Shown here piece by piece: positions 1-64,000 of a stretch of 64,000 bases of DNA (position 1 is the first letter of the stretch; every line of letters starts with the position of its first letter). The DNA is from Aliarcobacter vitoriensis (GTDB lineage Bacteria; Campylobacterota; Campylobacteria; Campylobacterales; Arcobacteraceae), in NCBI RefSeq assembly GCF_003316695.1, contig NZ_PDKB01000002.1:62001-126000 (forward strand), given 5' to 3'. Made by a program: the position numbers and the translations under genes. The notes under the pieces are model-generated. The model did not search any database. It had not been told where the DNA came from and worked only from the letters and a program-made list of their open reading frames with translations.

Positions 1-554
1 TTATAAATCACAAAATGAGTCAATCTATTATTTATGATAGCTTAGATGAACCAAAATTTCAAGATTATGAAAATTATGTAAAAATAAATCATGATTTTGG
101 TTCTATATCTGGAAAAGTTATTTACAATATGGATGACAATGAGATTGTTGAAAGTAGTGTAGACAATAGTTTTACTTATGAAAATTTTACTTTAAGTGCT
201 GGATATTATAAAACAAAAAAAACAAATAATGATTTTAACGATAGAGATGACTTAGAATCATATAGGCTAAATACTTCATATAAAATAGCAAAAGATTACT
301 CTGTTGGATATTATGAAAACTATAACTTAGAAGAAAAGCTAAGAAATAAACAAGGAGTAAGATTAAATATTGATGATGATTGCTGGAATTTAGATTTAAG
401 GCTAGAAAAAGAAATTACTCCAAGAAGTAGTTATAGAAGTGGTGGAACACGATATGATAGCCATGAACAAACTATAGTTTATGCTGTTTTAATGTTAAAA
501 CCAATTGGAGGAATAAGACAAAAATATAAAGTAAGTGATAATGAACCAAGATAA
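1..554 (+). CDS. lptD: LPS-assembly outer membrane protein LptD, C-terminal part (5' end outside window)
   Basis: The reading frame is open from the first bases, so the ATG at 15 is internal and the gene starts before the window. The visible ~180 residues alternate hydrophilic turns with short beta-strand-like stretches rich in Tyr, Asn and Asp, as expected of an outer-membrane barrel. A CW-x-LDLRLEKEITPRSS segment near the end resembles the last strands of LptD, which inserts lipopolysaccharide into the outer membrane. Its 3' end overlaps the next gene. The LptD assignment rests on this C-terminal pattern and on position before a phosphoribosyltransferase gene and pnp, an order I recall from other Campylobacterota. 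Another barrel protein is possible. Confidence 0.65.
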   Translation, partial: INHKMSQSIIYDSLDEPKFQDYENYVKINHDFGSISGKVIYNMDDNEIVESSVDNSFTYENFTLSAGYYKTKKTNNDFNDRDDLESYRLNTSYKIAKDYSVGYYENYNLEEKLRNKQGVRLNIDDDCWNLDLRLEKEITPRSSYRSGGTRYDSHEQTIVYAVLMLKPIGGIRQKYKVSDNEPR

Positions 555-1200
555 GATTTTTTTTAAAAATAGAAAAGAAGCTTCTTTACAATTACTTGAT
601 GTTCTACCAGTTGAAAGTATGAAGCTAGAAAAGTGGATAGTGATTGGTTGTTCTTATGGTGGATATGAAATGTCTAAAATTATAGCAGAGGCTTTAAATG
701 CAGATTTTGATATTATGTTTAGTCAAAAAATATTTGCACCAAATAATGAGGAGTGTGAAATAGCAGTTGTTACCGAACTTGAAGAGGTTTTAATCCACGA
801 AGAGTTGGTAAAAGCTTTTGATATAAATTTAGATTCAATTTATTTGAAATCAAAAGATATATATGATAGCAGTATTAAAATATTAGCAAATAGATTTAGA
901 CAAAATGAAAAATTACAAAATTTACTTGGTAAAAATGTTTTAATTATAGATGAAGATATAAATGTTGGATTGGTAGTAATGGCTTGTATAAAAACTATTA
1001 TTAATCAAAAAGTAAAATCTTTAAGTGTTGCAACTCCTATTTTATCAACAGCAAGTATTTCTACAGTTGATAGAATCACTGATGATTTGTATTATATAAA
1101 AAAGCTTGAACATTATATAGAAGCTGATTACTACTATGAAAATTTAGAGGAATTAACTTTTGAAGATATTGAAAGAATTAAAAATGAAGGAAAAAAATGA
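541..1200 (+). CDS. Phosphoribosyltransferase-like protein
   Basis: About 220 residues with a type I phosphoribosyltransferase-like layout. An early GCSYGGYEMSKIIAEALNADFDIMF segment resembles the GG-x-x-A region of ComF/PRTase-like proteins, and a hydrophobic stretch ending in LIIDEDINVGL (about residue 143) sits where the PRPP-binding loop D-[DE]-x-x-x-T/G is found. The substrate cannot be read from sequence. The ATG at 541 overlaps lptD by 14 nt; a GTG at 535 is an alternative start and neither has a strong Shine-Dalgarno. The stop overlaps the pnp start (ATGA), so this protein is translationally coupled to pnp. It is probably a nucleotide-salvage or regulatory PRTase. Confidence 0.6.
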   Translation: MNQDKIFFKNRKEASLQLLDVLPVESMKLEKWIVIGCSYGGYEMSKIIAEALNADFDIMFSQKIFAPNNEECEIAVVTELEEVLIHEELVKAFDINLDSIYLKSKDIYDSSIKILANRFRQNEKLQNLLGKNVLIIDEDINVGLVVMACIKTIINQKVKSLSVATPILSTASISTVDRITDDLYYIKKLEHYIEADYYYENLEELTFEDIERIKNEGKK

Positions 1201-3344
1201 CAATAGCATGCGAATTTGAATTAAATGGAAAAAATGAGATATTTGAGTTTAATAAAGTAGCCAAACAAGCAAATGGTTCTGTTTTATTAAAAGTAGGGGA
1301 TGCGGTAATACTAGCAACTGTTGCTTGTGAATTTGATAATCCAGTAAGTGAAGATTTTACACCATTAACAGTTCAATATATTGAGAAAACTTATGCATCA
1401 GCAAAATTACCTGGAGGTTTTATAAAAAGAGAAGGGAAACCTAGCGATTTTGAAACTTTAACTTCAAGAGTTATAGATAGAAGTTTAAGACCACTTTTTC
1501 CAAAAGGTTTTGTATATCCAACAACAATAACTGTAATGGTATTGAGTGCAGATAAAAATGTTGATTTACAAACTGTAGCTTTAAATGCAGCTAATGCAGC
1601 ACTATATACTTCAAATTTACCTATAAAAAAATCTGTTTGTGGAGTACGAATTGGGAAAATAGATGGTGAACTTGTGGTAAATCCAAATCAAAATGATTTA
1701 ACTAATTCAACTTTAGATTTGTATATTGCTGGTTCAAAAGATGAACTTTTAATGATAGAAATGAAAAGTATATCTTCATTAGAAGAAAAGAATCACAAAA
1801 CAAATGAAATTGTTGAAGAAAATCTAGTTGAAGCTATAGCTTTTGCACAAAATGCTTTAAAAAATTCAAATATTTCTTATGAAAATGGTTTTGAAAAAGC
1901 TTGTAAAGAAAAAGCTATTGTTGAACTTGTAGAATTTTCTATTGATGAAAAAGTGATCTCTTATGTAAGAGAAAAATTTTCAAATGATATAAAAGAAGCA
2001 ATTAAAAAATTAGCAAAAAGTGAAAGAGCAACACAATTAAAAGATGTTGCAAAAATAATTTCAAAAAATGAATATTGTATATCAAATGAGATAGAATTTA
2101 ATACAATTTATGAAGCTGTAAGTATAGTAAAAAGAGAACTTGTAAGAGCTATGATTGTAAATGATAGAGTAAGAGCAGATGGAAGAGGGCTTAAAGATGT
2201 AAGACCAATATCTATTGAAACAAATATTTTACCATCAGCTCACTCTTCTTGTTTATTTACAAGAGGTGAAACACAAGCTATTGTTATTGGTACACTTGCT
2301 GGTCATAAAGATGGTCAAATGTACGAAGTTTTAACAGATAAATCAACTTCAATGGAAAACTTTATGGTACATTATAACTTTCCAGGTTTTAGTGTTGGAG
2401 AAGCAAAACCAATATTTGGTGTAGGAAGAAGAGAATTAGGACATGGAAACTTAGCTAAAAAAGCTTTAGAGTCTACAATTGATAAAAAGTTTAGTGATAC
2501 TGTAAGAATTGTATCTGAAATATTAGAGTCAAATGGTTCTTCATCTATGGCAACTGTTTGTGGTGGTTCATTGGCCCTTAAAGCGGCTAGAATTCCAGTT
2601 TCAAATCTTGTAGCTGGAGTTGCTATGGGAATGGTTGTTGAAGATTCTAAATATGCAATATTAACTGATATTATGGGATTAGAAGATCATGATGGAGATA
2701 TGGATTTTAAAGTTGCTGGAACAAAAAATGGTATTACTGCATTGCAAATGGATATAAAACTTGGTGGAATTGAATTAAAAGTTTTAGAAGAAGCTTTACT
2801 TCAAGCAAAAGAAGGAAGAGAACATATTTTAACTATTATGGAAGAAGCATCAAAAGATATCATTTCAAGTAAAGCTTTACCAAAAGTGGAAGAATTTCCA
2901 ATAGATTCATCGAAGATGATGGTAGTTATTGGAAAAGGTGGAGCAACTATAAAAGAAATTATTGAGAAATATTCTGTTAGTATAGATTTAGATAGAGATA
3001 ATGGTATTGTAAAAGTTACTGGAGATAATGAACAAAAAATAAATGATGCTTGTGAATTTATAAAAACCCTTGTAAATAATGCAAATTCTTCAAAACCTCA
3101 ATCTAAAAATATAGATTTTGAAAAGCTATATAGTGTTGATGAAGTCGTATCAGGAAGAGTTGAAAGAGTTGTTGATTTTGGAGCATTTATTCTTTTATCT
3201 AAAGGGGGAGAAGGTTTGTTGCACATCTCTAAAATATCTGATAAAAGAGTTGAAAAAGCAAGTGATGTTTTATCAGTTGGACAAGAAATAGAAATAAAAG
3301 TATTAAAAGTTCAAAAAGATAGAATAGAACTAGGAATGAAATAA
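1197..3344 (+). CDS. pnp: Polyribonucleotide nucleotidyltransferase (PNPase)
   Basis: A 715-residue protein, full length for PNPase, the trimeric phosphorolytic 3'-5' exoribonuclease of the RNA degradosome. Two RNase PH domains are visible: the first carries the FTPLTVQYIEKTYA and GGFIKREGKPS signatures, and the second carries FTRGETQAIVIGTL followed by the MVHYNFPGFSVGE and GRRELGHGNLA motifs. A KH domain follows (VIGKGGATIKEI, around residue 577), then a C-terminal S1 domain (from about residue 645, GRVERVVDFGAFI). The start overlaps the upstream PRTase stop. A hairpin follows the stop at 3372-3410. Confidence 0.97.
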   Translation: MTIACEFELNGKNEIFEFNKVAKQANGSVLLKVGDAVILATVACEFDNPVSEDFTPLTVQYIEKTYASAKLPGGFIKREGKPSDFETLTSRVIDRSLRPLFPKGFVYPTTITVMVLSADKNVDLQTVALNAANAALYTSNLPIKKSVCGVRIGKIDGELVVNPNQNDLTNSTLDLYIAGSKDELLMIEMKSISSLEEKNHKTNEIVEENLVEAIAFAQNALKNSNISYENGFEKACKEKAIVELVEFSIDEKVISYVREKFSNDIKEAIKKLAKSERATQLKDVAKIISKNEYCISNEIEFNTIYEAVSIVKRELVRAMIVNDRVRADGRGLKDVRPISIETNILPSAHSSCLFTRGETQAIVIGTLAGHKDGQMYEVLTDKSTSMENFMVHYNFPGFSVGEAKPIFGVGRRELGHGNLAKKALESTIDKKFSDTVRIVSEILESNGSSSMATVCGGSLALKAARIPVSNLVAGVAMGMVVEDSKYAILTDIMGLEDHDGDMDFKVAGTKNGITALQMDIKLGGIELKVLEEALLQAKEGREHILTIMEEASKDIISSKALPKVEEFPIDSSKMMVVIGKGGATIKEIIEKYSVSIDLDRDNGIVKVTGDNEQKINDACEFIKTLVNNANSSKPQSKNIDFEKLYSVDEVVSGRVERVVDFGAFILLSKGGEGLLHISKISDKRVEKASDVLSVGQEIEIKVLKVQKDRIELGMK

Positions 3345-3371
3345 GTTAATAATATATGAATATTATGATGT

Positions 3372-3410
3372 ACATAGAGAAATATAATTTTAAATTAATA
3401 ATTTCTATGT
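3372..3410 (+). terminator. Probable terminator hairpin after pnp
   Basis: An inverted repeat with ACATAGA-type left arm and TTTCTATGT right arm, one bulged base, and an AT-rich loop, lies 27 bases after the pnp stop and before the cheY Shine-Dalgarno. The T-run is weak, so termination is inferred from position and structure. Confidence 0.5.
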
Positions 3411-3453
3411 TAGGATAGTAAAATTTTAAATTGTAAGAATCTAAGGGGTTTAT

Positions 3454-3822
3454 ATGGCTAAGCTTTTAATAGTAGATGACTCAACTATGCTAAGAGATAT
3501 GTTAAACTATGCTTTAAATGAAGGTGGTTATACAGATGTTATTGAAGCGGTTGATGGTGTAGATGGTCTAGCTAAAGCAAAAACTACGAATTTTGATCTA
3601 GTAATTACAGATGTTAATATGCCAAATATGGATGGATTAACTCTAATTGGGGAACTTAGAAAAATTCCTCATTATTCAAAAATACCAATTTTAGTTCTTA
3701 CAACAGAACGAAGTGATGAGATGAAAGCAAAAGGTAAGATAGCTGGTGCTACAGGATGGATTGTTAAACCTTTTGTACCTGATCAGTTATTAAAGGCTGT
3801 AAATATAGTATTAAGTAGATAA
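3454..3822 (+). CDS. cheY: Chemotaxis response regulator CheY
   Basis: A single 122-residue receiver domain without output domain. The acidic pair D8-D9, phosphoacceptor D53 (in DLVITDVNMPNMDG), switch Thr in the VLTTE segment and conserved Lys in VKPF are all present. Phospho-CheY binds the flagellar switch to change rotation. It opens the cheYARDB operon: AAGGGG lies just before the ATG and cheA starts 16 nt after the stop. A stand-alone CheY beside a CheA without a receiver domain suggests this is the direct phosphate acceptor, although CheY copies elsewhere in the genome cannot be excluded. Confidence 0.93.
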   Translation: MAKLLIVDDSTMLRDMLNYALNEGGYTDVIEAVDGVDGLAKAKTTNFDLVITDVNMPNMDGLTLIGELRKIPHYSKIPILVLTTERSDEMKAKGKIAGATGWIVKPFVPDQLLKAVNIVLSR

Positions 3823-3838
3823 ATAGGGGGAACTTGAT

Positions 3839-5911
3839 ATGTCATTTGATATTTCTAAATATAGAGAAATGTTTTTAGAGGAAGCTACAGAGCTTTTCGA
3901 ATCAGCAGATAATGTGTTATTAGAAGCTGAGAATAACGGGACGCTAACAGATGATGAAATGGGACAACTTTTCCGAGATGTTCATACATTAAAGGGTAGT
4001 GGAGCTTCTGTTGAGTTATCATATTTCGCAGAGTTTACTCATGATGTAGAAAATTTGATGGATAAACTTAGAAGTCATAAGATAGAGTATATTCCAGAAA
4101 TGGCAGAAACTCTTATTGATGGGCTAGATGTTATGAAAGAAATTTTGGATCTTGAAGTTTCAGAACAAATAAACAGAGAAAAATTTACTGAAATGACTAG
4201 TTCTTTATTAGAAGAAATTAGAGCTTATTCAAATGGTGCTAAAGTTGTTAGAATTGAACCTGTTTTAGAAACTAAACAAGCAAAAATAGTTCAATCTCAA
4301 TCAAAAACTGAAGAATTAAGTTCTCAAAAAGAGAGCTTTGGATTTTTTAGTGATGAATTAAATATTCAAAGAGATAGAACAGATAAACCTTTTGGTATTT
4401 TTATTGATGATGATGTAGATGATAAAAATTTTGGTTTTTATGATGATGATTTAGAAATAAAATCTAATTCTATTGATGATGATAAATTCAAAATCGACGA
4501 AAGTAAAGATAATTTTGGTTTCTTTGATGATATGCCAAAAATAACACCTAATTCAGTAATGAAATCGAATGATATTGAAGAAAATAGGGTTCAAGAGGAG
4601 AAAGTTGTTTCTGAAAATGATGATTCAACGACTCAAATCACACAATCAAGAAGAGTAAAAAACAGTGATGATGAGTCTAAAAAATCTATATCAAACAATA
4701 ATAATAGTATTAGAGTAAACTTAGATAAAATCGATTTACTAATGACTAATGTAGGTGATTTAGTTATAACAAATGCTATGCTTACTCAATTTTCATCAAC
4801 AATAGAAGATACAAAAACTAGGGGTCCTGTTTTAGAAAGATTAGAACTTCTTGAAAGACATATTAGGGATATGCAAGATAGTATTATGAGTATTAGAATG
4901 GTTCCTATGGATTCAATTTACTCTAAATTTCCTAAAGTTGTAAGAGATATATCAAAAAAACTTAATAAAAAAGTGGAATTTAAACACTATGGTGATAATG
5001 TTGAAATTGATAAAGCCATGATTGAGGGATTAACAGACCCATTAATGCATATTATCAGAAATTCTTTAGACCATGGAATAGAAATGCCAGAAGATAGAAT
5101 AAAATCTGGTAAAAATGATACAGGAACTATTAGTATTTCTGCTGAGCAAGCAAATGGTCAGATGATTATTACTATTGAAGATGATGGAAAAGGTATTGAT
5201 AGTGAAAAAGTAGCTCAAAAAGCACTAGAAAAAGGGCAAATTGATGAAAATCAATATAGTACAATGTCACATAATGAAAAAGCACTTTTAGTATTTGGAG
5301 CTGGAGTTTCAACAGCAGACCAAATTACAGATATTTCTGGTCGTGGTGTAGGAATGGATGTTGTAAAAACAAATATTCATAAACTAGGCGGAATTATAAA
5401 ATTAGATACTGAAATAGGAAGAGGTACTGTAATTACAATTATGCTTCCATTAACTCTTGCAATTTTAGATGGGCTCGATATTAGAGTAGGTGAACAAAAA
5501 TATATTTTACCACTTAGTTCTATTGTGGAATCTTTACAACCAACAGCTGATATGATTAAAAAAATTGGTGATGGAACACAAGATTTATTAATGTTAAGAG
5601 AAGAATTTATTCCTGTTGTTAAACTTCATCAGTTATTTGGATTACAAAAAAGCTTTGAAAAACTTGAAGATGGTATGCTGATTGTTGTAAAATCAGGTAA
5701 TACTAAAGTTGCATTATCTATCGATGAATTTTTAAATCAGCATCAAGTAGTTGTAAAACCTCTTGATAAAAACTTTAGAAGTGTTCAAGGAATTGGTGCA
5801 GCAACAGTACGAGGAGATGGAAGTATAGGATTAATTCTTGATGTTGTAGGAATTATTGATGCTCAAATTAAAATAGAAAGAGATATGAATTCTGTAAGAA
5901 AGGCATCTTAA
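3839..5911 (+). CDS. cheA: Chemotaxis histidine kinase CheA
   Basis: A 690-residue CheA. An N-terminal Hpt domain carries H49 in DVHTLKGSG. A long acidic linker (about 135-285) replaces a recognisable P2 domain and holds four FGFF-like motifs (residues 167, 185, 198, 226). The dimerisation helices follow (about 290-355), then the ATPase domain with N box (RNSLDHGIE), G1 box (DDGKGID) and G2 box (GRGVGMDVV). A C-terminal CheW-like domain from about 545 docks receptors. The protein ends at MNSVRKAS, so the receiver domain fused to CheA in many Campylobacterota is absent. It lies between cheY and cheR in one operon. Confidence 0.95.
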   Translation: MSFDISKYREMFLEEATELFESADNVLLEAENNGTLTDDEMGQLFRDVHTLKGSGASVELSYFAEFTHDVENLMDKLRSHKIEYIPEMAETLIDGLDVMKEILDLEVSEQINREKFTEMTSSLLEEIRAYSNGAKVVRIEPVLETKQAKIVQSQSKTEELSSQKESFGFFSDELNIQRDRTDKPFGIFIDDDVDDKNFGFYDDDLEIKSNSIDDDKFKIDESKDNFGFFDDMPKITPNSVMKSNDIEENRVQEEKVVSENDDSTTQITQSRRVKNSDDESKKSISNNNNSIRVNLDKIDLLMTNVGDLVITNAMLTQFSSTIEDTKTRGPVLERLELLERHIRDMQDSIMSIRMVPMDSIYSKFPKVVRDISKKLNKKVEFKHYGDNVEIDKAMIEGLTDPLMHIIRNSLDHGIEMPEDRIKSGKNDTGTISISAEQANGQMIITIEDDGKGIDSEKVAQKALEKGQIDENQYSTMSHNEKALLVFGAGVSTADQITDISGRGVGMDVVKTNIHKLGGIIKLDTEIGRGTVITIMLPLTLAILDGLDIRVGEQKYILPLSSIVESLQPTADMIKKIGDGTQDLLMLREEFIPVVKLHQLFGLQKSFEKLEDGMLIVVKSGNTKVALSIDEFLNQHQVVVKPLDKNFRSVQGIGAATVRGDGSIGLILDVVGIIDAQIKIERDMNSVRKAS
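4337..4549 (+). repeat. Four degenerate FGFF-D-D repeats in the CheA linker
   Basis: Four imperfect copies of an aromatic-acidic motif occur at residues 167 (FGFFSDELNI), 185 (FGIFIDDDVD), 198 (FGFYDDDLEI) and 226 (FGFFDDMPKI). They lie in a Ser/Asp/Glu/Asn-rich, presumably disordered linker where P2 (the CheY/CheB docking domain) would be expected. The pattern looks like repeated short linear binding motifs. Confidence 0.7.
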
Positions 5912-5919
5912 GAATACAA

Positions 5920-6765
5920 ATGTCATATACAATAGAAGATGTTCATAATAAGATAAAAAAGCTTCTTTATTCTCTAACAGGTATTACCCTTACAGAGAAT
6001 AAAGATATTATGATTTCAAACAGAATAGATAAATTAAGAAGAAATTGTAACTATTATGGTGATATTATGGAGTTACTCATATCAATTGAACAGGGTAAAA
6101 ATGTTACAGAATTTATAAACTCTTTCACTACAAATAAAACTCATTTTTTTAGAGAAGATTTTCATTTTATAGATTTAAAGAATAGAGTTTTACCTGAATT
6201 ATATAAAGCAGGGCAAAAAGCTTCTATTTGGTGTTCTGCTTCATCAACAGGAGAAGAACCGTATTCTATTGCTATGACAGTTTTAGAAACAAATGAGGAA
6301 TTGCACTATAATATTCAAGCATCAATAACAGCAACGGACATAGATACAAATGTTTTACAATATGCAGCAGATGGAATATATAGATATTCGAAGTCATCAA
6401 AAGAATTTCCTTCTTGGATAAAACCTCAAAAATATTTCAAAAAAAGAGTGCAAGAAAATCTTACAGGTGAAGAAATACTAATAAAAGTAAAAGATGAACT
6501 AAAAAGAATGATAACCTTTCATGTAATGAATTTAAATGATGATAGTTATCCATTCTCAAATAATCAATTTGATGTTATTTTTTGTAGGAACGTTTTAATA
6601 TATTTTTCTGTTGAAGACCAAAATAATATCCTAAAAAAGATTTTTAAACATCTTAAAATAGGTGGAACTTTATATATAGGACATTCAGAAAATCCTCAAG
6701 ATTTGATACATTATGTAAGAAGAGTAGGACAAAATATCTTTGTAAAAGAGAAAGATTTAATATGA
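5920..6765 (+). CDS. cheR: Chemoreceptor glutamate methyltransferase CheR
   Basis: 281 residues, normal for CheR. A helical N-terminal domain ends in TTNKTHFFRE, the family signature with substrate-side Arg. The SAM-binding domain follows, with WCSASSTGEEPYS (about residue 104), the TATDID acidic motif and IFCRNVLIYF (about 225). It methylates receptor glutamates with S-adenosylmethionine for adaptation. The spacer after cheA is 8 nt with a poor Shine-Dalgarno, suggesting coupling to cheA translation. The 3' end overlaps cheD by 4 nt. Confidence 0.95.
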   Translation: MSYTIEDVHNKIKKLLYSLTGITLTENKDIMISNRIDKLRRNCNYYGDIMELLISIEQGKNVTEFINSFTTNKTHFFREDFHFIDLKNRVLPELYKAGQKASIWCSASSTGEEPYSIAMTVLETNEELHYNIQASITATDIDTNVLQYAADGIYRYSKSSKEFPSWIKPQKYFKKRVQENLTGEEILIKVKDELKRMITFHVMNLNDDSYPFSNNQFDVIFCRNVLIYFSVEDQNNILKKIFKHLKIGGTLYIGHSENPQDLIHYVRRVGQNIFVKEKDLI

Positions 6766-7436
6766 TTACTATAGGTAGAAAAGATGGGAATATTGAAAAA
6801 ATTTCTTCTACAAAGATTACACAGAAAACAAAAGGATATAGTACCCATACTGTTTTGGGTGGAGAGTTTGCAGTTGTATCAGACGATGACGAAGTAGCAC
6901 TTAAAACTCTTTTAGGATCTTGTGTTGCTTTAATGTTTTATGATAGAAAAAAAAGAATAAAAAGTATGAACCATTTTCTATTACCAGATACGAATGATAA
7001 TACAAATGATATGAAATATGGGTTATATTCTGTTGAAGCTATGCTAAATGAAATGTATAAAATGGGATGTTCTAAATCAGATATTATTGCAAAAATATCT
7101 GGTGGGGCTGATATTATGAACTTAAACCTTAGTAGTTCAATAGGTCAAAGAAATGTAAGCTTTGCAAAAGAGTTCTGCCATAAAGAGGGATTTAGGGTTA
7201 TCTCTGAACACACAAGAGGAGAGCATGGTAGATTAATACTACTTGCAAATGATTTTGAAACATTTATTAAAGTTACTCAAAAATCTGAAACTGATAATAA
7301 AATTTTATCTAATGAAAAATCATTACAAATTGAAATTACTAAAGCTCCAGTTATTAAAGAATACACTGGTGGAGTTGAACTTTTTGGTAAAGACAAAAAT
7401 AAATTTGAACAAACAATGGAAATTGAACTTTTTTAA
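6762..7436 (+). CDS. cheD: Chemoreceptor glutamine deamidase CheD
   Basis: 224 residues. The catalytic Cys lies in LLGSCVAL (C54) and the His in MNHFLLP (H71), with the conserved Gly-rich K-x-SGGA segment near residue 110 and HTRGEHGR near 148. CheD deamidates receptor glutamines and in some bacteria interacts with a CheY phosphatase. The C-terminal 50 residues after the core are divergent and end in a CheB/CheC-interaction-like acidic tail of unknown role. The start overlaps cheR (ATGA) and cheB follows after 21 nt. Confidence 0.93.
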   Translation: MITIGRKDGNIEKISSTKITQKTKGYSTHTVLGGEFAVVSDDDEVALKTLLGSCVALMFYDRKKRIKSMNHFLLPDTNDNTNDMKYGLYSVEAMLNEMYKMGCSKSDIIAKISGGADIMNLNLSSSIGQRNVSFAKEFCHKEGFRVISEHTRGEHGRLILLANDFETFIKVTQKSETDNKILSNEKSLQIEITKAPVIKEYTGGVELFGKDKNKFEQTMEIELF

Positions 7437-7457
7437 TAATATTTATAGGATAAATTT

Positions 7458-8531
7458 ATGTATACTGTATTGATAATAGATGATTCAGCTTCAATGAGAA
7501 GAGTTTTAAAGGATATGATAAACTCTATTGATGAATTTGAAGTTATAGATGTAGCAAATGATGCTTATGAAGCAAGAGAAAAAATAAAAGAATATGAACC
7601 CGACTTAGTAACAATAGACATAAATATGCCAAAGATGGATGGAGTTACATTCTTAAGAAATCTAAATAGACTTCATCCTATGCCGGCAGTTGTAATATCT
7701 GGAGAGAGTGTAAGAGGAAGTGATATTTTTGATGATGGTGCAGTTGGATTTATTCCAAAACCAGAGATGGGTGAGTCTATGGAATCTTTTAATGATAGAA
7801 TAAAAGATACTCTTTTAAGTTTAACATTTCTACTTAAAAAATATACCTTAAAAAAACCTAAACCACAAAAAAAAGGTTATATCCAAACTCAAAATGTTGA
7901 TTATAAGGTCCATCCTGATGAAGTTATTCCTCTTCGCGCGGCAACTTTTAGTGGACAAAAGGTCATAGCTATTGGTTCTTCAACTGGTGGAGTAGAATCT
8001 TTATTAAGAGTATTTAGTAAACTACCATCTAATTTACCACCAATTGTTATAACTCAACATATTCCTTATGGATTTTCTAACTCTTTTGCACAAAGACTAA
8101 ATGACTATTCAAATGTAAATGTATGTGAAGCTAAAGATGGTATGATTTTGGAAAGAGGGCATGGGTATTTAGCTCCTGGAAATATGCACTTAACAATAGA
8201 AAAAATTGGTAATGAACTAAGAACAAAATTATTGGATACTAAAAAAGTAAGCCAACATAAACCTAGTGTTGATGTACTTTTTCGTTCTGTAAACAATACA
8301 GTTGGTGGAAGTGCTATGGCTGTTATGATGACAGGAATGGGAGATGATGGAACTATTGCTATGAAAGAACTATTTGATAATGGAGCATATACAATTGCCC
8401 AAAATGAAGCTAGTTGTGTTGTATTTGGAATGCCAATGAAAGCCATACAAGCTGGAGCTGTTAAAGATATTGTTCATTTAGATGAAATTGCTGATTATAT
8501 AATTTCTTTTTCAAATGGTAAAATTAGATAA
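7458..8531 (+). CDS. cheB: Protein-glutamate methylesterase/deamidase CheB
   Basis: 357 residues: an N-terminal receiver (D8, D9, phosphoacceptor D54), a linker (about 125-160) and a C-terminal methylesterase. The catalytic triad positions are visible as Ser in IGSSTGGVES (about 173), His in TQHIPYGFS (about 200) and Asp in TGMGDDG (about 296). It removes receptor methyl groups after phosphorylation by CheA. It is the last gene of the che operon and is followed by a strong hairpin at 8542-8587. Confidence 0.95.
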   Translation: MYTVLIIDDSASMRRVLKDMINSIDEFEVIDVANDAYEAREKIKEYEPDLVTIDINMPKMDGVTFLRNLNRLHPMPAVVISGESVRGSDIFDDGAVGFIPKPEMGESMESFNDRIKDTLLSLTFLLKKYTLKKPKPQKKGYIQTQNVDYKVHPDEVIPLRAATFSGQKVIAIGSSTGGVESLLRVFSKLPSNLPPIVITQHIPYGFSNSFAQRLNDYSNVNVCEAKDGMILERGHGYLAPGNMHLTIEKIGNELRTKLLDTKKVSQHKPSVDVLFRSVNNTVGGSAMAVMMTGMGDDGTIAMKELFDNGAYTIAQNEASCVVFGMPMKAIQAGAVKDIVHLDEIADYIISFSNGKIR

Positions 8532-8541
8532 TTGTATAAAG

Positions 8542-8587
8542 ATAAATAATTCTATGTAAACTATTAAGATTGCATAGAATTATTTAT
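8542..8587 (+). terminator. Terminator after the che operon
   Basis: A perfect 15-bp inverted repeat (left arm 8542-8556, right arm 8573-8587, 16-nt loop) lies 10 bases after the cheB stop. Its core TTCTATG/CATAGAA echoes the hairpin after pnp. Its AT-rich arms give T-runs on both strands. Confidence 0.65.
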
Positions 8588-8589
8588 TT

Positions 8590-8617
8590 AGTATTGAAAA
8601 CTATAATTTTCAAACCA
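8590..8617. other. difH: Candidate chromosomal dif (difH) site beside xerH
   Basis: Two 7-bp arms TTGAAAA (8594-8600) and TTTTCAA (8607-8613) flank a 6-bp spacer CTATAA. Two inverted recombinase arms around a 6-bp crossover region is the architecture of Xer sites. From memory, the core GAAAA-CTATAA-TTTTC closely resembles the difSL site of the streptococcal single-recombinase XerS system. The site lies 65 bp upstream of xerH, as single-recombinase dif sites often do. The exact outer limits are a guess. Confidence 0.6.
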
Positions 8618-8678
8618 ATATTAATATATATTTTGATACAATCTTTTTATTAAATACAACCCATTATAAAGGTTCTCT

Positions 8679-9731
8679 ATGAGATATGAATTAGATTTTA
8701 AAAATAGTTTCAATATTACTTTACTTTTTTGGATAGAACGATTTGTGAGAAATAAACTTACAAGTCTATCTAATCGACAAGTAACAAATAAAGATAAGTT
8801 AGCTTCAATTATTCAAAACTTAGTTAAAGGTACAAAATCTATTGAAGAATTGGAGATTTTAGTAAAAGAAGCAAGAAATATTGGATTAAGTGGTATAAAT
8901 ACATATTTTAATCCTCTTTTAAAATTATACAACTATACAAATTCTTTAGGTTTAGCTTCTATGAAAGAAATTGATGAAGAACTAATTAGTGACTTTTTAG
9001 CTAGCCAAACAAGTTCTTTATCTGATGCTTCAAAAAAAAATCATAGAATTGCACTACTATCTTTGTTTTCATATATAGATAAACAAAATGAAAATGAAGA
9101 TGGAAGCTCATATTTATTTAAAATTGAATTAAAAAATTGGGGTGGTTTAAGTGGTAAAAGTGGTACTAAACTACCCTCTTTTATGAATAAAGATGAAATT
9201 GATAAGTTTTTAGAAGCTATTGATAATTTTGAATTTACAGATAATACTGCTTATAGAAATAGACTTATTTTAAAAATCATAATTTACACAGGTGTTAGGG
9301 TTAGTGAAGTTTTAAACTTAAAAATAAAAGATTTATTTAAAGAAGATGATGTATATATGCTTCAAATCAGAGGAAAAGGAAATAAACCAAGAGTCGTGAT
9401 GATTAAAAAATATATCATTGAGAATGACTTACAAAACTGGTTAAATATGAGAGTTTGTCAAAATGATTTACTTGTTTGCAACCAAAAAGGTGAAAGGCTA
9501 ACGCAAGCTTATATTAGTAGAGTTGTAGAAAATATACTAATAAGTGCTGGTATACGAAAAGAAAAAAATGGAGCTCATATGTTACGGCACTCTTTTGCTA
9601 CATTACTCTACTCAAAACACCATGATTTAATACTTGTACAAGAAGCTTTAGGTCATGCTGATATTAATACAAGTAGAATTTATACTCATTTTGATAAAGA
9701 AAGACTCAAAAAAACTACAGAAATTTTTTAA
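8679..9731 (+). CDS. xerH: Single-chain tyrosine recombinase XerH
   Basis: 350 residues and collinear with Helicobacter XerH as I remember it, including FWIERFVRNKLTSLSN near the start and EKNGAHMLRHSFATLL near the end. It has a SAM-like DNA-binding N-terminal half and a catalytic half with Arg in TGVRVSEVL (about 207), Lys in IRGKGNK, HMLRHSF, LGHAD and the nucleophile Tyr in SRIYTHF (about 334). XerH resolves chromosome dimers at difH in Campylobacterota, replacing XerC/XerD. AAAGG precedes the ATG. The match to the housekeeping family and absence of neighbouring phage genes argue against a mobile-element integrase. Confidence 0.9.
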   Translation: MRYELDFKNSFNITLLFWIERFVRNKLTSLSNRQVTNKDKLASIIQNLVKGTKSIEELEILVKEARNIGLSGINTYFNPLLKLYNYTNSLGLASMKEIDEELISDFLASQTSSLSDASKKNHRIALLSLFSYIDKQNENEDGSSYLFKIELKNWGGLSGKSGTKLPSFMNKDEIDKFLEAIDNFEFTDNTAYRNRLILKIIIYTGVRVSEVLNLKIKDLFKEDDVYMLQIRGKGNKPRVVMIKKYIIENDLQNWLNMRVCQNDLLVCNQKGERLTQAYISRVVENILISAGIRKEKNGAHMLRHSFATLLYSKHHDLILVQEALGHADINTSRIYTHFDKERLKKTTEIF

Positions 9732-9737
9732 ATATTT

Positions 9738-10016
9738 TTACCAAAAAGATTGAGTCAAATTATCTAAATTTGACTCTTGTACTTCTAAATATATATTTTC
9801 ATCATAATCCAAATAAATACTATATTCCCCTATAGAGAAACTATTTTCAATATCTCGTTTATTGAAATACGATATATCATCACTAATATTACAAAAATTA
9901 GCTAAATGATACTCCACTAACGATGGTGACATATTATCTATTTTACTTTCTAGTAAGTTAAAATTTTCAACTCCAAAAAGGTTTAAAATAGAATTTTTAT
10001 CAATACAAAATATCAC
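9738..10016 (-). CDS. Hypothetical protein, 92 residues
   Basis: I do not recognise this small acidic protein. It has no signal peptide or membrane segment, starts MIFCIDKNSILNLFG and ends in a Gln/Ser/Trp tail. The start lies 13 nt after the stop of the coiled-coil gene upstream, so the two are probably co-transcribed. Its stop faces the xerH stop with 6 nt between them. Confidence 0.6.
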   Translation of the reverse strand: MIFCIDKNSILNLFGVENFNLLESKIDNMSPSLVEYHLANFCNISDDISYFNKRDIENSFSIGEYSIYLDYDENIYLEVQESNLDNLTQSFW

Positions 10017-10029
10017 TCTAAACTCTATT

Positions 10030-10536
10030 TTACTGATTTATTCCAAGCAAAGAGTTCAATCTTGGATCAGTTAAATCAACTCTATTATCATCTTCTTCAT
10101 CTTCAGATTTTTCTTCATTGCTAAATGTATTTAAAATATTAGGTTCTTCATCTTTTTCATCTTCATTTGTTGTTTCAGAATAAGAAAGTCCTAAAAGATT
10201 ATCTACTGATTGTAAATTTGACTCAGTAGTAGTTGAAGAGCTAACATTAACATCACTTAAGATGCTATTTTGTGTATTAACACTACTTTTATTTAAAATA
10301 GTTTCAATTTGTCCAAGCATAGTTGAAATATGTGTCTTATCTTCTTCTGTATTATTCTTAAGCTCATCAACACTTTTCTCTAAGTCCTCTTTTGCTAACT
10401 CAAGGTTAAATACATCTTCTTCTAACTCATTTATTCTTATTTTTAAACCTTCATTCTCTCCTTGAAGTTCTTCATAAGCCTTGATTAAAGTACTTAAAGC
10501 ATTATTTAGTTTTGAAATTGTTTCTGCATTTGTCAT
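10030..10536 (-). CDS. Coiled-coil protein of unknown function
   Basis: 168 residues. Residues about 5-90 form a strong heptad-like coiled coil (ALSTLIKAYEELQGENE, then IRINELEEDV). A Ser/Asp/Glu-rich, probably disordered region follows and the protein ends in a short hydrophobic DPRLNSLLG motif. The architecture, a coiled coil plus flexible arm plus terminal peptide, is like small ZapB-type division-associated or scaffold proteins, but I cannot assign a function. It probably shares a transcript with the 92-residue gene downstream. Confidence 0.7.
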   Translation of the reverse strand: MTNAETISKLNNALSTLIKAYEELQGENEGLKIRINELEEDVFNLELAKEDLEKSVDELKNNTEEDKTHISTMLGQIETILNKSSVNTQNSILSDVNVSSSTTTESNLQSVDNLLGLSYSETTNEDEKDEEPNILNTFSNEEKSEDEEDDNRVDLTDPRLNSLLGINQ

Positions 10537-10590
10537 AGTTATTAAATCCTTATTAGTTATATATTAAAACCGTATTATTACAAAATTTAG

Positions 10591-12555
10591 CTAAATAATT
10601 CCATCAATTTTTAATAACGATTCAACTTTTGGATTTCTTTGTGCAAAATCAAAAAATAACTTATCCATATTGTATGAACCTCCTTGACTTAAAATACAAT
10701 CTTTATATTTTTGTCCTAACTCTTTATTAAATATATTTCCAGACTCTATAAACATATAAAAAGCATCAGCACTTAGTACTTCAGCCCATTTATATGAGTA
10801 ATACCCTGCACTATAACCACCAGCAAAAATATGTGAAAATCCATTTTGAAATTTATTATATTTTGGTGGTATAACAACTGCAAACTCTTCTCTTATACTA
10901 TCAAGTAAATTTTGTACTTTATCTTCAGTTTTGTATAAATCTTGATGAAGTTTAAAATCAAACAATGCAAATTCAATTTGTCTTAAAGTAGCCATAGATG
11001 ATTGGAAATTTTTTGCTTTTATTATCTTATTTATTGCTTCATCATCTAAAACTTCACCTGTTTTATAATGTTTTGCAAACAATTTTAATACATCTTTATC
11101 ATAAGAGAAATACTCTAAAAATTGTGATGGAAATTCAACTGTATCCCATGTAACACCAGAAATACCACTTACAAATGGTTCATCAACTTTACTCAACAAA
11201 TGATGCAGAGCATGTCCCATTTCATGAAAAAGAGTTACAACATCACTATGTCTTAATAAAGATGGGATTTCATTTGTAGATTGTGGGAAATTACCTACTA
11301 TATAAGCTGTTGGAAGATTTATATCGCCATTAGAATTTTTAAAATATGAGTGCCAATTATTCATCCAAGCACCACCTCTTTTATCTTTTCTTGACTCTAA
11401 GTCTATATAAATTCTAGCACTTACCTTTCCATTTTCACTTAAATCATAAACTTGAACTTTATCATCCCAAGCTTTTGCTTTATTTTTTGTAAATTTAACT
11501 CCAAACATAGCCTCTAAAAAATTAAAAAAACCTTTTAAAACAGAATTTTGTTCAAAATATGGTCGATAATACTCTTCATCTAAATCATATTGAGCTTTTT
11601 TTAGCTTTTCACTATAATAACTTATATCTGAAGGTCTAAAATCTATAATTCCATCTTTTAAAGCCAACTCTTTTATTTCTTCTAACTCTTTTATAGCTTT
11701 TGGTTTTACTTTTTTTCCAAGTTCAATTAAAAAATTTACAACTTCATCTTCATTTTTTGCCATTTTTGTAGCTAGTGAGTATTGTGCAAAGTTTTCAAAC
11801 CCTAATATTTTTGATTTTTCATATTTTAAAGATAAAAGATCTTCTATTATTTTGCCATTTTCACTTGCCCGTGTTGTGTATGCTTTGTACAACTCTTCTC
11901 TTTTATCTCTGTTTGAACCATAAGTCATATAAGCTAGATATGATGGCATTTGAAGTGTAAATTTATATTTTGTTTTACCATCTTCTTCAAATTTGGCTAG
12001 TTCTAAATCAGATTGTGGTATCTCTTTTACATCTTCAAAATCTTCAATAATCAATTCATAACTATTTGTAGCTTTTAAAAGGTTTTGAGAAAATTTATGT
12101 GATAACTCACTTTTTAATAAATCCATATCTTCAAGTCTTTTCTTTTTATTATTATCTAAGTTGCAACCAGATAGTTCAAAGTCTCTTATCTCATTTTCTA
12201 AAACTTTATTTTGTATATTATTTAAAGTGTTATTTTCGTTATATTGTATATCTTTTAAAGACATATAAATATTCTCATTTTGACTTATCTCACTTTCATA
12301 TTTTGATATAATTGGTAAGCACTCTTCATATACTTTTGAAGTTATTTCTGAATTCTTAACTGAATCAATATGAAATATTGGAGTGATAAATTCATTGATA
12401 CTCTCCCCTATTTCTTGAAATGGTAAAACAAAATTTTTATAAGTTTTAATTTCAATCTTTAAAAGTTCTTCAACTTTTTTTCTACTACTATTTAATAACT
12501 CTTCTAAAATAACACTAGATTTCTCTAAATTTTCTAAATTAAACTCTTTAAACAT
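10591..12555 (-). CDS. M3 family zinc metallopeptidase (oligopeptidase A-like)
   Basis: 654 residues, typical of M3 oligopeptidases (OpdA/PrlC, thimet-like). The zinc signature FHEMGHALHH lies at about residue 440. The third ligand Glu is expected in the downstream VEFPSQFLEY helix, and the C-terminal GYSAGYYSYKWAEVLSADAF segment is the conserved substrate-binding Tyr/Gly loop. It degrades short cytosolic peptides, including cleaved signal peptides. It overlaps the prmC 3' end by 8 nt and is co-transcribed after it. Confidence 0.92.
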   Translation of the reverse strand: MFKEFNLENLEKSSVILEELLNSSRKKVEELLKIEIKTYKNFVLPFQEIGESINEFITPIFHIDSVKNSEITSKVYEECLPIISKYESEISQNENIYMSLKDIQYNENNTLNNIQNKVLENEIRDFELSGCNLDNNKKKRLEDMDLLKSELSHKFSQNLLKATNSYELIIEDFEDVKEIPQSDLELAKFEEDGKTKYKFTLQMPSYLAYMTYGSNRDKREELYKAYTTRASENGKIIEDLLSLKYEKSKILGFENFAQYSLATKMAKNEDEVVNFLIELGKKVKPKAIKELEEIKELALKDGIIDFRPSDISYYSEKLKKAQYDLDEEYYRPYFEQNSVLKGFFNFLEAMFGVKFTKNKAKAWDDKVQVYDLSENGKVSARIYIDLESRKDKRGGAWMNNWHSYFKNSNGDINLPTAYIVGNFPQSTNEIPSLLRHSDVVTLFHEMGHALHHLLSKVDEPFVSGISGVTWDTVEFPSQFLEYFSYDKDVLKLFAKHYKTGEVLDDEAINKIIKAKNFQSSMATLRQIEFALFDFKLHQDLYKTEDKVQNLLDSIREEFAVVIPPKYNKFQNGFSHIFAGGYSAGYYSYKWAEVLSADAFYMFIESGNIFNKELGQKYKDCILSQGGSYNMDKLFFDFAQRNPKVESLLKIDGII

Positions 12556-13387
12556 CTTTTTCCTTTTTAAATTTTATTGTAAATCCTCTATCAAAACTCT
12601 CATAATCCTTGTAAAAACTATATTTTTCAATACTAAAGGTTTTAAAAAAGCTTTCTAAAGAGGCTTTTTGATCATATCCCATTTCACAAAGAAGATATGG
12701 AATTTTTCTGTCTGCTGTATTTTTTACTATATTTTTTAATAACTCATCTCCAACAATTCCACCAAAAAGTGCATTTTTAGGTTCAAATTCTACATTTTGT
12801 GGTAGCTTATAATCATTTGCTATATATGGAGGATTTGAAATCGTCATACAAATATCATCTTCTAAAACATTTTCATATAAATTACTCAAACGAAACTCAA
12901 TTTTATCTAAAACATTATGTTTTTTTGCATTTTTTTGTGCCAACTCTAAAGCATTAGGATTTATATCAACTGCAATTATCTTTATATTTTCTACTAATAA
13001 AGCTAACATTACAGATATTATCCCACTTCCAACACCTATTTCTAGTATTTTAACAGGTTTTTCTAAATCTTTTAAAATTTCTAAACAATTATCCACTAAA
13101 AGCTCTGTTTCAGGACGAGGAATTAGAACTCCTTGTTCAACAATAAATTGTTCTCCATAAAATGATGCTTTACCAATAATATACTCCAAAGGATAATTTG
13201 TAGCCCTTTGTTTTACAAGTTTTTCTAGTTCTTTCACCTTTTCAAACTCATTATTGTAGTTTAGATGAAGCCAAATAGAGTTTTTATCTAAAAGATACAT
13301 TATTAGTATCTCTACTTCTTTTGCTGGAATATGCGTAACTAATTTTAATTCACTAGAAAACTTTTTAACGCAATCTTTTATCGTCAT
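12548..13387 (-). CDS. prmC: Release factor glutamine N5-methyltransferase PrmC
   Basis: 279 residues. An N-terminal helical domain precedes a class I methyltransferase fold with motif I KILEIGVGSGIIS (about 112), acidic AVDINPNAL and the catalytic NPPY (about 184), preceded by PRPETELLVD. PrmC methylates the GGQ glutamine of RF1 and RF2. It lies 24 nt downstream of hemW and overlaps the M3 peptidase, giving a hemW-prmC-peptidase operon on the minus strand. Confidence 0.94.
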   Translation of the reverse strand: MTIKDCVKKFSSELKLVTHIPAKEVEILIMYLLDKNSIWLHLNYNNEFEKVKELEKLVKQRATNYPLEYIIGKASFYGEQFIVEQGVLIPRPETELLVDNCLEILKDLEKPVKILEIGVGSGIISVMLALLVENIKIIAVDINPNALELAQKNAKKHNVLDKIEFRLSNLYENVLEDDICMTISNPPYIANDYKLPQNVEFEPKNALFGGIVGDELLKNIVKNTADRKIPYLLCEMGYDQKASLESFFKTFSIEKYSFYKDYESFDRGFTIKFKKEKDV

Positions 13388-13411
13388 TTAACACCTTTTT
13401 TATTTAAACTT

Positions 13412-14503
13412 TTAATCTAAGATATATAAAGAAACTTCATCTGCTAATAAAAAATTATTATTATAAACTATATTTTCTGCTATACAAACTTTATCTATTT
13501 GTACTAAATCATCAATTTTTTTTAATTCTTTATCACTAAAAATATCTAAAGCTACTCCAACTTTACTTCTAAATCCAAGTAAAACTTTTTCACTCTTTAC
13601 ATCTTCATCATTTAACTCTTCTGTATCTATATAAGTAGGATTTTTGATATACTCTTCTACACTTTTTTGGCTATATTCCCGTTTTTTATTTACATAAGCA
13701 ACAGCTCCTGCTCCAACTCCCAAATACTCTTTATGTTCCCAATAACCAAAATTATGTTTTGATTGGAACTTATCATCTTTTGCAAAGTTTGCTATTTCAT
13801 ATTGTTCAAAACCAATACTTTTTAGATAATCAAAAAGCTTATATGATAACTCTTCATCATCTATTTTTAGGCTCTGTTTTGTTTTATTTAAAGATTTCTC
13901 ATTTAAATGAAATTTTGTACCCTCTTCTATTATCAATGAATATGCACTAATATGTCCTATTCCTAAAGTCAAAATAGTATCAAAATCTTTTTTAATAAGT
14001 TCAAAATCATCATTCATAACACCATAAATAATATCACAATTAATACTATTAAAACCTATATTTTTTGCATTTTGTATAGCTTTTATAGCATTATTTTCAT
14101 TATGATTTCTTCCCAGAAATTTTAGTTTTTCATCATTAAAACTTTGTACTCCAAAACTTATACGATTTACTCCCAAATCAAACATTTGCTTTTGCCATTC
14201 AAAAGTTGCTGAATTTGGATTTGCTTCAGTAGTTATCTCTATATTTTTTGAGAAATAAGGTTTTAGCATATCAAAAATATCTTTGTAAAGAATAGCATCT
14301 ATTGTCGATGGAGTTCCTCCACCTATAAATATCGTATTTAAAAGTTTATTTGATGTTTTTAAATGCTTTAAAATATTCTCTTTAAGTTGTATTTTTAAGG
14401 CATTTATATAGTTCTCTTTTAATTTGTTTTTTGTTGTATATGAGTTGAAAGCACAATAAAAGCACTTGCTATCACAAAAAGGAATATGTATGTATAAAAG
14501 CAA
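13412..14503 (-). CDS. hemW: Radical SAM HemW-like protein
   Basis: 363 residues. The radical SAM cysteines C10, C14 and C17 sit in HIPFCDSKCFYCAFNS, followed by GGGTPS, the ANP segment and SFGVQSFND, then a HemW C-terminal domain with GVGAGAVAYV. The family was long annotated as oxygen-independent coproporphyrinogen III oxidase but HemW acts as a heme-binding chaperone-like protein. It lacks the extra CxCF features of true HemN. It is divergent from rppH across a 55-bp intergenic region that must hold both promoters. Confidence 0.9.
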   Translation of the reverse strand: MLLYIHIPFCDSKCFYCAFNSYTTKNKLKENYINALKIQLKENILKHLKTSNKLLNTIFIGGGTPSTIDAILYKDIFDMLKPYFSKNIEITTEANPNSATFEWQKQMFDLGVNRISFGVQSFNDEKLKFLGRNHNENNAIKAIQNAKNIGFNSINCDIIYGVMNDDFELIKKDFDTILTLGIGHISAYSLIIEEGTKFHLNEKSLNKTKQSLKIDDEELSYKLFDYLKSIGFEQYEIANFAKDDKFQSKHNFGYWEHKEYLGVGAGAVAYVNKKREYSQKSVEEYIKNPTYIDTEELNDEDVKSEKVLLGFRSKVGVALDIFSDKELKKIDDLVQIDKVCIAENIVYNNNFLLADEVSLYILD

Positions 14504-14558
14504 TTTTTAATCCTATATTTTATAAAATATCGGGCTAATTATAAGGAAAATTATATTT

Positions 14559-15050
14559 ATGACTGATAAAGAAGAGATTAAAAAAGAGAAAAAGAATTTT
14601 AGACCAAATGTTGCAGCTATTATATTATCAGCAAAATATCCAGCAAAATGTGAAATTTTTATAGCCTCAAGAGTAGATATTGACAATGCATGGCAGTTTC
14701 CACAAGGTGGAATTGATGATGGTGAAACTACAAAAGAAGCTCTATTTAGAGAACTTGAAGAGGAAATAGGAACAAAAGATGTGGAAATAATTGCAGAGTA
14801 TCCAAATTGGGTATCTTATGAGTTTCCGCCAACTATTGCTCAAAAAATGTATCCATTTGATGGTCAAAAGCAAAAATATTATTTAGTAAAACTAAAAAAG
14901 GGTGCTAAAATAGATATAAATACAGAAATTCCTGAATTTAGCGAATATAAATTTGTACCTACTAAAGATATTTATGAATATATAACTTTTTTTAAAAGAA
15001 CTGTTTACAAACAAGTTTTGAGGTATTTTAAACAAGAGGGTTATATTTAA
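14559..15050 (+). CDS. rppH: RNA pyrophosphohydrolase (Nudix)
   Basis: 163 residues with the Nudix box G-x5-E-x7-REUxEExGU at about 50-72 (GGIDDGETTKEALFRELEEE), preceded by WQFPQGG, the RppH/NudH signature. It removes 5' pyrophosphate from primary transcripts and triggers decay. This is the first gene of rppH-lysC-hobA-holB-folP, the order remembered in Campylobacter jejuni (Cj0581-Cj0585). The ATG follows AAGGAAAATTAT. lysC starts 19 nt after the stop. Confidence 0.95.
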   Translation: MTDKEEIKKEKKNFRPNVAAIILSAKYPAKCEIFIASRVDIDNAWQFPQGGIDDGETTKEALFRELEEEIGTKDVEIIAEYPNWVSYEFPPTIAQKMYPFDGQKQKYYLVKLKKGAKIDINTEIPEFSEYKFVPTKDIYEYITFFKRTVYKQVLRYFKQEGYI

Positions 15051-15068
15051 AAAAGGAAAGAAAAACAG

Positions 15069-16280
15069 ATGTTAAAAGTGTTGAAGTTTGGTGGAACAAG
15101 TGTTGGTGCACTTGATAGAATTCAAAATGTTGCAAATATCATTAAAAAAATGAAAGATGATGGTGATGATGTTATAGCTATTGTTTCTGCTATGAGTGGA
15201 GAAACAAATAAGCTTATTGAATATGCTCAATATTATACAAAAACTCCAGATTTAAAAGAAATGGATATGTTATTAAGTTCTGGTGAAAGAGTAACATCAG
15301 CTTTACTTTCTATTGCTTTGAATGAAATGGGATATAAAACTATATCTATGAGTGGAAGAGAAGCTGGGATTTTAACAGATTCTTGTCATACAAAAGCTAG
15401 AATAGAAAAAATTGATACATCAAAAATGAAAGATGCAATAAAAGATGGTTATACTATCATAGTTGCAGGTTTTCAAGGTGTAACATTGGATGGTTCAAGA
15501 GTTACAACTTTAGGACGTGGAGGAAGTGATTTATCTGCTGTTGCAATTGCAGGAGCTATAAAAGCTGATGTTTGTGAGATTTATACAGATGTTGATGGTA
15601 TCTATACAACTGATCCAAGAATTGAACCAAAAGCTAAAAAACTAGAAAAAATATCTTATGATGAGATGTTAGAACTTGCAAGTTTGGGTGCAAAAGTTCT
15701 ACAAAACAGATCAGTAGAGATGGCAAAAAAATTAAATGTAAATTTAGTATCAAGAAGTAGCTTTACACCAGAAGTTGAAGGTACATTAATCACAAAGGAA
15801 GAGAATATTATGGAAAAACCGATAGTAAGTGGGATAGCTTTAGATAAAAATCAAGTTAGAGTTGGAATGTATGGAGTTATAGATAGACCAGGTGTTGCAA
15901 GTGCTATATTTACAGCTTTGGCTGATAAAAATATAAATGTAGATATGATTGTTCAAACAAGAGGATTGGACGGAACAACAGATTTGGATTTTACAATTCC
16001 TACAACAGATTTGGAAATTTGTAAAAAAGTTATGACTCAATTTACTGCTGAAGCAAAAAATATTGATTACAATGAAGCTATCTGTAAAGTTTCTATTGTA
16101 GGTGTTGGAATGAAATCTCACACTGGAGTTGCTTCAAAAGCATTTACAGCTTTGGCAAATGAGAATATAAATATAAGAATTATCTCAACAAGTGAGATTA
16201 AAATTTCTATGATTATAGATGAAAAATATGCTGAATTAGCTGTTCGTGCTTTACATGATGCTTATGAATTGGATAAATAG
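15069..16280 (+). CDS. lysC: Aspartate kinase
   Basis: 403 residues: an amino-acid kinase domain (KFGGTSVG at 6, LSSGERVTSALL, GRGGSDLSAV, YTDVDGIYTTDPR) followed by two ACT domains (about 260-400; VGMYGVIDRPGVA, then VGVGMKSHTGVASKAF). It makes aspartyl phosphate, the first step to lysine, methionine, threonine and diaminopimelate, and the ACT domains suggest feedback inhibition. An in-frame ATG with a good ribosome-binding site at 15810 could start a separate beta subunit. hobA begins 3 nt after the stop. Confidence 0.96.
   Translation: MLKVLKFGGTSVGALDRIQNVANIIKKMKDDGDDVIAIVSAMSGETNKLIEYAQYYTKTPDLKEMDMLLSSGERVTSALLSIALNEMGYKTISMSGREAGILTDSCHTKARIEKIDTSKMKDAIKDGYTIIVAGFQGVTLDGSRVTTLGRGGSDLSAVAIAGAIKADVCEIYTDVDGIYTTDPRIEPKAKKLEKISYDEMLELASLGAKVLQNRSVEMAKKLNVNLVSRSSFTPEVEGTLITKEENIMEKPIVSGIALDKNQVRVGMYGVIDRPGVASAIFTALADKNINVDMIVQTRGLDGTTDLDFTIPTTDLEICKKVMTQFTAEAKNIDYNEAICKVSIVGVGMKSHTGVASKAFTALANENINIRIISTSEIKISMIIDEKYAELAVRALHDAYELDK
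15794..15812 (+). promoter_or_regulatory. Internal ribosome-binding site and ATG inside lysC (possible beta subunit start)
   Basis: AAAGGAAGAG precedes an in-frame ATG at 15810, codon 248 of lysC, at the boundary between kinase and ACT domains. The predicted product MEKPIVSGIALDKNQ... (about 156 residues) corresponds to the beta subunit made from an internal start in alpha2-beta2 aspartokinases such as those of Bacillus and Corynebacterium. Confidence 0.5.
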
Positions 16281-16282
16281 TA

Positions 16283-16834
16283 GTGCAAGAATTTCTTAAT
16301 TGGACAGTAGATACAATCAGGGAAGATAGACTTATATCTCCTTGGTTAGAAGAGAAAAAATTTGAGTGGGCACCACTTGTATCTAAAAATATTACAAATA
16401 TTTTGGATAAAAACTACTCAGTTTTAATAATCACAGATAAAGATAGAGATTGGTTTTTAAGCTATATTTTATCAAATATTAATTCAAATAAATTAAATAG
16501 ACCATTTTTACCATTTTATGATTTTAGTTCATTTTACAAACAAATAGATTCTTTAAAATCAGAAGATGATATCTCAAATATTCAAGATATGTTAAAGATA
16601 TCTTTTCCAAATGGGTACTGTTTTTGGTATATTGGGAAAAGCCAAGATACTAGAGCAACTTTAGCAAAAATTACAAAAAGTTCGTTTCTATGGGTTTTTG
16701 ATGAAGAAAGACAAGGTACAATCAATCTTAAATCAAATGATGATGGACTTGATATGAAACTTTTACAAATGTTTAGATTATATAATAGAACACTAAGTGC
16801 TGCACTTTTTGCTGAAATTAATGTAGAGAGTTGA
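16283..16834 (+). CDS. hobA: DnaA initiator-associating factor HobA
   Basis: 183 residues starting at GTG 16283, two bases after the lysC stop. Size and neighbourhood match HobA, the Campylobacterota protein that bridges DnaA domain I and promotes DnaA-oriC assembly, a functional analogue of DiaA. It shows the SIS-like alternating fold with LNWTVDTIREDRLISPWLEE at the start and PFLPFYDFSSFY centrally, a stretch I associate with HobA. The stop overlaps the TTG start of holB. Confidence 0.82.
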   Translation: MQEFLNWTVDTIREDRLISPWLEEKKFEWAPLVSKNITNILDKNYSVLIITDKDRDWFLSYILSNINSNKLNRPFLPFYDFSSFYKQIDSLKSEDDISNIQDMLKISFPNGYCFWYIGKSQDTRATLAKITKSSFLWVFDEERQGTINLKSNDDGLDMKLLQMFRLYNRTLSAALFAEINVES

Positions 16835-17463
16835 AATTGGATATTTTTAATAACTCTACAATTTTAATAGTAAATGATATAGAAGAAAGTTTAAATCTAC
16901 TATTACCAAACTATCCATTACACTCAATAAGAGTTATTAAAAATGAAGAAAAAGATGAATTCCAAATAGCACAAGCAAATCAAGCTATAAAAGAGGCTTA
17001 TATAGCTTCAAATGATACAAAATATCTATTTTTATGTGGAGCAACTTTTAGAGTAGAAGCACAAAATGCTCTTTTAAAGATTTTGGAAGAACCACCACAT
17101 AATGTAGTTTTTATAATACTTGTATCATCTAAAAACTCATTATTACCTACCATTTACTCAAGATTGCCATATAAAAATCTTAAAAAATCAATAGTAAAAG
17201 ATGATATTGCTTTAGATATAAAAAGAATGGATTTAAAAGATATATATAACTTTGTTAAAGAAAACCAAAGAGTTACAAAATATGAAGCTATAAGTATTGT
17301 TGAGTCAATTTTACTGAAAGTAAATAAAGAAAATATAAAGCTAAATAAAGATGAATTAGATGTATTTTTTAAATCTATTAGGTTACTAGAACTTAATTCA
17401 AAACCTTCAAATATCCTAACATATCTTCTTTTATCAATACTAGAAAGAGAAAACAACAAATGA
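16831..17463 (+). CDS. holB: DNA polymerase III subunit delta prime (short form)
   Basis: 210 residues starting at TTG 16831, overlapping the hobA stop (TTGA). The AAA+-derived core shows LFLCGATFRVEAQNALLKILEEPP, the hallmark delta' segment, followed by SSKNSLLPTIYSRLPYKNL. The usual zinc-binding module and P-loop region of the ~330-residue enterobacterial protein are absent, and the SRC motif that supplies an arginine finger reads SRL here. The short form and the hobA-holB-folP order are both what I recall for Campylobacterota. It is a clamp-loader subunit. Confidence 0.85.
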   Translation: MKLDIFNNSTILIVNDIEESLNLLLPNYPLHSIRVIKNEEKDEFQIAQANQAIKEAYIASNDTKYLFLCGATFRVEAQNALLKILEEPPHNVVFIILVSSKNSLLPTIYSRLPYKNLKKSIVKDDIALDIKRMDLKDIYNFVKENQRVTKYEAISIVESILLKVNKENIKLNKDELDVFFKSIRLLELNSKPSNILTYLLLSILERENNK

Positions 17464-18599
17464 AAACATATAAAGTATCACTAAGTGATACAAAAAAGTT
17501 TTTTGAAGAATTAGGTTGTGATAGTGGTGGTATTTCGATATTATCAAAAAAATCAAAAATACATACACTTTTTATAAAAGATTTACATGTTGGTGCTGCA
17601 AATATTTTAAAACAAGATGCTTTATCTATTGGAGCTGATTTAGCTGTACCAAATGGTGTTATAATCGCCAAAGATAAATATGTAAATGCCCTACTCATAG
17701 GAACAACTAAGCATTTTGAAATTTTAAGTAAAAAAGAGTTAGCACAACCTTTTGGTTTAAAAGAATTTGCTAAAACTTTAAAAGATTATATAAAAGAGAA
17801 AGACTATCATAGAAAAATAATGGGTGTTTTAAATGCAAATGAAGACTCTTTTTTTAAAAATAGTAGATTTGACAACTCTCAAGCTTGTCAAAAAATAGAA
17901 AAAATGATAGAAGATGGTGCAAATATCATAGATATTGGTGCGGTTTCAAGTCGTCCTGGAAGTTTGCCTGTAAGTGCAAATGAAGAGCTTAATCGTATAA
18001 AAGATATAGTTAAAACTATCTATAAAAACCGATATTTTGAAAAAGTTGATTTTTCTATTGATTCTTTTGAGCCAAAAGTTATAGAGTATGTTTTAAATCA
18101 TGGCTTTAAAATAGTAAATGATATAACAGGCTTACAAAATGATGAAGTTTGTCGTCTAATAGCAAAATATGAAGCACAAGCAGTCATTATGCATATGCAA
18201 AATAACCAAACAACTATGCAAAATAATCCCTATTATGAAGATGTTATAGTTGAAATTGATGCGTTCTTTACTCGACAAATAGAAAAAGCTAAAACTTTTG
18301 GTATAAAAGATATAGTTTTAGATGTGGGAATTGGTTTTGGTAAAACTTTAGAACACAATCTACTTTTACTTAAAAATTTAGAACATTTTAAACATTTTGG
18401 TTATGAGTTATTAATAGGGGCTAGTAGAAAATCTATGATAGATATGATAACTCCTGCAAAAATTGAAGATAGACTTAGTGGAACAATAGCTATTCATCTT
18501 GAAGCATTAAGATATGGTGCTTCAATCATAAGATGTCATGATGTAAAAGAACACTATCAAGCTATAAAGGTTTTTGAAGCAATAGAAAAGATAAACTAA
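17460..18599 (+). CDS. folP: Dihydropteroate synthase
   Basis: 379 residues; the ATG overlaps the holB stop. The catalytic TIM barrel starts near residue 120 with MGVLNANEDSF, then IDIGAVSSRPGS (pterin/pABA loop), DSFEP, NDITG and GASRKSMID (sulfonamide-site Ser-Arg-Lys). It condenses p-aminobenzoate with pterin diphosphate in folate synthesis. The ~115-residue N-terminal extension has no motif I recognise but is usual for Campylobacterota DHPS as I remember them. The stop overlaps the convergent ComJ-like gene. Confidence 0.95.
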   Translation: MKTYKVSLSDTKKFFEELGCDSGGISILSKKSKIHTLFIKDLHVGAANILKQDALSIGADLAVPNGVIIAKDKYVNALLIGTTKHFEILSKKELAQPFGLKEFAKTLKDYIKEKDYHRKIMGVLNANEDSFFKNSRFDNSQACQKIEKMIEDGANIIDIGAVSSRPGSLPVSANEELNRIKDIVKTIYKNRYFEKVDFSIDSFEPKVIEYVLNHGFKIVNDITGLQNDEVCRLIAKYEAQAVIMHMQNNQTTMQNNPYYEDVIVEIDAFFTRQIEKAKTFGIKDIVLDVGIGFGKTLEHNLLLLKNLEHFKHFGYELLIGASRKSMIDMITPAKIEDRLSGTIAIHLEALRYGASIIRCHDVKEHYQAIKVFEAIEKIN

Positions 18600-19057
18600 A
18601 AAAGTTTATCATCTTTTTTTGCACCAAAAATATCATCTATTAAATATCTAGCTTCTGCTTTTTCTTTTACAAATGTGATGTTGTAGTAAACTTCATCTAT
18701 ATCTTCTGGCTCACAAACTTCAAAATACAAAGAGTACTCTGCTTTTTCTAAATCAATATCTACTTTTTGAATAGTTTCCATAGATGAAAGATATATATTT
18801 TCAGGGTTAATAACTTCAAAAGGAATAACTATCGCTCTTAAAGCATTTTTATCTTTTTCATAACTATTTTTTAATGAAATATTGATTTTTGCAAAAAATT
18901 CACCTTCAGCAATTGGGTCAAAAATTGCATAACCTTTGCCAAAACTAACACCCTGCTCTAGCCCTTCATCATCCCAATCTATATTTTCTTGTGAAAATAA
19001 AACTGATTTGATTTTTATTTCATGGTTTGATATTTTAAAATCTATTGTTTGTGGCAT
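18596..19057 (-). CDS. ComJ-like protein (nuclease-inhibitor family)
   Basis: 153 residues, cytosolic and acidic. The spacing of conserved blocks follows Bacillus ComJ/Nin as I recall it: an S-x-H-x-x-x-I strand, then IDWDDEGLEQG, then a FDPIAEGEF/AKINISL strand, IVIPFEV, IYLSS and YSLYFEV. ComJ inhibits the competence nuclease NucA. No such nuclease is encoded nearby, so the function here is open: immunity to a DNA-targeting toxin is one possibility. It lies 35 nt downstream of the fic gene on the same strand, with its own AAGGAAAAAAT-type ribosome-binding site, and converges on folP with a 4-nt overlap. Confidence 0.6.
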   Translation of the reverse strand: MPQTIDFKISNHEIKIKSVLFSQENIDWDDEGLEQGVSFGKGYAIFDPIAEGEFFAKINISLKNSYEKDKNALRAIVIPFEVINPENIYLSSMETIQKVDIDLEKAEYSLYFEVCEPEDIDEVYYNITFVKEKAEARYLIDDIFGAKKDDKLF

Positions 19058-19092
19058 ATTTTTTCCTTTTTTTAAAACTATTGTAATTATTT

Positions 19093-19638
19093 TTAATCTT
19101 TTTTATATCCCTCATAGTAATAAGACTGTTCAATACCTTTAAATATAACTTCTCTATCATCTACTTTAGGCGTTAAATTTTCACCAAGTAATGTTCTTAT
19201 TTCTAAATCATTTATAGGACTTCGCTCCATTGCTTGAAGATATAACTCTTTACTTACATTTTGCCAATCTACTACTTTTTTAAGCTCTTTTTTGAGTATC
19301 ATATCTAGCCATATTCTCATGGTTCTGCCATTCCATTCTAAAAAAGTGTGAGCAATATTCATTTCAACATATTTTTCAATAATTTCTTTAAAATTACTTT
19401 GTGGCATTTGCTCTATTTTTGGTAATATCTCTTTTAGATATAAACTATTTGCAAATCTAAATCCACCTTTTGAGATATTTAATTCTCTTAGTTCTCCAGC
19501 AAATGGATAAAGTCCATCAAAAAGATATTTATGTATTTGTTGTAAGCCTTTTAAAGTACCTACTTCAATTTTATCTATGTAGCCACTATCAAATAATTGA
19601 TATGCTTTTTCTAAACTTTGTTTATCTATATCTTTCAT
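19093..19638 (-). CDS. Fic-domain protein, class III type, with altered active-site loop
   Basis: 181 residues and nearly collinear with the Neisseria class III Fic protein as I remember it. The C-terminal helix carries the self-inhibitory S-x-x-x-E-G motif (SYYYEG). The Fic loop reads [12 protein letters not shown] rather than HPFxxGNGRxxR: His, Phe, Glu, Asn and both Arg are kept, but Pro is Thr and the anion-hole Gly is Trp. I rechecked this codon by codon on the minus strand. Family members transfer AMP to target proteins such as gyrase or topoisomerase IV. Trp in the phosphate loop may block or alter this. The start overlaps the upstream membrane-protein gene by 17 nt. Confidence 0.88.
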
Positions 19639-20278
19639 TTTTAGCCTTTAACTTTCGTTTAAATAATAAATCTTTACTATTTTTATATTTTTCTTTAAAT
19701 AAATTATTTTGTTTTATTTTTGTATCTTTTATTTTATTAAACTTATATTTTTCTATTAAAAAATCCAAAGAACTTATATATAAATTTAATACAAATATCC
19801 ACAATAATACTTTTAAAGGTAAATTAAAATATGTTATATTTTGTTCAACAGTAATATAAATATATAAAAATATACTAATAAAAGTAACAATATATGGAGT
19901 AAAAATTATTGCAAAATTTTTGATAGATAAACCATCAATAAAAAAAAGGAAAGGAGTTGAAAAAGGATAAATTATATTTAAAATAATACTTTTCTTATTT
20001 TCTCTTAATTTTAGGAATAATGCATTATTCAAATCAAGTAATGATTTTTTTTCATTATGTATTAAAAATGAATAATATATAATAAAAAAGTAAACTGTTA
20101 AAATAACCAGAATATCACTTAAATTACTAACAAAAGGTATTTTTAATATATCTATTTTAAAAAAATATAAATTTATAGAAGTTATTTTTTCTTCACTAAT
20201 TAAAGATATCAAAAGTAAAATATTTACAAAAATTAAATTTCTTCTAACAGAATAAAAATTATTATAGTTATATAACAT
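19622..20278 (-). CDS. Multispanning membrane protein of unknown function
   Basis: 218 residues with about five hydrophobic helices: near residues 15-30, 50-75, 95-115, 120-145 and 155-175. A Lys-rich cytosolic tail follows. I recognise no family. It lies 21 nt after an AbiTii-like gene and overlaps fic. Very AT-rich composition with many Ile, Leu, Asn and Phe codons is compatible with recent acquisition but not proof. In an accessory block such as this, a membrane effector partner is a possible role. Confidence 0.6.
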
Positions 20279-20299
20279 TAAAAATATTCCAATTTTTTA

Positions 20300-21118
20300 C
20301 TATATTAAAAGTTCTTTGACTAATGAAGTAATCGTTGCTACTTCTGAAAATCTAGTTAATAAATTACCTAAAATAGCATTTAGACCACTTTTATTTGTTT
20401 TTGAAGCTTCTAAATCTAAAATAATTTGTTTCTCCTCTTTTAGATTTAATTTTTTTATTTCATCTATTAATTTGTTAATATTTTCATTATATATATTTGT
20501 AGAGTTATCTTCTATTGAGAAATTACTATTATTTGAAACATCTCCTAAAATTCCATTAAAATTTTGAATATTTATATTTTTTGCCATTTCTTTTTCCTTT
20601 TCTGTAAATATTAAATCGTCATTACCAATAATTCCATCCTCTTCAAGTTTTAGAGTCCATTCTAATAGTAAATTCCTAACTTCATTTATAATTCTATAGA
20701 TTTCAATATAATTTACAAATTGTGCTGGCTTAAAATCTATTTTATATAATTTTTGTATTTCAATTATAAATTCACCTTTCAAATGCATTTGAATTGTTTT
20801 ATGTTCTTGATAATGAATAAGCATATTTTCTAATTCTACTATCGATTGTTTAATATCTACTCGAGATAATATACTCTCAAATTCTTTATTTACAATAGCA
20901 TCTATCCAACCACGATAAGGATTAAAGAATTTTAGTTGTACGTTAATTATCCTATAATTAGGTATATTATCACTATAGCCTCTTAATTCAGAATTAATCC
21001 ACTCCTTGAAATCATCTAATTTTAATTTTGTGCTAATAACTAATGCCTCTCTGAGTAAATCTTGTAAACTTTCATTTTTATCTAAACATTTTTTTTGTAA
21101 TTTAAGAATAATTGACAT
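20300..21118 (-). CDS. AbiTii-domain protein (abortive-infection-like)
   Basis: 272 residues. The N-terminal half fits the AbiTii domain pattern: LQDLLREALVISTKL, then DFKEWINSELRGY, then PNYRIINV. The central segment INIQNFNGILGDVSNN is a pattern I have seen in AbiTii-containing defence genes. The C-terminal third is helical and ends TRFSEVATITSLVKELLI. AbiTii was named from abortive infection systems and its biochemistry is not established. It is the first gene of the abiTii-membrane protein-fic-comJ string, and a perfect palindrome lies upstream at 21193-21207. Confidence 0.65.
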   Translation of the reverse strand: MSIILKLQKKCLDKNESLQDLLREALVISTKLKLDDFKEWINSELRGYSDNIPNYRIINVQLKFFNPYRGWIDAIVNKEFESILSRVDIKQSIVELENMLIHYQEHKTIQMHLKGEFIIEIQKLYKIDFKPAQFVNYIEIYRIINEVRNLLLEWTLKLEEDGIIGNDDLIFTEKEKEMAKNINIQNFNGILGDVSNNSNFSIEDNSTNIYNENINKLIDEIKKLNLKEEKQIILDLEASKTNKSGLNAILGNLLTRFSEVATITSLVKELLI

Positions 21119-21192
21119 ATTTCCCTTTAATAATTAGGTTATTTAAAATTATAGTAAGATACTATCATAAATTCATAAATTTCAAAACGAAT

Positions 21193-21207
21193 ATTACAAA
21201 TTGTAAT
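21193..21207. promoter_or_regulatory. Perfect palindrome upstream of the AbiTii-like gene
   Basis: ATTACAA-A-TTGTAAT forms a perfect 15-bp palindrome, 75 bp upstream of the AbiTii start. Its 11-mer ATTACAAATTG recurs just upstream of the S24 repressor gene (38586-38596). It may be a repressor operator. Chance is not excluded in DNA this AT-rich. Confidence 0.35.
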
Positions 21208-21212
21208 ACTTT

Positions 21213-22982
21213 TTAAATATTTTCTACAATCTTAATCTCATCTTGCGTTAAATTGTAGAGTTTATAAACCATTTGGTCGATAGTTTTTTCATTTGTTGTA
21301 CAAATATTTTCTAACTTTTCGAGCTCTTTTTTAAGTGCAATTTCTCTATCAAAATTATTAATTCTGATAGCTTCATCTAATAAAACTTTATAATCTTTGA
21401 TTTTTTGCTTAGCCTCTAAAATTTCATCTACAAGATTTATAAATGGTTTTTGTGAGTCTTCATCTATTTTTGGAATTGGAAACTCTTTTAATGTAAATAT
21501 TGTCATTTCTCCATCAATTCCACCACCAGAATAAAATTTATAAAATTGTGTTTTAAAGAAAAGTGAATTTAAAATACTAATTATATATTTTAAATTGTTT
21601 CCACTAATGATATAAGCTGTAACATCTATATAAAAATGTTGTTTATCATAATAAAAGACTGTATCTTTTGAAGCTTTAGAAAATATTATTTTTTCTTGTT
21701 GAAAATCTTTATAATAAGCAATATTACCTTGAGTTTCAAACCATTTATTAGTTGTTTTCTTTCTACTTTCTTTTTCTCCTGTTTGTTCCAGTCGTTTTCC
21801 AAAACTTTGTAAATAATCTTCAATAGCTGTGTAGTTATTTATATCTAGTTTTAAAGCAGGAAAAGTAGCTATTGAATATAATTCTTTAAAAATACAATCA
21901 TATTTTTTAATATCTCTACCTTTTAAAAGTGGTTTAATAATTTCTGCACTTTTAAAATCTTTTTTTATTAATTCATTTTTAGTATTTTCATCTATAATAA
22001 ATGCTTCATTAAATCCAGTTTTTATTCCAGAATTTATATTTATATCCCACTCTTTTAAAGGAGTTCCAATCTTTTCTATTTTTTGTTTTATTGCTAGTTC
22101 TTTTGGATTTGAAAAACTAAAGTTAGTTTTTGTTAAATCACTTTGTTTCATATCATAGCTATTTATTAAATCTACATCTACTACTTTAAAAGTTGCATTT
22201 TTATTGGATATTTTTTTAAATATTGTGATAGCACTATCAACTGTGGCATCTTCAAATATTTTTACACCATTAAAATCTGCTATTTGCAAGATAGTTGTAT
22301 TTTGTAAAATATATTCTCTTAGATTTTCTCCATATTTTGCACGAAAGAATTTATTTGAACAGATAAAACCTTTTAAACCATTTTGTTTTAACATATTTAT
22401 AGCCAACTCATAAAAATATACATATAAATCAGCTGTTCCATTTGCTACTTTGTAGATTTTACTTAAAGTTTCTTTTTGCTCTTTTATAGCCTCTTGTCTT
22501 ACATACGGTGGATTTCCAATAACAACATTAAAACTATTCTCTTCAAATGGCATTTCTAAAAGTGAATTTGCACAAACTATTTTATCACTAAGTTTTGTTA
22601 AAATTCTTCCTTTTTGTGCTGTTCGTAGCCACAAACTTAATTTTGCTATCTCAACAGCGTCTTCATTTATATCTACACCATATAAGTTATGTTCTAAAAT
22701 ACTCTCTTCTACTTGATATGAAGCAAATAAATCTCCCATCAAAGCCAAGTCATTTTGAAGATTTTTATGTTCATTTATCAAATATTCTAAAGCTTGATTT
22801 AAAAATGCTCCACTTCCACAAGCAGGATCAAGTATTTTTAGTTCAAAAAGCCAATTCTTATATATTTCAAGATTATCTTTTATTTGTTGTTCAGCTTTTG
22901 TAAGTTTTTTTAGATTTTTGGGAGAGTTTATATCTACTATATCTAACTCTTCTCTTTTTTCTTTTCGATTTTGTTTTATCAA
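21213..22982 (-). pseudogene. Type IIG restriction-modification gene, 3' fragment (methyltransferase and specificity part)
   Basis: 589 codons out of frame with the 5' fragment. It begins just before the SAM-binding motif I ILDPACGSGAFLNQALE, continues with NAVEIA, motif IV GNPPYVRQEA (N6-adenine methyltransferase) and a C-terminal TaqI-like specificity region with GIKTGFNEAFIID and a coiled tail. Together with 22891-24033 it would form one ~950-residue Eco57I/TaqI-class enzyme. The expected DGVFYTP-type motif X segment between the two halves is missing and the frame shifts at the same place, so it looks like an internal deletion. Its own ATG at 22982 lies in the other fragment and has no clear ribosome-binding site. 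Confidence 0.75.
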
Positions 22983-24033
22983 AGCTTATATTTTCTATAT
23001 TTGCTTGAAGCTCTTCAAGGTCTGTTAAACTTTGTTCAAAAATATGCCCCAAAATATTTACAGATATTTCACTTGCAAAATCATAGTTTGAAAGCTTTTG
23101 TGCTTTTTCATCTAGTATTTCATCATCTATTTTTAAACTATCAAGAAGTTCATCTTTAGCAAATAATCCACCATTATATTTTGGTATTTGTAATCTATCA
23201 TTTCCATTATTTATAGCTTCAAAATATATTTTATAGTATCCATAAAGAGTAATATCGTGTATATCATCTTGATGTCTTTTTCTTATATCTTTTATAGTGT
23301 TTGTATTTAAAAGTCCTCTATCTTCTGCAAAAAGTATAAATATGATTCTATCGCATAGTTTTTGTGTAAGTCGCAAAAGTGTTGATTTATCTATATTTTC
23401 ATTGTTTTTTACAATATTTTCAAAAAGTGCTGTTCTAAATAGTGAAAAATCTTTATAAAGCTCTTTTGAGATATTTTGTTCAAAAAGATTTGATTTTTCT
23501 TTTATTTTTAGTGGAATTTGCTCTTTTATACTCTCATATGATAGTAAAAGATGAAGCTTTTTAAACTCTTCATAATCCATATTAAAAAGGCTAAATTTTT
23601 CATAAGCTGTACTTTTTTCTATATAAAATCTTATTTCATCAAAGTTTGAGATTATCACATATTTAGCATTCGAGTGTTGAGATAGATAATAAAATGCTTG
23701 TTGTTGAACCTTATCAAGATTTTTAGTATCTTGTGCTTTTAGTTCAATTATAGCTATGATTTGTTTATCTTGATATATAACTCCATCAGCTTTTTTGCTA
23801 TCTGTTTCATTTTTCTTTTCTCTTTCAAGATTAAAAGAGCTTGGATTTGTAGTTTTTAGAGTGTATCCCAAACAAGACTCAAAAATATCTTTTAAAAAGC
23901 CATCTTGATACTCTTCTTCTTTAAAATCTTTTATCGCTTCTATTTTGGCTTTGTAGTTTTGAAAAGCTGCCCATCTAGTGGCAACTAAACTCTCATCTTG
24001 TTTAAAACTATCTATAACACTCTTTTGAAACAT
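22891..24033 (-). pseudogene. Type IIG restriction-modification gene, 5' fragment (nuclease part)
   Basis: 380 codons. An N-terminal PD-(D/E)xK nuclease is suggested by ADGVIYQDKQIIAIIELKAQ (about residues 84-103; D and E-L-K). The helical connector follows, with FAEDRGLL, NGGLFAKDELL and GHIFEQSLTDLEEL, as in Eco57I-like enzymes. The expected continuation SKRKKDG-x-FYTP stops after SKRKK, followed by about 30 frameshifted residues to the stop. The fragment starts at ATG 24033, 12 nt before the tyrA stop. Restriction without modification is unlikely to be tolerated, and the whole locus is probably inactive. Confidence 0.75.
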
Positions 24034-24045
24034 AAAATAATCCTT

Positions 24046-24876
24046 TTACAAAATCTCATGTAAAGTATTTGCTTTTTTCATCCACTCTTCAAGTTCTTCG
24101 TATTTTTCATCTATTATAAGCTTTTTAGCACTATTTAACTGTTCTTCAAATGACTCAATAGAAGATAAAAGGTTATCCCTATTTTGTTTAAAAATATCTC
24201 CCCACATTCTAGGGCTTGATTTTGCAATTCTACTCATATCTTTAAATCCACCAGCCGCCAAAGCTATAATCTCTTTTGGATTTTGATGACTCATAACAGT
24301 ATTTGCTAAAGAAAAAGAGATAATATGAGGTAAATGAGAGATATAACAAGCATTTATATCGTGTATATGGCTATCCATAACTACTATTCTCATACCTATT
24401 TCTTGAAAAATTTTAAAAGCTCTATTTACATGAATATTTGCATTGTCTTCTAAATCGCAAAAAACAACAGTTTTCCCCTCATACAAATCATCAATAGCAG
24501 CTTTTGGTCCTGATTTCTCAGTTCCTGTCATAGGATGTGCTGCAATGAAGTTTTTTCTTATTTTGGGTGGAATACTTTTTACAATATACTCTTTAGTAGA
24601 ACCCATATCTATAATAGTTGTATTTTCATCTATATCTAAAAAGTTTGGAAACATAGATATTATCGCATCAACAGGAATAGCTAAGATAATCACATCAGAT
24701 ACTTTTTTAAGAGTTTCTAAATCAACCAACTCATCAACTAAATTCAAATCCATAATATCTTTTTTGTTTTTTTCACTATTTGTAAAACCATAAACTTTTG
24801 AAGCAATACCGTATCTTTTTACAGCTTTTGCTAAAGAACCTCCCATAAGTCCTAAACCGATAATTCCTATATTCAA
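24046..24876 (-). CDS. tyrA: Prephenate dehydrogenase
   Basis: About 276 residues. The NAD(P) Rossmann motif GIIGLGLMGGSLA is at the N terminus, the AIPVDAI segment follows, and AAHPMTGTEKSGP carries the catalytic His region with SHLPHIISF downstream. It oxidises prephenate to 4-hydroxyphenylpyruvate for tyrosine. I choose TTG at 24876 because AAAAGG lies seven bases before it; the ATG at 24882 is only one base from that site, and the longer frame to 24915 adds residues with no family match. It is divergent from bamA. Confidence 0.92.
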   Translation of the reverse strand: MNIGIIGLGLMGGSLAKAVKRYGIASKVYGFTNSEKNKKDIMDLNLVDELVDLETLKKVSDVIILAIPVDAIISMFPNFLDIDENTTIIDMGSTKEYIVKSIPPKIRKNFIAAHPMTGTEKSGPKAAIDDLYEGKTVVFCDLEDNANIHVNRAFKIFQEIGMRIVVMDSHIHDINACYISHLPHIISFSLANTVMSHQNPKEIIALAAGGFKDMSRIAKSSPRMWGDIFKQNRDNLLSSIESFEEQLNSAKKLIIDEKYEELEEWMKKANTLHEIL

Positions 24877-24981
24877 AATCATACCTTTTATTAAAAATCG
24901 AGCGAAATTATACACTACTTTAGATTTATGTAAACTATATTTAGATATATTATTGTTTTATTTTTGAAAATAAGGATATTT

Positions 24982-27240
24982 GTGAAAAATCGAACAATTA
25001 TTTTGTCTTTAGCTTGTGCTAGCGTGCTAAGTGCAAGTAGTATTAAATCAATTGAATATAAAAATGTAAGTAAAGTTTCTCCTCAAGTTTTAAATGAAAC
25101 ACTGAATATGAAAACTGGGGATAATTTAGATGAGAATAAATTAAATGATGCAATAATTAAATTTTATAGCTATGGATATTTTGATGATATTCAAGCATTA
25201 AATGACGATGGAAATATCAAACTTATTTTCAAAGAAAAACCATCAATTGCAAATGTTGATATAAAAGGTTACAAAACTAGAAGTGAAGATGTAGATTCAC
25301 TCAAAAAAGTTATAAAACTAAACAAAGGTTCTATGTATAGTGAAAAAAGAGTAAAAGAAGCAAAAGATACTCTTTTAAAAATGCTTGAAAGTGAAGGTTA
25401 TATAAACTCTGTTGTAGAAGTGGAAACTGAAAACTTAAGTGATGAATCTTTAAAAGTAACTTTCAATGTAAACAAAGGTGATGAAATTATCATCAAAAAA
25501 GCAAATTATCATGGTGCTGACAATTTAGAACAAGATGATTTTGATAAAGTTACAGCAAATAAAGAAAAAGAGTTTGCTTCTTGGTGGTTTGGACAAAATG
25601 ATGGTGAAGTGAAAATCGACCAACTAAAATATGATGCAAGAAGGATAAATGACTTATATTTTGAAAAAGGTTTTTTAGATGCAGAGGTTAAAGAGCCATT
25701 TTTAGATATTGATTTTGCTTCAAACCAAGCTAAATTAGACTTCTTCATAAAAGAAGGAGAAAAATATACTACAAAAGATATAACAATATTTTTAGACTCT
25801 TCTATTGTTGATCCAGATACTATATATGATGATTTAAAACTAAAAAAAGATAGAACTTTTAATATTAAAAGATTAAGAGATGATCAAGAATATATAAAAA
25901 CTTTAGTAGCTGATAAAGGTTATGCTTTTGCAGAAGTTAGATTTGATTTAAAGAAAAATGAAGAAGAAAATCTTGTAGATGTTGTTTTCAATGTAATTCC
26001 AGGAAAACAAGTATATATAAATGATGTAAAAATAGCTGGAAATACGAGAACTTTAGATAGAGTTGTAAGAAGAGATGTATATTTAGCACCTGGTGATTTG
26101 TATAATCTTACTGATATTAAAGATGCTACAAACAAACTTAAGCGTTCAAGATTTTTTGATGATGTACAGTTTGAAGAAAAAAGAATCAGTGAAGATAAGA
26201 TGGATATCATAGTAAAAGTAACAGAAGCTCCAACTGGAAGCTTAATGCTTGGTGGAGGATATGGTTCTTATGATAAATTCATGGTAAATGGTTCTATCAG
26301 CGATGCAAATATATTTGGTTCTGGATTAGCTTTAGGATTAAGTGCTGATTTATCAAAAAGATCAAGTAGATTTGAGTTAAGTCTAAAAAATCCTGCAATC
26401 AATGATAGTGATTACAATGGAGAAGTTGAAATTCACTCAACTGATAATGAAATCAGAAGAAGTAAATATGATTCTGATATAAAAACAAAAGGGTTTTCTG
26501 TTGGTGTAGGAAAAGAAGTGATAAGAAATACTTACGTTGGAGCTAAATATAGTCTTGACTTTATAGATGAAAAATATGATTATGATCAAGCTACACTAAC
26601 TGATATTGCAAGTAGAGGAAAACTACCATTTGAAAATCAAGATTATGTAAATAGTGCTATTACTCCATATATAAATTTTGACAATACAAATGATTTTTAC
26701 TTTCCAACAGAAGGTTTCAGAGCAAATATTTCGGCTGAATATGCTGGTGTTGGTGGAGATTCAAAATATATCAAACCAAGTGCAAGTTTAAGATATTTTT
26801 ACTCTTTAGAAGATTTAACAGAACTTGATTGGGTTTTAAGATTTAAAACACAAGCTAGAATGTTAATAGATAATGGTCAAATAAATCAAGGAGATTCTCT
26901 ATATTTAGGTGGTCCTAGAACTCTAAGAGGATACAAATCTTATGCCTTCCCAAATAATGAAACAGGAGAAAGAACAGATCCATATAAAAAAATGTGGTCA
27001 AATTCGGCTGAAATAAGCTTTCCTTTAGTTCCAAGTGCAAAAATGAGATGGGGAGCATTTTATGATTATGGTATGATTGGTCAAGATTCATTTAGCGATA
27101 TAAAAAGATCAGGGACTGGTCTTTTATTAGAGTGGATATCTCCGATGGGTCCACTACAATTAATATTTGCTAAACCAATTGGTAAAAAACCAGGTGATGA
27201 AACATCATCATTTGAGTTCTCATTTGGAGCAAGTTTCTAA
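24982..27240 (+). CDS. bamA: Outer membrane assembly factor BamA
   Basis: About 752 residues. GTG 24982 is preferred over TTG 24964 because AAGGA lies six bases upstream and the product then starts with a clean signal peptide (KNRTIILSLACASVLSASS). Five POTRA-like repeats span roughly residues 20-420 and the Omp85 barrel occupies the rest, with the lid motif LGGPRTLRGY (VRGF/Y class, about 645) and a C-terminal Phe. It folds and inserts outer-membrane proteins. The stop overlaps the mqnC ATG. Confidence 0.95.
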   Translation: MKNRTIILSLACASVLSASSIKSIEYKNVSKVSPQVLNETLNMKTGDNLDENKLNDAIIKFYSYGYFDDIQALNDDGNIKLIFKEKPSIANVDIKGYKTRSEDVDSLKKVIKLNKGSMYSEKRVKEAKDTLLKMLESEGYINSVVEVETENLSDESLKVTFNVNKGDEIIIKKANYHGADNLEQDDFDKVTANKEKEFASWWFGQNDGEVKIDQLKYDARRINDLYFEKGFLDAEVKEPFLDIDFASNQAKLDFFIKEGEKYTTKDITIFLDSSIVDPDTIYDDLKLKKDRTFNIKRLRDDQEYIKTLVADKGYAFAEVRFDLKKNEEENLVDVVFNVIPGKQVYINDVKIAGNTRTLDRVVRRDVYLAPGDLYNLTDIKDATNKLKRSRFFDDVQFEEKRISEDKMDIIVKVTEAPTGSLMLGGGYGSYDKFMVNGSISDANIFGSGLALGLSADLSKRSSRFELSLKNPAINDSDYNGEVEIHSTDNEIRRSKYDSDIKTKGFSVGVGKEVIRNTYVGAKYSLDFIDEKYDYDQATLTDIASRGKLPFENQDYVNSAITPYINFDNTNDFYFPTEGFRANISAEYAGVGGDSKYIKPSASLRYFYSLEDLTELDWVLRFKTQARMLIDNGQINQGDSLYLGGPRTLRGYKSYAFPNNETGERTDPYKKMWSNSAEISFPLVPSAKMRWGAFYDYGMIGQDSFSDIKRSGTGLLLEWISPMGPLQLIFAKPIGKKPGDETSSFEFSFGASF

Positions 27241-28313
27241 TGGTAAAAAAATTAGAAATTGATATAAAAAGACGTATTAGCAATGAAGAAGCACTATTTT
27301 TAATAAAAAATGCTTCTTTAATTGAGTTGGGTGAATTAGCAAGCCAAAAAAAAGCCCAATTTCATAAAGACAAAATCACAACATTTATAGTTGATAGAAA
27401 CATAAACTATACGAATGTTTGCTGGGTTGATTGTAAATTTTGTGCATTTTATAGACATAAAAAAGATGATGATTCTTATGTTTTAAAATTTGATGAAATA
27501 GATAAAAAAATTGAAGAACTTTTAGAAATTGGTGGAACACAAATCTTATTTCAAGGTGGAGTTCATCCAAATTTAAAAATTGATTATTACGAAGAATTGG
27601 TAGAACATATACATACAAAATATCCTCAAATTACAATTCATGGATTTTCAGCAATAGAAATAGATTTTATAGCAAGAGTTTCAAGAATATCGAAACTTGA
27701 AGTATTAAAAAGACTTCAAGCAAAAGGTTTAAGCTCAATTCCAGGAGCTGGAGCTGAGATTTTATCTGATAGAGTAAGAGATATAATTGCTCCTAAAAAA
27801 ATGGATACAGATGAATGGCTAGAAGTTCATAGACTTGCTCACTCTATTGGTATGAAAACTACTGCAACTATGATGTTTGGAACAGTTGAAACTGATGAAG
27901 AGATAATTGAACACTGGGAGCACTTACGAAAATTACAAGATGAAACTGGTGGATTTAGAGCATTTATTATGTGGAGTTTTCAAGGTGAAAACACTCAACT
28001 TCTTGAAGAACATCCAGAGATAAAACCACAATCATCAAATAGATACTTAAGATTGTTAGCCGTTTCAAGACTATATTTAGATAATTTTAAAAATTTTCAA
28101 AGTTCATGGGTTACTCAAGGTTCATATATTGGTCAAATGGCATTAAAGTTTGGTGCAAATGACTTGGGAAGTACAATGATGGAAGAAAATGTTGTAAAAG
28201 CAGCAGGTGCATCAAATAGAATGAATCAAGATGAGATGATAAGACTTATAAAAGATATCGGTGAAATTCCTGCAAAAAGAGATACTGCATATAATGTTTT
28301 AGAGAGATTTTAA
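27240..28313 (+). CDS. mqnC: Cyclic dehypoxanthine futalosine synthase
   Basis: 357 residues. The radical SAM cysteines are in CWVDCKFCAF (C-x3-C-x2-C, about residue 61-68), followed by LFQGGVHP, GHIH-like strand patterns, GAGAEIL and GGFRAFIMWSFQ, a combination typical of MqnC rather than MqnE. It acts in the futalosine route to menaquinone, the respiratory quinone of Campylobacterota. The ATG overlaps the bamA stop; the M16-like gene follows after 6 nt. Confidence 0.92.
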   Translation: MVKKLEIDIKRRISNEEALFLIKNASLIELGELASQKKAQFHKDKITTFIVDRNINYTNVCWVDCKFCAFYRHKKDDDSYVLKFDEIDKKIEELLEIGGTQILFQGGVHPNLKIDYYEELVEHIHTKYPQITIHGFSAIEIDFIARVSRISKLEVLKRLQAKGLSSIPGAGAEILSDRVRDIIAPKKMDTDEWLEVHRLAHSIGMKTTATMMFGTVETDEEIIEHWEHLRKLQDETGGFRAFIMWSFQGENTQLLEEHPEIKPQSSNRYLRLLAVSRLYLDNFKNFQSSWVTQGSYIGQMALKFGANDLGSTMMEENVVKAAGASNRMNQDEMIRLIKDIGEIPAKRDTAYNVLERF

Positions 28314-28319
28314 AATTTT

Positions 28320-29612
28320 ATGAAAACAATAAACTATATTTTATATATTTTTTTTATTTTACAAGGAAGTTTAATGAGTGCAACGATAAAAGAGATAAAT
28401 ATTAAAGGTGTAAATATACCTATAATATTTGAAGAACAAAAAAATTTACCTATTTTAAATTTACAATTAGTTTTTAAAAATGCTGGATATGGACAAGACA
28501 AAGGTAATATAGGACTAGCAAATCTATCTTCAAAAATATTAAATGAAGGAACAAAAGAGTTAGGAGTTACAAAATTTTCTCAAACTTTAGATGAAAATGC
28601 TATTACAATAAATAGTTCAAATGGTTATGAAACTTTTGTAATAGAACTTTCAAGTTTAAAAGAGAAATCAAAAACTGCTGTTAAACTTTTAGAAGATTTA
28701 CTTAAATCTCCAAATTTAACTCAAGATAGTTTAGAAAAAATAAAAACTTTACAAATTGGAAATTTAAAAAGAAAAGAAAATGACTTTGATTATATAGCAC
28801 AAAAAGAGCTAAATACACTACTTTTTAAAGGAACAGCATTAGAAAATCCATCTAGTGGTAGTATTGAAAGCATTTCAAAAATCGAGTTAAAAGATATTGA
28901 AACTTTTATAAAAAAATATCTTGTTTTAAATAACTTGATAATTGTTGCTGGTGGTGATTTTACAGTTTCTGAATTAGAAACTTTGATAAAACCTATTTTA
29001 AATAGTTTAGAAGTAGGCGAAGTTTCACAATCTTCAAAAATTGAATTCATATCAAAAAAAGATGAAAGAATCTTCAAAAAAGAGACAGAACAAGCTTATA
29101 TATACTTTGGAAGCTCTTTTGATGTAGATTCAAAAGATGAAAACAATTATAAAGCAAAAGTTGCTTCATTTATTTTAGGTGGTTCTGGATTTGGTTCAAG
29201 ACTTATGGAAGAGATAAGGGTTAAAAGAGGATTAGCATATAGTGCTTATGGAAATATATCTATAAATAAATCATACTCTTATTTTAGTGGTTATTTACAG
29301 ACAAAAAATGAGAGTTCAGATGAAGCAAAAGAGCTTGTAAAAAGTTTAGTTAAAGAGTTTGTAGAAAATGGTGTAACACAAGAAGAGCTTGATGCAGCTA
29401 AAAATTTTTTAATGGGAAGTGAACCTTTAAGAACTGAAACTTTAGCACAAAGATTGAATAGAGCATTTATGTTATTTTTTAAAGATTTAAGTCAAGATTA
29501 TCCTAAAATTGAGTTAGAAAAAATCAAAGATTTAAAACTTGAAGATTTAAATGAATATATAAAATCTCATAAAGAGATAAATAATTTAACATTCTCAATA
29601 GTAAGGAGATAA
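28320..29612 (+). CDS. M16-like peptidase family protein lacking the zinc motif
   Basis: 430 residues with a hydrophobic N terminus (signal-like, [18 protein letters not shown]), so probably periplasmic. Both M16 halves are visible: the N-terminal [22 protein letters not shown] and the C-terminal [12 protein letters not shown] plus [17 protein letters not shown]. In active members the first strand is followed by HxxEH. Here the aligned place reads [14 protein letters not shown], so His and Glu are gone. It may be a non-catalytic partner, like one chain of two-chain M16 enzymes. It is directly upstream of gltX2. Confidence 0.88.
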
Positions 29613-29614
29613 TT

Positions 29615-30916
29615 TTGTTAAGATTTGCCCCAAGTCCAACTGGTGATATGCACATAGGAAACCTAAGAGTTGCAGTTTTCAACTATATTGTAGCAAAACA
29701 ACTAAACGAAGGTTTAATAATAAGAATAGAAGATACAGATAAAGAAAGAAATATTGAAGGTAAAGACAAAGAAATTTTAGAGATATTAAATCTTTTTTCT
29801 ATCGAATATGAAAGCCTATTTTATCAAAGTGCCAACTTAAAATATCACCAAAAAATGGCTCTTCAATTAATGACTGAAAAAAAAGCATTTGCCTGTTTTT
29901 GTAGTGATGAAAAACTTGAAGAGCTAAAAGAAGAGAGTATAAAAAAAGGAATACCTTTTCGATATGATAATTTTTGTGAAAATTTAAGTGATGAAACAGT
30001 TTTAAATACAAATGCTCCATTTACAGTAAGACTAAAAAAACCAGAACAAAATATAAAATTTACTGATATTTTAAAAGGTGATTTTGATTATGCTCCTTTT
30101 GATATAGATAGTTTTATTATTTTAAGACAAGATAAAACTCCAACTTATAACTATGCTTGTTCTGTTGATGATATGCTTATGGATATAAGTATGGTTATTC
30201 GTGGTGAAGACCATATCTCAAATACTCCAAAACAGATACATATAAGAAATAGTTTAGGATATACAAAAGAGATAAAATATGTTCATTTACCAATAATTTT
30301 AAATGCTCAAACTGGTAAGAAAATGAGCAAAAGAGATGATGCAAGTAGTGTTAAATGGCTTATTGAACAAGGTTTTTTACCAAGTGCAATAGCAAACTAT
30401 CTAGTTTTGATGGGAAATAAAACTCCAACAGAGATTTTTACACTTGAAGAAGCTATTGAGTGGTTTAAAATAGAAAATGTTTCAAAAAGTAGTGCAAAAT
30501 TCGATATAGACAAATTAAGATTTATAAATAGAAAACACATAGAAATGCTTGATGAGATGAGATTATCTAAGATTTTAGGATTTGCTGATGCTGATATTGG
30601 TAAATTAGCAAAACTATATTTAGAAGAAACAAGCACTATAAAAGAGATAAAATCAAAAATAGATGATATTTTTAGCCAAAAAAATAGTTTAGAAGGCTTT
30701 GAAGATGAATTTAAAATTATAAAAGAGTCTTTAAAAAATGCCACTTATTTTGAAACTTATGATGAACTAAAAAATTATGTAGTTGAGAAGACGGCACTTA
30801 AAGGTAAAAACCTATTTAAACCATTAAGATTTATTTTAACAGGAACTGAAAATGGACCAAATCTAGCTGATATTTATCCATTTATTAAAAACTATTTAGG
30901 AGAAATTGTAAGATGA
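29615..30916 (+). CDS. gltX2: Glutamyl-tRNA synthetase 2 (tRNA-Gln type)
   Basis: 433 residues starting at TTG 29615 with AAGGAG seven to nine bases upstream; the product starts [18 protein letters not shown]. The class I HIGH-like motif is MHIGN and the KMSKS-like motif is KKMSKRDD. The sequence is close to the Helicobacter GluRS2 I remember, including [12 protein letters not shown] and EASSVKWL-like stretches, which charges tRNA-Gln with Glu for later amidation by GatCAB. A second, canonical glutamyl-tRNA synthetase should exist elsewhere. The 3' end overlaps yggT. Confidence 0.9.
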
Positions 30917-31185
30917 TAGATGCATTAATTAGTTCTTTTTTAACTATATTATTTAGTATTATTTTTCTGTATAAGTGGGTTGTTATAATCTCTGCTCTTT
31001 TATCTTGGGTTAGACCTGATCCTTATAATCCAATAGTTCAGATGCTACAAAGATTAACTGAACCTGTTTATGCAAAAATGAGACAATTTATACCAACTGT
31101 TTTTGGTGGTATCGATTTAGCACCAATTATTTTGATTTTTGCTTTAATATTTTTAGAAACATTCCTTTCAAAAGTACTTTTATAA
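30913..31185 (+). CDS. YggT family membrane protein
   Basis: 90 residues. Two hydrophobic helices (about 5-35 and 67-88) flank a conserved loop with [29 protein letters not shown], the YggT signature. The function of the family is unclear; some members affect osmotic tolerance or plastid/cell division. It overlaps gltX2 by 4 nt (ATGA) and precedes slt by 4 nt. Confidence 0.92.
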
Positions 31186-31189
31186 AGAT

Positions 31190-32851
31190 ATGTTACAAAT
31201 ATTTAAAGTAATACTTTTTTTCTCTTTTTCTTTAAATCTTTTTGCAAATGTTCCTAAAACTGATTTTATGCAAAAAGATTTTAAAGTAACTCTTGATTGG
31301 TTAGAAAACAAGCCAAAATCTTCAGCAAAAGACTTTTTTATCCTCCAGTACATGGAAAATACTGAACTTTCTTATGAAGATGCAAAAAAAGCCTATGATA
31401 TGAGAAATGGTAGAAACTCACTATTAGACAGAGCATTTAAACAAAAATTCAATGATAAATTAACTCCTGAAGATAGATTTTGTTACAACGCTACAATTGA
31501 ACAGCTTAAAATTACTGATTCAAAATGTATTGCATTGGGACTTTCATCATTGAAAAAAGCTTCAGATTTATCAAAAAGTGATTTAAACTTTTTTATATCA
31601 AAACTTGACCCCTACCCTACACTAAAAAAAGATTTACAGATTTTAATAGCACAAAATCCTTTTGAAGAGTTGAAAAAATCTGGAGTAGATAGATTTTTGA
31701 GAATTTTCTTTGATGTAAGTGATTATTTTAGAAATAAATATTTTAACAAATCATTAGAAAATCAGTTTCTAACAAATATAAGTTCTCATAAAGATTTTGA
31801 AAAATTTTTAAGAACAGTTATTTACAATAAAAACCTAAAAATTTTGCAAAAATCTTTTGATAATCTACAAACAAACAAAACCTTAACAGCTGAACTTCAA
31901 TTTCTTTTAGGTATAAATGCTGTAAATCATACTAATTTAGTAGCTGCAAAAGAGTTTTTTACAACTTCAAATAATATATCAAATTTACGAGAAGACAAAG
32001 ATAAAGCACTCTTTTGGCTATATTTGGTAACAAAAGAGAATAGTTATTTAGATGAATTATCAAAAAGTTTAGATGCAAATTTATACTCTTTGTATGCAAA
32101 AGAGATGTTAGGTGTTAAAGTTGATAATATTATTCATAAAGTAGATTTAAAAAATGAAGAGAGTTCTTATGATATTTATGATGTTTTCTCTTGGATGGAA
32201 GTAAATCAAGATAGTAGAACAAACCTTGATGAAATAAAACTATCAAAATATCAAAATCTTTTTAGCAACAAATCAACTGAGCCTCATTTAGCTTTTATTT
32301 TAGAAAGATTTAATAAATTTAGAGTTCAATACTTCATAACTCCTTATGAAAATTTAGTTAAAAAATATGGTATTTATAAAGAGGTTTTAATCTACTCTAT
32401 TGCTAGACAAGAAAGTAGATTTATACCATCTTCTATATCATTTTCAGGTGCTATGGGAATTATGCAAATAATGCCTTTTTTATCAAAAGATATAGCAAAA
32501 AAATTAAATGAAGATTACAATATTTACGATCAATTTCTTCCAGAAAAAAATATAGAATATGCAAGTTTTCATCTTGATAGCTTAATAAAACAATTTGATA
32601 GTAATCCACTTTTTATAGCATATGCTTACAACGGTGGAGCTGGATATACTAGATCTCAACTAAAAAGAGGTTTATTTAAAGATAAAAATGAATTTGAACC
32701 ATTCTTAAGTATGGAGATGATTTCTTATAAGGAAACAAGAGAATATGGGAAAAAAGTTTTAGCAAACTTTTATATATATAACAACTATTTAAATAGTGAA
32801 AATAAAATTTCACTATCTAGTATTTTTCAAAAATTAGTGTGGCATCATTAG
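31190..32851 (+). CDS. slt: Soluble lytic murein transglycosylase
   Basis: 553 residues with an N-terminal signal peptide (LFFSFSLNLFANV). A long alpha-superhelical region is followed by a C-terminal lysozyme-like domain (about 395-540) with catalytic Glu in IARQESRF, then GAMGIMQIMP and AYNGGAGYTR. It cleaves peptidoglycan glycan strands to anhydro-muropeptides in the periplasm. The last 35 nt overlap the convergent lipoprotein gene. Confidence 0.93.
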   Translation: MLQIFKVILFFSFSLNLFANVPKTDFMQKDFKVTLDWLENKPKSSAKDFFILQYMENTELSYEDAKKAYDMRNGRNSLLDRAFKQKFNDKLTPEDRFCYNATIEQLKITDSKCIALGLSSLKKASDLSKSDLNFFISKLDPYPTLKKDLQILIAQNPFEELKKSGVDRFLRIFFDVSDYFRNKYFNKSLENQFLTNISSHKDFEKFLRTVIYNKNLKILQKSFDNLQTNKTLTAELQFLLGINAVNHTNLVAAKEFFTTSNNISNLREDKDKALFWLYLVTKENSYLDELSKSLDANLYSLYAKEMLGVKVDNIIHKVDLKNEESSYDIYDVFSWMEVNQDSRTNLDEIKLSKYQNLFSNKSTEPHLAFILERFNKFRVQYFITPYENLVKKYGIYKEVLIYSIARQESRFIPSSISFSGAMGIMQIMPFLSKDIAKKLNEDYNIYDQFLPEKNIEYASFHLDSLIKQFDSNPLFIAYAYNGGAGYTRSQLKRGLFKDKNEFEPFLSMEMISYKETREYGKKVLANFYIYNNYLNSENKISLSSIFQKLVWHH

Positions 32852-33296
32852 ACTTAGGTTTTAAAACTATATTTAGTTTTGAAACTAGCTCTTGATTATT
32901 AAATTTTACTAAATAGTAAGTCCCCCAAAAATTTCTAAGCATCATATTTTTATAATTTTCATCATCTTTTTCTAATTTTTCTATATATGTTGGAACTTTA
33001 CCGTTTAATAAAATCTCGTAATTATTAGATTGTATATCCTGATTTTCTAAATTTGAAAAATATACATAGACCAAAAAGCTATCCTCTTTTTCATCTAATC
33101 TAGGATTTAATTTATTTAAATAAGTTGCCATAAATGTAATATCTACTTGATTATTACTAATAATATCTGCTTTTTTTGTATATCTAGTAGCATTTGCTTC
33201 TATATCACCTTTATCAAAATATCTAAAAGCACTGTTTTTAGGTGTACAAGATATCATTAAAAATGAAATTGCAGATAAAAATAAAATTTTTTTCAT
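32817..33296 (-). CDS. Putative lipoprotein
   Basis: 159 residues with a lipoprotein signal (KILFLSAISFLMISC, Cys at 17). The mature part contains a beta-rich domain with VYVYFSNLENQDIQS and a YYLVKFNN strand. I recognise no named family. AAAGGGG precedes the ATG. It overlaps slt convergently. Confidence 0.8.
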   Translation of the reverse strand: MKKILFLSAISFLMISCTPKNSAFRYFDKGDIEANATRYTKKADIISNNQVDITFMATYLNKLNPRLDEKEDSFLVYVYFSNLENQDIQSNNYEILLNGKVPTYIEKLEKDDENYKNMMLRNFWGTYYLVKFNNQELVSKLNIVLKPKSNDATLIFEKY

Positions 33297-33393
33297 AAAA
33301 GCCCCTTTGCAAAGGAAGGATTATACATAAACTAGACTTTAAAATATATTTTTATAAATAGAGTTTAACGTTTCTTTAGATAAAATCCATCTT

Positions 33394-33891
33394 ATGAATA
33401 AAAAAAGATTAGTAGTAGCCTTTTCAGGTCCGTCAAATAGCGGTAAAACAACAGCTATTGTAAGAGTTGCAACTATTTTACAAGATAGTGGTTTTAAGGT
33501 GTGCATAATAAAGCACGACCCAAAAGATAAAGCAATGTTTGATAGAGAAGGAAAAGACTCCTTTAAATTCTCTCAAACTGGTGCTGATGTTGCCGTTGTA
33601 AGCCCAAATAAAACAACAGTTTTTAAAAAATCAACTTCATCAGTAGATGATATGATAGATATTTTTGGTGATTTTGATTATTTACTTGTAGAAGGATTGA
33701 AAACTTTAGAATTACCAAGAATTTCTATTTTTAGAAATAAACTTGATGAGAGTTATTTTAGTGTAACAGATGCTCTAGCTATCGATGAAACTATAAATAA
33801 AAAAGATATTCCAAAAAGTTTAGATATTTTAGATTTAAATGATCCACTTCAAATAATAGAGTGGATAGATAAAAATGCAAAAAGGGTATAG
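33394..33891 (+). CDS. mobB: Molybdopterin-guanine dinucleotide biosynthesis protein MobB
   Basis: 165 residues. A P-loop GPSNSGKTT (12-20), KVCIIKHDPKDKAMFDREGKDS and a DYLLVEGLK strand are the MobB pattern. MobB is a GTPase that assists MobA in attaching GMP to molybdopterin for formate dehydrogenase, nitrate reductase and others. It directly precedes fbp (no spacer), an order remembered from Campylobacter (mobB-fbp-small gene-metG). Confidence 0.9.
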   Translation: MNKKRLVVAFSGPSNSGKTTAIVRVATILQDSGFKVCIIKHDPKDKAMFDREGKDSFKFSQTGADVAVVSPNKTTVFKKSTSSVDDMIDIFGDFDYLLVEGLKTLELPRISIFRNKLDESYFSVTDALAIDETINKKDIPKSLDILDLNDPLQIIEWIDKNAKRV

Positions 33892-34734
33892 ATGCAAGAT
33901 ATAATCAAAGCAATTGAAGAGAGTGCTAAAAAGATTAAATATTTAATAGAAACTGGAGATACAAGTAAAAGTGAATTTGAAAATTCAACAGGAGATACAC
34001 AGTTAAAATTAGATATTCAAAGCGATAAAATAATAGAAGAAATTTTTGCAAAAATTCCAACTATAAAAGCAATAGTTAGCGAAGAACAAGACGAAATAAA
34101 AAATATTAATGAAAATGGTAAATATCTAATAGCTTACGATCCTCTTGATGGTTCATCTTTAGTTGATGTAAATTTATCTGTTGGTTCAATTTTTGGTATT
34201 TATGAAAATGAGTTTAATGCTAAAAATATTGTAGCTTCTGTTTATGTAGTATTTGGACCAAGAGTTGAAATGGTAGTAACAACTTCTGAAGTTAAAATGT
34301 ATAGATTATTAAATAATGAATTTAAATTTATACAAAATATAAAACTTAATGAAAAAGGTAAATTAAATGCTCCTGGTTCAACTCAAAATTGTTGGACATC
34401 TTTTCATAAACAATTAATTGATGATATTTTTACTGACGGATATAGATTAAGATATAGTGGTGGAATGGTACCTGATTTGCATCAAATTTTATTAAAAGGT
34501 GGTGGACTATTTTCTTATCCAGCAACTAGCGATAGACCAAAAGGAAAATTGAGACAACTATTTGAAGTATTCCCTTTTGCATTGGCTTTTGAAAAAGCTG
34601 GTGGTCAAGCTATTGATGGAGAAAAAAGAGTTTTAGAAGTTCATACAAATCATATTCACGATACAACCGCTTGTTTTTTTGGTTCAAATACTGAAATTAA
34701 AAGAGTTTTAGAAGTATATAGTAAAAATGTCTGA
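33892..34734 (+). CDS. fbp: Class I fructose-1,6-bisphosphatase
   Basis: 280 residues. Metal and substrate motifs are present: SEEQDE (residues about 63-68), DPLDGSS (about 83-89), SGGMVPD and [10 protein letters not shown], typical of FBPase class I. It hydrolyses fructose 1,6-bisphosphate in gluconeogenesis, the expected sugar route in these asaccharolytic bacteria, together with PckA at 39055. It starts immediately after the mobB stop and overlaps the next small gene by 8 nt. Confidence 0.95.
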
Positions 34735-34930
34735 AGAAACAAAAATATTAGATGAATGGGAAGAAAAACTTGAGAAAATGATTGTTGAATTAAACAATTG
34801 TCAAAGTGAGAAAAACTTAAAAACTTGTACTCCTTGTAGTGCTTTTTTTGAATGTAGTTTAAGAAAAAAATATGTTATTGCCGTATATGAATCAATGAAT
34901 AAAGGTTCTGGTGGTGGATTTGAATTTTAA
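34727..34930 (+). CDS. Small four-cysteine protein between fbp and metG
   Basis: 67 residues. A helical N-terminal part is followed by [23 protein letters not shown] with Cys at 24, 34, 37 and 44, then a Gly-rich GSGGGFEF end. The Cys spacing could bind zinc or an iron-sulfur cluster, but no family is known to me beyond the same-position small gene in Campylobacter. Translationally coupled to fbp by overlap; metG follows after 14 nt. Confidence 0.85.
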
Positions 34931-34944
34931 AAAAGAGGTAAGAA

Positions 34945-36900
34945 ATGCAAGAGAATTGTAAAAATGTATATATTACAACTCCAATATACTATGTAAATGA
35001 TATAGCACATATAGGTCATGCTTATACAACAATAATAGCTGATATGATAGCTAGATATTCAAGATTAACTGGATTAAACACTTTTCTTTTAACAGGAACA
35101 GATGAGCATGGACAAAAAATAGCTCAAAGTGCAGAAGCTAGAGGAAAAACTCCAAAAGAGTATGCGGATGAAATATCTGGGAAATTTAGAGCTTTATGGG
35201 ATGATTTTGATATAAGTTATGATAAATTTATAAGAACAACAGATGAAGAGCATAAAGTTGGAGTTCAAAAAGCTTTTGAAGAGATGTACAAAAAAGGTGA
35301 TATTTACAAAGGTGAATATGAGGGATATTATTGTGTACCTTGTGAAACTTTTTTCCCAGAATCACAACTTGTTGATGAACAATTCTGTCCAGAATGTGGA
35401 AGAGCAACAGTTGTAGTAAAAGAAGAAAGCTATTTTTTCAAATTATCTGATTATGAAGATAAACTTTTAAAATGGTACGAAGAGAATGAAAACTGTATTT
35501 TACCAAGAGCTAAAAAAAATGAGATAGTAAACTTTGTAAAAAATGGATTAAAAGATTTATCAATTTCAAGAACATCATTTGATTGGGGAGTTAAACTACC
35601 AGTTTCTATGAATGAACCAAAACATGTTATGTACGTTTGGCTTGATGCACTTTTAAACTATACAACAGCACTTGGATATGGAAGTGATGAAAAAAATATG
35701 AATTTTTGGCCAGCTAATATTCATTTAGTTGGAAAAGATATTTTAAGATTTCATGCGATATATTGGCCAGCATTTTTAATGAGTTTAGGCTTACCTTTAC
35801 CAAAACATATAGCTGCTCATGGTTGGTGGACTAGAGATGGCGAAAAAATGAGTAAATCAAAAGGTAATGTTGTAAATCCAAAAGAAGTAGCTGATGCTTA
35901 TGGACTTGATGCATTTAGATACTTCCTTTTAAGAGAAGTTCCTTTTGGGCAAGATGGTGATTTTTCACAAAAAGCTTTAATGGATAGAATAAATTCTGAT
36001 TTAGGAAATGATTTAGGAAATTTACTAAACAGAATTATGGGAATGAGTGGAAAATACTTTGATTATAAAGTTAGTTCACAAAATGTTGAGAAATTCCATA
36101 AAAAAGAACTTGATGAAGTAAATCATATAATTGATTCTTTAGAAAGCTATATTTTCAATATGCAAATAAATAGATATTTAGAAGAGATTTGGAAAATTTT
36201 AACGATAGCAAATAAAGCGATAAATGATTATGAACCATGGAATTTAATAAAAGATGGCAAAAATGATGAAGCTATGGCACTTGTAGCACTTATTACAAAT
36301 ATAATGGCAAAAGTAGCCCTACTTTTAGATTCTGTTATGCCACATAAAATAAAAGATATTTCAAAGTGTTTAAATTTAGAAATTTCTACTTCAAATTATA
36401 ATAAATTTATAAAGAACAAAGAATTACTAAGCGATACAATAATTACAAAAGTAGAACAATTATTCCCAAGAATTGAAGATATTTTACTAGAACAACCAGT
36501 TGTTAGTGATATATCAAAAAGTGAAATTGAAACTAAAAAAGATCTAAAAAATGAAGAAATTGTTGAAGATGACAATCTTATAACTATTGATAAATTCTTT
36601 GAAACTACTATAAAAATAGGAACTATCGTTGAAGCAGTAGAAGTTCCAAAATCTTCAAAACTTCTGAAATTACAGGTTGATTTAGGAGAAGGAAGAAATA
36701 GACAAATTTTAGCTGGTATAAAAGAGTTTTATAAACCAGAAGATTTAATAGAAACTCAAGCTTGTGTAGTTGCGAACTTAAAACCTGCAAAACTTATGGG
36801 AATGATAAGTGAAGGTATGCTAATGGCAGCAAAAGATGAAAATGGTTTAAGTCTTATTCGTCCTGAAAAACCAAAAAAATCTGGAACAAAAATAAGCTAG
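34945..36900 (+). CDS. metG: Methionyl-tRNA synthetase
   Basis: 651 residues. The class I HIGH motif is HIGHAYTT (about 25), the knuckle Cys pairs lie in CVPCETFF and FCPECGR (about 130-152), and KMSKSKGN is at about 304. A C-terminal EMAP/Trbp111-like tRNA-binding domain (about 550-651, FFETTIKIGTIVEAVEVPKS) is fused. It charges initiator and elongator tRNA-Met. GAGG precedes the ATG. The stop overlaps the GTG of the next gene. Confidence 0.97.
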   Translation: MQENCKNVYITTPIYYVNDIAHIGHAYTTIIADMIARYSRLTGLNTFLLTGTDEHGQKIAQSAEARGKTPKEYADEISGKFRALWDDFDISYDKFIRTTDEEHKVGVQKAFEEMYKKGDIYKGEYEGYYCVPCETFFPESQLVDEQFCPECGRATVVVKEESYFFKLSDYEDKLLKWYEENENCILPRAKKNEIVNFVKNGLKDLSISRTSFDWGVKLPVSMNEPKHVMYVWLDALLNYTTALGYGSDEKNMNFWPANIHLVGKDILRFHAIYWPAFLMSLGLPLPKHIAAHGWWTRDGEKMSKSKGNVVNPKEVADAYGLDAFRYFLLREVPFGQDGDFSQKALMDRINSDLGNDLGNLLNRIMGMSGKYFDYKVSSQNVEKFHKKELDEVNHIIDSLESYIFNMQINRYLEEIWKILTIANKAINDYEPWNLIKDGKNDEAMALVALITNIMAKVALLLDSVMPHKIKDISKCLNLEISTSNYNKFIKNKELLSDTIITKVEQLFPRIEDILLEQPVVSDISKSEIETKKDLKNEEIVEDDNLITIDKFFETTIKIGTIVEAVEVPKSSKLLKLQVDLGEGRNRQILAGIKEFYKPEDLIETQACVVANLKPAKLMGMISEGMLMAAKDENGLSLIRPEKPKKSGTKIS

Positions 36901-37898
36901 TGAAAATCTCTTCTATTTTAGATATTGTTGATGGAAAGCTATTAAACTCTCCATCAATATCTTTTATATACTCAATAAAAACAAATTCTAAAAAAATAAA
37001 AGAGTCTGATTTATATATAGCTAAAGATGAAGAGGAAGTACAAGAGGCTATACAAAATGGTGCTTTTGCTATTATATATGAAAAAGATTTTATAATAAGT
37101 GATAATGAAATAGCTTGGATAAAGGTAGAAAATATCCAACTAGCAATGATAAAACTTATTCGTTTTAAGTTATCAACATTAAATTTAGATAGTTTTTATT
37201 GTAGTAATTCTTTATATGATATGCTTAAAATTTATCAAAATAACTTAAAAAAAGATATTTTTTTTATTCCATCTAAAATAGAAAAAATTTTCTCATATTT
37301 AGATGATATAAAAGATAGTGATATTTTAATATCTAAAAACAAAGAATTTTTAGACAAAATTTATCCAACAAATAAAGAATTAAAAGAAATTATTGACCAA
37401 AAAGATATTTCAAATTTGATAGAACACTCTTTATTTGAAACAAGTTTTTCATATAAAGAACACTTTTTTTCAAGAATAAAAATTTCAAGTTTATATATAA
37501 ATGAGTTTATAAATGTTTTTAATTTCTTACAAAAAGAGATAGATTTATCAAAGTTAAAAAATTTTTTAAATATGAAGGCTATATTTTTTAATAAAAATTT
37601 TGAAATAGTAGAGTTTGGAAAAAGTGATAGATTTGTAATCTGTCAAGATAATACTTTATTAGTTGAAAATGAAATAAAACATTTACAGTTAAAGTTTAAA
37701 TATGCAAAATCCTTGTTTCTTTCAAAAAATGGTATTAATTTTCTAAAAAAAAATGAACAAATGATAATAAATAATCTAAATGAACTAAAAACTACTATAA
37801 AAAATAAAGATTTCCACTGTATTTATTTAGTAGATTTTAGTTACAAAGAAGTTTTAGAGTATTTTATAAAATCCCAAAATCATTCAACACTATTTTAA
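36900..37898 (+). CDS. MurF/MurE N-terminal-domain-like protein of unknown function
   Basis: 332 residues starting at GTG 36900, overlapping the metG stop. Residues 1-80 match the Mur ligase N-terminal domain pattern (ILDIVDGKLLN, then YSIKTNSKKIKESDLYIA, AIQNGAFAIIYEKD, then a V-x-N-x-x-x-A strand). The Mur ATP-binding motif GTxGKT and the later ligase domains are missing, and the C-terminal 250 residues are AT-biased and unfamiliar. I recall a hypothetical gene at the same place after metG in Campylobacter. It probably does not catalyse ligation; a role in binding a UDP-sugar precursor is only a guess. Confidence 0.75.
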   Translation: MKISSILDIVDGKLLNSPSISFIYSIKTNSKKIKESDLYIAKDEEEVQEAIQNGAFAIIYEKDFIISDNEIAWIKVENIQLAMIKLIRFKLSTLNLDSFYCSNSLYDMLKIYQNNLKKDIFFIPSKIEKIFSYLDDIKDSDILISKNKEFLDKIYPTNKELKEIIDQKDISNLIEHSLFETSFSYKEHFFSRIKISSLYINEFINVFNFLQKEIDLSKLKNFLNMKAIFFNKNFEIVEFGKSDRFVICQDNTLLVENEIKHLQLKFKYAKSLFLSKNGINFLKKNEQMIINNLNELKTTIKNKDFHCIYLVDFSYKEVLEYFIKSQNHSTLF

Positions 37899-38551
37899 TA
37901 TACAAGACCAAAAGAACTTACAACTTTTCCTAAAATTGTCAATTCATCTTTATTTAAAATCTGAAGTGGATAGTCTTTATTATCTGAAATAATATCGAGT
38001 TTTCCATCTACTCTTTTTTGAATTCTTTTTACAAAAAGCCCATGAATTGTAGTAAAAGCATATATTCCATCCCTTGAAATATCATTTTTTGTTTTATCAA
38101 TAAATATTATATTATCGCTATTTAAAGTTGGTTCCATAGAGTCACCTACTACATTTATAGCATCAATATTTTTTAAATTATCTTTTCCTCCAAGAGTATT
38201 CACAAAATAACTTGGTAATTCTAAAGATTCAAACTCATCTTCACTTTCATATGCTCCTCCACCAGCACTAACACTAACACTAGGATAGTATTTAATCCAA
38301 TATTTATCTGTACTATCTATCAAAGAATCTGGATTTTGATTAAATAAAAGCCAATTTATAGATATTTTTTTCTTTGCACAAAAATTTAAAATATTTGTAT
38401 ATGGGATTTTCCCTCTATTTTTCATAGTTGCAAAATTTGCTTGAGACAATTCCAAAGATTGTGCAACATCTTTATCAAAGACTTTTTTATTCTTTGCATC
38501 TGTACTTATTATAGTTTTTAACTTACTTATAATCTCTTCAACCATAAACAT
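37895..38551 (-). CDS. LexA/CI-type repressor with S24 self-cleavage domain
   Basis: About 218 residues starting at ATG 38551, chosen because GGAGG lies five bases before it; a longer frame to 38608 has no such site. The N-terminal part (about 1-75) has a helix-turn-helix (FDKDVAQSLELSQANFATMKNRG). The C-terminal S24 domain has GDSMEPTL (Ser) and HGLFVKRIQ (Lys), the LexA-type Ser-Lys dyad. The domain order matches phage CI-like regulators. No phage genes are adjacent, so the target is unknown. ATTACAA sites sit in its own promoter region (38586, 38624). Confidence 0.85.
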   Translation of the reverse strand: MFMVEEIISKLKTIISTDAKNKKVFDKDVAQSLELSQANFATMKNRGKIPYTNILNFCAKKKISINWLLFNQNPDSLIDSTDKYWIKYYPSVSVSAGGGAYESEDEFESLELPSYFVNTLGGKDNLKNIDAINVVGDSMEPTLNSDNIIFIDKTKNDISRDGIYAFTTIHGLFVKRIQKRVDGKLDIISDNKDYPLQILNKDELTILGKVVSSFGLVY

Positions 38552-38735
38552 TTCATCCTCCAAAATTAAAAATCTTATAATTATATTACAAATTGATATA
38601 TTTTTCAAGTTTATTAAATAAATATTACAATTTTATATATTTATAAATTTGAAAATTCATCTAATAAGTAACTTTCAATAAAGCTAATTTTTTATATTAT
38701 TATCCTTGTAACAAAAATTAGATTTGGAGAAAATT

Positions 38736-38933
38736 GTGGGTATTGAAAAAAATGAAAAAAACAGTAACTCTTCCATTGATGCAAAAAAGATAGCAATTAT
38801 AACAGCTGCTGTTAAACAACATCATCAAAAACTAAAAGTGGCAGCTATAATAGCAGCTATTAAACACCATAAAAAACTCAAAACTGCAGCAATAATTGCA
38901 GCATTACAACATCACAATAAAATAAATAGTTAA
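38736..38933 (+). CDS. Small protein with three histidine-pair repeats
   Basis: 65 residues from GTG 38736, with GGAG six bases upstream (TTG 38724 is an alternative). After a polar N terminus, residues about 20-62 contain three tandem 15-residue units ending in HH: IITAAVKQHH, IIAAIKHH and IIAALQHH, each followed by K-x-L-K or similar. These would form an amphipathic helix with a periodic pair of His residues. The IIAAI-x-HH pattern recalls the C-terminal tails of OadG-like decarboxylase gamma subunits, but no membrane segment is present. It precedes pckA by 120 bp. Function unknown. Confidence 0.65.
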   Translation: MGIEKNEKNSNSSIDAKKIAIITAAVKQHHQKLKVAAIIAAIKHHKKLKTAAIIAALQHHNKINS

Positions 38934-38964
38934 TATATAAAATGTCTATGAACTATACAATAAT

Positions 38965-38991
38965 AAACTTTAGCAATTATTGCCTAAGTTT
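38965..38991 (+). other. Hairpin upstream of pckA
   Basis: AAACTT-(2 mismatches)-GCAAT arms surround a very short loop. It has no immediate T-run, so it could be an attenuator or weak terminator of the small repeat-protein gene. It lies 64 nt before the pckA ATG. Confidence 0.3.
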
Positions 38992-39054
38992 CAGAAAGTT
39001 TTATATTTTTTTAGATAAAATTCAACATTAAAAATTAGGATAGGAATTTACATT

Positions 39055-40632
39055 ATGTCTAATATCAAAGACTCATTAGGTTTAGAAAACGTTGGTACAG
39101 TATTTAGAAATTCGGATATTGATTTTTTAATCGATTTTGCAGTTAAGAATGAAGGTGCTAAAGTATCTTCAACAGGTGCTTTGATGATTGATACTGGGAT
39201 TTTTACAGGAAGAAGTCCAAAAGATAAATTCTTTGTAAATCAAGATCCGTCAAATAAATATATTGCTTGGGGAGATATAAACCGAAAGGTTTCAAAAGAA
39301 GTTTATGAAGATTTATTAACTCTTTCAAAAAAACAGTTAAGTAATAAAGATATTTTTATAACAGATGTTTACTGTGGTTCTTCACTTGATTCAAGAAGAG
39401 CGGTTAGATTTATAACTGAAGTTGCTTGGCAAGCTCATTTTATTCAAAATATGTTTATTTTACCAACACAAGAAGAATTAAATAACTTTAAGCCAGAATT
39501 TACAGTTTATAATGCTTGTAAAACTGTTGATATGGCTTATGTAAGTCATGGTTTACATTCAGAAGTTTATGTAATTTTTAATGTTGAGAATAATACTTCT
39601 ATTATTGGTGGAACTTGGTATGCAGGTGAAATGAAAAAAGGTGTATTCTCTATGATGAATTACTGGCTTCCACTTGAAGGAAAACTTCCAATGCACTGTT
39701 CTGCCAATATTGGTAAAGATGGTGATACAGCACTATTTTTTGGACTTAGCGGTACTGGAAAAACTACACTTTCAACAGACCCAAATAGAGCTTTAATTGG
39801 TGATGATGAACATGGTTGGGATGACAATGGAGTTTTTAACTTTGAAGGTGGTTGTTATGCAAAAGTAATAAACCTTGATAAAGATAGTGAACCTGAAATT
39901 TTCAATGCTATTAGAAAAGGTGCTATATTAGAAAATGTAGTTGCTGATGAAAATGGATTGGTTGATTACAGTGATAAATCAAAAACTGAAAATACAAGGG
40001 TTTCTTATTCAATTGACCATATTGAAAATCATGCACCAACTATGAGAGGTGATCATCCAAAAAATATTATATTTTTATGTGCTGATGCATTTGGTGTTCT
40101 ACCTCCAGTTGCAAAACTTGATAAACAACAAGCTATGTACTACTTCTTAAGTGGTTATACAGCAAAAGTTGCTGGAACAGAAAGAGGAATTACTGAGCCA
40201 ATAGCTACTTTTTCTTCTTGTTTTGGAGAAGCATTCTTACCTTTAAATCCTACTGTTTATGCTGAACTTTTAGGTAAAAAAATAGATAAGCACAATGTAA
40301 ATGTATATTTAGTAAATACTGGATGGACTGGTGGTCCTTATGGTGTTGGAAAAAGAATGAGTATTAAAAATACAAGAGCTTGTATAAATGCTATTTTAGA
40401 TGGTTCAATAAATGAATCAGAATTCCAAAATATGACTATATTTAATTTACAAATTCCAAAAACATTAAAAGGTGTAGATACTCATGTTCTAACTCCTAGA
40501 TATACTTGGTCTGATCCATTAGAGTATGATAAAGCAAAAAAACAATTAGCAGAAATGTATATTGAAAACTTTAAAAAATATCTAACTTTAGAGAGTGAAT
40601 ATGACTTTACTGCAGCTGGTCCCCAGCTGTAA
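39055..40632 (+). CDS. pckA: Phosphoenolpyruvate carboxykinase (ATP)
   Basis: 525 residues, full length for the ATP-type enzyme. [11 protein letters not shown] is at about residue 50, the kinase-1a P-loop is GLSGTGKTT (about 235), kinase-2 is [10 protein letters not shown], and the adenine-binding NTGWTGG...GVGKRM region is near 425. It converts oxaloacetate to PEP, the entry to gluconeogenesis, feeding Fbp encoded at 33892. AGGATAGGAA precedes the ATG. It ends at a shared bidirectional terminator with ribBA. Confidence 0.97.
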
Positions 40633-40645
40633 GTAAAAATAAGAA

Positions 40646-40669
40646 AGGAATAAAATTTATTTTATTCCT
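40646..40669. terminator. Bidirectional terminator between pckA and ribBA
   Basis: AGGAATAAAA (40646-40655) and TTTTATTCCT (40660-40669) are perfect arms with a 4-nt loop, 13 bases after the pckA stop. The right arm overlaps the ribBA stop at 40662. It can act on both convergent transcripts. Confidence 0.7.
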
Positions 40670-41693
40670 CTATTTGAATTTCTTCAATAATTTCCAATCC
40701 AAATCCTTGTAATCCTACAAACAAGTGTTTTCCCCCACTTGTCATTAATTTAACTTTTTTAATATTTAGTGAGTTTAAGATCTGAGCACCTATTCCATAG
40801 TTTTTTTCTAGTTCTTTGTTTTTACCTTGACTATCTAAAAACACCAAAACACCATCTTTACTCTGTAAAAAGTTAATAGTTTTTAACATAGAACTTAATT
40901 TATCATCATTTAAAAAAATCTTTATATCTGGTCTAATTGTATGAAACTTTACGTGATTTATTTCATTTAATTCTCCAAATATAATTGCTGTATGAATATT
41001 TCCTATATGATCTTTAAACTCTTTTTTTATAACTTCTTGAGAGAAAAATTTAGTCTTTTCACTAGATATTTCTTCTACAAGTTTTTCATGAGATAATCTA
41101 TATTCAACTAAATCAGATATATAAACTTGTTTTAGATTGTGTTTTTGGGCAAAAATATCTAAATCATCTCGTCTAGCCATTGTTCCATCATCTTTTAAGA
41201 TTTCACAAATAACTGCTTCACCTTTTAATCCTGCCAATTTACATAAATCAACACTTCCTTCTGTATGCCCAGTACGTACTAACACTCCTCCATCTTTTGC
41301 AATAAGTGGAAATATATGCCCAGGTCTTACTAACTCGCTAGCTTTTGAAATAGGATTTGCTAATATTTTGATAGTATCATCTCTTTCTATTGCACTTATT
41401 CCCGTAGCAGCAGTAGCTGCATCAACAGAAACTGTAAATGCTGTTTCATAAGATGAAGTATTTGATGTAACCATAGGATTTAATTCCAATCTATTTGCTG
41501 TATCAGTTGTAACAGATAAACAAACTAAACCTCTTGCATGAGTTACCATAAAATTTACATGTTCAGGTGTACTTAACGCAGCTGAATAAACTAAATCTCC
41601 TTCATTTTCTCTATCTTCATCATCAAGCATAATTACCATATTGCCTTTTTGAATCTCTTTTATAGCTTCTTGTACTCTTTGTATTGCATTCAT
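40662..41693 (-). CDS. ribBA: 3,4-dihydroxy-2-butanone 4-phosphate synthase with degenerate RibA-like domain
   Basis: 343 residues. The N-terminal ~205 residues are a normal RibB: MLDDEDRENEGDL, HARGLVCLS, FTVSVDAATA and GHIFPL, then RTGHTEGSVDL. The rest has the place of GTP cyclohydrolase II but lacks its zinc-binding cysteine motif (no Cys at all in that region) and GTP-binding Arg. It therefore should supply only the RibB reaction for riboflavin, as reported for similar Helicobacter/Campylobacter proteins to my memory. A separate ribA should exist elsewhere. Confidence 0.92.
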   Translation of the reverse strand: MNAIQRVQEAIKEIQKGNMVIMLDDEDRENEGDLVYSAALSTPEHVNFMVTHARGLVCLSVTTDTANRLELNPMVTSNTSSYETAFTVSVDAATAATGISAIERDDTIKILANPISKASELVRPGHIFPLIAKDGGVLVRTGHTEGSVDLCKLAGLKGEAVICEILKDDGTMARRDDLDIFAQKHNLKQVYISDLVEYRLSHEKLVEEISSEKTKFFSQEVIKKEFKDHIGNIHTAIIFGELNEINHVKFHTIRPDIKIFLNDDKLSSMLKTINFLQSKDGVLVFLDSQGKNKELEKNYGIGAQILNSLNIKKVKLMTSGGKHLFVGLQGFGLEIIEEIQIEE

Positions 41694-41745
41694 ATTTTAC
41701 TCTTTTTTATATATTATAAATTTGTTGGATTATATCGAAAAAACT

Positions 41746-42717
41746 TTAAAATGGTAAAATATCTTCTTTCTCCTGTTCCTTCTTTAATTTTTGTATTAAA
41801 TTTATTTTTGCATCATCAAAACTATTTGAAGAAGCACCTTTTAATTCAATACTTTTTCCTAAAATTTGGCTATTTTTACTATTTATGATTTTTATATTTA
41901 AAATATTTTCAATAATATAGAAATCATAAGCCCTATTTTGTGAACTTTGCGAGTTTATATTAAGTTCATAGCTATTTTCATTTTTTAAACTAGATTCAAT
42001 AACTTTAAAACCTTTGTTTACTAAACTATTTTTAAATAAATTATCAAATTTTTTTGAATTATTATCAGAATTTATAAAAAAATCTATCTGATTTTTTAAA
42101 ATATTTTTTGTCTTTTTAATTTCATCTATTGTTTTTATATATTTATCATTATCATCAATAAAAGATGATAAAATTTGAGATTTATTATAATTTTTATAAA
42201 AAACATCTAATAAATCTTTATACTTTAAATACTTACTTAAAGTATCCATCTTTTGATTTTTTAGTGATTCAGACTCTTTATACAAAAAATCTATCTCTTT
42301 TTTTAAATCATTTGCTACTTTAGATTTTTGAACACTTAATAATACTATAATGTTTTTATCAAAATAAGTTGATTTTTCTATTATATAATTTTGAAAGCTA
42401 AGCTTTTCTATTTGACTTTTTATATCTTGCACTACCGTTTTTTGTGTATATTCTCTAAAATCTCTATAAGATTTAGATGAAGTTGTAGTATTGGCACTAA
42501 TAGTTACTAAAAGTCTTGAAGATAGATCGTCTAAAGCATTTTTAACAGCTTGATTATTATTTTGCCCTATTCCAACTCCATATAAAGATATATCATTATT
42601 TTTAGGTGCATTTAAATACCAATCTGGATATTGTAAATCATCTTTTTTTATATCAACTTTACTTGTACAAGATGTAAATAATAATATTATGAAAACTAGA
42701 TGATATAACTTTTTCAT
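41746..42717 (-). CDS. LPP20-family lipoprotein (last gene of four-lipoprotein operon)
   Basis: 323 residues with a lipoprotein signal (HLVFIILLFTSC, Cys at 17). The mature N terminus PDWYLNAPKNND, GVGIGQNNNQAVKNALDDLSSRL is the LPP20 (PF02169-type) pattern: a W near the start followed by a G-x-G and a run of A-x-x-A-L-x-D-L. The remaining ~200 residues are helical with a C-terminal domain. The ATG overlaps the CsgG-like stop by 4 nt. Its role in envelope or flagellar structure is inferred only from the family. Confidence 0.8.
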   Translation of the reverse strand: MKKLYHLVFIILLFTSCTSKVDIKKDDLQYPDWYLNAPKNNDISLYGVGIGQNNNQAVKNALDDLSSRLLVTISANTTTSSKSYRDFREYTQKTVVQDIKSQIEKLSFQNYIIEKSTYFDKNIIVLLSVQKSKVANDLKKEIDFLYKESESLKNQKMDTLSKYLKYKDLLDVFYKNYNKSQILSSFIDDNDKYIKTIDEIKKTKNILKNQIDFFINSDNNSKKFDNLFKNSLVNKGFKVIESSLKNENSYELNINSQSSQNRAYDFYIIENILNIKIINSKNSQILGKSIELKGASSNSFDDAKINLIQKLKKEQEKEDILPF

Positions 42718-43712
42718 TCTTTTATATTTATCTGTTCTTGTAATTTATTATGATTTGATATTTGAGTGTTAATTCTATTTATTGATTCTATAATCGTACT
42801 ATCTGGTTTATCTATTAATTTATCAGCTAAATTATAGAGCTCTTTTGCATTTTCATATTCACCTTTACTCTCTTTTATCACACCTAAATTATAAGCTGCT
42901 AGATAGCACCTATCATTTGTAGAGTTTAAAAGTTGGCTAAAAAGTTCCTCTGCTCTATCCAAATGATTATGTTTTAAATAAGATAAAGCATTTTCCAAAA
43001 TCAACTCTTGTTCTTTTGTATATTTTATTTGTGGATCTTCAAAAATTTTTATATAATATTTTTCTACAGTTGGAGATATATTTGGCAAAAATTTTCTTAC
43101 AATATTATCCGATAAAGATTCAAAAACTGCACTTTTAGATGGCAATCCTCCACCATAATCAAGGCATGTTCTATAACTTGTATTTTCAAAATAGTTATTT
43201 GTATAAATAACATCACCTTTTTCTACATCAATCATTGAGATATTTGCTTTTAAAGAATATCTAGCATTTGTACACTGAACTAAATATTCTTGTTGTCTTA
43301 TACACTTTGCATCTAAACATCTATATCTTCTTTCATAATAGTAGTCTTTTTGCATATCTGCGTTATTTATTTTACCAGTTATCAAAGCTTGTGCACCTAA
43401 GAGTTCACCTATTTCAACACTATTTTTTTTATTTGCCAAACCAGAATATTGAAATTTTTGTTCATTTAAAATATCATCTCTATTTTTACTAATAACTGTA
43501 AAATATGGCTTATTATCGACTTCAACTTTATATAACGCTGATTCTATTTTTGATCCCATTGATATATTATCATTTTCAAATTTCAAAACTGCTATCTTTT
43601 TTGTTTTTGAAGCTCTATCAACAATAGCTGGTTTAGTAGCTGTTATTAAAACCTTTTGGCTACAACCACCTAAAATTAATATTGATAGAATAGATAATAA
43701 AAATATTTTCAT
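42714..43712 (-). CDS. CsgG-like lipoprotein with TPR tail
   Basis: 332 residues with signal and Cys at 17 (ILILGGC). The mature part KKIAVLKFENDNISMGSKIESALYKVEV, then LLGAQALITGKI matches the CsgG/LpoB-type periplasmic fold (first strands and helix). Residues about 235-300 form two TPR-like repeats (ALSYLKHNHLDRAEELFSQLL, then AAYNLGVIKESKGEYENAKELYNLA). An intervening Cys-rich loop (CLDAKCIRQQ, QCTN, then TCLDY) is unusual for CsgG. It overlaps both neighbours by 4 nt or less. I infer an envelope or peptidoglycan-linked function. Confidence 0.75.
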   Translation of the reverse strand: MKIFLLSILSILILGGCSQKVLITATKPAIVDRASKTKKIAVLKFENDNISMGSKIESALYKVEVDNKPYFTVISKNRDDILNEQKFQYSGLANKKNSVEIGELLGAQALITGKINNADMQKDYYYERRYRCLDAKCIRQQEYLVQCTNARYSLKANISMIDVEKGDVIYTNNYFENTSYRTCLDYGGGLPSKSAVFESLSDNIVRKFLPNISPTVEKYYIKIFEDPQIKYTKEQELILENALSYLKHNHLDRAEELFSQLLNSTNDRCYLAAYNLGVIKESKGEYENAKELYNLADKLIDKPDSTIIESINRINTQISNHNKLQEQINIKE

Positions 43713-43837
43713 AGCTCTTTTAATGCCTCTTTTGCATTCTTTTGTTGGATATTTGTATCTATCAAAGTTTTATCTTTTGAAGAACAAGCACTAAAAAATA
43801 TTGATAAAATCATTAAAGATATATAAATTCTTTTCAT
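43709..43837 (-). CDS. 42-residue lipoprotein in the LPP20 operon
   Basis: A small ORF of 42 codons plus stop. It starts at ATG 43837, 9 bases after the upstream lipoprotein stop, with AGGAAAT upstream. It begins with a lipoprotein signal ending IFFSAC (Cys at 18), followed by SSKDKT and a short charged helix ending ALKEL. The stop codon TGA overlaps the next gene's ATG by 3 nt, a clear translational coupling. The start of its mature part is similar to the N terminus of the upstream protein (ACSSKDE against ACSSKDK), suggesting a duplicated leader. Confidence 0.75.
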   Translation of the reverse strand: MKRIYISLMILSIFFSACSSKDKTLIDTNIQQKNAKEALKEL

Positions 43838-43845
43838 AATATTTC

Positions 43846-44367
43846 CTATATTAAATCTAATTCATCAAGTGCTTTTTGTACTTCATCATCAATTTTTTTG
43901 TCAATATTTGATTTTGTCATACCAATTAAAACATATAAGTAGTTATCATTTGGATTTTCCCAAAAACTTAATTGATTTGACTCTTTTAAAGTAAGTTTAG
44001 AAGTTTGTTTTGAAACCATTGTTGTAACTTTTTGCACAGATTCATTCTCTTTTAAACCAGCCGTGTTCATATAAGTTTCTACTTTTGCCTTAACTTCCAC
44101 TTCTATTTGCTGAACTAAACTTGCTCTTGCATTTGCTAAGGCTTCTTTTCTTGTAAAATCATAACCCAATTTTGACATAGGAGCAGACCCTACTGCTAAA
44201 AATTTGCTTTCATCACTATATGTTCCACAAGCCCAAGCTGGAGCTTTCGCACCTGCTATTATACAATTTGGTACTTCAATAACTTGCTCATCCTTTGAAG
44301 AACAAGCTGTAAAAACTAATGTCGAACAAGCCAAAAAAGTTATAAATAATCCTTTTTTTGTTCTCAT
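43846..44367 (-). CDS. LPP20-family lipoprotein (first gene of the operon)
   Basis: 173 residues, the length of Helicobacter Lpp20. The lipoprotein signal ends LVFTAC (Cys at 21). The mature part shows PAWACGTYSDESKFLAVGSA and RKEALANARASLVQQIEVEVKAKVE, a W-x-x-G followed by an Ala-rich amphipathic helix, the LPP20 signature. The family includes FlgP-like flagellar basal disc proteins in other bacteria. It opens the minus-strand operon of four lipoproteins. Confidence 0.82.
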   Translation of the reverse strand: MRTKKGLFITFLACSTLVFTACSSKDEQVIEVPNCIIAGAKAPAWACGTYSDESKFLAVGSAPMSKLGYDFTRKEALANARASLVQQIEVEVKAKVETYMNTAGLKENESVQKVTTMVSKQTSKLTLKESNQLSFWENPNDNYLYVLIGMTKSNIDKKIDDEVQKALDELDLI

Positions 44368-44441
44368 ATTATTTCCTTAATTTTAAATTGCATATTTCTA
44401 TATAAAAATTATATATAAATTGTGAATTTATATTTATAATA

Positions 44442-45386
44442 CTAATTATACTTTTTTATATATGAATTTAGTTTAGAAAAATCAATTTTATTATCAAATT
44501 CTATTGATAAATCCATTAAATATATATTTTCTAAATTAAACTCTTTTAATTTTACAAAATCTTTTTTTGTTGTAACTATTGAAAAACCTTTATATTGTTC
44601 CAAAATTTTATCTATGTCATTTTTTGTAAAAATATAATGATCTGGATATGCTAACATCTGCAAACCGTTTGGTAAAAACTCTAAAAGTCTTTTTGGTTTT
44701 GAAATTGCTGATATAAGTATAGTTTTTTTAGGAAGTTCCACTATATTATCATCTTTTTTTATTACAACAACTCTTTTAAAATCTTTCTCTTCTTGAAGTA
44801 CTATATTAGAATATTTATAAAAACTTTTTGGTTCTCTATATCCACCACTTGGGATACAAAAACTATTTGTTGGTTCAATTTTTGGCTTTAAAAGAATATC
44901 AAACTTAGAAATATTATATTTTGAAAAACCATCATCTAAAAATATAATCTTCGCACCCAATTCTTTTGCTGTTAAAATAGCTTTTATTCTATCTTCACTT
45001 ACAATTACAGAAGCATTTTTTAAACTTTGTGATAAAAGCATAGCTTCATCACCACTTATTTTTACATCTGTTAATATTTTTCCATTTAAAGAAACTATTT
45101 GCAAACCTTTTGATTCTCGCCCATAACCTCTTAAAATCACAAAGGCTTTTTCATAGTTTGAAGCCAATTTTATAGTAATTGGTGTTTTACCACTTCCACC
45201 AATAATCAAATTCCCAATAGAAATTATTGGGATATTAAAATCTGTTTTTTTAGCAAGTAATCTTTTTGTAAAGATAATAAATAAGTAGATAATTGAAAAT
45301 GGTAAAAGTAAAAAAGATATAACTTTTTGAATATTATTTGGAAAAAAAAGATAATCTTCAATCCATAAATTAATCTTTCTCTTCAT
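44442..45386 (-). CDS. lpxK: Tetraacyldisaccharide 4'-kinase
   Basis: 314 residues. A membrane helix near residues 15-40 (VISFLLLPFSIIYLFIIF), then a P-loop-like IGNLIIGGSGKTP (about 57-69), LDDGFSKY-like Asp segment and a C-terminal ITTKKDFVKL strand define LpxK. It phosphorylates lipid A disaccharide at the inner membrane. It is located downstream of the aminotransferase and nadE on the same strand, a block I remember as nadE-lpxK in Campylobacter. Confidence 0.9.
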   Translation of the reverse strand: MKRKINLWIEDYLFFPNNIQKVISFLLLPFSIIYLFIIFTKRLLAKKTDFNIPIISIGNLIIGGSGKTPITIKLASNYEKAFVILRGYGRESKGLQIVSLNGKILTDVKISGDEAMLLSQSLKNASVIVSEDRIKAILTAKELGAKIIFLDDGFSKYNISKFDILLKPKIEPTNSFCIPSGGYREPKSFYKYSNIVLQEEKDFKRVVVIKKDDNIVELPKKTILISAISKPKRLLEFLPNGLQMLAYPDHYIFTKNDIDKILEQYKGFSIVTTKKDFVKLKEFNLENIYLMDLSIEFDNKIDFSKLNSYIKKYN

Positions 45387-45392
45387 AAAATA

Positions 45393-46532
45393 TCAAATCC
45401 AGTCAGAAGCAACTTCAATAACCTGATCACAAATATAATTTACATCTTCATCGCTAAGCCCAGCATAAATTGGCAATGATAAAATTTGTTGATAGTTATG
45501 TAAAGCATTTGGAAATGCTGTTATTTTAATAGAATATTTATTTTTATAATATGATAAAAGGTGAAGTGGAATATAGTTTAATGCTGTTGAAACTCCACGT
45601 TCTTTCAATGCTCTTGCAAAAGCATCACGATTTCTTGATATTTTTATAATATATTGTGTATAAATATGCCCTTCTTTAAATGGCAAAAGAGTGATATGTT
45701 TTACATTAGTTAATCTTTCTTCATATATTTTTGCTATTTCTTGTCTTTTTTTTATAAAAGCATCTGTTTTTTTAAGCTGTGCTATTGCATAAGCAGCATC
45801 AAGCTCCGATAAATCAAACTTATGTCCTATATCATCAACATCATAAAGATAATCTAAGTTTCCATAACTATCATAAGTAGTTGTGATAGCATGTGTTCTT
45901 AAAAGTTTTGCTCTTTTTGCTAAATCTTCATTGTTAGTAACTAAAACTCCTGAACGGCTTATCGCATATTTAGAAGGAGATGGATTAGTAGAAAATATCG
46001 TCATATCAGCACTTAAATTCCCTACTTTATTACCTTTATAAGTTGAACCCAAAGCCGCTCTGCAATCTTCTATTATCAAAATATCATGTCTTTTTGCTAT
46101 TTCATAAATTTTGTCCAAATCAGGAGCTAATCCTCCTATAAAAGTTATGATAGCTGCTCGTAATTTTTTTGATTTATTTGCTATTAAAACCTCTTCAAAT
46201 TTTGTTATATCAATATTCATATCACTCAAATCTATATCTACAAAAATAGGTTCTGCATCAAAATGTCTTACTGTTTCAGGTAAATTTACAAAAGAGTTTA
46301 CAGACATTAAAATCTTATCTCCTCGTTTAAGTTTCATAGAACTCAATGCAAGATGTAAAGCAGCAGAAGATGTAGCTGTTGCAACAGCATATTTTGCCCC
46401 TATATAATCAGCAATTCTCTCTTCAAACTCTAGTACTTTTGATAAATCGTCTTTTGCTTCAAGAACTGATCTTATCTGATTTAACTCTTCATCATCTAAA
46501 GTTGCTTTATATATTGCAATTTTTCTACTCAT
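45393..46532 (-). CDS. DegT/DnrJ/EryC1-family PLP aminotransferase
   Basis: 379 residues. Early TSSAALHLALSSMKL, EDCRAALGSTYKG (PLP contact Asp and neighbours) and the expected Schiff-base Lys in the NPSPSKYAISRSG segment (about 188) define this family. These enzymes aminate nucleotide- or sugar-linked keto groups for glycan building. No other sugar-nucleotide genes are adjacent, so the substrate cannot be assigned. It lies 6 nt upstream of lpxK and 12 nt after nadE. Confidence 0.85.
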   Translation of the reverse strand: MSRKIAIYKATLDDEELNQIRSVLEAKDDLSKVLEFEERIADYIGAKYAVATATSSAALHLALSSMKLKRGDKILMSVNSFVNLPETVRHFDAEPIFVDIDLSDMNIDITKFEEVLIANKSKKLRAAIITFIGGLAPDLDKIYEIAKRHDILIIEDCRAALGSTYKGNKVGNLSADMTIFSTNPSPSKYAISRSGVLVTNNEDLAKRAKLLRTHAITTTYDSYGNLDYLYDVDDIGHKFDLSELDAAYAIAQLKKTDAFIKKRQEIAKIYEERLTNVKHITLLPFKEGHIYTQYIIKISRNRDAFARALKERGVSTALNYIPLHLLSYYKNKYSIKITAFPNALHNYQQILSLPIYAGLSDEDVNYICDQVIEVASDWI

Positions 46533-46544
46533 TTTTTACCTTTT

Positions 46545-47297
46545 TTATATTTTAGCTATTGTTGGAAGTCGCCTTTTAAACTCATTTATTTTTACTCTTT
46601 TAGAGATTTTTTCAATAAATAACTCTTCAAAACCTAAGCTTAATAACTCATCTTTACTTTTATTTTCATCTATCATAACTTTCAATAGACTATCTATTTT
46701 AAGATAACTAAAGCCCAAATCATCTTCATCACTTTGACCTTCCCACAAATCAGCACTAGGTTTTTTATCTATAATATTTTGTGTAACACCTAAAAATTTA
46801 GCAAATTCAAATAAATCACTTTTATATATGTTTCCAATAGGATTTATAGCACAAGCTGTATCACCAAATATTGTTCCATATCCAAGTAAAATTTCACTTT
46901 TATTTGAAGTTCCTACAACTAAAGATTTTTCTCTTGCACTAATATCATATAAAATTGTCATTCTAAGTCTTGCACAAAAATTTCCTATTCGTAAATTATC
47001 ATTTTGCATATTTTGTAAATAAGCATTTAAAATAGGCTCAAGTTCTACAATCTCATATCTTATATCAAAATTTCTACAAAGTTCCAAAGCATCATCAACT
47101 GAAGCTTTTGATGAAAATTGAGATGGTATTAAAACACAATTTAAATTATCCTCAAATGCCTCTTTACATAAAACAGCAACAATAGCTGAATCAAGTCCAC
47201 CTGAAAGACCTAAAGTAACACTATTTAACCCAGTTTTGCTAACTTCCTCTTGTAAAAAATTTATTAAATTTTGCTTAACTTTTTTCCAATCTATCAT
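46545..47297 (-). CDS. nadE: NH3-dependent NAD+ synthetase
   Basis: 250 residues. An ATP-PPi loop GLSGGLDSAIVA lies at about 28-38, with the SNKSE and GYGT segments and the DEDDLGFSYLKID motif typical of NadE. It amidates deamido-NAD. It probably heads the nadE-aminotransferase-lpxK block, downstream of a small acidic gene. Confidence 0.94.
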   Translation of the reverse strand: MIDWKKVKQNLINFLQEEVSKTGLNSVTLGLSGGLDSAIVAVLCKEAFEDNLNCVLIPSQFSSKASVDDALELCRNFDIRYEIVELEPILNAYLQNMQNDNLRIGNFCARLRMTILYDISAREKSLVVGTSNKSEILLGYGTIFGDTACAINPIGNIYKSDLFEFAKFLGVTQNIIDKKPSADLWEGQSDEDDLGFSYLKIDSLLKVMIDENKSKDELLSLGFEELFIEKISKRVKINEFKRRLPTIAKI

Positions 47298-47317
47298 TTT
47301 TAAACCTTAATTTAAGA

Positions 47318-47539
47318 TTATATCTTATCTTTTTTTGTTTTATTATAAATTTCATCTAAATAATCTGAATTTGTCTTATCAAACTCTTTTTTTCTATTTT
47401 CTAAAGTATTTTTTATATCTTCTAACTCTTCTATATTAAAATAGTTTAGATAATTTGGATTTATGAAGATATCTTCTTCTTTATTGGTTTTTATAAGTTC
47501 TTTTATCTCTTTTATTATATCTTCTTTTAGTTTTTCCAC
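47318..47539 (-). CDS. Small charged helical protein
   Basis: 73 residues, rich in Lys and Glu with Asn, predicted almost wholly helical (EEIKELIKT..., DIKNTLENRKKEFDK). I recognise no family. It starts two bases after the stop of the BFD-like gene and is followed after 20 nt by nadE, so it is likely a coupled operon member. Coding status rests on this spacing. Confidence 0.55.
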   Translation of the reverse strand: MEKLKEDIIKEIKELIKTNKEEDIFINPNYLNYFNIEELEDIKNTLENRKKEFDKTNSDYLDEIYNKTKKDKI

Positions 47540-47541
47540 TT

Positions 47542-47772
47542 CTACTCTTTTACAAATTTATTTAAAATATCTTCTATATATAGTTGCATCTTTTGCTCTC
47601 CTATATCATCTTTTGCACTTCTACAACACCCACAAGAGCTTCCTGCATCAGTGATATTTTCTATATCTTCCAAATTTTTTGCACCTTTTTCTTTTATTGC
47701 ATAAATTATTTCACCTAAGCTTACTTGCTTACATTCACAAACAATAAAAGAGTGTGGAAAATTTCTAGCCAT
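47542..47772 (-). CDS. BFD-like [2Fe-2S]-binding protein
   Basis: 76 residues. Four cysteines lie in VCECKQVS (C-x-C, residues 12-14) and GSSCGCCRSA (C-x-C-C, about 47-50), the pattern of bacterioferritin-associated ferredoxin-like domains, which bind a [2Fe-2S] cluster. It may act in iron release or redox regulation, but no bacterioferritin is adjacent. Its ATG overlaps the TerB/DnaJ stop by one base. Confidence 0.8.
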   Translation of the reverse strand: MARNFPHSFIVCECKQVSLGEIIYAIKEKGAKNLEDIENITDAGSSCGCCRSAKDDIGEQKMQLYIEDILNKFVKE

Positions 47773-48530
47773 TAAACACCTCTAGCTTTTTTGATAATCT
47801 CATAAGCTTCATTTATCTCTTGAAGTTTTTTTGTAGCTTCATCTATGATATTTTGACTTTCGCCTCGTCCTTCTAAAATATCTGGATGGTATTTTTTTAC
47901 TAGATTTCTATAATTTTTCTTTAAAGTTTGTTCATCATCATTTGAATTTGATTCTAAAATTTCATAGGCTTTTTCAAGTGTTAATGCTTTTTCATTTGCT
48001 CTTGATTTATAAAAATTTTCAAAATTTGTAATAAGATTAAAATAATCTTTTTGATCTATTTTAAGTGCTTGAGCAATATCTTCTGTAATCTCTTGTTCTT
48101 GTTTTGAAAAATCTCCATCGATAAATGCAAGATTTAATAAATACTCCATATACTTTAATCTTTTAGAGTAGTCATTTCTTGTCAAAGAGTACAATCTATC
48201 ACAAATGATGATTAGATTTGAAAAGTTTTCTTTCTCTTTTTCATATAAATTTTTTAATTGTTCTCTAACTTCAACAAAATTGTGAAAATGACTTGAAATA
48301 TCTGCAAAGGTGTGTTTTAATATCTCAGCCTCAAGTTCACCTACTTTTCCATCTGCTTTTGCAACTTTTGACATCAAAGCTACTAAAAGACCTGCTTCGT
48401 GATTTAGCACATCACCTTGGAAAATCTCTTTTTGCTTTAAATTGATATTTTTAAACTCTTCTGTTTTATAATTTTTACCTATAAAAAATAAAATTGATAT
48501 AATAACTGCTAAAACAAATATTTCAATCAT
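47772..48530 (-). CDS. DjlA-like membrane co-chaperone with TerB and J domain
   Basis: 252 residues: an N-terminal membrane helix (EIFVLAVIISILFFIG), a TerB-like helical domain (about 45-165, LLVALMSKVAKADGKVGELE and a second ADGD-like FIDGDFSKQEQE), and a C-terminal J domain (about 195-250) with HPD in KKYHPDIL. Architecture is that of DjlA, which stimulates DnaK at the membrane. It heads the djlA-bfd-small-nadE run. A 24-nt inverted repeat lies about 90 nt upstream at 48619-48718. Confidence 0.88.
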   Translation of the reverse strand: MIEIFVLAVIISILFFIGKNYKTEEFKNINLKQKEIFQGDVLNHEAGLLVALMSKVAKADGKVGELEAEILKHTFADISSHFHNFVEVREQLKNLYEKEKENFSNLIIICDRLYSLTRNDYSKRLKYMEYLLNLAFIDGDFSKQEQEITEDIAQALKIDQKDYFNLITNFENFYKSRANEKALTLEKAYEILESNSNDDEQTLKKNYRNLVKKYHPDILEGRGESQNIIDEATKKLQEINEAYEIIKKARGV

Positions 48531-48618
48531 CTAATTACCTTATAAATTTTGCCTGATTCTATCAAACTTTAGATAAAAAATTGTAAATCATAAAAAATAA
48601 TAAAGAAAGATAATATAT

Positions 48619-48718
48619 CTTTTAAGTATGAGTTCCAAAGTAAAAAGGAAAGTATATTTTTTGTATCGAAATTTTAATCTCAAAATTAAATAAATACTTT
48701 GAAACCCATGCCTAAAAG
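48619..48718 (-). other. Large imperfect inverted repeat (24-nt arms) upstream of the djlA-like gene
   Basis: Left arm 48619-48642 and right arm 48695-48718 match 20 of 24 positions around a 52-nt loop. Three of the four mismatches become G-U pairs on the minus strand and one on the plus strand, so a minus-strand RNA would fold better. It could be an RNA leader, a small RNA or a decayed short repeat. A shorter ATTTT/AAAAT stem lies in the loop. Confidence 0.45.
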
Positions 48719-48721
48719 TAC

Positions 48722-48742
48722 AAAGAGAGAAAAACTCTCTTT
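48722..48742 (-). terminator. Terminator after the TonB receptor gene
   Basis: AAAGAGAG and CTCTCTTT are perfect 8-bp arms around five A (five T on the minus strand), 12 bases after the receptor stop at 48755. On the minus strand the hairpin is followed by GTACTTTTA, a weak T-tract. Confidence 0.6.
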
Positions 48743-48754
48743 ATGGATAGTTTT

Positions 48755-51145
48755 TTAGAACTCCATTTTCATAGAAAATGCAACAGCTCTTGGATCACCT
48801 AATTGTTGAATATTAGTCCAATAAACTTTATCTGCTAAGTTTTGTGCAGTTATATTAAAAGTAGTTGGATATTTATCTAATTTTGTTTTATATCTAATCC
48901 CTGCATCATATAAAGTATAAGATGGAATAATATCTGTATTTACACTATCACCATATTTTTCGCCAGTATAATATGCTCCAGCATTTATAGATAAACCATT
49001 GATATATGGAATATTATACTCTGCAAAAAGTTTTGCCATTTTAGTAGCTACATTTGTTGGTTTTTTACCTTCTAATGCAGGGTTTGTAGCTTTTTCAACA
49101 CTTAAATCCATAAATGTTACCCCACCAAATAATGTTAAATCATCAGTTACTTTTCCAGTTACTGTAAGTTCAATTCCTTGATGTAATTGTTCTCCATCTT
49201 GTGTTAAAGTTGGTTTTGGTGTCGTATTAACTTCATATTGATTTGCTTTTTCTATTCTAAATAAAGCAGCAGTTAATAAAGCTTTTTCATCAAATATACT
49301 ATATTTTGTTCCAACTTCGTATTGTTTACTTACATAAGGGTCTAATATCTCATTTGCATTTTGAAATCTAGTTCCTACTATTGTTCCAGCTTCTAAACTC
49401 TCTATATAAGTTACATAAGTTGTTAAATCTTCAAATGGTTTATAAATAAGTGAAAGAGTAGGCGTAAGTTCAGATACATCATATTTTGAACTTTGTACAC
49501 CATTACTATTATAGCTTGTATTTATGATAGTTGCATAATTTGCTCCAACCAAAGCACTCCATTGGTCATTGAAAACTATATCATCACCAATTAATATATT
49601 TTGATATTGAATTCTTGAATTAATTTTTCTTGGTTGAGTTCCTACTGTACCATCCCAAAGAGAGCTATCAGGTTCAGGAAAGTTTTTTAAATCATTTAAA
49701 GATATATCATTAATAAAATCATAACTTGCACGCCAATCAGCAGGAGTAAAGCTCTTATATGAACTAAGTGTATATCCAGTTGATAAAGTATGACTTACAC
49801 TTCCTGTATCAAACTTTGAATCTAAATATATATTTGCACCATTATTTTCAGCCTTATACCAAGGTTGTCTTGATAACCAAGACGGATAGTTTCCTGTTCC
49901 ATTATCTCCAACTATATAACCATTTTGTACAAACAGACCAGTATCATCCCCTCTACTTCTCATTTCTTCATAAAATAGATTTGTTCTTAAAGTAAAAATG
50001 TCATTTATATCCCATATTACACTATTTTCTATTTTATTTGATTTTATCTCTTCTTCCATCCAATCTGGACTATAACTTTTATTTTTTTTGATACTTGCTC
50101 TATCAAAACCACCTGATGATGGTTGAAATAAAATACCTCCAGCTTTTGTAAAACTATCTCTATGTGAATATTTTATATCTGTATAAAAATTATCTGTTGG
50201 TTTCCAATCAAATACTAAACTAACGGCTTTTTGTTCTTTATTAGTTTCATTTGGGAGTTCACCATCTTGATAAAAAGCATTTAACCTATATCCAAAAGTA
50301 TTGTCTTGATTAAACTGTCCACTTAAGTCAATATGTCCATAATATGATTCATTTCCATAACTTCCAATTGTAACATTTCTTAAGTCTTCTGTTGTTGGTT
50401 TTTTAGTTATATAATTAACTGCTCCACCAACTCTTCCTCCACCATATAAAAATCCTGTTGCTCCACTTATGATTTCCACTCTTTCTATATCTTGCATCAT
50501 AGGTGCACTTGTCATTCCTCTTGAGTATGAAATCCCATTTACTATTGGATTTTGTACTTCAAATCCTCTCATAGTAGTTCTAGGACTATCTACTCCAAAA
50601 TTTGCTTTTCCTGTTTCTTGAGTTGTTGGATTCATCTTAAAAACTTGTTGCATATCTTTTGCTTGTACATTTTCAATTAAGTCTTTTGAGATGATGCTCA
50701 TTGAGTATGGAGTGTCTTGTAGTTTTCTATCATTCCAAATACCTACTCCCTTTGTTTCTTCTACAAGGTAGCCTGATTCTGCACTTCCACTTCTACCAGT
50801 ATTTACAGAAACATCATCTAATATATATGTTCCATTTATAACTTTTACAGAACCTTGTATAGGAATTATCAAGATTGTATCATTTTCAATAGTTGCTTCA
50901 AGTCCACTATTCTTTAAAATCTCATTTAAAGCATTTTGTACACCCTCAATATTTTTTATATTTGGTGCTTTTTTACCATCTAGTAGCTTTCCATCTACCA
51001 TATATGGCATATTTGATTTTTTACTTATCTCTTCTATCGCATCTTTTAGTGATAGATTTGAAACTGAAAATTGCTCTGCATTTAGGCTTGTAGTTAATAA
51101 TAAAGCCAATGTTGGAGCGATAATCGCTGATTTAAACTTTGTCAT
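48755..51145 (-). CDS. TonB-dependent siderophore receptor with STN signalling domain
   Basis: About 796 residues from ATG 51145, preceded by AGGAGAAAAA; an upstream in-frame ATG at 51301 would add residues with no signal peptide. The signal peptide is FKSAIIAPTLALLLTTSLNA. An STN domain (about 25-75, SLKDAIEEISKKSNMPYMVD), a plug (about 140-260, with GGAVNYITKKPT) and a 22-strand barrel ending in Phe follow. This is the FecA/FhuE class. The STN domain contacts a FecR antisigma factor, encoded with FecI at 54840-56254. The substrate cannot be read; ferric siderophore or citrate are plausible. The receptor is split from fecIR by inserted modules. Confidence 0.93.
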   Translation of the reverse strand: MTKFKSAIIAPTLALLLTTSLNAEQFSVSNLSLKDAIEEISKKSNMPYMVDGKLLDGKKAPNIKNIEGVQNALNEILKNSGLEATIENDTILIIPIQGSVKVINGTYILDDVSVNTGRSGSAESGYLVEETKGVGIWNDRKLQDTPYSMSIISKDLIENVQAKDMQQVFKMNPTTQETGKANFGVDSPRTTMRGFEVQNPIVNGISYSRGMTSAPMMQDIERVEIISGATGFLYGGGRVGGAVNYITKKPTTEDLRNVTIGSYGNESYYGHIDLSGQFNQDNTFGYRLNAFYQDGELPNETNKEQKAVSLVFDWKPTDNFYTDIKYSHRDSFTKAGGILFQPSSGGFDRASIKKNKSYSPDWMEEEIKSNKIENSVIWDINDIFTLRTNLFYEEMRSRGDDTGLFVQNGYIVGDNGTGNYPSWLSRQPWYKAENNGANIYLDSKFDTGSVSHTLSTGYTLSSYKSFTPADWRASYDFINDISLNDLKNFPEPDSSLWDGTVGTQPRKINSRIQYQNILIGDDIVFNDQWSALVGANYATIINTSYNSNGVQSSKYDVSELTPTLSLIYKPFEDLTTYVTYIESLEAGTIVGTRFQNANEILDPYVSKQYEVGTKYSIFDEKALLTAALFRIEKANQYEVNTTPKPTLTQDGEQLHQGIELTVTGKVTDDLTLFGGVTFMDLSVEKATNPALEGKKPTNVATKMAKLFAEYNIPYINGLSINAGAYYTGEKYGDSVNTDIIPSYTLYDAGIRYKTKLDKYPTTFNITAQNLADKVYWTNIQQLGDPRAVAFSMKMEF

Positions 51146-51231
51146 TTTTTCTCCTATTATAGTATAAGAACAACTATTAAAATTGTTTCTTTCAATAATA
51201 AGACGTTTGAGATTAAAAAAACATACACTTT

Positions 51232-51292
51232 TTTTGAAGAAATTTTGAAATTTGTAAAAATTTGTAGGAAAATGATGATTTTTTGCGTGTTT
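51232..51292. repeat. Direct repeat, copy 1, flanking the AbiEii-like module
   Basis: TTTTGAAGAAATTTTGAAAT... to ...ATTTTTTGCGTGTTT. It matches 52544-52594 at 49 of 51 positions and has an extra 10-bp tandem unit (AAAATTTGTA). It lies just upstream of the receptor promoter region. A symmetric AAAATGATGATTTT inside both copies could be a Fur-like site. Confidence 0.8.
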
Positions 51293-51295
51293 AAT

Positions 51296-51308
51296 TGTCA
51301 ATTTGACA
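51296..51308. promoter_or_regulatory. Palindrome upstream of the antitoxin gene
   Basis: TGTCAA-T-TTGACA is a perfect 13-bp palindrome 47 bp before the HTH gene start, a usual position for an autoregulatory operator of a toxin-antitoxin operon. Confidence 0.4.
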
Positions 51309-51354
51309 TATAAAATAAATATAGATAATATTATAGATATTTTAGGAGAAAATT

Positions 51355-51762
51355 ATGGAAGTAAAAAATACAATATTTGAGTTATTACTAACAAAAAGTA
51401 ATTTTAAGAAAAAAGATTTTGCAGAATACTCTAAGATACCATACGATACTGTTGTTGGTTGGAAAAAAAAAGATAAAGTTCCAGCTTATGCTATGGTTAT
51501 TTTAAAAGATATGATATATAGAAAAAAAGTTGATGATGACCTAATAGAAAATTTAAATAGAAATCACATCTCTATAAATAATTATAATTTGACTAAATAT
51601 GAAGAAAAAAGACTTAGTTCAGCTTTTTGGGGAACTAATCTAACTATTGATGAAATTATAAAACAAATAAAAGAAAAAAACCAAAAAATTTTAAAAAAAG
51701 TTGAAGAAAATCTTCCAAAGGATCTAATAAAACAAATTTTAGGAAAAATAAATTATGCATAG
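51355..51762 (+). CDS. HTH protein, probable antitoxin of the AbiEii-like toxin
   Basis: 135 residues. The N-terminal part has a helix-turn-helix (FAEYSKIPYDTVVGWKKKDKVPAYA, roughly 20-47); the rest is charged and helical. The ATG follows AGGAG. It overlaps the nucleotidyltransferase-like gene by 8 nt, the order antitoxin then toxin. It is not a recognisable AbiEi winged-helix protein, so partner status rests on coupling. Confidence 0.7.
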   Translation: MEVKNTIFELLLTKSNFKKKDFAEYSKIPYDTVVGWKKKDKVPAYAMVILKDMIYRKKVDDDLIENLNRNHISINNYNLTKYEEKRLSSAFWGTNLTIDEIIKQIKEKNQKILKKVEENLPKDLIKQILGKINYA

Positions 51763-52534
51763 AGATGATTGGAAAAGTGTTTTTTTAAATCAAGATAAGA
51801 TTCTAAAAGTATTAAAGCCACTTGAAAATGTGATGTTTCTAGCTGGAGGTACTGGTTTACAAAGATTTGTTTTAAAAGAAGCCTATAGACACTCTGAAGA
51901 TTTAGATTTCTTTTTTGAAAAAGTAAAATTAGAATATGAAAGATGGATAAAAGATGAAAAAGCTTGGAGATTGTTTTTTAGCTTTAAAGATAATGATGAG
52001 ATTATTAAACTTGAACTTTTAAATTTCACTTGCAAAAGAATAAAAGATTTATCATTTATAAATCAAAATATTTTTAAAACTGAAAATTTATACAACCTTC
52101 TTCTATATAAAATAAAAGCTTTGTGTGATAGACCAGATACTATAAAAGACCTTTTTGATATATATTTTATTTTAAGAGAATTTGGAAACATTCAAATAGA
52201 TACTTTAATAAAAGATGTAAATCTAAAATTCAAAGAAGCAATAGGAATAAATTATTCAAAAGAAAATCTTATAAATTCGCTAAATCAAAATCTAAAATGG
52301 GATATAGAAATTGGAGACAATATAAAATATATTTACGGATTAAAACAAGAAATAGATTTATTTCAAGAAGAACTAAAAAAAGCTTTTATTCAAAGTAAAA
52401 ATATTGATTTTTCATATAAAACAAGATTTACAAATAAATCTTTAGATTTTGGGCTTAATATAGGTGAATATATAAATCTTATTGAAGATAATCAGTTTTT
52501 AGTTGAAGAGTGGAATAAATATTTTGATATTTAA
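51755..52534 (+). CDS. AbiEii-like nucleotidyltransferase toxin
   Basis: 259 residues. MFLAGGTGLQRF followed by HSEDLDFFF (about residues 28-55) is the GG-T...[R/H]-x-SxDLDF motif of AbiEii/AbiGii nucleotidyltransferases. Further C-terminal, NLLLYKIKALCDRPDTIKDLFDIYFI fits the conserved K and D helices. AbiEii-type toxins transfer nucleotides (tRNA is a target in the related MenT proteins) and can abort phage infection. The pair is oriented opposite to the fec genes and flanked by 51-bp direct repeats. Confidence 0.82.
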   Translation: MHRDDWKSVFLNQDKILKVLKPLENVMFLAGGTGLQRFVLKEAYRHSEDLDFFFEKVKLEYERWIKDEKAWRLFFSFKDNDEIIKLELLNFTCKRIKDLSFINQNIFKTENLYNLLLYKIKALCDRPDTIKDLFDIYFILREFGNIQIDTLIKDVNLKFKEAIGINYSKENLINSLNQNLKWDIEIGDNIKYIYGLKQEIDLFQEELKKAFIQSKNIDFSYKTRFTNKSLDFGLNIGEYINLIEDNQFLVEEWNKYFDI

Positions 52535-52543
52535 GAAGTTCTA

Positions 52544-52594
52544 TTTTGAAGAAATTTTGAAATTTGTAGGAAAATGATGATTTTTTGAGTATTT
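52544..52594. repeat. Direct repeat, copy 2, flanking the AbiEii-like module
   Basis: 51 bp, 49 of them shared with 51232-51292. It begins 10 bases after the toxin stop. After it comes AAGGAGAAGATT, faintly like the sequence before the antitoxin ATG. Confidence 0.8.
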
Positions 52595-52627
52595 TTAAGG
52601 AGAAGATTCTTTATACCATTGAATTTA

Positions 52628-52912
52628 TTAAGCTAAGACTTGCATTTTTACACCAAAAGAGTCTAGCACTTTTTTTATAGTTTCAAATTTAGGTTTTGTA
52701 CCTTTTTGAAATGTTTTATATAAACTCTCTCTACCTAGTCCAGTATCTTTTGCTAATTGGCTCATACCTTTTGCTTTAGCAATATTTCCTAAAGCTTCTA
52801 ATAACTCATCTGTACTTCCATCACTTAATATTTGAGATAAATACTCTGCTATTACTTCTTTATCATCAAGATATTGTGCTATATCAAAATTTGTAATTTC
52901 TAGTTTACTCAT
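52628..52912 (-). CDS. HigA-like addiction-module antitoxin
   Basis: 94 residues. LLEALGNIAKAKGMSQLAKDTGLGRESLYKTF with GTKPKFETIKKVLDSFGVKMQV is the COG3636-type HigA/XRE antidote pattern. The helix-turn-helix is at about 55-75. The gene overlaps the toxin remnant at 52905 in the usual toxin-first order. As its toxin has lost its 5' end, this is an orphan antitoxin that may still repress or protect. Confidence 0.85.
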   Translation of the reverse strand: MSKLEITNFDIAQYLDDKEVIAEYLSQILSDGSTDELLEALGNIAKAKGMSQLAKDTGLGRESLYKTFQKGTKPKFETIKKVLDSFGVKMQVLA

Positions 52913-53081
52913 TATCTAGCTCCTTTAAAATTTCATTTGCTTTTTTTATATCATCACTTTGTGTTGATTTATCTCCACCAATTAATAAAACAATAATCTC
53001 TTCATCTTTTTTAGTATAGTAAACTCTATAAGCTGTACTTGTTGTAATTCTTAGTTCAGATATATTATTACCTACAGAATG
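52905..53081 (-). pseudogene. HigB/RelE-type toxin, 3' remnant
   Basis: A 58-codon open segment reads ISELRITTSTAYRVYYTKK, VLLIGGDKST and DIKKANEILKEL, the C-terminal half of RelE/HigB-type addiction killers. An in-frame TGA lies just upstream (53082-53084), there is no start codon and the usual N-terminal ~45 residues are missing. The truncation ends within 11 bases of the fecR remnant at 53092, pointing to a recombination junction. Confidence 0.8.
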
Positions 53082-53091
53082 TCAATTAAAT

Positions 53092-53153
53092 ATCATTTCT
53101 TAAAAAACTTAAAACTATTATCTTTTTTATCTACTTTTATAGAGTATATTTTT
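53092..53153 (-). pseudogene. fecR 3'-end remnant (duplicate of 54839-54900)
   Basis: 62 bp match the end of fecR at 59 of 62 positions, with an intact stop. It encodes KIYSIKVDKK followed by a slightly different tail (DNSFKFFKK against ENIFKFSKK in the intact gene). It stops at a sharp boundary both sides. The ATPase gene at 53178-54647 sits between this copy and the intact fecR. Confidence 0.85.
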
Positions 53154-53177
53154 CGATTTTATATCTTGTACTAGAAA

Positions 53178-54647
53178 TTAGCTATTAAGAAGCTCTGATA
53201 ATTTAATATCACTTGTTATATTTAAACTGTTGTAATGACTATTTCTTTCACAACAATAACTTGATAACATAACCAGTTTAATATCATACTTACCTTTTAA
53301 TCCATATTTTTTAAACATTTCTAATTTGTGTAGTAGTTTATCTTTGTAATCTTTTATTATTTGAAACTCTTTATTATAGAACTTGCACTCAACTATATCA
53401 TATACATTATTATCATATTCAACAATAAAATCTATTTGAGCTCCACTATCTTCATCATTGCCTATAAAATTCCAATAACCATAACTTTTTGCAAATCCTT
53501 TAGTCTTTCTTGCTTCTAAGTATAAATCTATATTTGCAACACATAATACTTCAAATGCAAATCCACTCCAAATAGAATATTTTTGAGAATCCATTACAGT
53601 ATTAAAATAAGGCTTTTGTAGAGAGATTAATTCATTTTTACTATATTCACTAACCCACTTATTATAAAAAAGTACAAATGGATCACATATGATGTATTTT
53701 GTATTAATTTTTGAATTAAGTTTGCTTAATCCTTTTATAAAACCTGCCTCACAAAGCTCTTCTATTGCATCTTTAATAACTGAACCACTTTTTTGCCCAA
53801 GTTCATTGGCTAATTCAGTTTGAGTAAGTCCACTTTGTTTAGAACATAATATTTTGATAATTGATGAATAAAACGATGCTTTCATATCAAAAAGAGATTT
53901 TAAAACATCTACATACTCTTTATTTAAATGTCCATCTATATTGAATATTAAATCATCTATATTTTGGGAAATTGTTTTAGAACTATCGAGAAAACTCAAA
54001 TATTTAGCAACTCCACCAAATACCATATAAGTTTCAGCTATTGTTTTATCATCTATATTAAACTTACAAACATCTAACAAGTATTCTTTAGTTTCTTTTA
54101 AATCAAATGGCTTGAGAGGGATTTTTTCATCTAATCTTTGATAAAGTGGTCCACTACTATCTTCAAATATTTTATTTTTTATCCATGATGAATTAGATCC
54201 ACAAAGAATTAGAATAATATTCTTATGATTAAGTGCAAACTCATTCCAAAAATATCCAAGTGCTCCAATGAATCCAGAATTATTTTTTTTATCTATCCAA
54301 GGTACTTCATCCAAGAAAATTACAACTTTTTGATTCTCTTTTTGATATTGAGTAATTGCATATTTTAAATAGTTGAATCCATCCATCCAATTATTAATCT
54401 CTTTTTTTGATTCTATTTTAAACCAGTCATATATTGATTCAGTAAAGTTTCCAAGTTGTGTTGAACTGTCTAGCATATATGAGCCAGTAAATCTAAAGAA
54501 AATGCACTCTTTTTTATGCTCACTAAACATATTATTGATTAGATAAGTTTTTCCTATTCTTCGTCTTCCATATACTGCAATAAGTTTACTTTCATTTTGT
54601 TCACATGCTTTTGTTAAAATTTCAATCTCTTTTTTTCGACCAATCAT
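53178..54647 (-). CDS. ATP-binding protein with DUF234-type PD-(D/E)xK C terminus
   Basis: 489 residues. The N-terminal AAA/STAND-like ATPase has IGRKKEIE, Walker A VYGRRRIGKTYL (about 25-36), Walker B KVVIFLDEVPW (about 108-118) and a sensor-like LILCGSNSSW. A winged helix (about 270-310) follows and a C-terminal DUF234 domain has GYWNFIG, GAQIDFIVE and DIVECKF, the Asp...Glu-x-Lys nuclease-like motif (about 400-430). This archaeal-type family is common in accessory DNA. Its function is not established. It sits between two fecR 3' ends. Confidence 0.85.
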   Translation of the reverse strand: MIGRKKEIEILTKACEQNESKLIAVYGRRRIGKTYLINNMFSEHKKECIFFRFTGSYMLDSSTQLGNFTESIYDWFKIESKKEINNWMDGFNYLKYAITQYQKENQKVVIFLDEVPWIDKKNNSGFIGALGYFWNEFALNHKNIILILCGSNSSWIKNKIFEDSSGPLYQRLDEKIPLKPFDLKETKEYLLDVCKFNIDDKTIAETYMVFGGVAKYLSFLDSSKTISQNIDDLIFNIDGHLNKEYVDVLKSLFDMKASFYSSIIKILCSKQSGLTQTELANELGQKSGSVIKDAIEELCEAGFIKGLSKLNSKINTKYIICDPFVLFYNKWVSEYSKNELISLQKPYFNTVMDSQKYSIWSGFAFEVLCVANIDLYLEARKTKGFAKSYGYWNFIGNDEDSGAQIDFIVEYDNNVYDIVECKFYNKEFQIIKDYKDKLLHKLEMFKKYGLKGKYDIKLVMLSSYCCERNSHYNSLNITSDIKLSELLNS

Positions 54648-54838
54648 TTAATGCCTTTTATATTATTAGTTTTCGTAAAATACTTATTTTTATAAAATAA
54701 AAACATAATTATATATAAAATTTCGTGAGATATCAACATATACGATATATTTATATTTAATTTAAATATAATTTCGGAAATCTAAAGAATTTATACAATT
54801 TTTACTTAAAATTAGTTATTCCATTAAATAGCAAATTA
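54648..54838. promoter_or_regulatory. AT-rich intergenic region with a 19-bp palindrome
   Basis: This 191-bp gap between fecR and the ATPase gene presumably holds the ATPase promoter. TATATTTAA-T-TTAAATATA at 54752-54770 is a perfect palindrome, and two TTTCG boxes (54721 and 54772) flank it. A regulatory role is a guess; the palindrome is pure AT and could arise by chance. Confidence 0.35.
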
Positions 54839-54839
54839 A

Positions 54840-55778
54840 TCATTTCTTAGAAAACTTAAAAATATTCTCTTTTTTATCTACTTTTATAGAGTATATTTTT
54901 GGTAAAGATACTAAAAATTTATCAAAATCATTTATAGCAAATTTACCAGTTATTTGTGTTTTAGCAACTCTTTCATCTTGAAATTCTATTTTTAAATCTT
55001 TGTATCTTGAAAACTCCGCTAAACTATCCTTTAGAGTTGTTTTATTAAACACTAAAAAACCATTTTCCCAACTTGCTATATTTTCAACTTCTACTTTTTC
55101 AAAATCCATTTTTTTATCTTCATTTATCCCAATTTTATCACCTTGATTTAAATAAGTATATTTTCTGTTAGAAGTAACTTTTACAGTTCCTTCTTTTACT
55201 TTTACACTAAAACTATTGTTGATATTTGATACTTCAAAAGTTGTCCCAACAACTTCAATTTCTGCATCTTTTGTTTTTATGATAAATGGTTTTTCTTTAT
55301 CCTTTGCAACATAAAAAATTGCTCTACCATCTACAAAATCTATCTTTCTACTACTTTTATAATAATCTACATTTAGATTTGAATTTACATCTAAAACTAT
55401 TTTAGAATCATCAGGAAGAGTTATAGTATTTTGTAATTCTTGAGCTGAAACAAAATTTTGAGAATATACTGGAACAAAATAATAATCTGCTCCAAAGCCA
55501 ATACAGAGAAAAACTGAAGCGGCAATCATAAACTTTTTTGTTCTTTGAATAAATTTTGTTCTTTTTGCTCCTTTATTCGCATTTTTTACTAATTTTTCTA
55601 TTGTATTATTTGATAGTTTTGAAAATCTTTGTCTTAAAAGTTTATTTGTATTGTAAGCTTTTTTATGTGAAGAATTTGACTCTAACCAATGTTTTAATTG
55701 TTCTTCTTCATTTTGAGTTAATCCTTCTTTTTCTTTTATAAGCCAAGATACAGCTTGTTCATCAACACTTTTCATCAA
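54840..55778 (-). CDS. fecR: FecR-type transmembrane anti-sigma/signal transducer
   Basis: 312 residues. An N-terminal cytosolic segment DEQAVSWLIKEKEGLTQNEEEQLKHWLESN (DUF4880-like) binds the sigma factor. One membrane helix (about 80-105, FMIAASVFLCIGFGADYYF) follows, then the periplasmic FecR domain with ITLPDDSKIVLDVNSNL (about 115-135) and a C-terminal STN-binding region. It relays ligand binding by the receptor to FecI. Its ATG overlaps the fecI stop by 4 nt. A near-identical copy of its last 20 codons lies at 53092-53153. Confidence 0.92.
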   Translation of the reverse strand: MMKSVDEQAVSWLIKEKEGLTQNEEEQLKHWLESNSSHKKAYNTNKLLRQRFSKLSNNTIEKLVKNANKGAKRTKFIQRTKKFMIAASVFLCIGFGADYYFVPVYSQNFVSAQELQNTITLPDDSKIVLDVNSNLNVDYYKSSRKIDFVDGRAIFYVAKDKEKPFIIKTKDAEIEVVGTTFEVSNINNSFSVKVKEGTVKVTSNRKYTYLNQGDKIGINEDKKMDFEKVEVENIASWENGFLVFNKTTLKDSLAEFSRYKDLKIEFQDERVAKTQITGKFAINDFDKFLVSLPKIYSIKVDKKENIFKFSKK

Positions 55779-56254
55779 TTATATCCTTCAATACTTTCTA
55801 GCTTTTCTTTGATTCTTTCAGTTGCTCTAATAATATGTTTTTCAACTGCAGGGACACTTATTCCCATTCTTTTAGCTATTTCTTTTCTGCTTAATCCTTC
55901 ATACAAATGTAAAATAAAAGCTTGTGCATTATTTGGAGGGATAGTTTCTAAAATTTGAGCTAACAACTCTTGTTCACACTCTTCAAAAAGTATCTCTTCT
56001 GGTTGCTCTGATATAGGAATACTAGAATATTCTTCTTCATATTCAATCGAAGCTGAATGTTTTTCTCTTCTTGCTAAATCAAAAACGATATTTCTTGCTA
56101 ATTTGTATAAAAAGGCTCTTTGATTTTCTATTGGAATATCTAAATTTGCATCTAATAATCTACTATAAGACTCTTGTACTATATCCTTGGCTTTTTCTTT
56201 ATCTCCTACCATCTTTTGAACATAATATACCAATTCTTGATAATATTGTACCAT
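55775..56254 (-). CDS. fecI: FecI-like ECF sigma factor
   Basis: 159 residues. Sigma region 2 reads VQKMVGDKEKAKDIVQESYSRLLD, and YKLARNIVFDLARR; region 4 has LSRKEIAKRMGISVPAVEKHI, the helix-turn-helix for -35 recognition. It should direct transcription of the TonB receptor gene once released by FecR. The receptor lies 5 kb downstream on the same strand, now separated by other genes. A CATAATT-GG-AATTATG palindrome lies upstream at 56294. Confidence 0.93.
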   Translation of the reverse strand: MVQYYQELVYYVQKMVGDKEKAKDIVQESYSRLLDANLDIPIENQRAFLYKLARNIVFDLARREKHSASIEYEEEYSSIPISEQPEEILFEECEQELLAQILETIPPNNAQAFILHLYEGLSRKEIAKRMGISVPAVEKHIIRATERIKEKLESIEGYN

Positions 56255-56293
56255 TGAAAACTAATCCTTTGATAATTTTTTAAGAAATACTAT

Positions 56294-56309
56294 CATAATT
56301 GGAATTATG
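56294..56309. promoter_or_regulatory. Palindrome upstream of fecI
   Basis: CATAATT-GG-AATTATG, a 16-bp inverted repeat, sits 40 bp before the fecI start, where an iron-responsive (Fur) operator is expected. The sequence resembles but does not clearly match a Fur box. Confidence 0.35.
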
Positions 56310-56353
56310 CTTATATTAATATAAACTATAAAAATTTATAACTTATAAAATTT

Positions 56354-56881
56354 CTATTTTTTTGGTCTAAAAGCTTTTATAATATCTTCATTTGTTTCTA
56401 AATATGCTCCATCCATCAAATCTATACAATATGGAATTGCTGGAAAAACTGCATCAAGGCACTCTCTAATTGATTTTGGTTTTCCTGGAAGATTTACAAT
56501 CAAAGAAGTTCCTCTTAATCCTGCTGTTTGTCTTGATAAAATCGCAGTTGGCACATATTGTAAACTAACACTTCTCATAAGTTCCCCAAAACCAGGCATC
56601 ATCCTATCACAAACATTTTCAGTCGCTTCTGGAGTTACATCACGAACTGCTGGTCCAGTTCCACCTGTTGTTACAACTAAACAACATTTTTCATTATCAA
56701 CTAAATCTTTTAAAGTATTTTCAATAGTATTTCTATCATCTTCAATACATCTATAAACTGGTTCCCAAGGAGATTTTAAATACTCATTCAAAGTATCTAT
56801 TATAGCTTTTCCTGATAAATCTTCATATATTCCTGCACTTGCTCTATCACTTGCTGTTACAATCCCAATCTTTGCTGTCAT
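56354..56881 (-). CDS. mogA: Molybdopterin adenylyltransferase
   Basis: 175 residues. TTGGTGPAVRDVTPEA (about 71-86) is the MogA/MoaB signature, preceded by GIVTASDRASAG and followed by SRQTAGLRGTSLIVNLPGKPKSI. It adenylylates molybdopterin before metal insertion, so it pairs functionally with MobB encoded at 33394. Its ATG overlaps the upstream esterase stop by 4 nt. Confidence 0.94.
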   Translation of the reverse strand: MTAKIGIVTASDRASAGIYEDLSGKAIIDTLNEYLKSPWEPVYRCIEDDRNTIENTLKDLVDNEKCCLVVTTGGTGPAVRDVTPEATENVCDRMMPGFGELMRSVSLQYVPTAILSRQTAGLRGTSLIVNLPGKPKSIRECLDAVFPAIPYCIDLMDGAYLETNEDIIKAFRPKK

Positions 56882-57396
56882 AATAAATGTCCTTTATCTT
56901 TAAAATAATAAACCGTTGCATAATTTTTAAAAAAGTCTTTTGCAACTAAACTATCAATTATCAAATCTTTTTCACCTAAAAAAACTTCTATTTTTAAACC
57001 ATTTTTTACAAGTTTTTCTAAATCATCTTCAATCCAAATATAGTTTAAAAGTGTTTCTAACTCTTCAAAACTTCCTTTTTTAAAATATTTTTCTATATCT
57101 TTGTATATTGGAGATTTTACATTTTCTAAAAAACTATTTATATATGAGTTTTCATCTTTTTTAAAAAACATAAGTTGCATTCTTTTGAATTTATCATCTT
57201 TTGTTTGAAAAAAAGCTGGAGATAAGAGTTGAAGTTTATCAACTCTATTTTTTGAATTTAAAACATATTCAAAAGCTTTTATTGCACCGTAAGAGAAACC
57301 ACTAACAGTAAAATCATTTGAAACTAAATACTCTTTGAAAAGTTCACTTTCATTTTCAAAACAAAATCCACTAAAAAAGTTTTTACAAATCTTCAA
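56878..57396 (-). CDS. bioV: BioV-like alpha/beta hydrolase (probable pimeloyl-ACP methyl ester esterase)
   Basis: 172 residues, a minimal alpha/beta hydrolase. The nucleophile Ser is in SGFSYGAIKAFEY (G-x-S-x-G, about residue 34), the Asp is likely in LGEKDLIID and the His in KDKGHLL at the C terminus. Size and SGFSYGA plus LSPAFFQ strings match the BioV esterase I recall from Helicobacter, which frees pimeloyl-ACP for biotin synthesis. No other biotin genes are in view. It overlaps the FtsH-like stop by 14 nt. Confidence 0.65.
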   Translation of the reverse strand: MKICKNFFSGFCFENESELFKEYLVSNDFTVSGFSYGAIKAFEYVLNSKNRVDKLQLLSPAFFQTKDDKFKRMQLMFFKKDENSYINSFLENVKSPIYKDIEKYFKKGSFEELETLLNYIWIEDDLEKLVKNGLKIEVFLGEKDLIIDSLVAKDFFKNYATVYYFKDKGHLL

Positions 57397-58858
57397 TAGT
57401 TATTACCTCATTTTTAAGCATAATTTCTTTTAATCTATTTATTTCAGCTACATTTGAAGATAATTCAATTCTTAGTTCATCTTTAATATTTGATATAAGT
57501 TCATCTATATTATTTGCCATTTTGTACCTATTTACAACTATATCAGCTGATTTATATGCTCTATCCAAATCTTCACTATTTATAGCAAATTTCTCTTTTT
57601 TTATTACTTCAAGTCCAACAAAACCAGCTAAATCTCTTTTGATATTTTCGCATAATTCACTATAAGATGGATAAGTTGAATTCAGTTTTGAGACGCTTTC
57701 ATCTAAAAGAGATATTTTACTTTTTGAAATAAATGCTTTACTTACTTGGTAAATTGCTAAAATATCTTTTTGTTCATTGTCTAAAATTTTTATCTGTTTT
57801 TTTCCAAATTCTAACTTATTTTTTGCAACTTCAATATCATTGTAATCTAATACTTTTTTATTGTTTTTTATCATATTTAAAAGTGCTTCATTTACAAGTG
57901 TTGAAAGAGCTGCTGAACTAAATCCAGCAGTTTCATTTACAAGTCTTTCTATATCTATTTTGCTATTTTTATCTTTTAAATATAACTCTAAAATTTGCTT
58001 TCTATCTTCTATATTTGGCAATCCTACATACAATCTTCTATCAAACCTCCCTGCTCTTAATAGTGCATCATCTAAAACCTCTATTTTATTTGTTGCAGCT
58101 ATTACTATAACTCCACTTTCTCCATCAAATCCATCCATTTGAGTTAAAAGTTCATTTAAAGTTGATTCTCTTTCATCATTTGATTTTCCACTTCTTGCCT
58201 TTCCAACTGCATCTATTTCATCTATAAATACTATTGAAGGTGCATTTAACTTTGCTTGAGTAAAAAGTTCCCTAACTTTTTTTGCTCCCATTCCAACATA
58301 AATATGTACAAAACTAGCTCCACTTTGATAAAAAAATGGTACTTGTGCTTCTCCTGCAACTGCCCTTGCTATTAGAGTTTTTCCAACTCCAGGAGCACCT
58401 ACAAGTAAAACACCTTTTGGAAGTTTTACACCAAATTTATTATATTTTATTGGATTATTTAAAAAATCAACAATTTCTTCAAGTTCTTCTTTTATCTCTT
58501 TTATTCCTGCAACATCTTTAAAAGTTATATTTGAAGTTACTGGTTTTATGTTGCTTTCTAAATCTTCTTGAGTTTTTTGTGTAGTTTTTTGAAGTTCCAT
58601 ATCAAAAGAGTTTATATTAGGTTTTATACCTTTTTTATTTTCTAAATATTTTCTTAATTTATTTTGATTAGCTCTTAAAACAAGAGATAAAATAAGTAAT
58701 ATAAATAAAAATCCAATACCAAAATAGTATGAACTTCCCTGTATATTTGAGCTACTTTTATAAATAGTATAAGAAAATAGCACTATTAGTACAATAGCTG
58801 ATATAATCATCAACTTAAAGTTTTTTTCTATATTTTTGTTATTTGAATCTTGTTGCAT
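57383..58858 (-). CDS. FtsH-like AAA protein lacking the protease active site
   Basis: About 491 residues from ATG 58858 (GGAG ten bases upstream); an ATG at 58879 is the alternative. Two membrane helices (about 15-65) are followed by an FtsH-type AAA domain: VLLVGAPGVGKT, IVFIDEIDAVGKAR, the SRH RAGRFDRRLYV. In true FtsH HEAGHA follows; here the same place reads ILAIYQVSKAF, so the zinc-binding HExxH is lost. It is likely an unfoldase or regulatory subunit. The aroB-mscS-mtaB-ftsH-like order matches Helicobacter HP0283-HP0286 to my memory. Confidence 0.9.
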   Translation of the reverse strand: MQQDSNNKNIEKNFKLMIISAIVLIVLFSYTIYKSSSNIQGSSYYFGIGFLFILLILSLVLRANQNKLRKYLENKKGIKPNINSFDMELQKTTQKTQEDLESNIKPVTSNITFKDVAGIKEIKEELEEIVDFLNNPIKYNKFGVKLPKGVLLVGAPGVGKTLIARAVAGEAQVPFFYQSGASFVHIYVGMGAKKVRELFTQAKLNAPSIVFIDEIDAVGKARSGKSNDERESTLNELLTQMDGFDGESGVIVIAATNKIEVLDDALLRAGRFDRRLYVGLPNIEDRKQILELYLKDKNSKIDIERLVNETAGFSSAALSTLVNEALLNMIKNNKKVLDYNDIEVAKNKLEFGKKQIKILDNEQKDILAIYQVSKAFISKSKISLLDESVSKLNSTYPSYSELCENIKRDLAGFVGLEVIKKEKFAINSEDLDRAYKSADIVVNRYKMANNIDELISNIKDELRIELSSNVAEINRLKEIMLKNEVITIEDL

Positions 58859-60107
58859 TTTTAGTAAACTCCACTTCATAATCTTCTAAATATAACCAAT
58901 CCCCAACTAAATCTTCATCACTACTTATCTCAATTTGATTAAAATATTGATCAAGCCCTATATATTTTCCATTTTTCTCTTGTTCAACCAATACTTCAAG
59001 TTTAGTTTTATTATCTCTTCTAAACTCATAATTTTTCTGTTTGATAGTTTCTACAAGTTCAATATATCTATCTTTTGCAATATCACCTTTTATATCAGGC
59101 TTCATAGTAGCACTAGGAGTTCCATCTCTTTTTGAATAAGTGAAAGCATGAACATGAGTTAAAGGAAACCTTTTAAGATTTTGCATAGCTTCTTTCCAAA
59201 TTTCAGGAGTTTCGCCAGGATGCCCCACTATAAAATCTGTTCCTAACGCATATCCACTATCTTTTAAAAATTCAAAAAGTTCTAAATCACTTAAAACTTT
59301 ATTTCTTCTATTCATAATTTTCAACATATCTTTTGAAGTATGTTGAAGTGCAATATGTAAGTGTTTTGCCATAAATGGTTCATTTATAAGTTCTTTAAAC
59401 TCATCATCTATTTGTATTGGTTCAATGCTTCCCATTCTTATTCGTCTAACACCTTTTATTTGTGACATTTTTTTAAGAAGTTTTGCTAATGAAGTATGTT
59501 GTTTTTTACCATAACTGCCAACATTTGTTCCTGTTAAAATAAACTCTCCAAAACCATTTTGTGCTAAAGTTTCTATTTGTTCTAAAATTACTTTTTCTTC
59601 ATAACTTCTAGCATCTCCCCTTACATAAGGGATAATACAGTACGAACATCTAAAATCACAGCCCTCTTGAATTTTTATAAATGCCCTACTTTTACCTACA
59701 AACTCTTCAACTATTGTTTTATCCAAATGAGTTAAATCACCTAACTTAAAGAATCTTTTATCCTCTAAAAGTAAATCATTGATATTCTCTTTTTCAGAGT
59801 GTCCAAAAAGTGAATCAATTTTATTCTCACTAAATAGTTTTTCACCTTTTGTTCTTGTTCCACAACCTGTAAAAACAACTCTTGGATTTGTTGGTAAATT
59901 TTTTAAACTATTTATATAACTTCTTGCTGTACTATCTGCACTATTTGTAACTGTACAAGAGTTAATTATTACAATATTTGCATCTTTTTCATCTTGTGTT
60001 ACTTCAAAATCTTTTAAATTACTAATCATAACTTGTGTATCAAAAAGATTGGTTCTGCAACCAAAAGTTTTAAAATATACTTTTGGTTTGTTTTGTGAAA
60101 AATTCAT
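58839..60107 (-). CDS. mtaB: tRNA N6-threonylcarbamoyladenosine methylthiotransferase MtaB
   Basis: 422 residues. An N-terminal UPF0004 domain with Cys residues in TFGCRTN, SCTV and GCGTR (about 17, 51, 82), a radical SAM domain with CDFRCSYC (C-x3-C-x2-C, about 148-155), and a C-terminal TRAM-like part define the methylthiotransferase family. It modifies t6A37 of ANN-reading tRNAs. It lies 11 nt downstream of mscS and overlaps the ftsH-like gene by 20 nt. Confidence 0.93.
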   Translation of the reverse strand: MNFSQNKPKVYFKTFGCRTNLFDTQVMISNLKDFEVTQDEKDANIVIINSCTVTNSADSTARSYINSLKNLPTNPRVVFTGCGTRTKGEKLFSENKIDSLFGHSEKENINDLLLEDKRFFKLGDLTHLDKTIVEEFVGKSRAFIKIQEGCDFRCSYCIIPYVRGDARSYEEKVILEQIETLAQNGFGEFILTGTNVGSYGKKQHTSLAKLLKKMSQIKGVRRIRMGSIEPIQIDDEFKELINEPFMAKHLHIALQHTSKDMLKIMNRRNKVLSDLELFEFLKDSGYALGTDFIVGHPGETPEIWKEAMQNLKRFPLTHVHAFTYSKRDGTPSATMKPDIKGDIAKDRYIELVETIKQKNYEFRRDNKTKLEVLVEQEKNGKYIGLDQYFNQIEISSDEDLVGDWLYLEDYEVEFTKNATRFK

Positions 60108-60118
60108 AAAATATTATC

Positions 60119-61801
60119 CTACACTTTATTTGTTAGTTCTTCTAACTCTTCTGGAACAACTTTTCTATTCATTGCTGGACCATAAGGATTACTTGTTCTA
60201 TTAAGATTAATTTGTTGTGTTGGATAAGCAATATTTATATCACTTTCTTTCATAAATGCTTCGAGAATTTCCGTACTTATTGTACTTCTTAAAACTAAAG
60301 CAGCAAATGAGTTTGTAAGATACCAACCAGAAATCACAACTCCATGTGGCTCTATAAAAGTAAATACTCTTGGTTCTACTCCAGTTGCTCTTAACTGATA
60401 TTTATTTCTCATTTTAGATAACTGTTTTCTTGTAATATCACTATAACCTTTTGAATAGTGCTTCAATATTTCTCTTATAATTTTTTGTGCTTTTTTATGA
60501 TTTGAATCAAATGTTAAAGTTATATCTATTCCATCCCAAACTGTTTTTAGTTCACTATGACTATAATTTGCTATAAGTTCAGAAAAAATATAGTTATTTG
60601 GTATAAAAAATATTCTTCCAGCTCTTCTATTTTGCATATATGTAACTAAAGTAACATCTTCTCTAATAGTTATCTTAAATAACGAAATATCCAAAACATC
60701 TCCAACTGTTTCAACATTTCCTTTTGTAACTCTAATTCTATCTCCAACTTGAATAAATCCAGAAGTAACGATAACCATCCAGCCAAAAAGCGACATAAAC
60801 CAATCTTTTAAAGCAATCGCAATACCAGCTGATGCAAATCCAAGAATTGTTACAAGATATGAAACATTATCGATATATGAGAAAAGTAATACCATCAAAA
60901 CTAAAAAAGCTAAGGTAAAGTTTATGATTTTATTTACCATATAATAATTTTCAGTTTGTGAGAAATACTTTTTCAAAGTAAGTTTTACTAAAAATGATAT
61001 TACAAATAAGAAAACAATAATACCAAATATTAAAAACATTTTTTGTATTTGTTGAGTTATTTGATTTTTAATCTCTAATATAACTTGTTCAATTTTTTTA
61101 CCATAAACTTCTTGAGTTGTAGTAACGATATCTAAAACAATATCAAAATCTCTTTTTTGTTTATCTAAAAATGTAATTTTCTCTTTATACTCACTTTTTG
61201 AATCAAGAGCATAAAGTTCTCTATAAGTAGTCAATTCTTCCTCTAAGGCTTGAAAAGTAGTCTCTATTTGCATTTTTAAAGTATTGAATTGTTGTCTGTT
61301 ATTTTCTATTTTTTTAATATTTGATAGAGCATTTATTATTCCAAATGGGTTTGTAATATTCTCAAATTTCTCTATTTCAGGGGGATTCATCAAAGAACCA
61401 ATAGGAGAACCTTTATACTCTGCTATTAATTCTAACTCATTTTCTTTTACTCTAATTTTATTTAGAAGTTGATACTCCAACTCCTCAGCTAAATTGTTTT
61501 TTTTCTTTAAACTATCTTTTAATTGATCCAATTCGGCTGAAATTTTGCTATATGATAAATAATTAGAGTATCTTTTTAATAAAATATTATCTTTAAATGT
61601 TGATTCTATTTTATTGATTTTTTCCAATAAAATATTTATCTCAACCATATTCTCAATCTCTAAAACACTATCATCTTTATTTGTATTTTTTGTATTTGTT
61701 TTTTGTTCTTTTTTTTCTACTTTTTCATTGGCACTTAAGATAAATACACTTGAAGAAGATAAACTTATTAGTACAAAAGCTAAAAATATTTTTTTTAACA
61801 A
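60119..61801 (-). CDS. mscS: MscS-family mechanosensitive channel
   Basis: 560 residues with a signal peptide (KIFLAFVLISLSSSSVFILSA), a long periplasmic coiled-coil part (about 40-250), three or four membrane helices (about 265-360, FLIFGIIVFLFVISFLV and later) and the MscS pore and beta domain with GFIQVGDRIRVTKGNVETVGDVLDI. It opens under hypo-osmotic membrane tension. Its first base is one base from the aroB stop, so it is translated in a coupled operon. Confidence 0.92.
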   Translation of the reverse strand: MLKKIFLAFVLISLSSSSVFILSANEKVEKKEQKTNTKNTNKDDSVLEIENMVEINILLEKINKIESTFKDNILLKRYSNYLSYSKISAELDQLKDSLKKKNNLAEELEYQLLNKIRVKENELELIAEYKGSPIGSLMNPPEIEKFENITNPFGIINALSNIKKIENNRQQFNTLKMQIETTFQALEEELTTYRELYALDSKSEYKEKITFLDKQKRDFDIVLDIVTTTQEVYGKKIEQVILEIKNQITQQIQKMFLIFGIIVFLFVISFLVKLTLKKYFSQTENYYMVNKIINFTLAFLVLMVLLFSYIDNVSYLVTILGFASAGIAIALKDWFMSLFGWMVIVTSGFIQVGDRIRVTKGNVETVGDVLDISLFKITIREDVTLVTYMQNRRAGRIFFIPNNYIFSELIANYSHSELKTVWDGIDITLTFDSNHKKAQKIIREILKHYSKGYSDITRKQLSKMRNKYQLRATGVEPRVFTFIEPHGVVISGWYLTNSFAALVLRSTISTEILEAFMKESDINIAYPTQQINLNRTSNPYGPAMNRKVVPEELEELTNKV

Positions 61802-62836
61802 TTAAAATCCTTCTAAAACTTCAATAACATCATTTTTACTAATATCATCTGTGATTTTACAATCACCTATACCAACAGGAACAATAAATTTTATTTTATT
61901 GTTTGAAGATTTTTTATCTAAGAAAAAATGCTCATAAAAATCTTCAACATCTTTTATTTTGTAAGTTGTTGGGATATCATATTTTTTTAATAAATCTTCA
62001 ACTCTTCTAGCATCTTCACTACTCATAAGATTTAACTTAACAGCTAAAGCATTTGCCATACACATACCTATTCCAACAGCTTCACCGTGTAAATACATTT
62101 TATAATTTGTTTCATTTTCTATTACATGTCCAAAAGTATGTCCATAATTTAATGCAGCTCTTAAACCTTGTTCTTTTTCATCTTGAGAAACTACCCAAGC
62201 TTTTGTTTCAACAGATTTTTGAATAGCTATATCAATATTGTTTTCTTTATTTAAATCATTATTTTCAAGCCAAATAAAAAAATCTTTATTAAAGGTAACT
62301 GCCATTTTTACAATCTCAGCAACTCCAGCACCAAACTCTCTTTTTGGCAAAGTTTTAAGCATCGATGAATCTATATAAACAGCTTTTGGTTGATGAAAAG
62401 TCCCTATTAAATTTTTTCCATATTTATTATTTATTCCTGTTTTACCACCAACACTTGCATCAACTTGAGAAAGAAGCGTTGTTGGAATTTGAATAAAATC
62501 AATACCTCTTTGATATATTGAAGCAGCAAATCCTGTCATATCACCAATAACTCCACCACCAAATGCAATAAGTAAAGATTTTCTATCAAGTCTTGCTTCA
62601 AAACAAGATGATAAAATCATCTCTAAAGTTTGCATATTTTTATACTCTTCTCCATCTGGAATTGTACAAATCGTAAATTCACGTGCTTTTATTTTTGATT
62701 TTAAATATTCAAGGTGATACGAGCTAACAGTTGGATTTGTAACAACTACAACTTTTCTATCAAAGTTCAGTTCTTCTAGCTTCTCTATGTAAATTTTATA
62801 TGAATTTTCTTCTGAAAGGTTTATTTGTACAGTCAT
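61802..62836 (-). CDS. aroB: 3-dehydroquinate synthase
   Basis: 344 residues. NAD-binding [22 protein letters not shown] (about 97-110), [19 protein letters not shown], and the metal ligands Glu/His/His in [16 protein letters not shown] and HGEAVGIGM are all present. It makes 3-dehydroquinate in the shikimate pathway. It appears to head the aroB-mscS-mtaB-ftsH-like run. A minus-strand promoter probably lies at 62850-62880. Confidence 0.96.
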
Positions 62837-62908
62837 TATCTATTTTCCATTATCTTTGTATATAATGCTAGATAATAGCCAAAAAAAGCTAAAAAAAGCC
62901 TTTCTTGA

Positions 62909-62935
62909 CATGGCACAAGTTTTAAAGTTTTGCCA
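62909..62935 (-). terminator. Hairpin spanning the stop of the GGDEF/EAL-like gene
   Basis: ATGGCA (62909-62914) and TGCCAT (62930-62935) are perfect arms around an AT-rich loop containing the stop codon. A run of seven T follows about 14 nt later on the minus strand, then a second one. It could terminate transcription before aroB. Confidence 0.4.
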
Positions 62936-64000
62936 TAACTGAACCAGAAATAGCGTTTATTCCTATCTCTTCTAAAGTTTTTATCTCTGCAACTTCATCT
63001 ACTGAAGTAGCAACAAGTTTAATATCCAAAGACTGCGTTAATATTTTTAGCATATTCAAACTTTGTCTTGATTCAAGTAAGAAGAATTTTGAAGCTTTAA
63101 TGTATAGTGGTTTTAACTCTTTTAAGTAGTTATAATCATCGCTATTTGCAATAAAGTTAAATATAGCAAATTTGAAATTGTACTCTTTAAATAACTCTAC
63201 ATACATCAATGTACTATTTAAATTTTTGTTAAATGCTTCTTCTTCTATTTCAAAAATAACATTTTTTGAAAGATTCTTATATCTTGTCAAAATATCTTTT
63301 AATTTAGCATAGCTACTTAACTTTTCTATAAACATTGTTGGTAATTGTATAGATACAAGTTCATTTTCCTTACTATTTTTGAAAACTTTTTCAATAATAT
63401 GTAAATATACTTCATCTAATCTATTCTGTTCTAAAACAGGAGCTATAAACTCTCCATATCTTATAGTTTCGCCTTGAAAATCAAGTTCAAAACTAACTGT
63501 TTTTAAAAATTGTTCTTTAGAATTTATATCAACAATATCTCTATGAATTAACTTAAAGTACTCTTGTTTTAAAGATAGATTTAAAATATTAATCCACTCT
63601 TCTTTTGTTTTAAAATTCTCAATATTTTTTGCATAAAAATAATCTTTTTCTGTATGTATTTTTGCTTGAGAAAATGTATAGTCTATTTTTGTAAATAACT
63701 CTCTCATTCCATCTTCATTCTCATATTTCAACATACCAAAACATATATTATTTTTAAACTCTTCAATATCTTTTAAAGAATTTATTAATTTTATTAAATT
63801 TTCTTTTACAATATCTTCATTTGAATTTGGAATAAGAACTACAAAATCAGGACCATTAAGTCTTACAACAACATTCATATCATCACAAAAATGTTCTTTC
63901 ATAGTTTTACCTAAATTTTGTAATAATTTATCTGTTTTTGCAAAGCCATAAGTTTTATTTATATCTTGAATGTTTATATTAATAAGTACTAAAAAACCCT
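62922..64000 (-). CDS. Degenerate GGDEF/EAL (LapD-like) protein, 3' part (5' end outside window)
   Basis: The frame stays open past 63902 to the window edge, so the ATG at 63902 is internal. Reading from 63998, GFLVLININIQDINKTYG and VVVRLNGPDFVVLIPN follow the GGDEF domain pattern, with GGDEF replaced by NGPDF. The C-terminal half shows the EAL-domain layout (IRYGEFIAPVLEQN, IFEIEEEAF, LKPLYIKASKF, LVATSVDEV) but lacks the EAL and metal residues. It is more likely a c-di-GMP sensor than an enzyme. Membrane or periplasmic parts would lie outside the window. Confidence 0.8.
   Translation of the reverse strand, partial: GFLVLININIQDINKTYGFAKTDKLLQNLGKTMKEHFCDDMNVVVRLNGPDFVVLIPNSNEDIVKENLIKLINSLKDIEEFKNNICFGMLKYENEDGMRELFTKIDYTFSQAKIHTEKDYFYAKNIENFKTKEEWINILNLSLKQEYFKLIHRDIVDINSKEQFLKTVSFELDFQGETIRYGEFIAPVLEQNRLDEVYLHIIEKVFKNSKENELVSIQLPTMFIEKLSSYAKLKDILTRYKNLSKNVIFEIEEEAFNKNLNSTLMYVELFKEYNFKFAIFNFIANSDDYNYLKELKPLYIKASKFFLLESRQSLNMLKILTQSLDIKLVATSVDEVAEIKTLEEIGINAISGSVMAKL

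Follow-up and report, generated by a model that had tools for sequence, protein, structure and literature searches.

A candidate phage-defence gene and an AbiE operon, each between direct repeats, in a fecR-receptor spacer of Aliarcobacter vitoriensis: probable insertion with target duplication

The stretch of Aliarcobacter vitoriensis DNA analysed here (64,000 nucleotides, hereafter the window) contains a fecI-fecR gene pair and, further along the same strand, a gene for a TonB-dependent receptor. The spacer between fecR and the receptor gene is occupied by an ATPase gene, a remnant of the 3' end of fecR, a truncated toxin gene followed by its antitoxin gene, and an AbiE operon on the opposite strand (Table 1). 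Two starts are available for fecR, a TTG at 55778 (the ORF as listed) and an ATG at 55775, and the ATG of the receptor gene at 51145 was set by comparison with the genomes G022 and G007. A conserved promoter-like element stands intact upstream of the receptor gene, and the same element (AAAAGTGTMTG...TCAAACGTC) is also found upstream of receptors in the loci L039 and L042; it is a candidate FecI-dependent promoter. Across the whole genome, receptors related to that of the window account for about 20 TonB-dependent receptor matches, some of them fragments at contig ends, which is more than in any other genome of the genus examined.

Table 1. Features of the fecI-receptor region, with positions in the window.
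Feature	Position	Strand	Evidence
fecI, ECF sigma factor	55775..56254	-	Pfam Sigma70_r4_2, 2e-13
fecR; its 3' end is one of the repeat copies	54840..55778	-	Pfam FecR, 4.7e-19; FecR_C
fecR-end repeat, copy 1, within the complete fecR	54839..54900	-	
AT-rich non-coding 191 nt, promoter side of the insert, upstream of the ATPase	54648..54838	-	sequence
ATPase with predicted C-terminal PD-(D/E)XK-type nuclease, candidate defence protein PDC-S27	53178..54647	-	PADLOC PDLC04984
24 nt between the ATPase stop codon and repeat copy 2	53154..53177	-	sequence
fecR-end repeat, copy 2: fecR 3'-end remnant (last 18 codons and stop; gene incomplete)	53092..53153	-	
HI1419-type (HigB/RelE) toxin remnant, 5'-truncated, abutting the fecR remnant	52905..53082	-	TIGR02683
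HI1420-type antitoxin (HigA)	52628..52912	-	TIGR02684, 2.3e-32
Copy of the receptor-upstream region, distal copy of the second direct repeat	52544..52594	-	
AbiEii nucleotidyltransferase	51755..52534	+	Pfam PF08843, 9.8e-11
Partner ORF in the AbiEi position, without family match	51355..51762	+	operon position
Original receptor-upstream region, proximal copy of the second direct repeat	51232..51292	-	
Promoter-like element AAAAGTGTATG ... TCAAACGTC, conserved and intact, upstream of the receptor gene	51202..51232	-	
TonB-dependent receptor with STN domain, fecA-like	48755..51145	-	Pfam Plug, STN, TonB_dep_Rec

The 3' end of fecR and its remnant form a direct repeat of 62 nt, identical at 59 positions (95%; BLAST E about 2e-23) and with a start-to-start distance of 1747 nt, and the ATPase is the only ORF between the two copies. 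The edge of the remnant is sharp, since it begins with GAAAAATATACTC directly after unrelated sequence and ends with the fecR stop codon plus one base; this arrangement, an ATPase gene between two sharply bounded fecR ends, is what the original prediction had described. In a gapped alignment the similarity continues for about 12 nt past the stop codon by way of a 9-nt indel, and the duplication may accordingly have covered about 75 nt. The three differences between the copies (E>D, I>S and S>F) all change an amino acid. They had been taken as a sign that the remnant came from a diverged fecR and not from a fresh copy of the present one, but they fit drift in a dead copy equally well, and the outgroups are split on which of the copies is ancestral.

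Within this genome, strong matches to the repeat are confined to these two places, and the possibility that it is a multi-copy element was rejected, as was the same possibility for the repeat found in genome G337 (see below), because each has two strong copies per genome. The ends of the other fecR genes are 80-82% identical to it over 56-59 nt. Recombination between two fec loci, one of the origins put forward before, is disfavoured because the paralogue ends are only this much alike. An old tandem duplication of fecR, in which the ATPase afterwards came to lie between the copies and the second fecR lost its body, would be in keeping with the seven fecR loci of this genome; nevertheless, the remnant is far closer to the resident fecR than to the paralogue ends, relatives have a single fecR at the locus and the repeat boundaries are sharp and short, so that this origin is regarded as very improbable. 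Direct repeats of this quality are unusual: at a length of at least 30 nt and an identity of at least 90%, the window contains two pairs, both of them in the fecR-receptor spacer, and a comparison of 241 kb of loci under a single threshold gave as other pairs only the bracket around the ATPase of G337 and one pair of long diverged paralogues.

The ATPase ORF is intact and encodes 489 amino acids. Its best-supported Pfam family is ATPase_2 (PF01637, 1.8e-18), AAA_14 also being matched, whereas the DUF234 label given to it originally does not hold, as no DUF234 family appears among the Pfam matches at 1e-3. The PADLOC profile of PDC-S27 (PDLC04984) matches residues 1-487, that is to say the full length, at 2.3e-139, and on this basis the protein is a candidate single-gene phage-defence protein of the PDC-S27 type. 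PDC-S27 has been described as an ATPase fused to a domain of the PD-(D/E)XK superfamily, and for most PDCs experimental validation is pending (PMC12988326). The GRRRIGKT loop and a QID...ECK motif are invariant across nine aligned relatives. The AlphaFold model has a mean pLDDT of 51.5, and its C-terminal half is too weak to assess the predicted nuclease domain.

Within the genus the gene turned up only in its own genome, with no match in the 30 others that were examined. In another family, however, relatives 81% identical are present in G169 and G357, and metagenome-assembled genomes contain relatives at 80% (Sulfurimonas crateris) and 77% (Sulfurospirillum). Horizontal acquisition is the simplest reading of a gene that is missing from 30 genomes of its genus and 77-81% identical in genomes of Sulfurimonas and Sulfurospirillum type. 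The best plasmid relative is 63% identical and lies on a plasmid of Malaciobacter mytili, where no strong repeat bracket was detected around it, and no relative was found in the viral contigs searched. Between G169 and G357 the gene is shared as part of a longer unit, which is 91% identical and takes in 146 nt before the gene and 24 nt after it. The segment after the ATPase stop codon is also 24 nt long in the window, where it ends at the repeat, and homology between the window and other PDC-S27 units reaches only a few tens of nucleotides upstream of the ATG. Two copies of PDC-S27 occur in genome G518 (L133 and L134), with a Fic-like gene near both, and one of them is broken by a frameshift or stop.

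The second repeat pair of the spacer, which the original prediction had missed, brackets the AbiE operon, which in turn adjoins the region of the ATPase insert. Its copies are near-identical apart from a 10-nt indel: a 10-nt tandem unit is present in the proximal copy, which abuts the promoter-like element of the receptor gene, and absent from the distal one. The toxin gene between the two bracketed segments matches its family profile from position 42 to position 94 of 95 only and its 5' end is cut next to the end of the fecR remnant, while the antitoxin gene beside it is apparently complete. The segment from 52544 to 53153 starts and ends with diverged copies of exactly both borders of the spacer, as would be the case if it were the whole spacer allele of another strain (fecR' end, truncated toxin gene, antitoxin gene and receptor-upstream' copy) joined by transformation between an allele bearing the ATPase and one bearing AbiE. 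Such a concatenation requires several recombination events, no strain with such an allele occurs among the genomes compared, and it is judged unlikely.

Loci in which the receptor gene follows fecI-fecR without interruption are found in G022, G007 and G003, with spacers of 139, 165 and 185 nt, respectively, and a single fecR end each. G022 also shares the upstream gene order of the window (mtaB and ftsH-like, hydrolase-like and moaB-like genes), the receptor of G003 is only 32% identical to that of the window, and G006 and G001 have other genes after fecR. The empty site is thus read from other species, with one genome per species and fecR identities of 59-73%. These alleles, together with the distribution of the ATPase in the genus, support the part of the earlier interpretation in which the ATPase entered the fecR 3' end secondarily. 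A constant, ancient arrangement of fecR, ATPase and receptor, which had been named as the outcome that would speak against it, was not seen in the compared genomes. Besides, the fecR-receptor gap of the window (3694 nt) can be resolved into the 1747-nt period of the ATPase repeat, a 1302-nt period of the AbiE repeat, a 497-nt HigBA segment and 148 nt, and this residue is close to the presumed ancestral spacer, given the 139-185 nt of the relatives. The ATPase had been held to explain why fecIR lies 3.7 kb from its receptor; it accounts for about half of that distance, and AbiE and HigBA cover nearly all the rest.

The history that best brings these data together, with a probability of roughly 0.7, would begin with an ancestral locus composed of fecI-fecR, a spacer of about 150 nt and the receptor gene. 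The spacer would have gained a toxin-antitoxin segment, represented today by the truncated toxin gene and the complete antitoxin gene. A PDC-S27 cassette, measuring about 1.7 kb when its promoter side and the roughly 24 nt that follow the stop codon are counted, would have entered the 3' end of fecR, and a separate AbiE cassette would have entered a site just upstream of the receptor promoter. The two insertions would be independent. In each, some 50-75 nt of resident sequence at the target would have been duplicated, and as a consequence of this duplication fecR would keep a complete 3' end and the receptor gene its promoter. We infer that the repeats arose at insertion, as duplications of the target, and that later drift gave the 3/62 differences. 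Staggered breaks followed by repair, a recombinase acting in trans or a single crossover with a circle may have made the joints. The fecR end is encoded by each copy, so recombination of one with the other would delete the ATPase and leave fecR as an intact ORF again. Support for this history comes from the repeats, the empty alleles elsewhere, the distribution of the ATPase, the sum of the gap and the recurrence of brackets at PDC-S27 genes and, more weakly, at AbiE operons.

Recurrence was assessed by looking for direct repeats that span the gene in 37 PDC-S27-type rows, with a cut-off of 45 bits; G279 is represented twice, and in L061 and L063 a neighbouring ORF was picked automatically, but no strong repeat was present when these two loci were examined around the ATPase itself. 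Four rows exceeded the cut-off: G337 (52 nt, 100%), G357 (88 nt, 92%), G402 (54 nt, 85%) and G053 (229 nt, 88%). With the window and the loci added later, 5 of about 40 PDC-S27 loci are bracketed against 0 of 37 FecR/TonB-receptor control loci, a difference that is marginal (one-sided Fisher p about 0.04) and whose threshold and control set were chosen within the same analysis. The other loci, about 35 of the 40, have no detectable flanking repeat. The bracketing repeats are unrelated to each other and not all of one kind. The G402 repeat corresponds to the 3' end of pseG, a gene which is uninterrupted in G558, and a remnant of the old tail lies beyond the ATPase. The repeat of G337 lies downstream of a nifE-like gene and occurs twice in the genome; in the search for an empty site, its relatives were seen to keep the nifE-like gene, the non-coding flank not being conserved. 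The repeats of G053 are the 5' ends of two related nucleotidyltransferase genes and could be an ordinary gene duplication. Those of G357 are tRNA-Asn 3' ends, which points to a classical integrative element there; in its locus L065, these scars (2043-2129 and 4157-4244) flank the PDC-S27 gene, and no tRNA gene was found in the 10-kb contig. In the case of AbiE, a type IV toxin-antitoxin system, the AbiEii of the window has relatives in one other locus only, where there is no repeat, and none of the 30 loci of the AbiE comparison set passed the strict repeat cut-off. Nevertheless, weak, short and decayed repeats hug the operon in two AbiE loci, with a geometry similar to that of the window, in one case where a livF-like gene ends and in the other where an HNH-nuclease-like gene starts (names given on inspection of the translated sequences and not by profile search).

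Several of these loci bear on the proposal, already made in the original prediction, that circular DNA recombined at the fecR end. According to it, a circle carrying a fecR 3' end and the ATPase would have recombined once with the resident fecR end, either through homologous recombination or with the help of a site-specific recombinase in trans. The order repeat-ATPase-repeat, its two sides differing slightly in their tails, fits this proposal, although it is equally expected from a long target duplication. The complete pseG of G402 continues past the repeat into an unusual tail, and it is the far remnant that looks like the tail of G558; an insert that brought the tail with it would be expected to give this pattern. 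The 3' ends of tRNA genes are the usual target of tyrosine-integrase elements, and, apart from the tRNA-Asn repeats of G357, the ATPase of G169 is located beside a tRNA-Asn, together with an integrase-like gene and AbiE genes. On the other hand, neither an integrase nor any other recombinase is present in the insert of the window, and the plasmids and viral contigs searched yielded no circle and no donor in which the fecR end is arranged in this way. Integration of a circle at the fecR end is considered possible but doubtful. A bolder proposal is that PDC-S27 ATPase-nucleases move themselves, as single-gene selfish elements which would open gene ends and leave duplications of about 50-90 nt with no canonical transposase or integrase; it is no more than a speculative suggestion, with little probability.

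If insertion with target duplication is the correct reading, the locus would be relevant to the open question of how small defence and toxin-antitoxin genes move in genomes with no recognisable mobile element. Scars of this kind have been known so far mainly around restriction-modification genes, and here two of them, around other defence-type genes, share one spacer. Defence cassettes can thus accumulate in the spacer between a regulator and its receptor while the full end of fecR and the receptor promoter are retained. As PDC-S27 genes show similar brackets elsewhere, the mechanism could be tested with strain collections of Arcobacteraceae.

Some integrative elements use the 3' ends of genes or tRNAs as attachment sites. 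The ATPase insert of the window may be compared with them: its short direct repeats leave the target gene, fecR, with a complete 3' end, and a relative of its PDC-S27 gene lies between tRNA-Asn 3' scars in G357; unlike a tyrosine-integrase element, the insert has no integrase and consists of a single gene between the repeats. With the PDC-S27 family the ATPase shares a full-length profile match and a single-gene layout, and it would also share the predicted PD-(D/E)XK-type domain. The closest parallel is insertion with long target duplication, which, in the literature found, is described from comparison of Helicobacter pylori strains for restriction-modification genes as an inserted unit between long direct target repeats of variable length, of the order of 100 bp (Nobusato et al. 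2000 and Furuta et al. 2010, as cited in PMC1643837, PMC3031569 and PMC3874152). In the window, likewise, a defence-type unit lacking transposase, integrase or IS is absent from relatives and lies between target-derived repeats of tens to about 100 nt, namely 62 nt (up to about 75 with the indel) of the fecR end on both sides, and Helicobacter belongs to the same phylum. The uninterrupted alleles of G022, G007 and G003 come from other species and not from other strains, the repeats have drifted to 95% identity, and the cargo is PDC-S27 and AbiE instead of a restriction-modification complex. Given this cargo, the locus is assigned to the same pattern of insertion and not to restriction-modification insertion as such.
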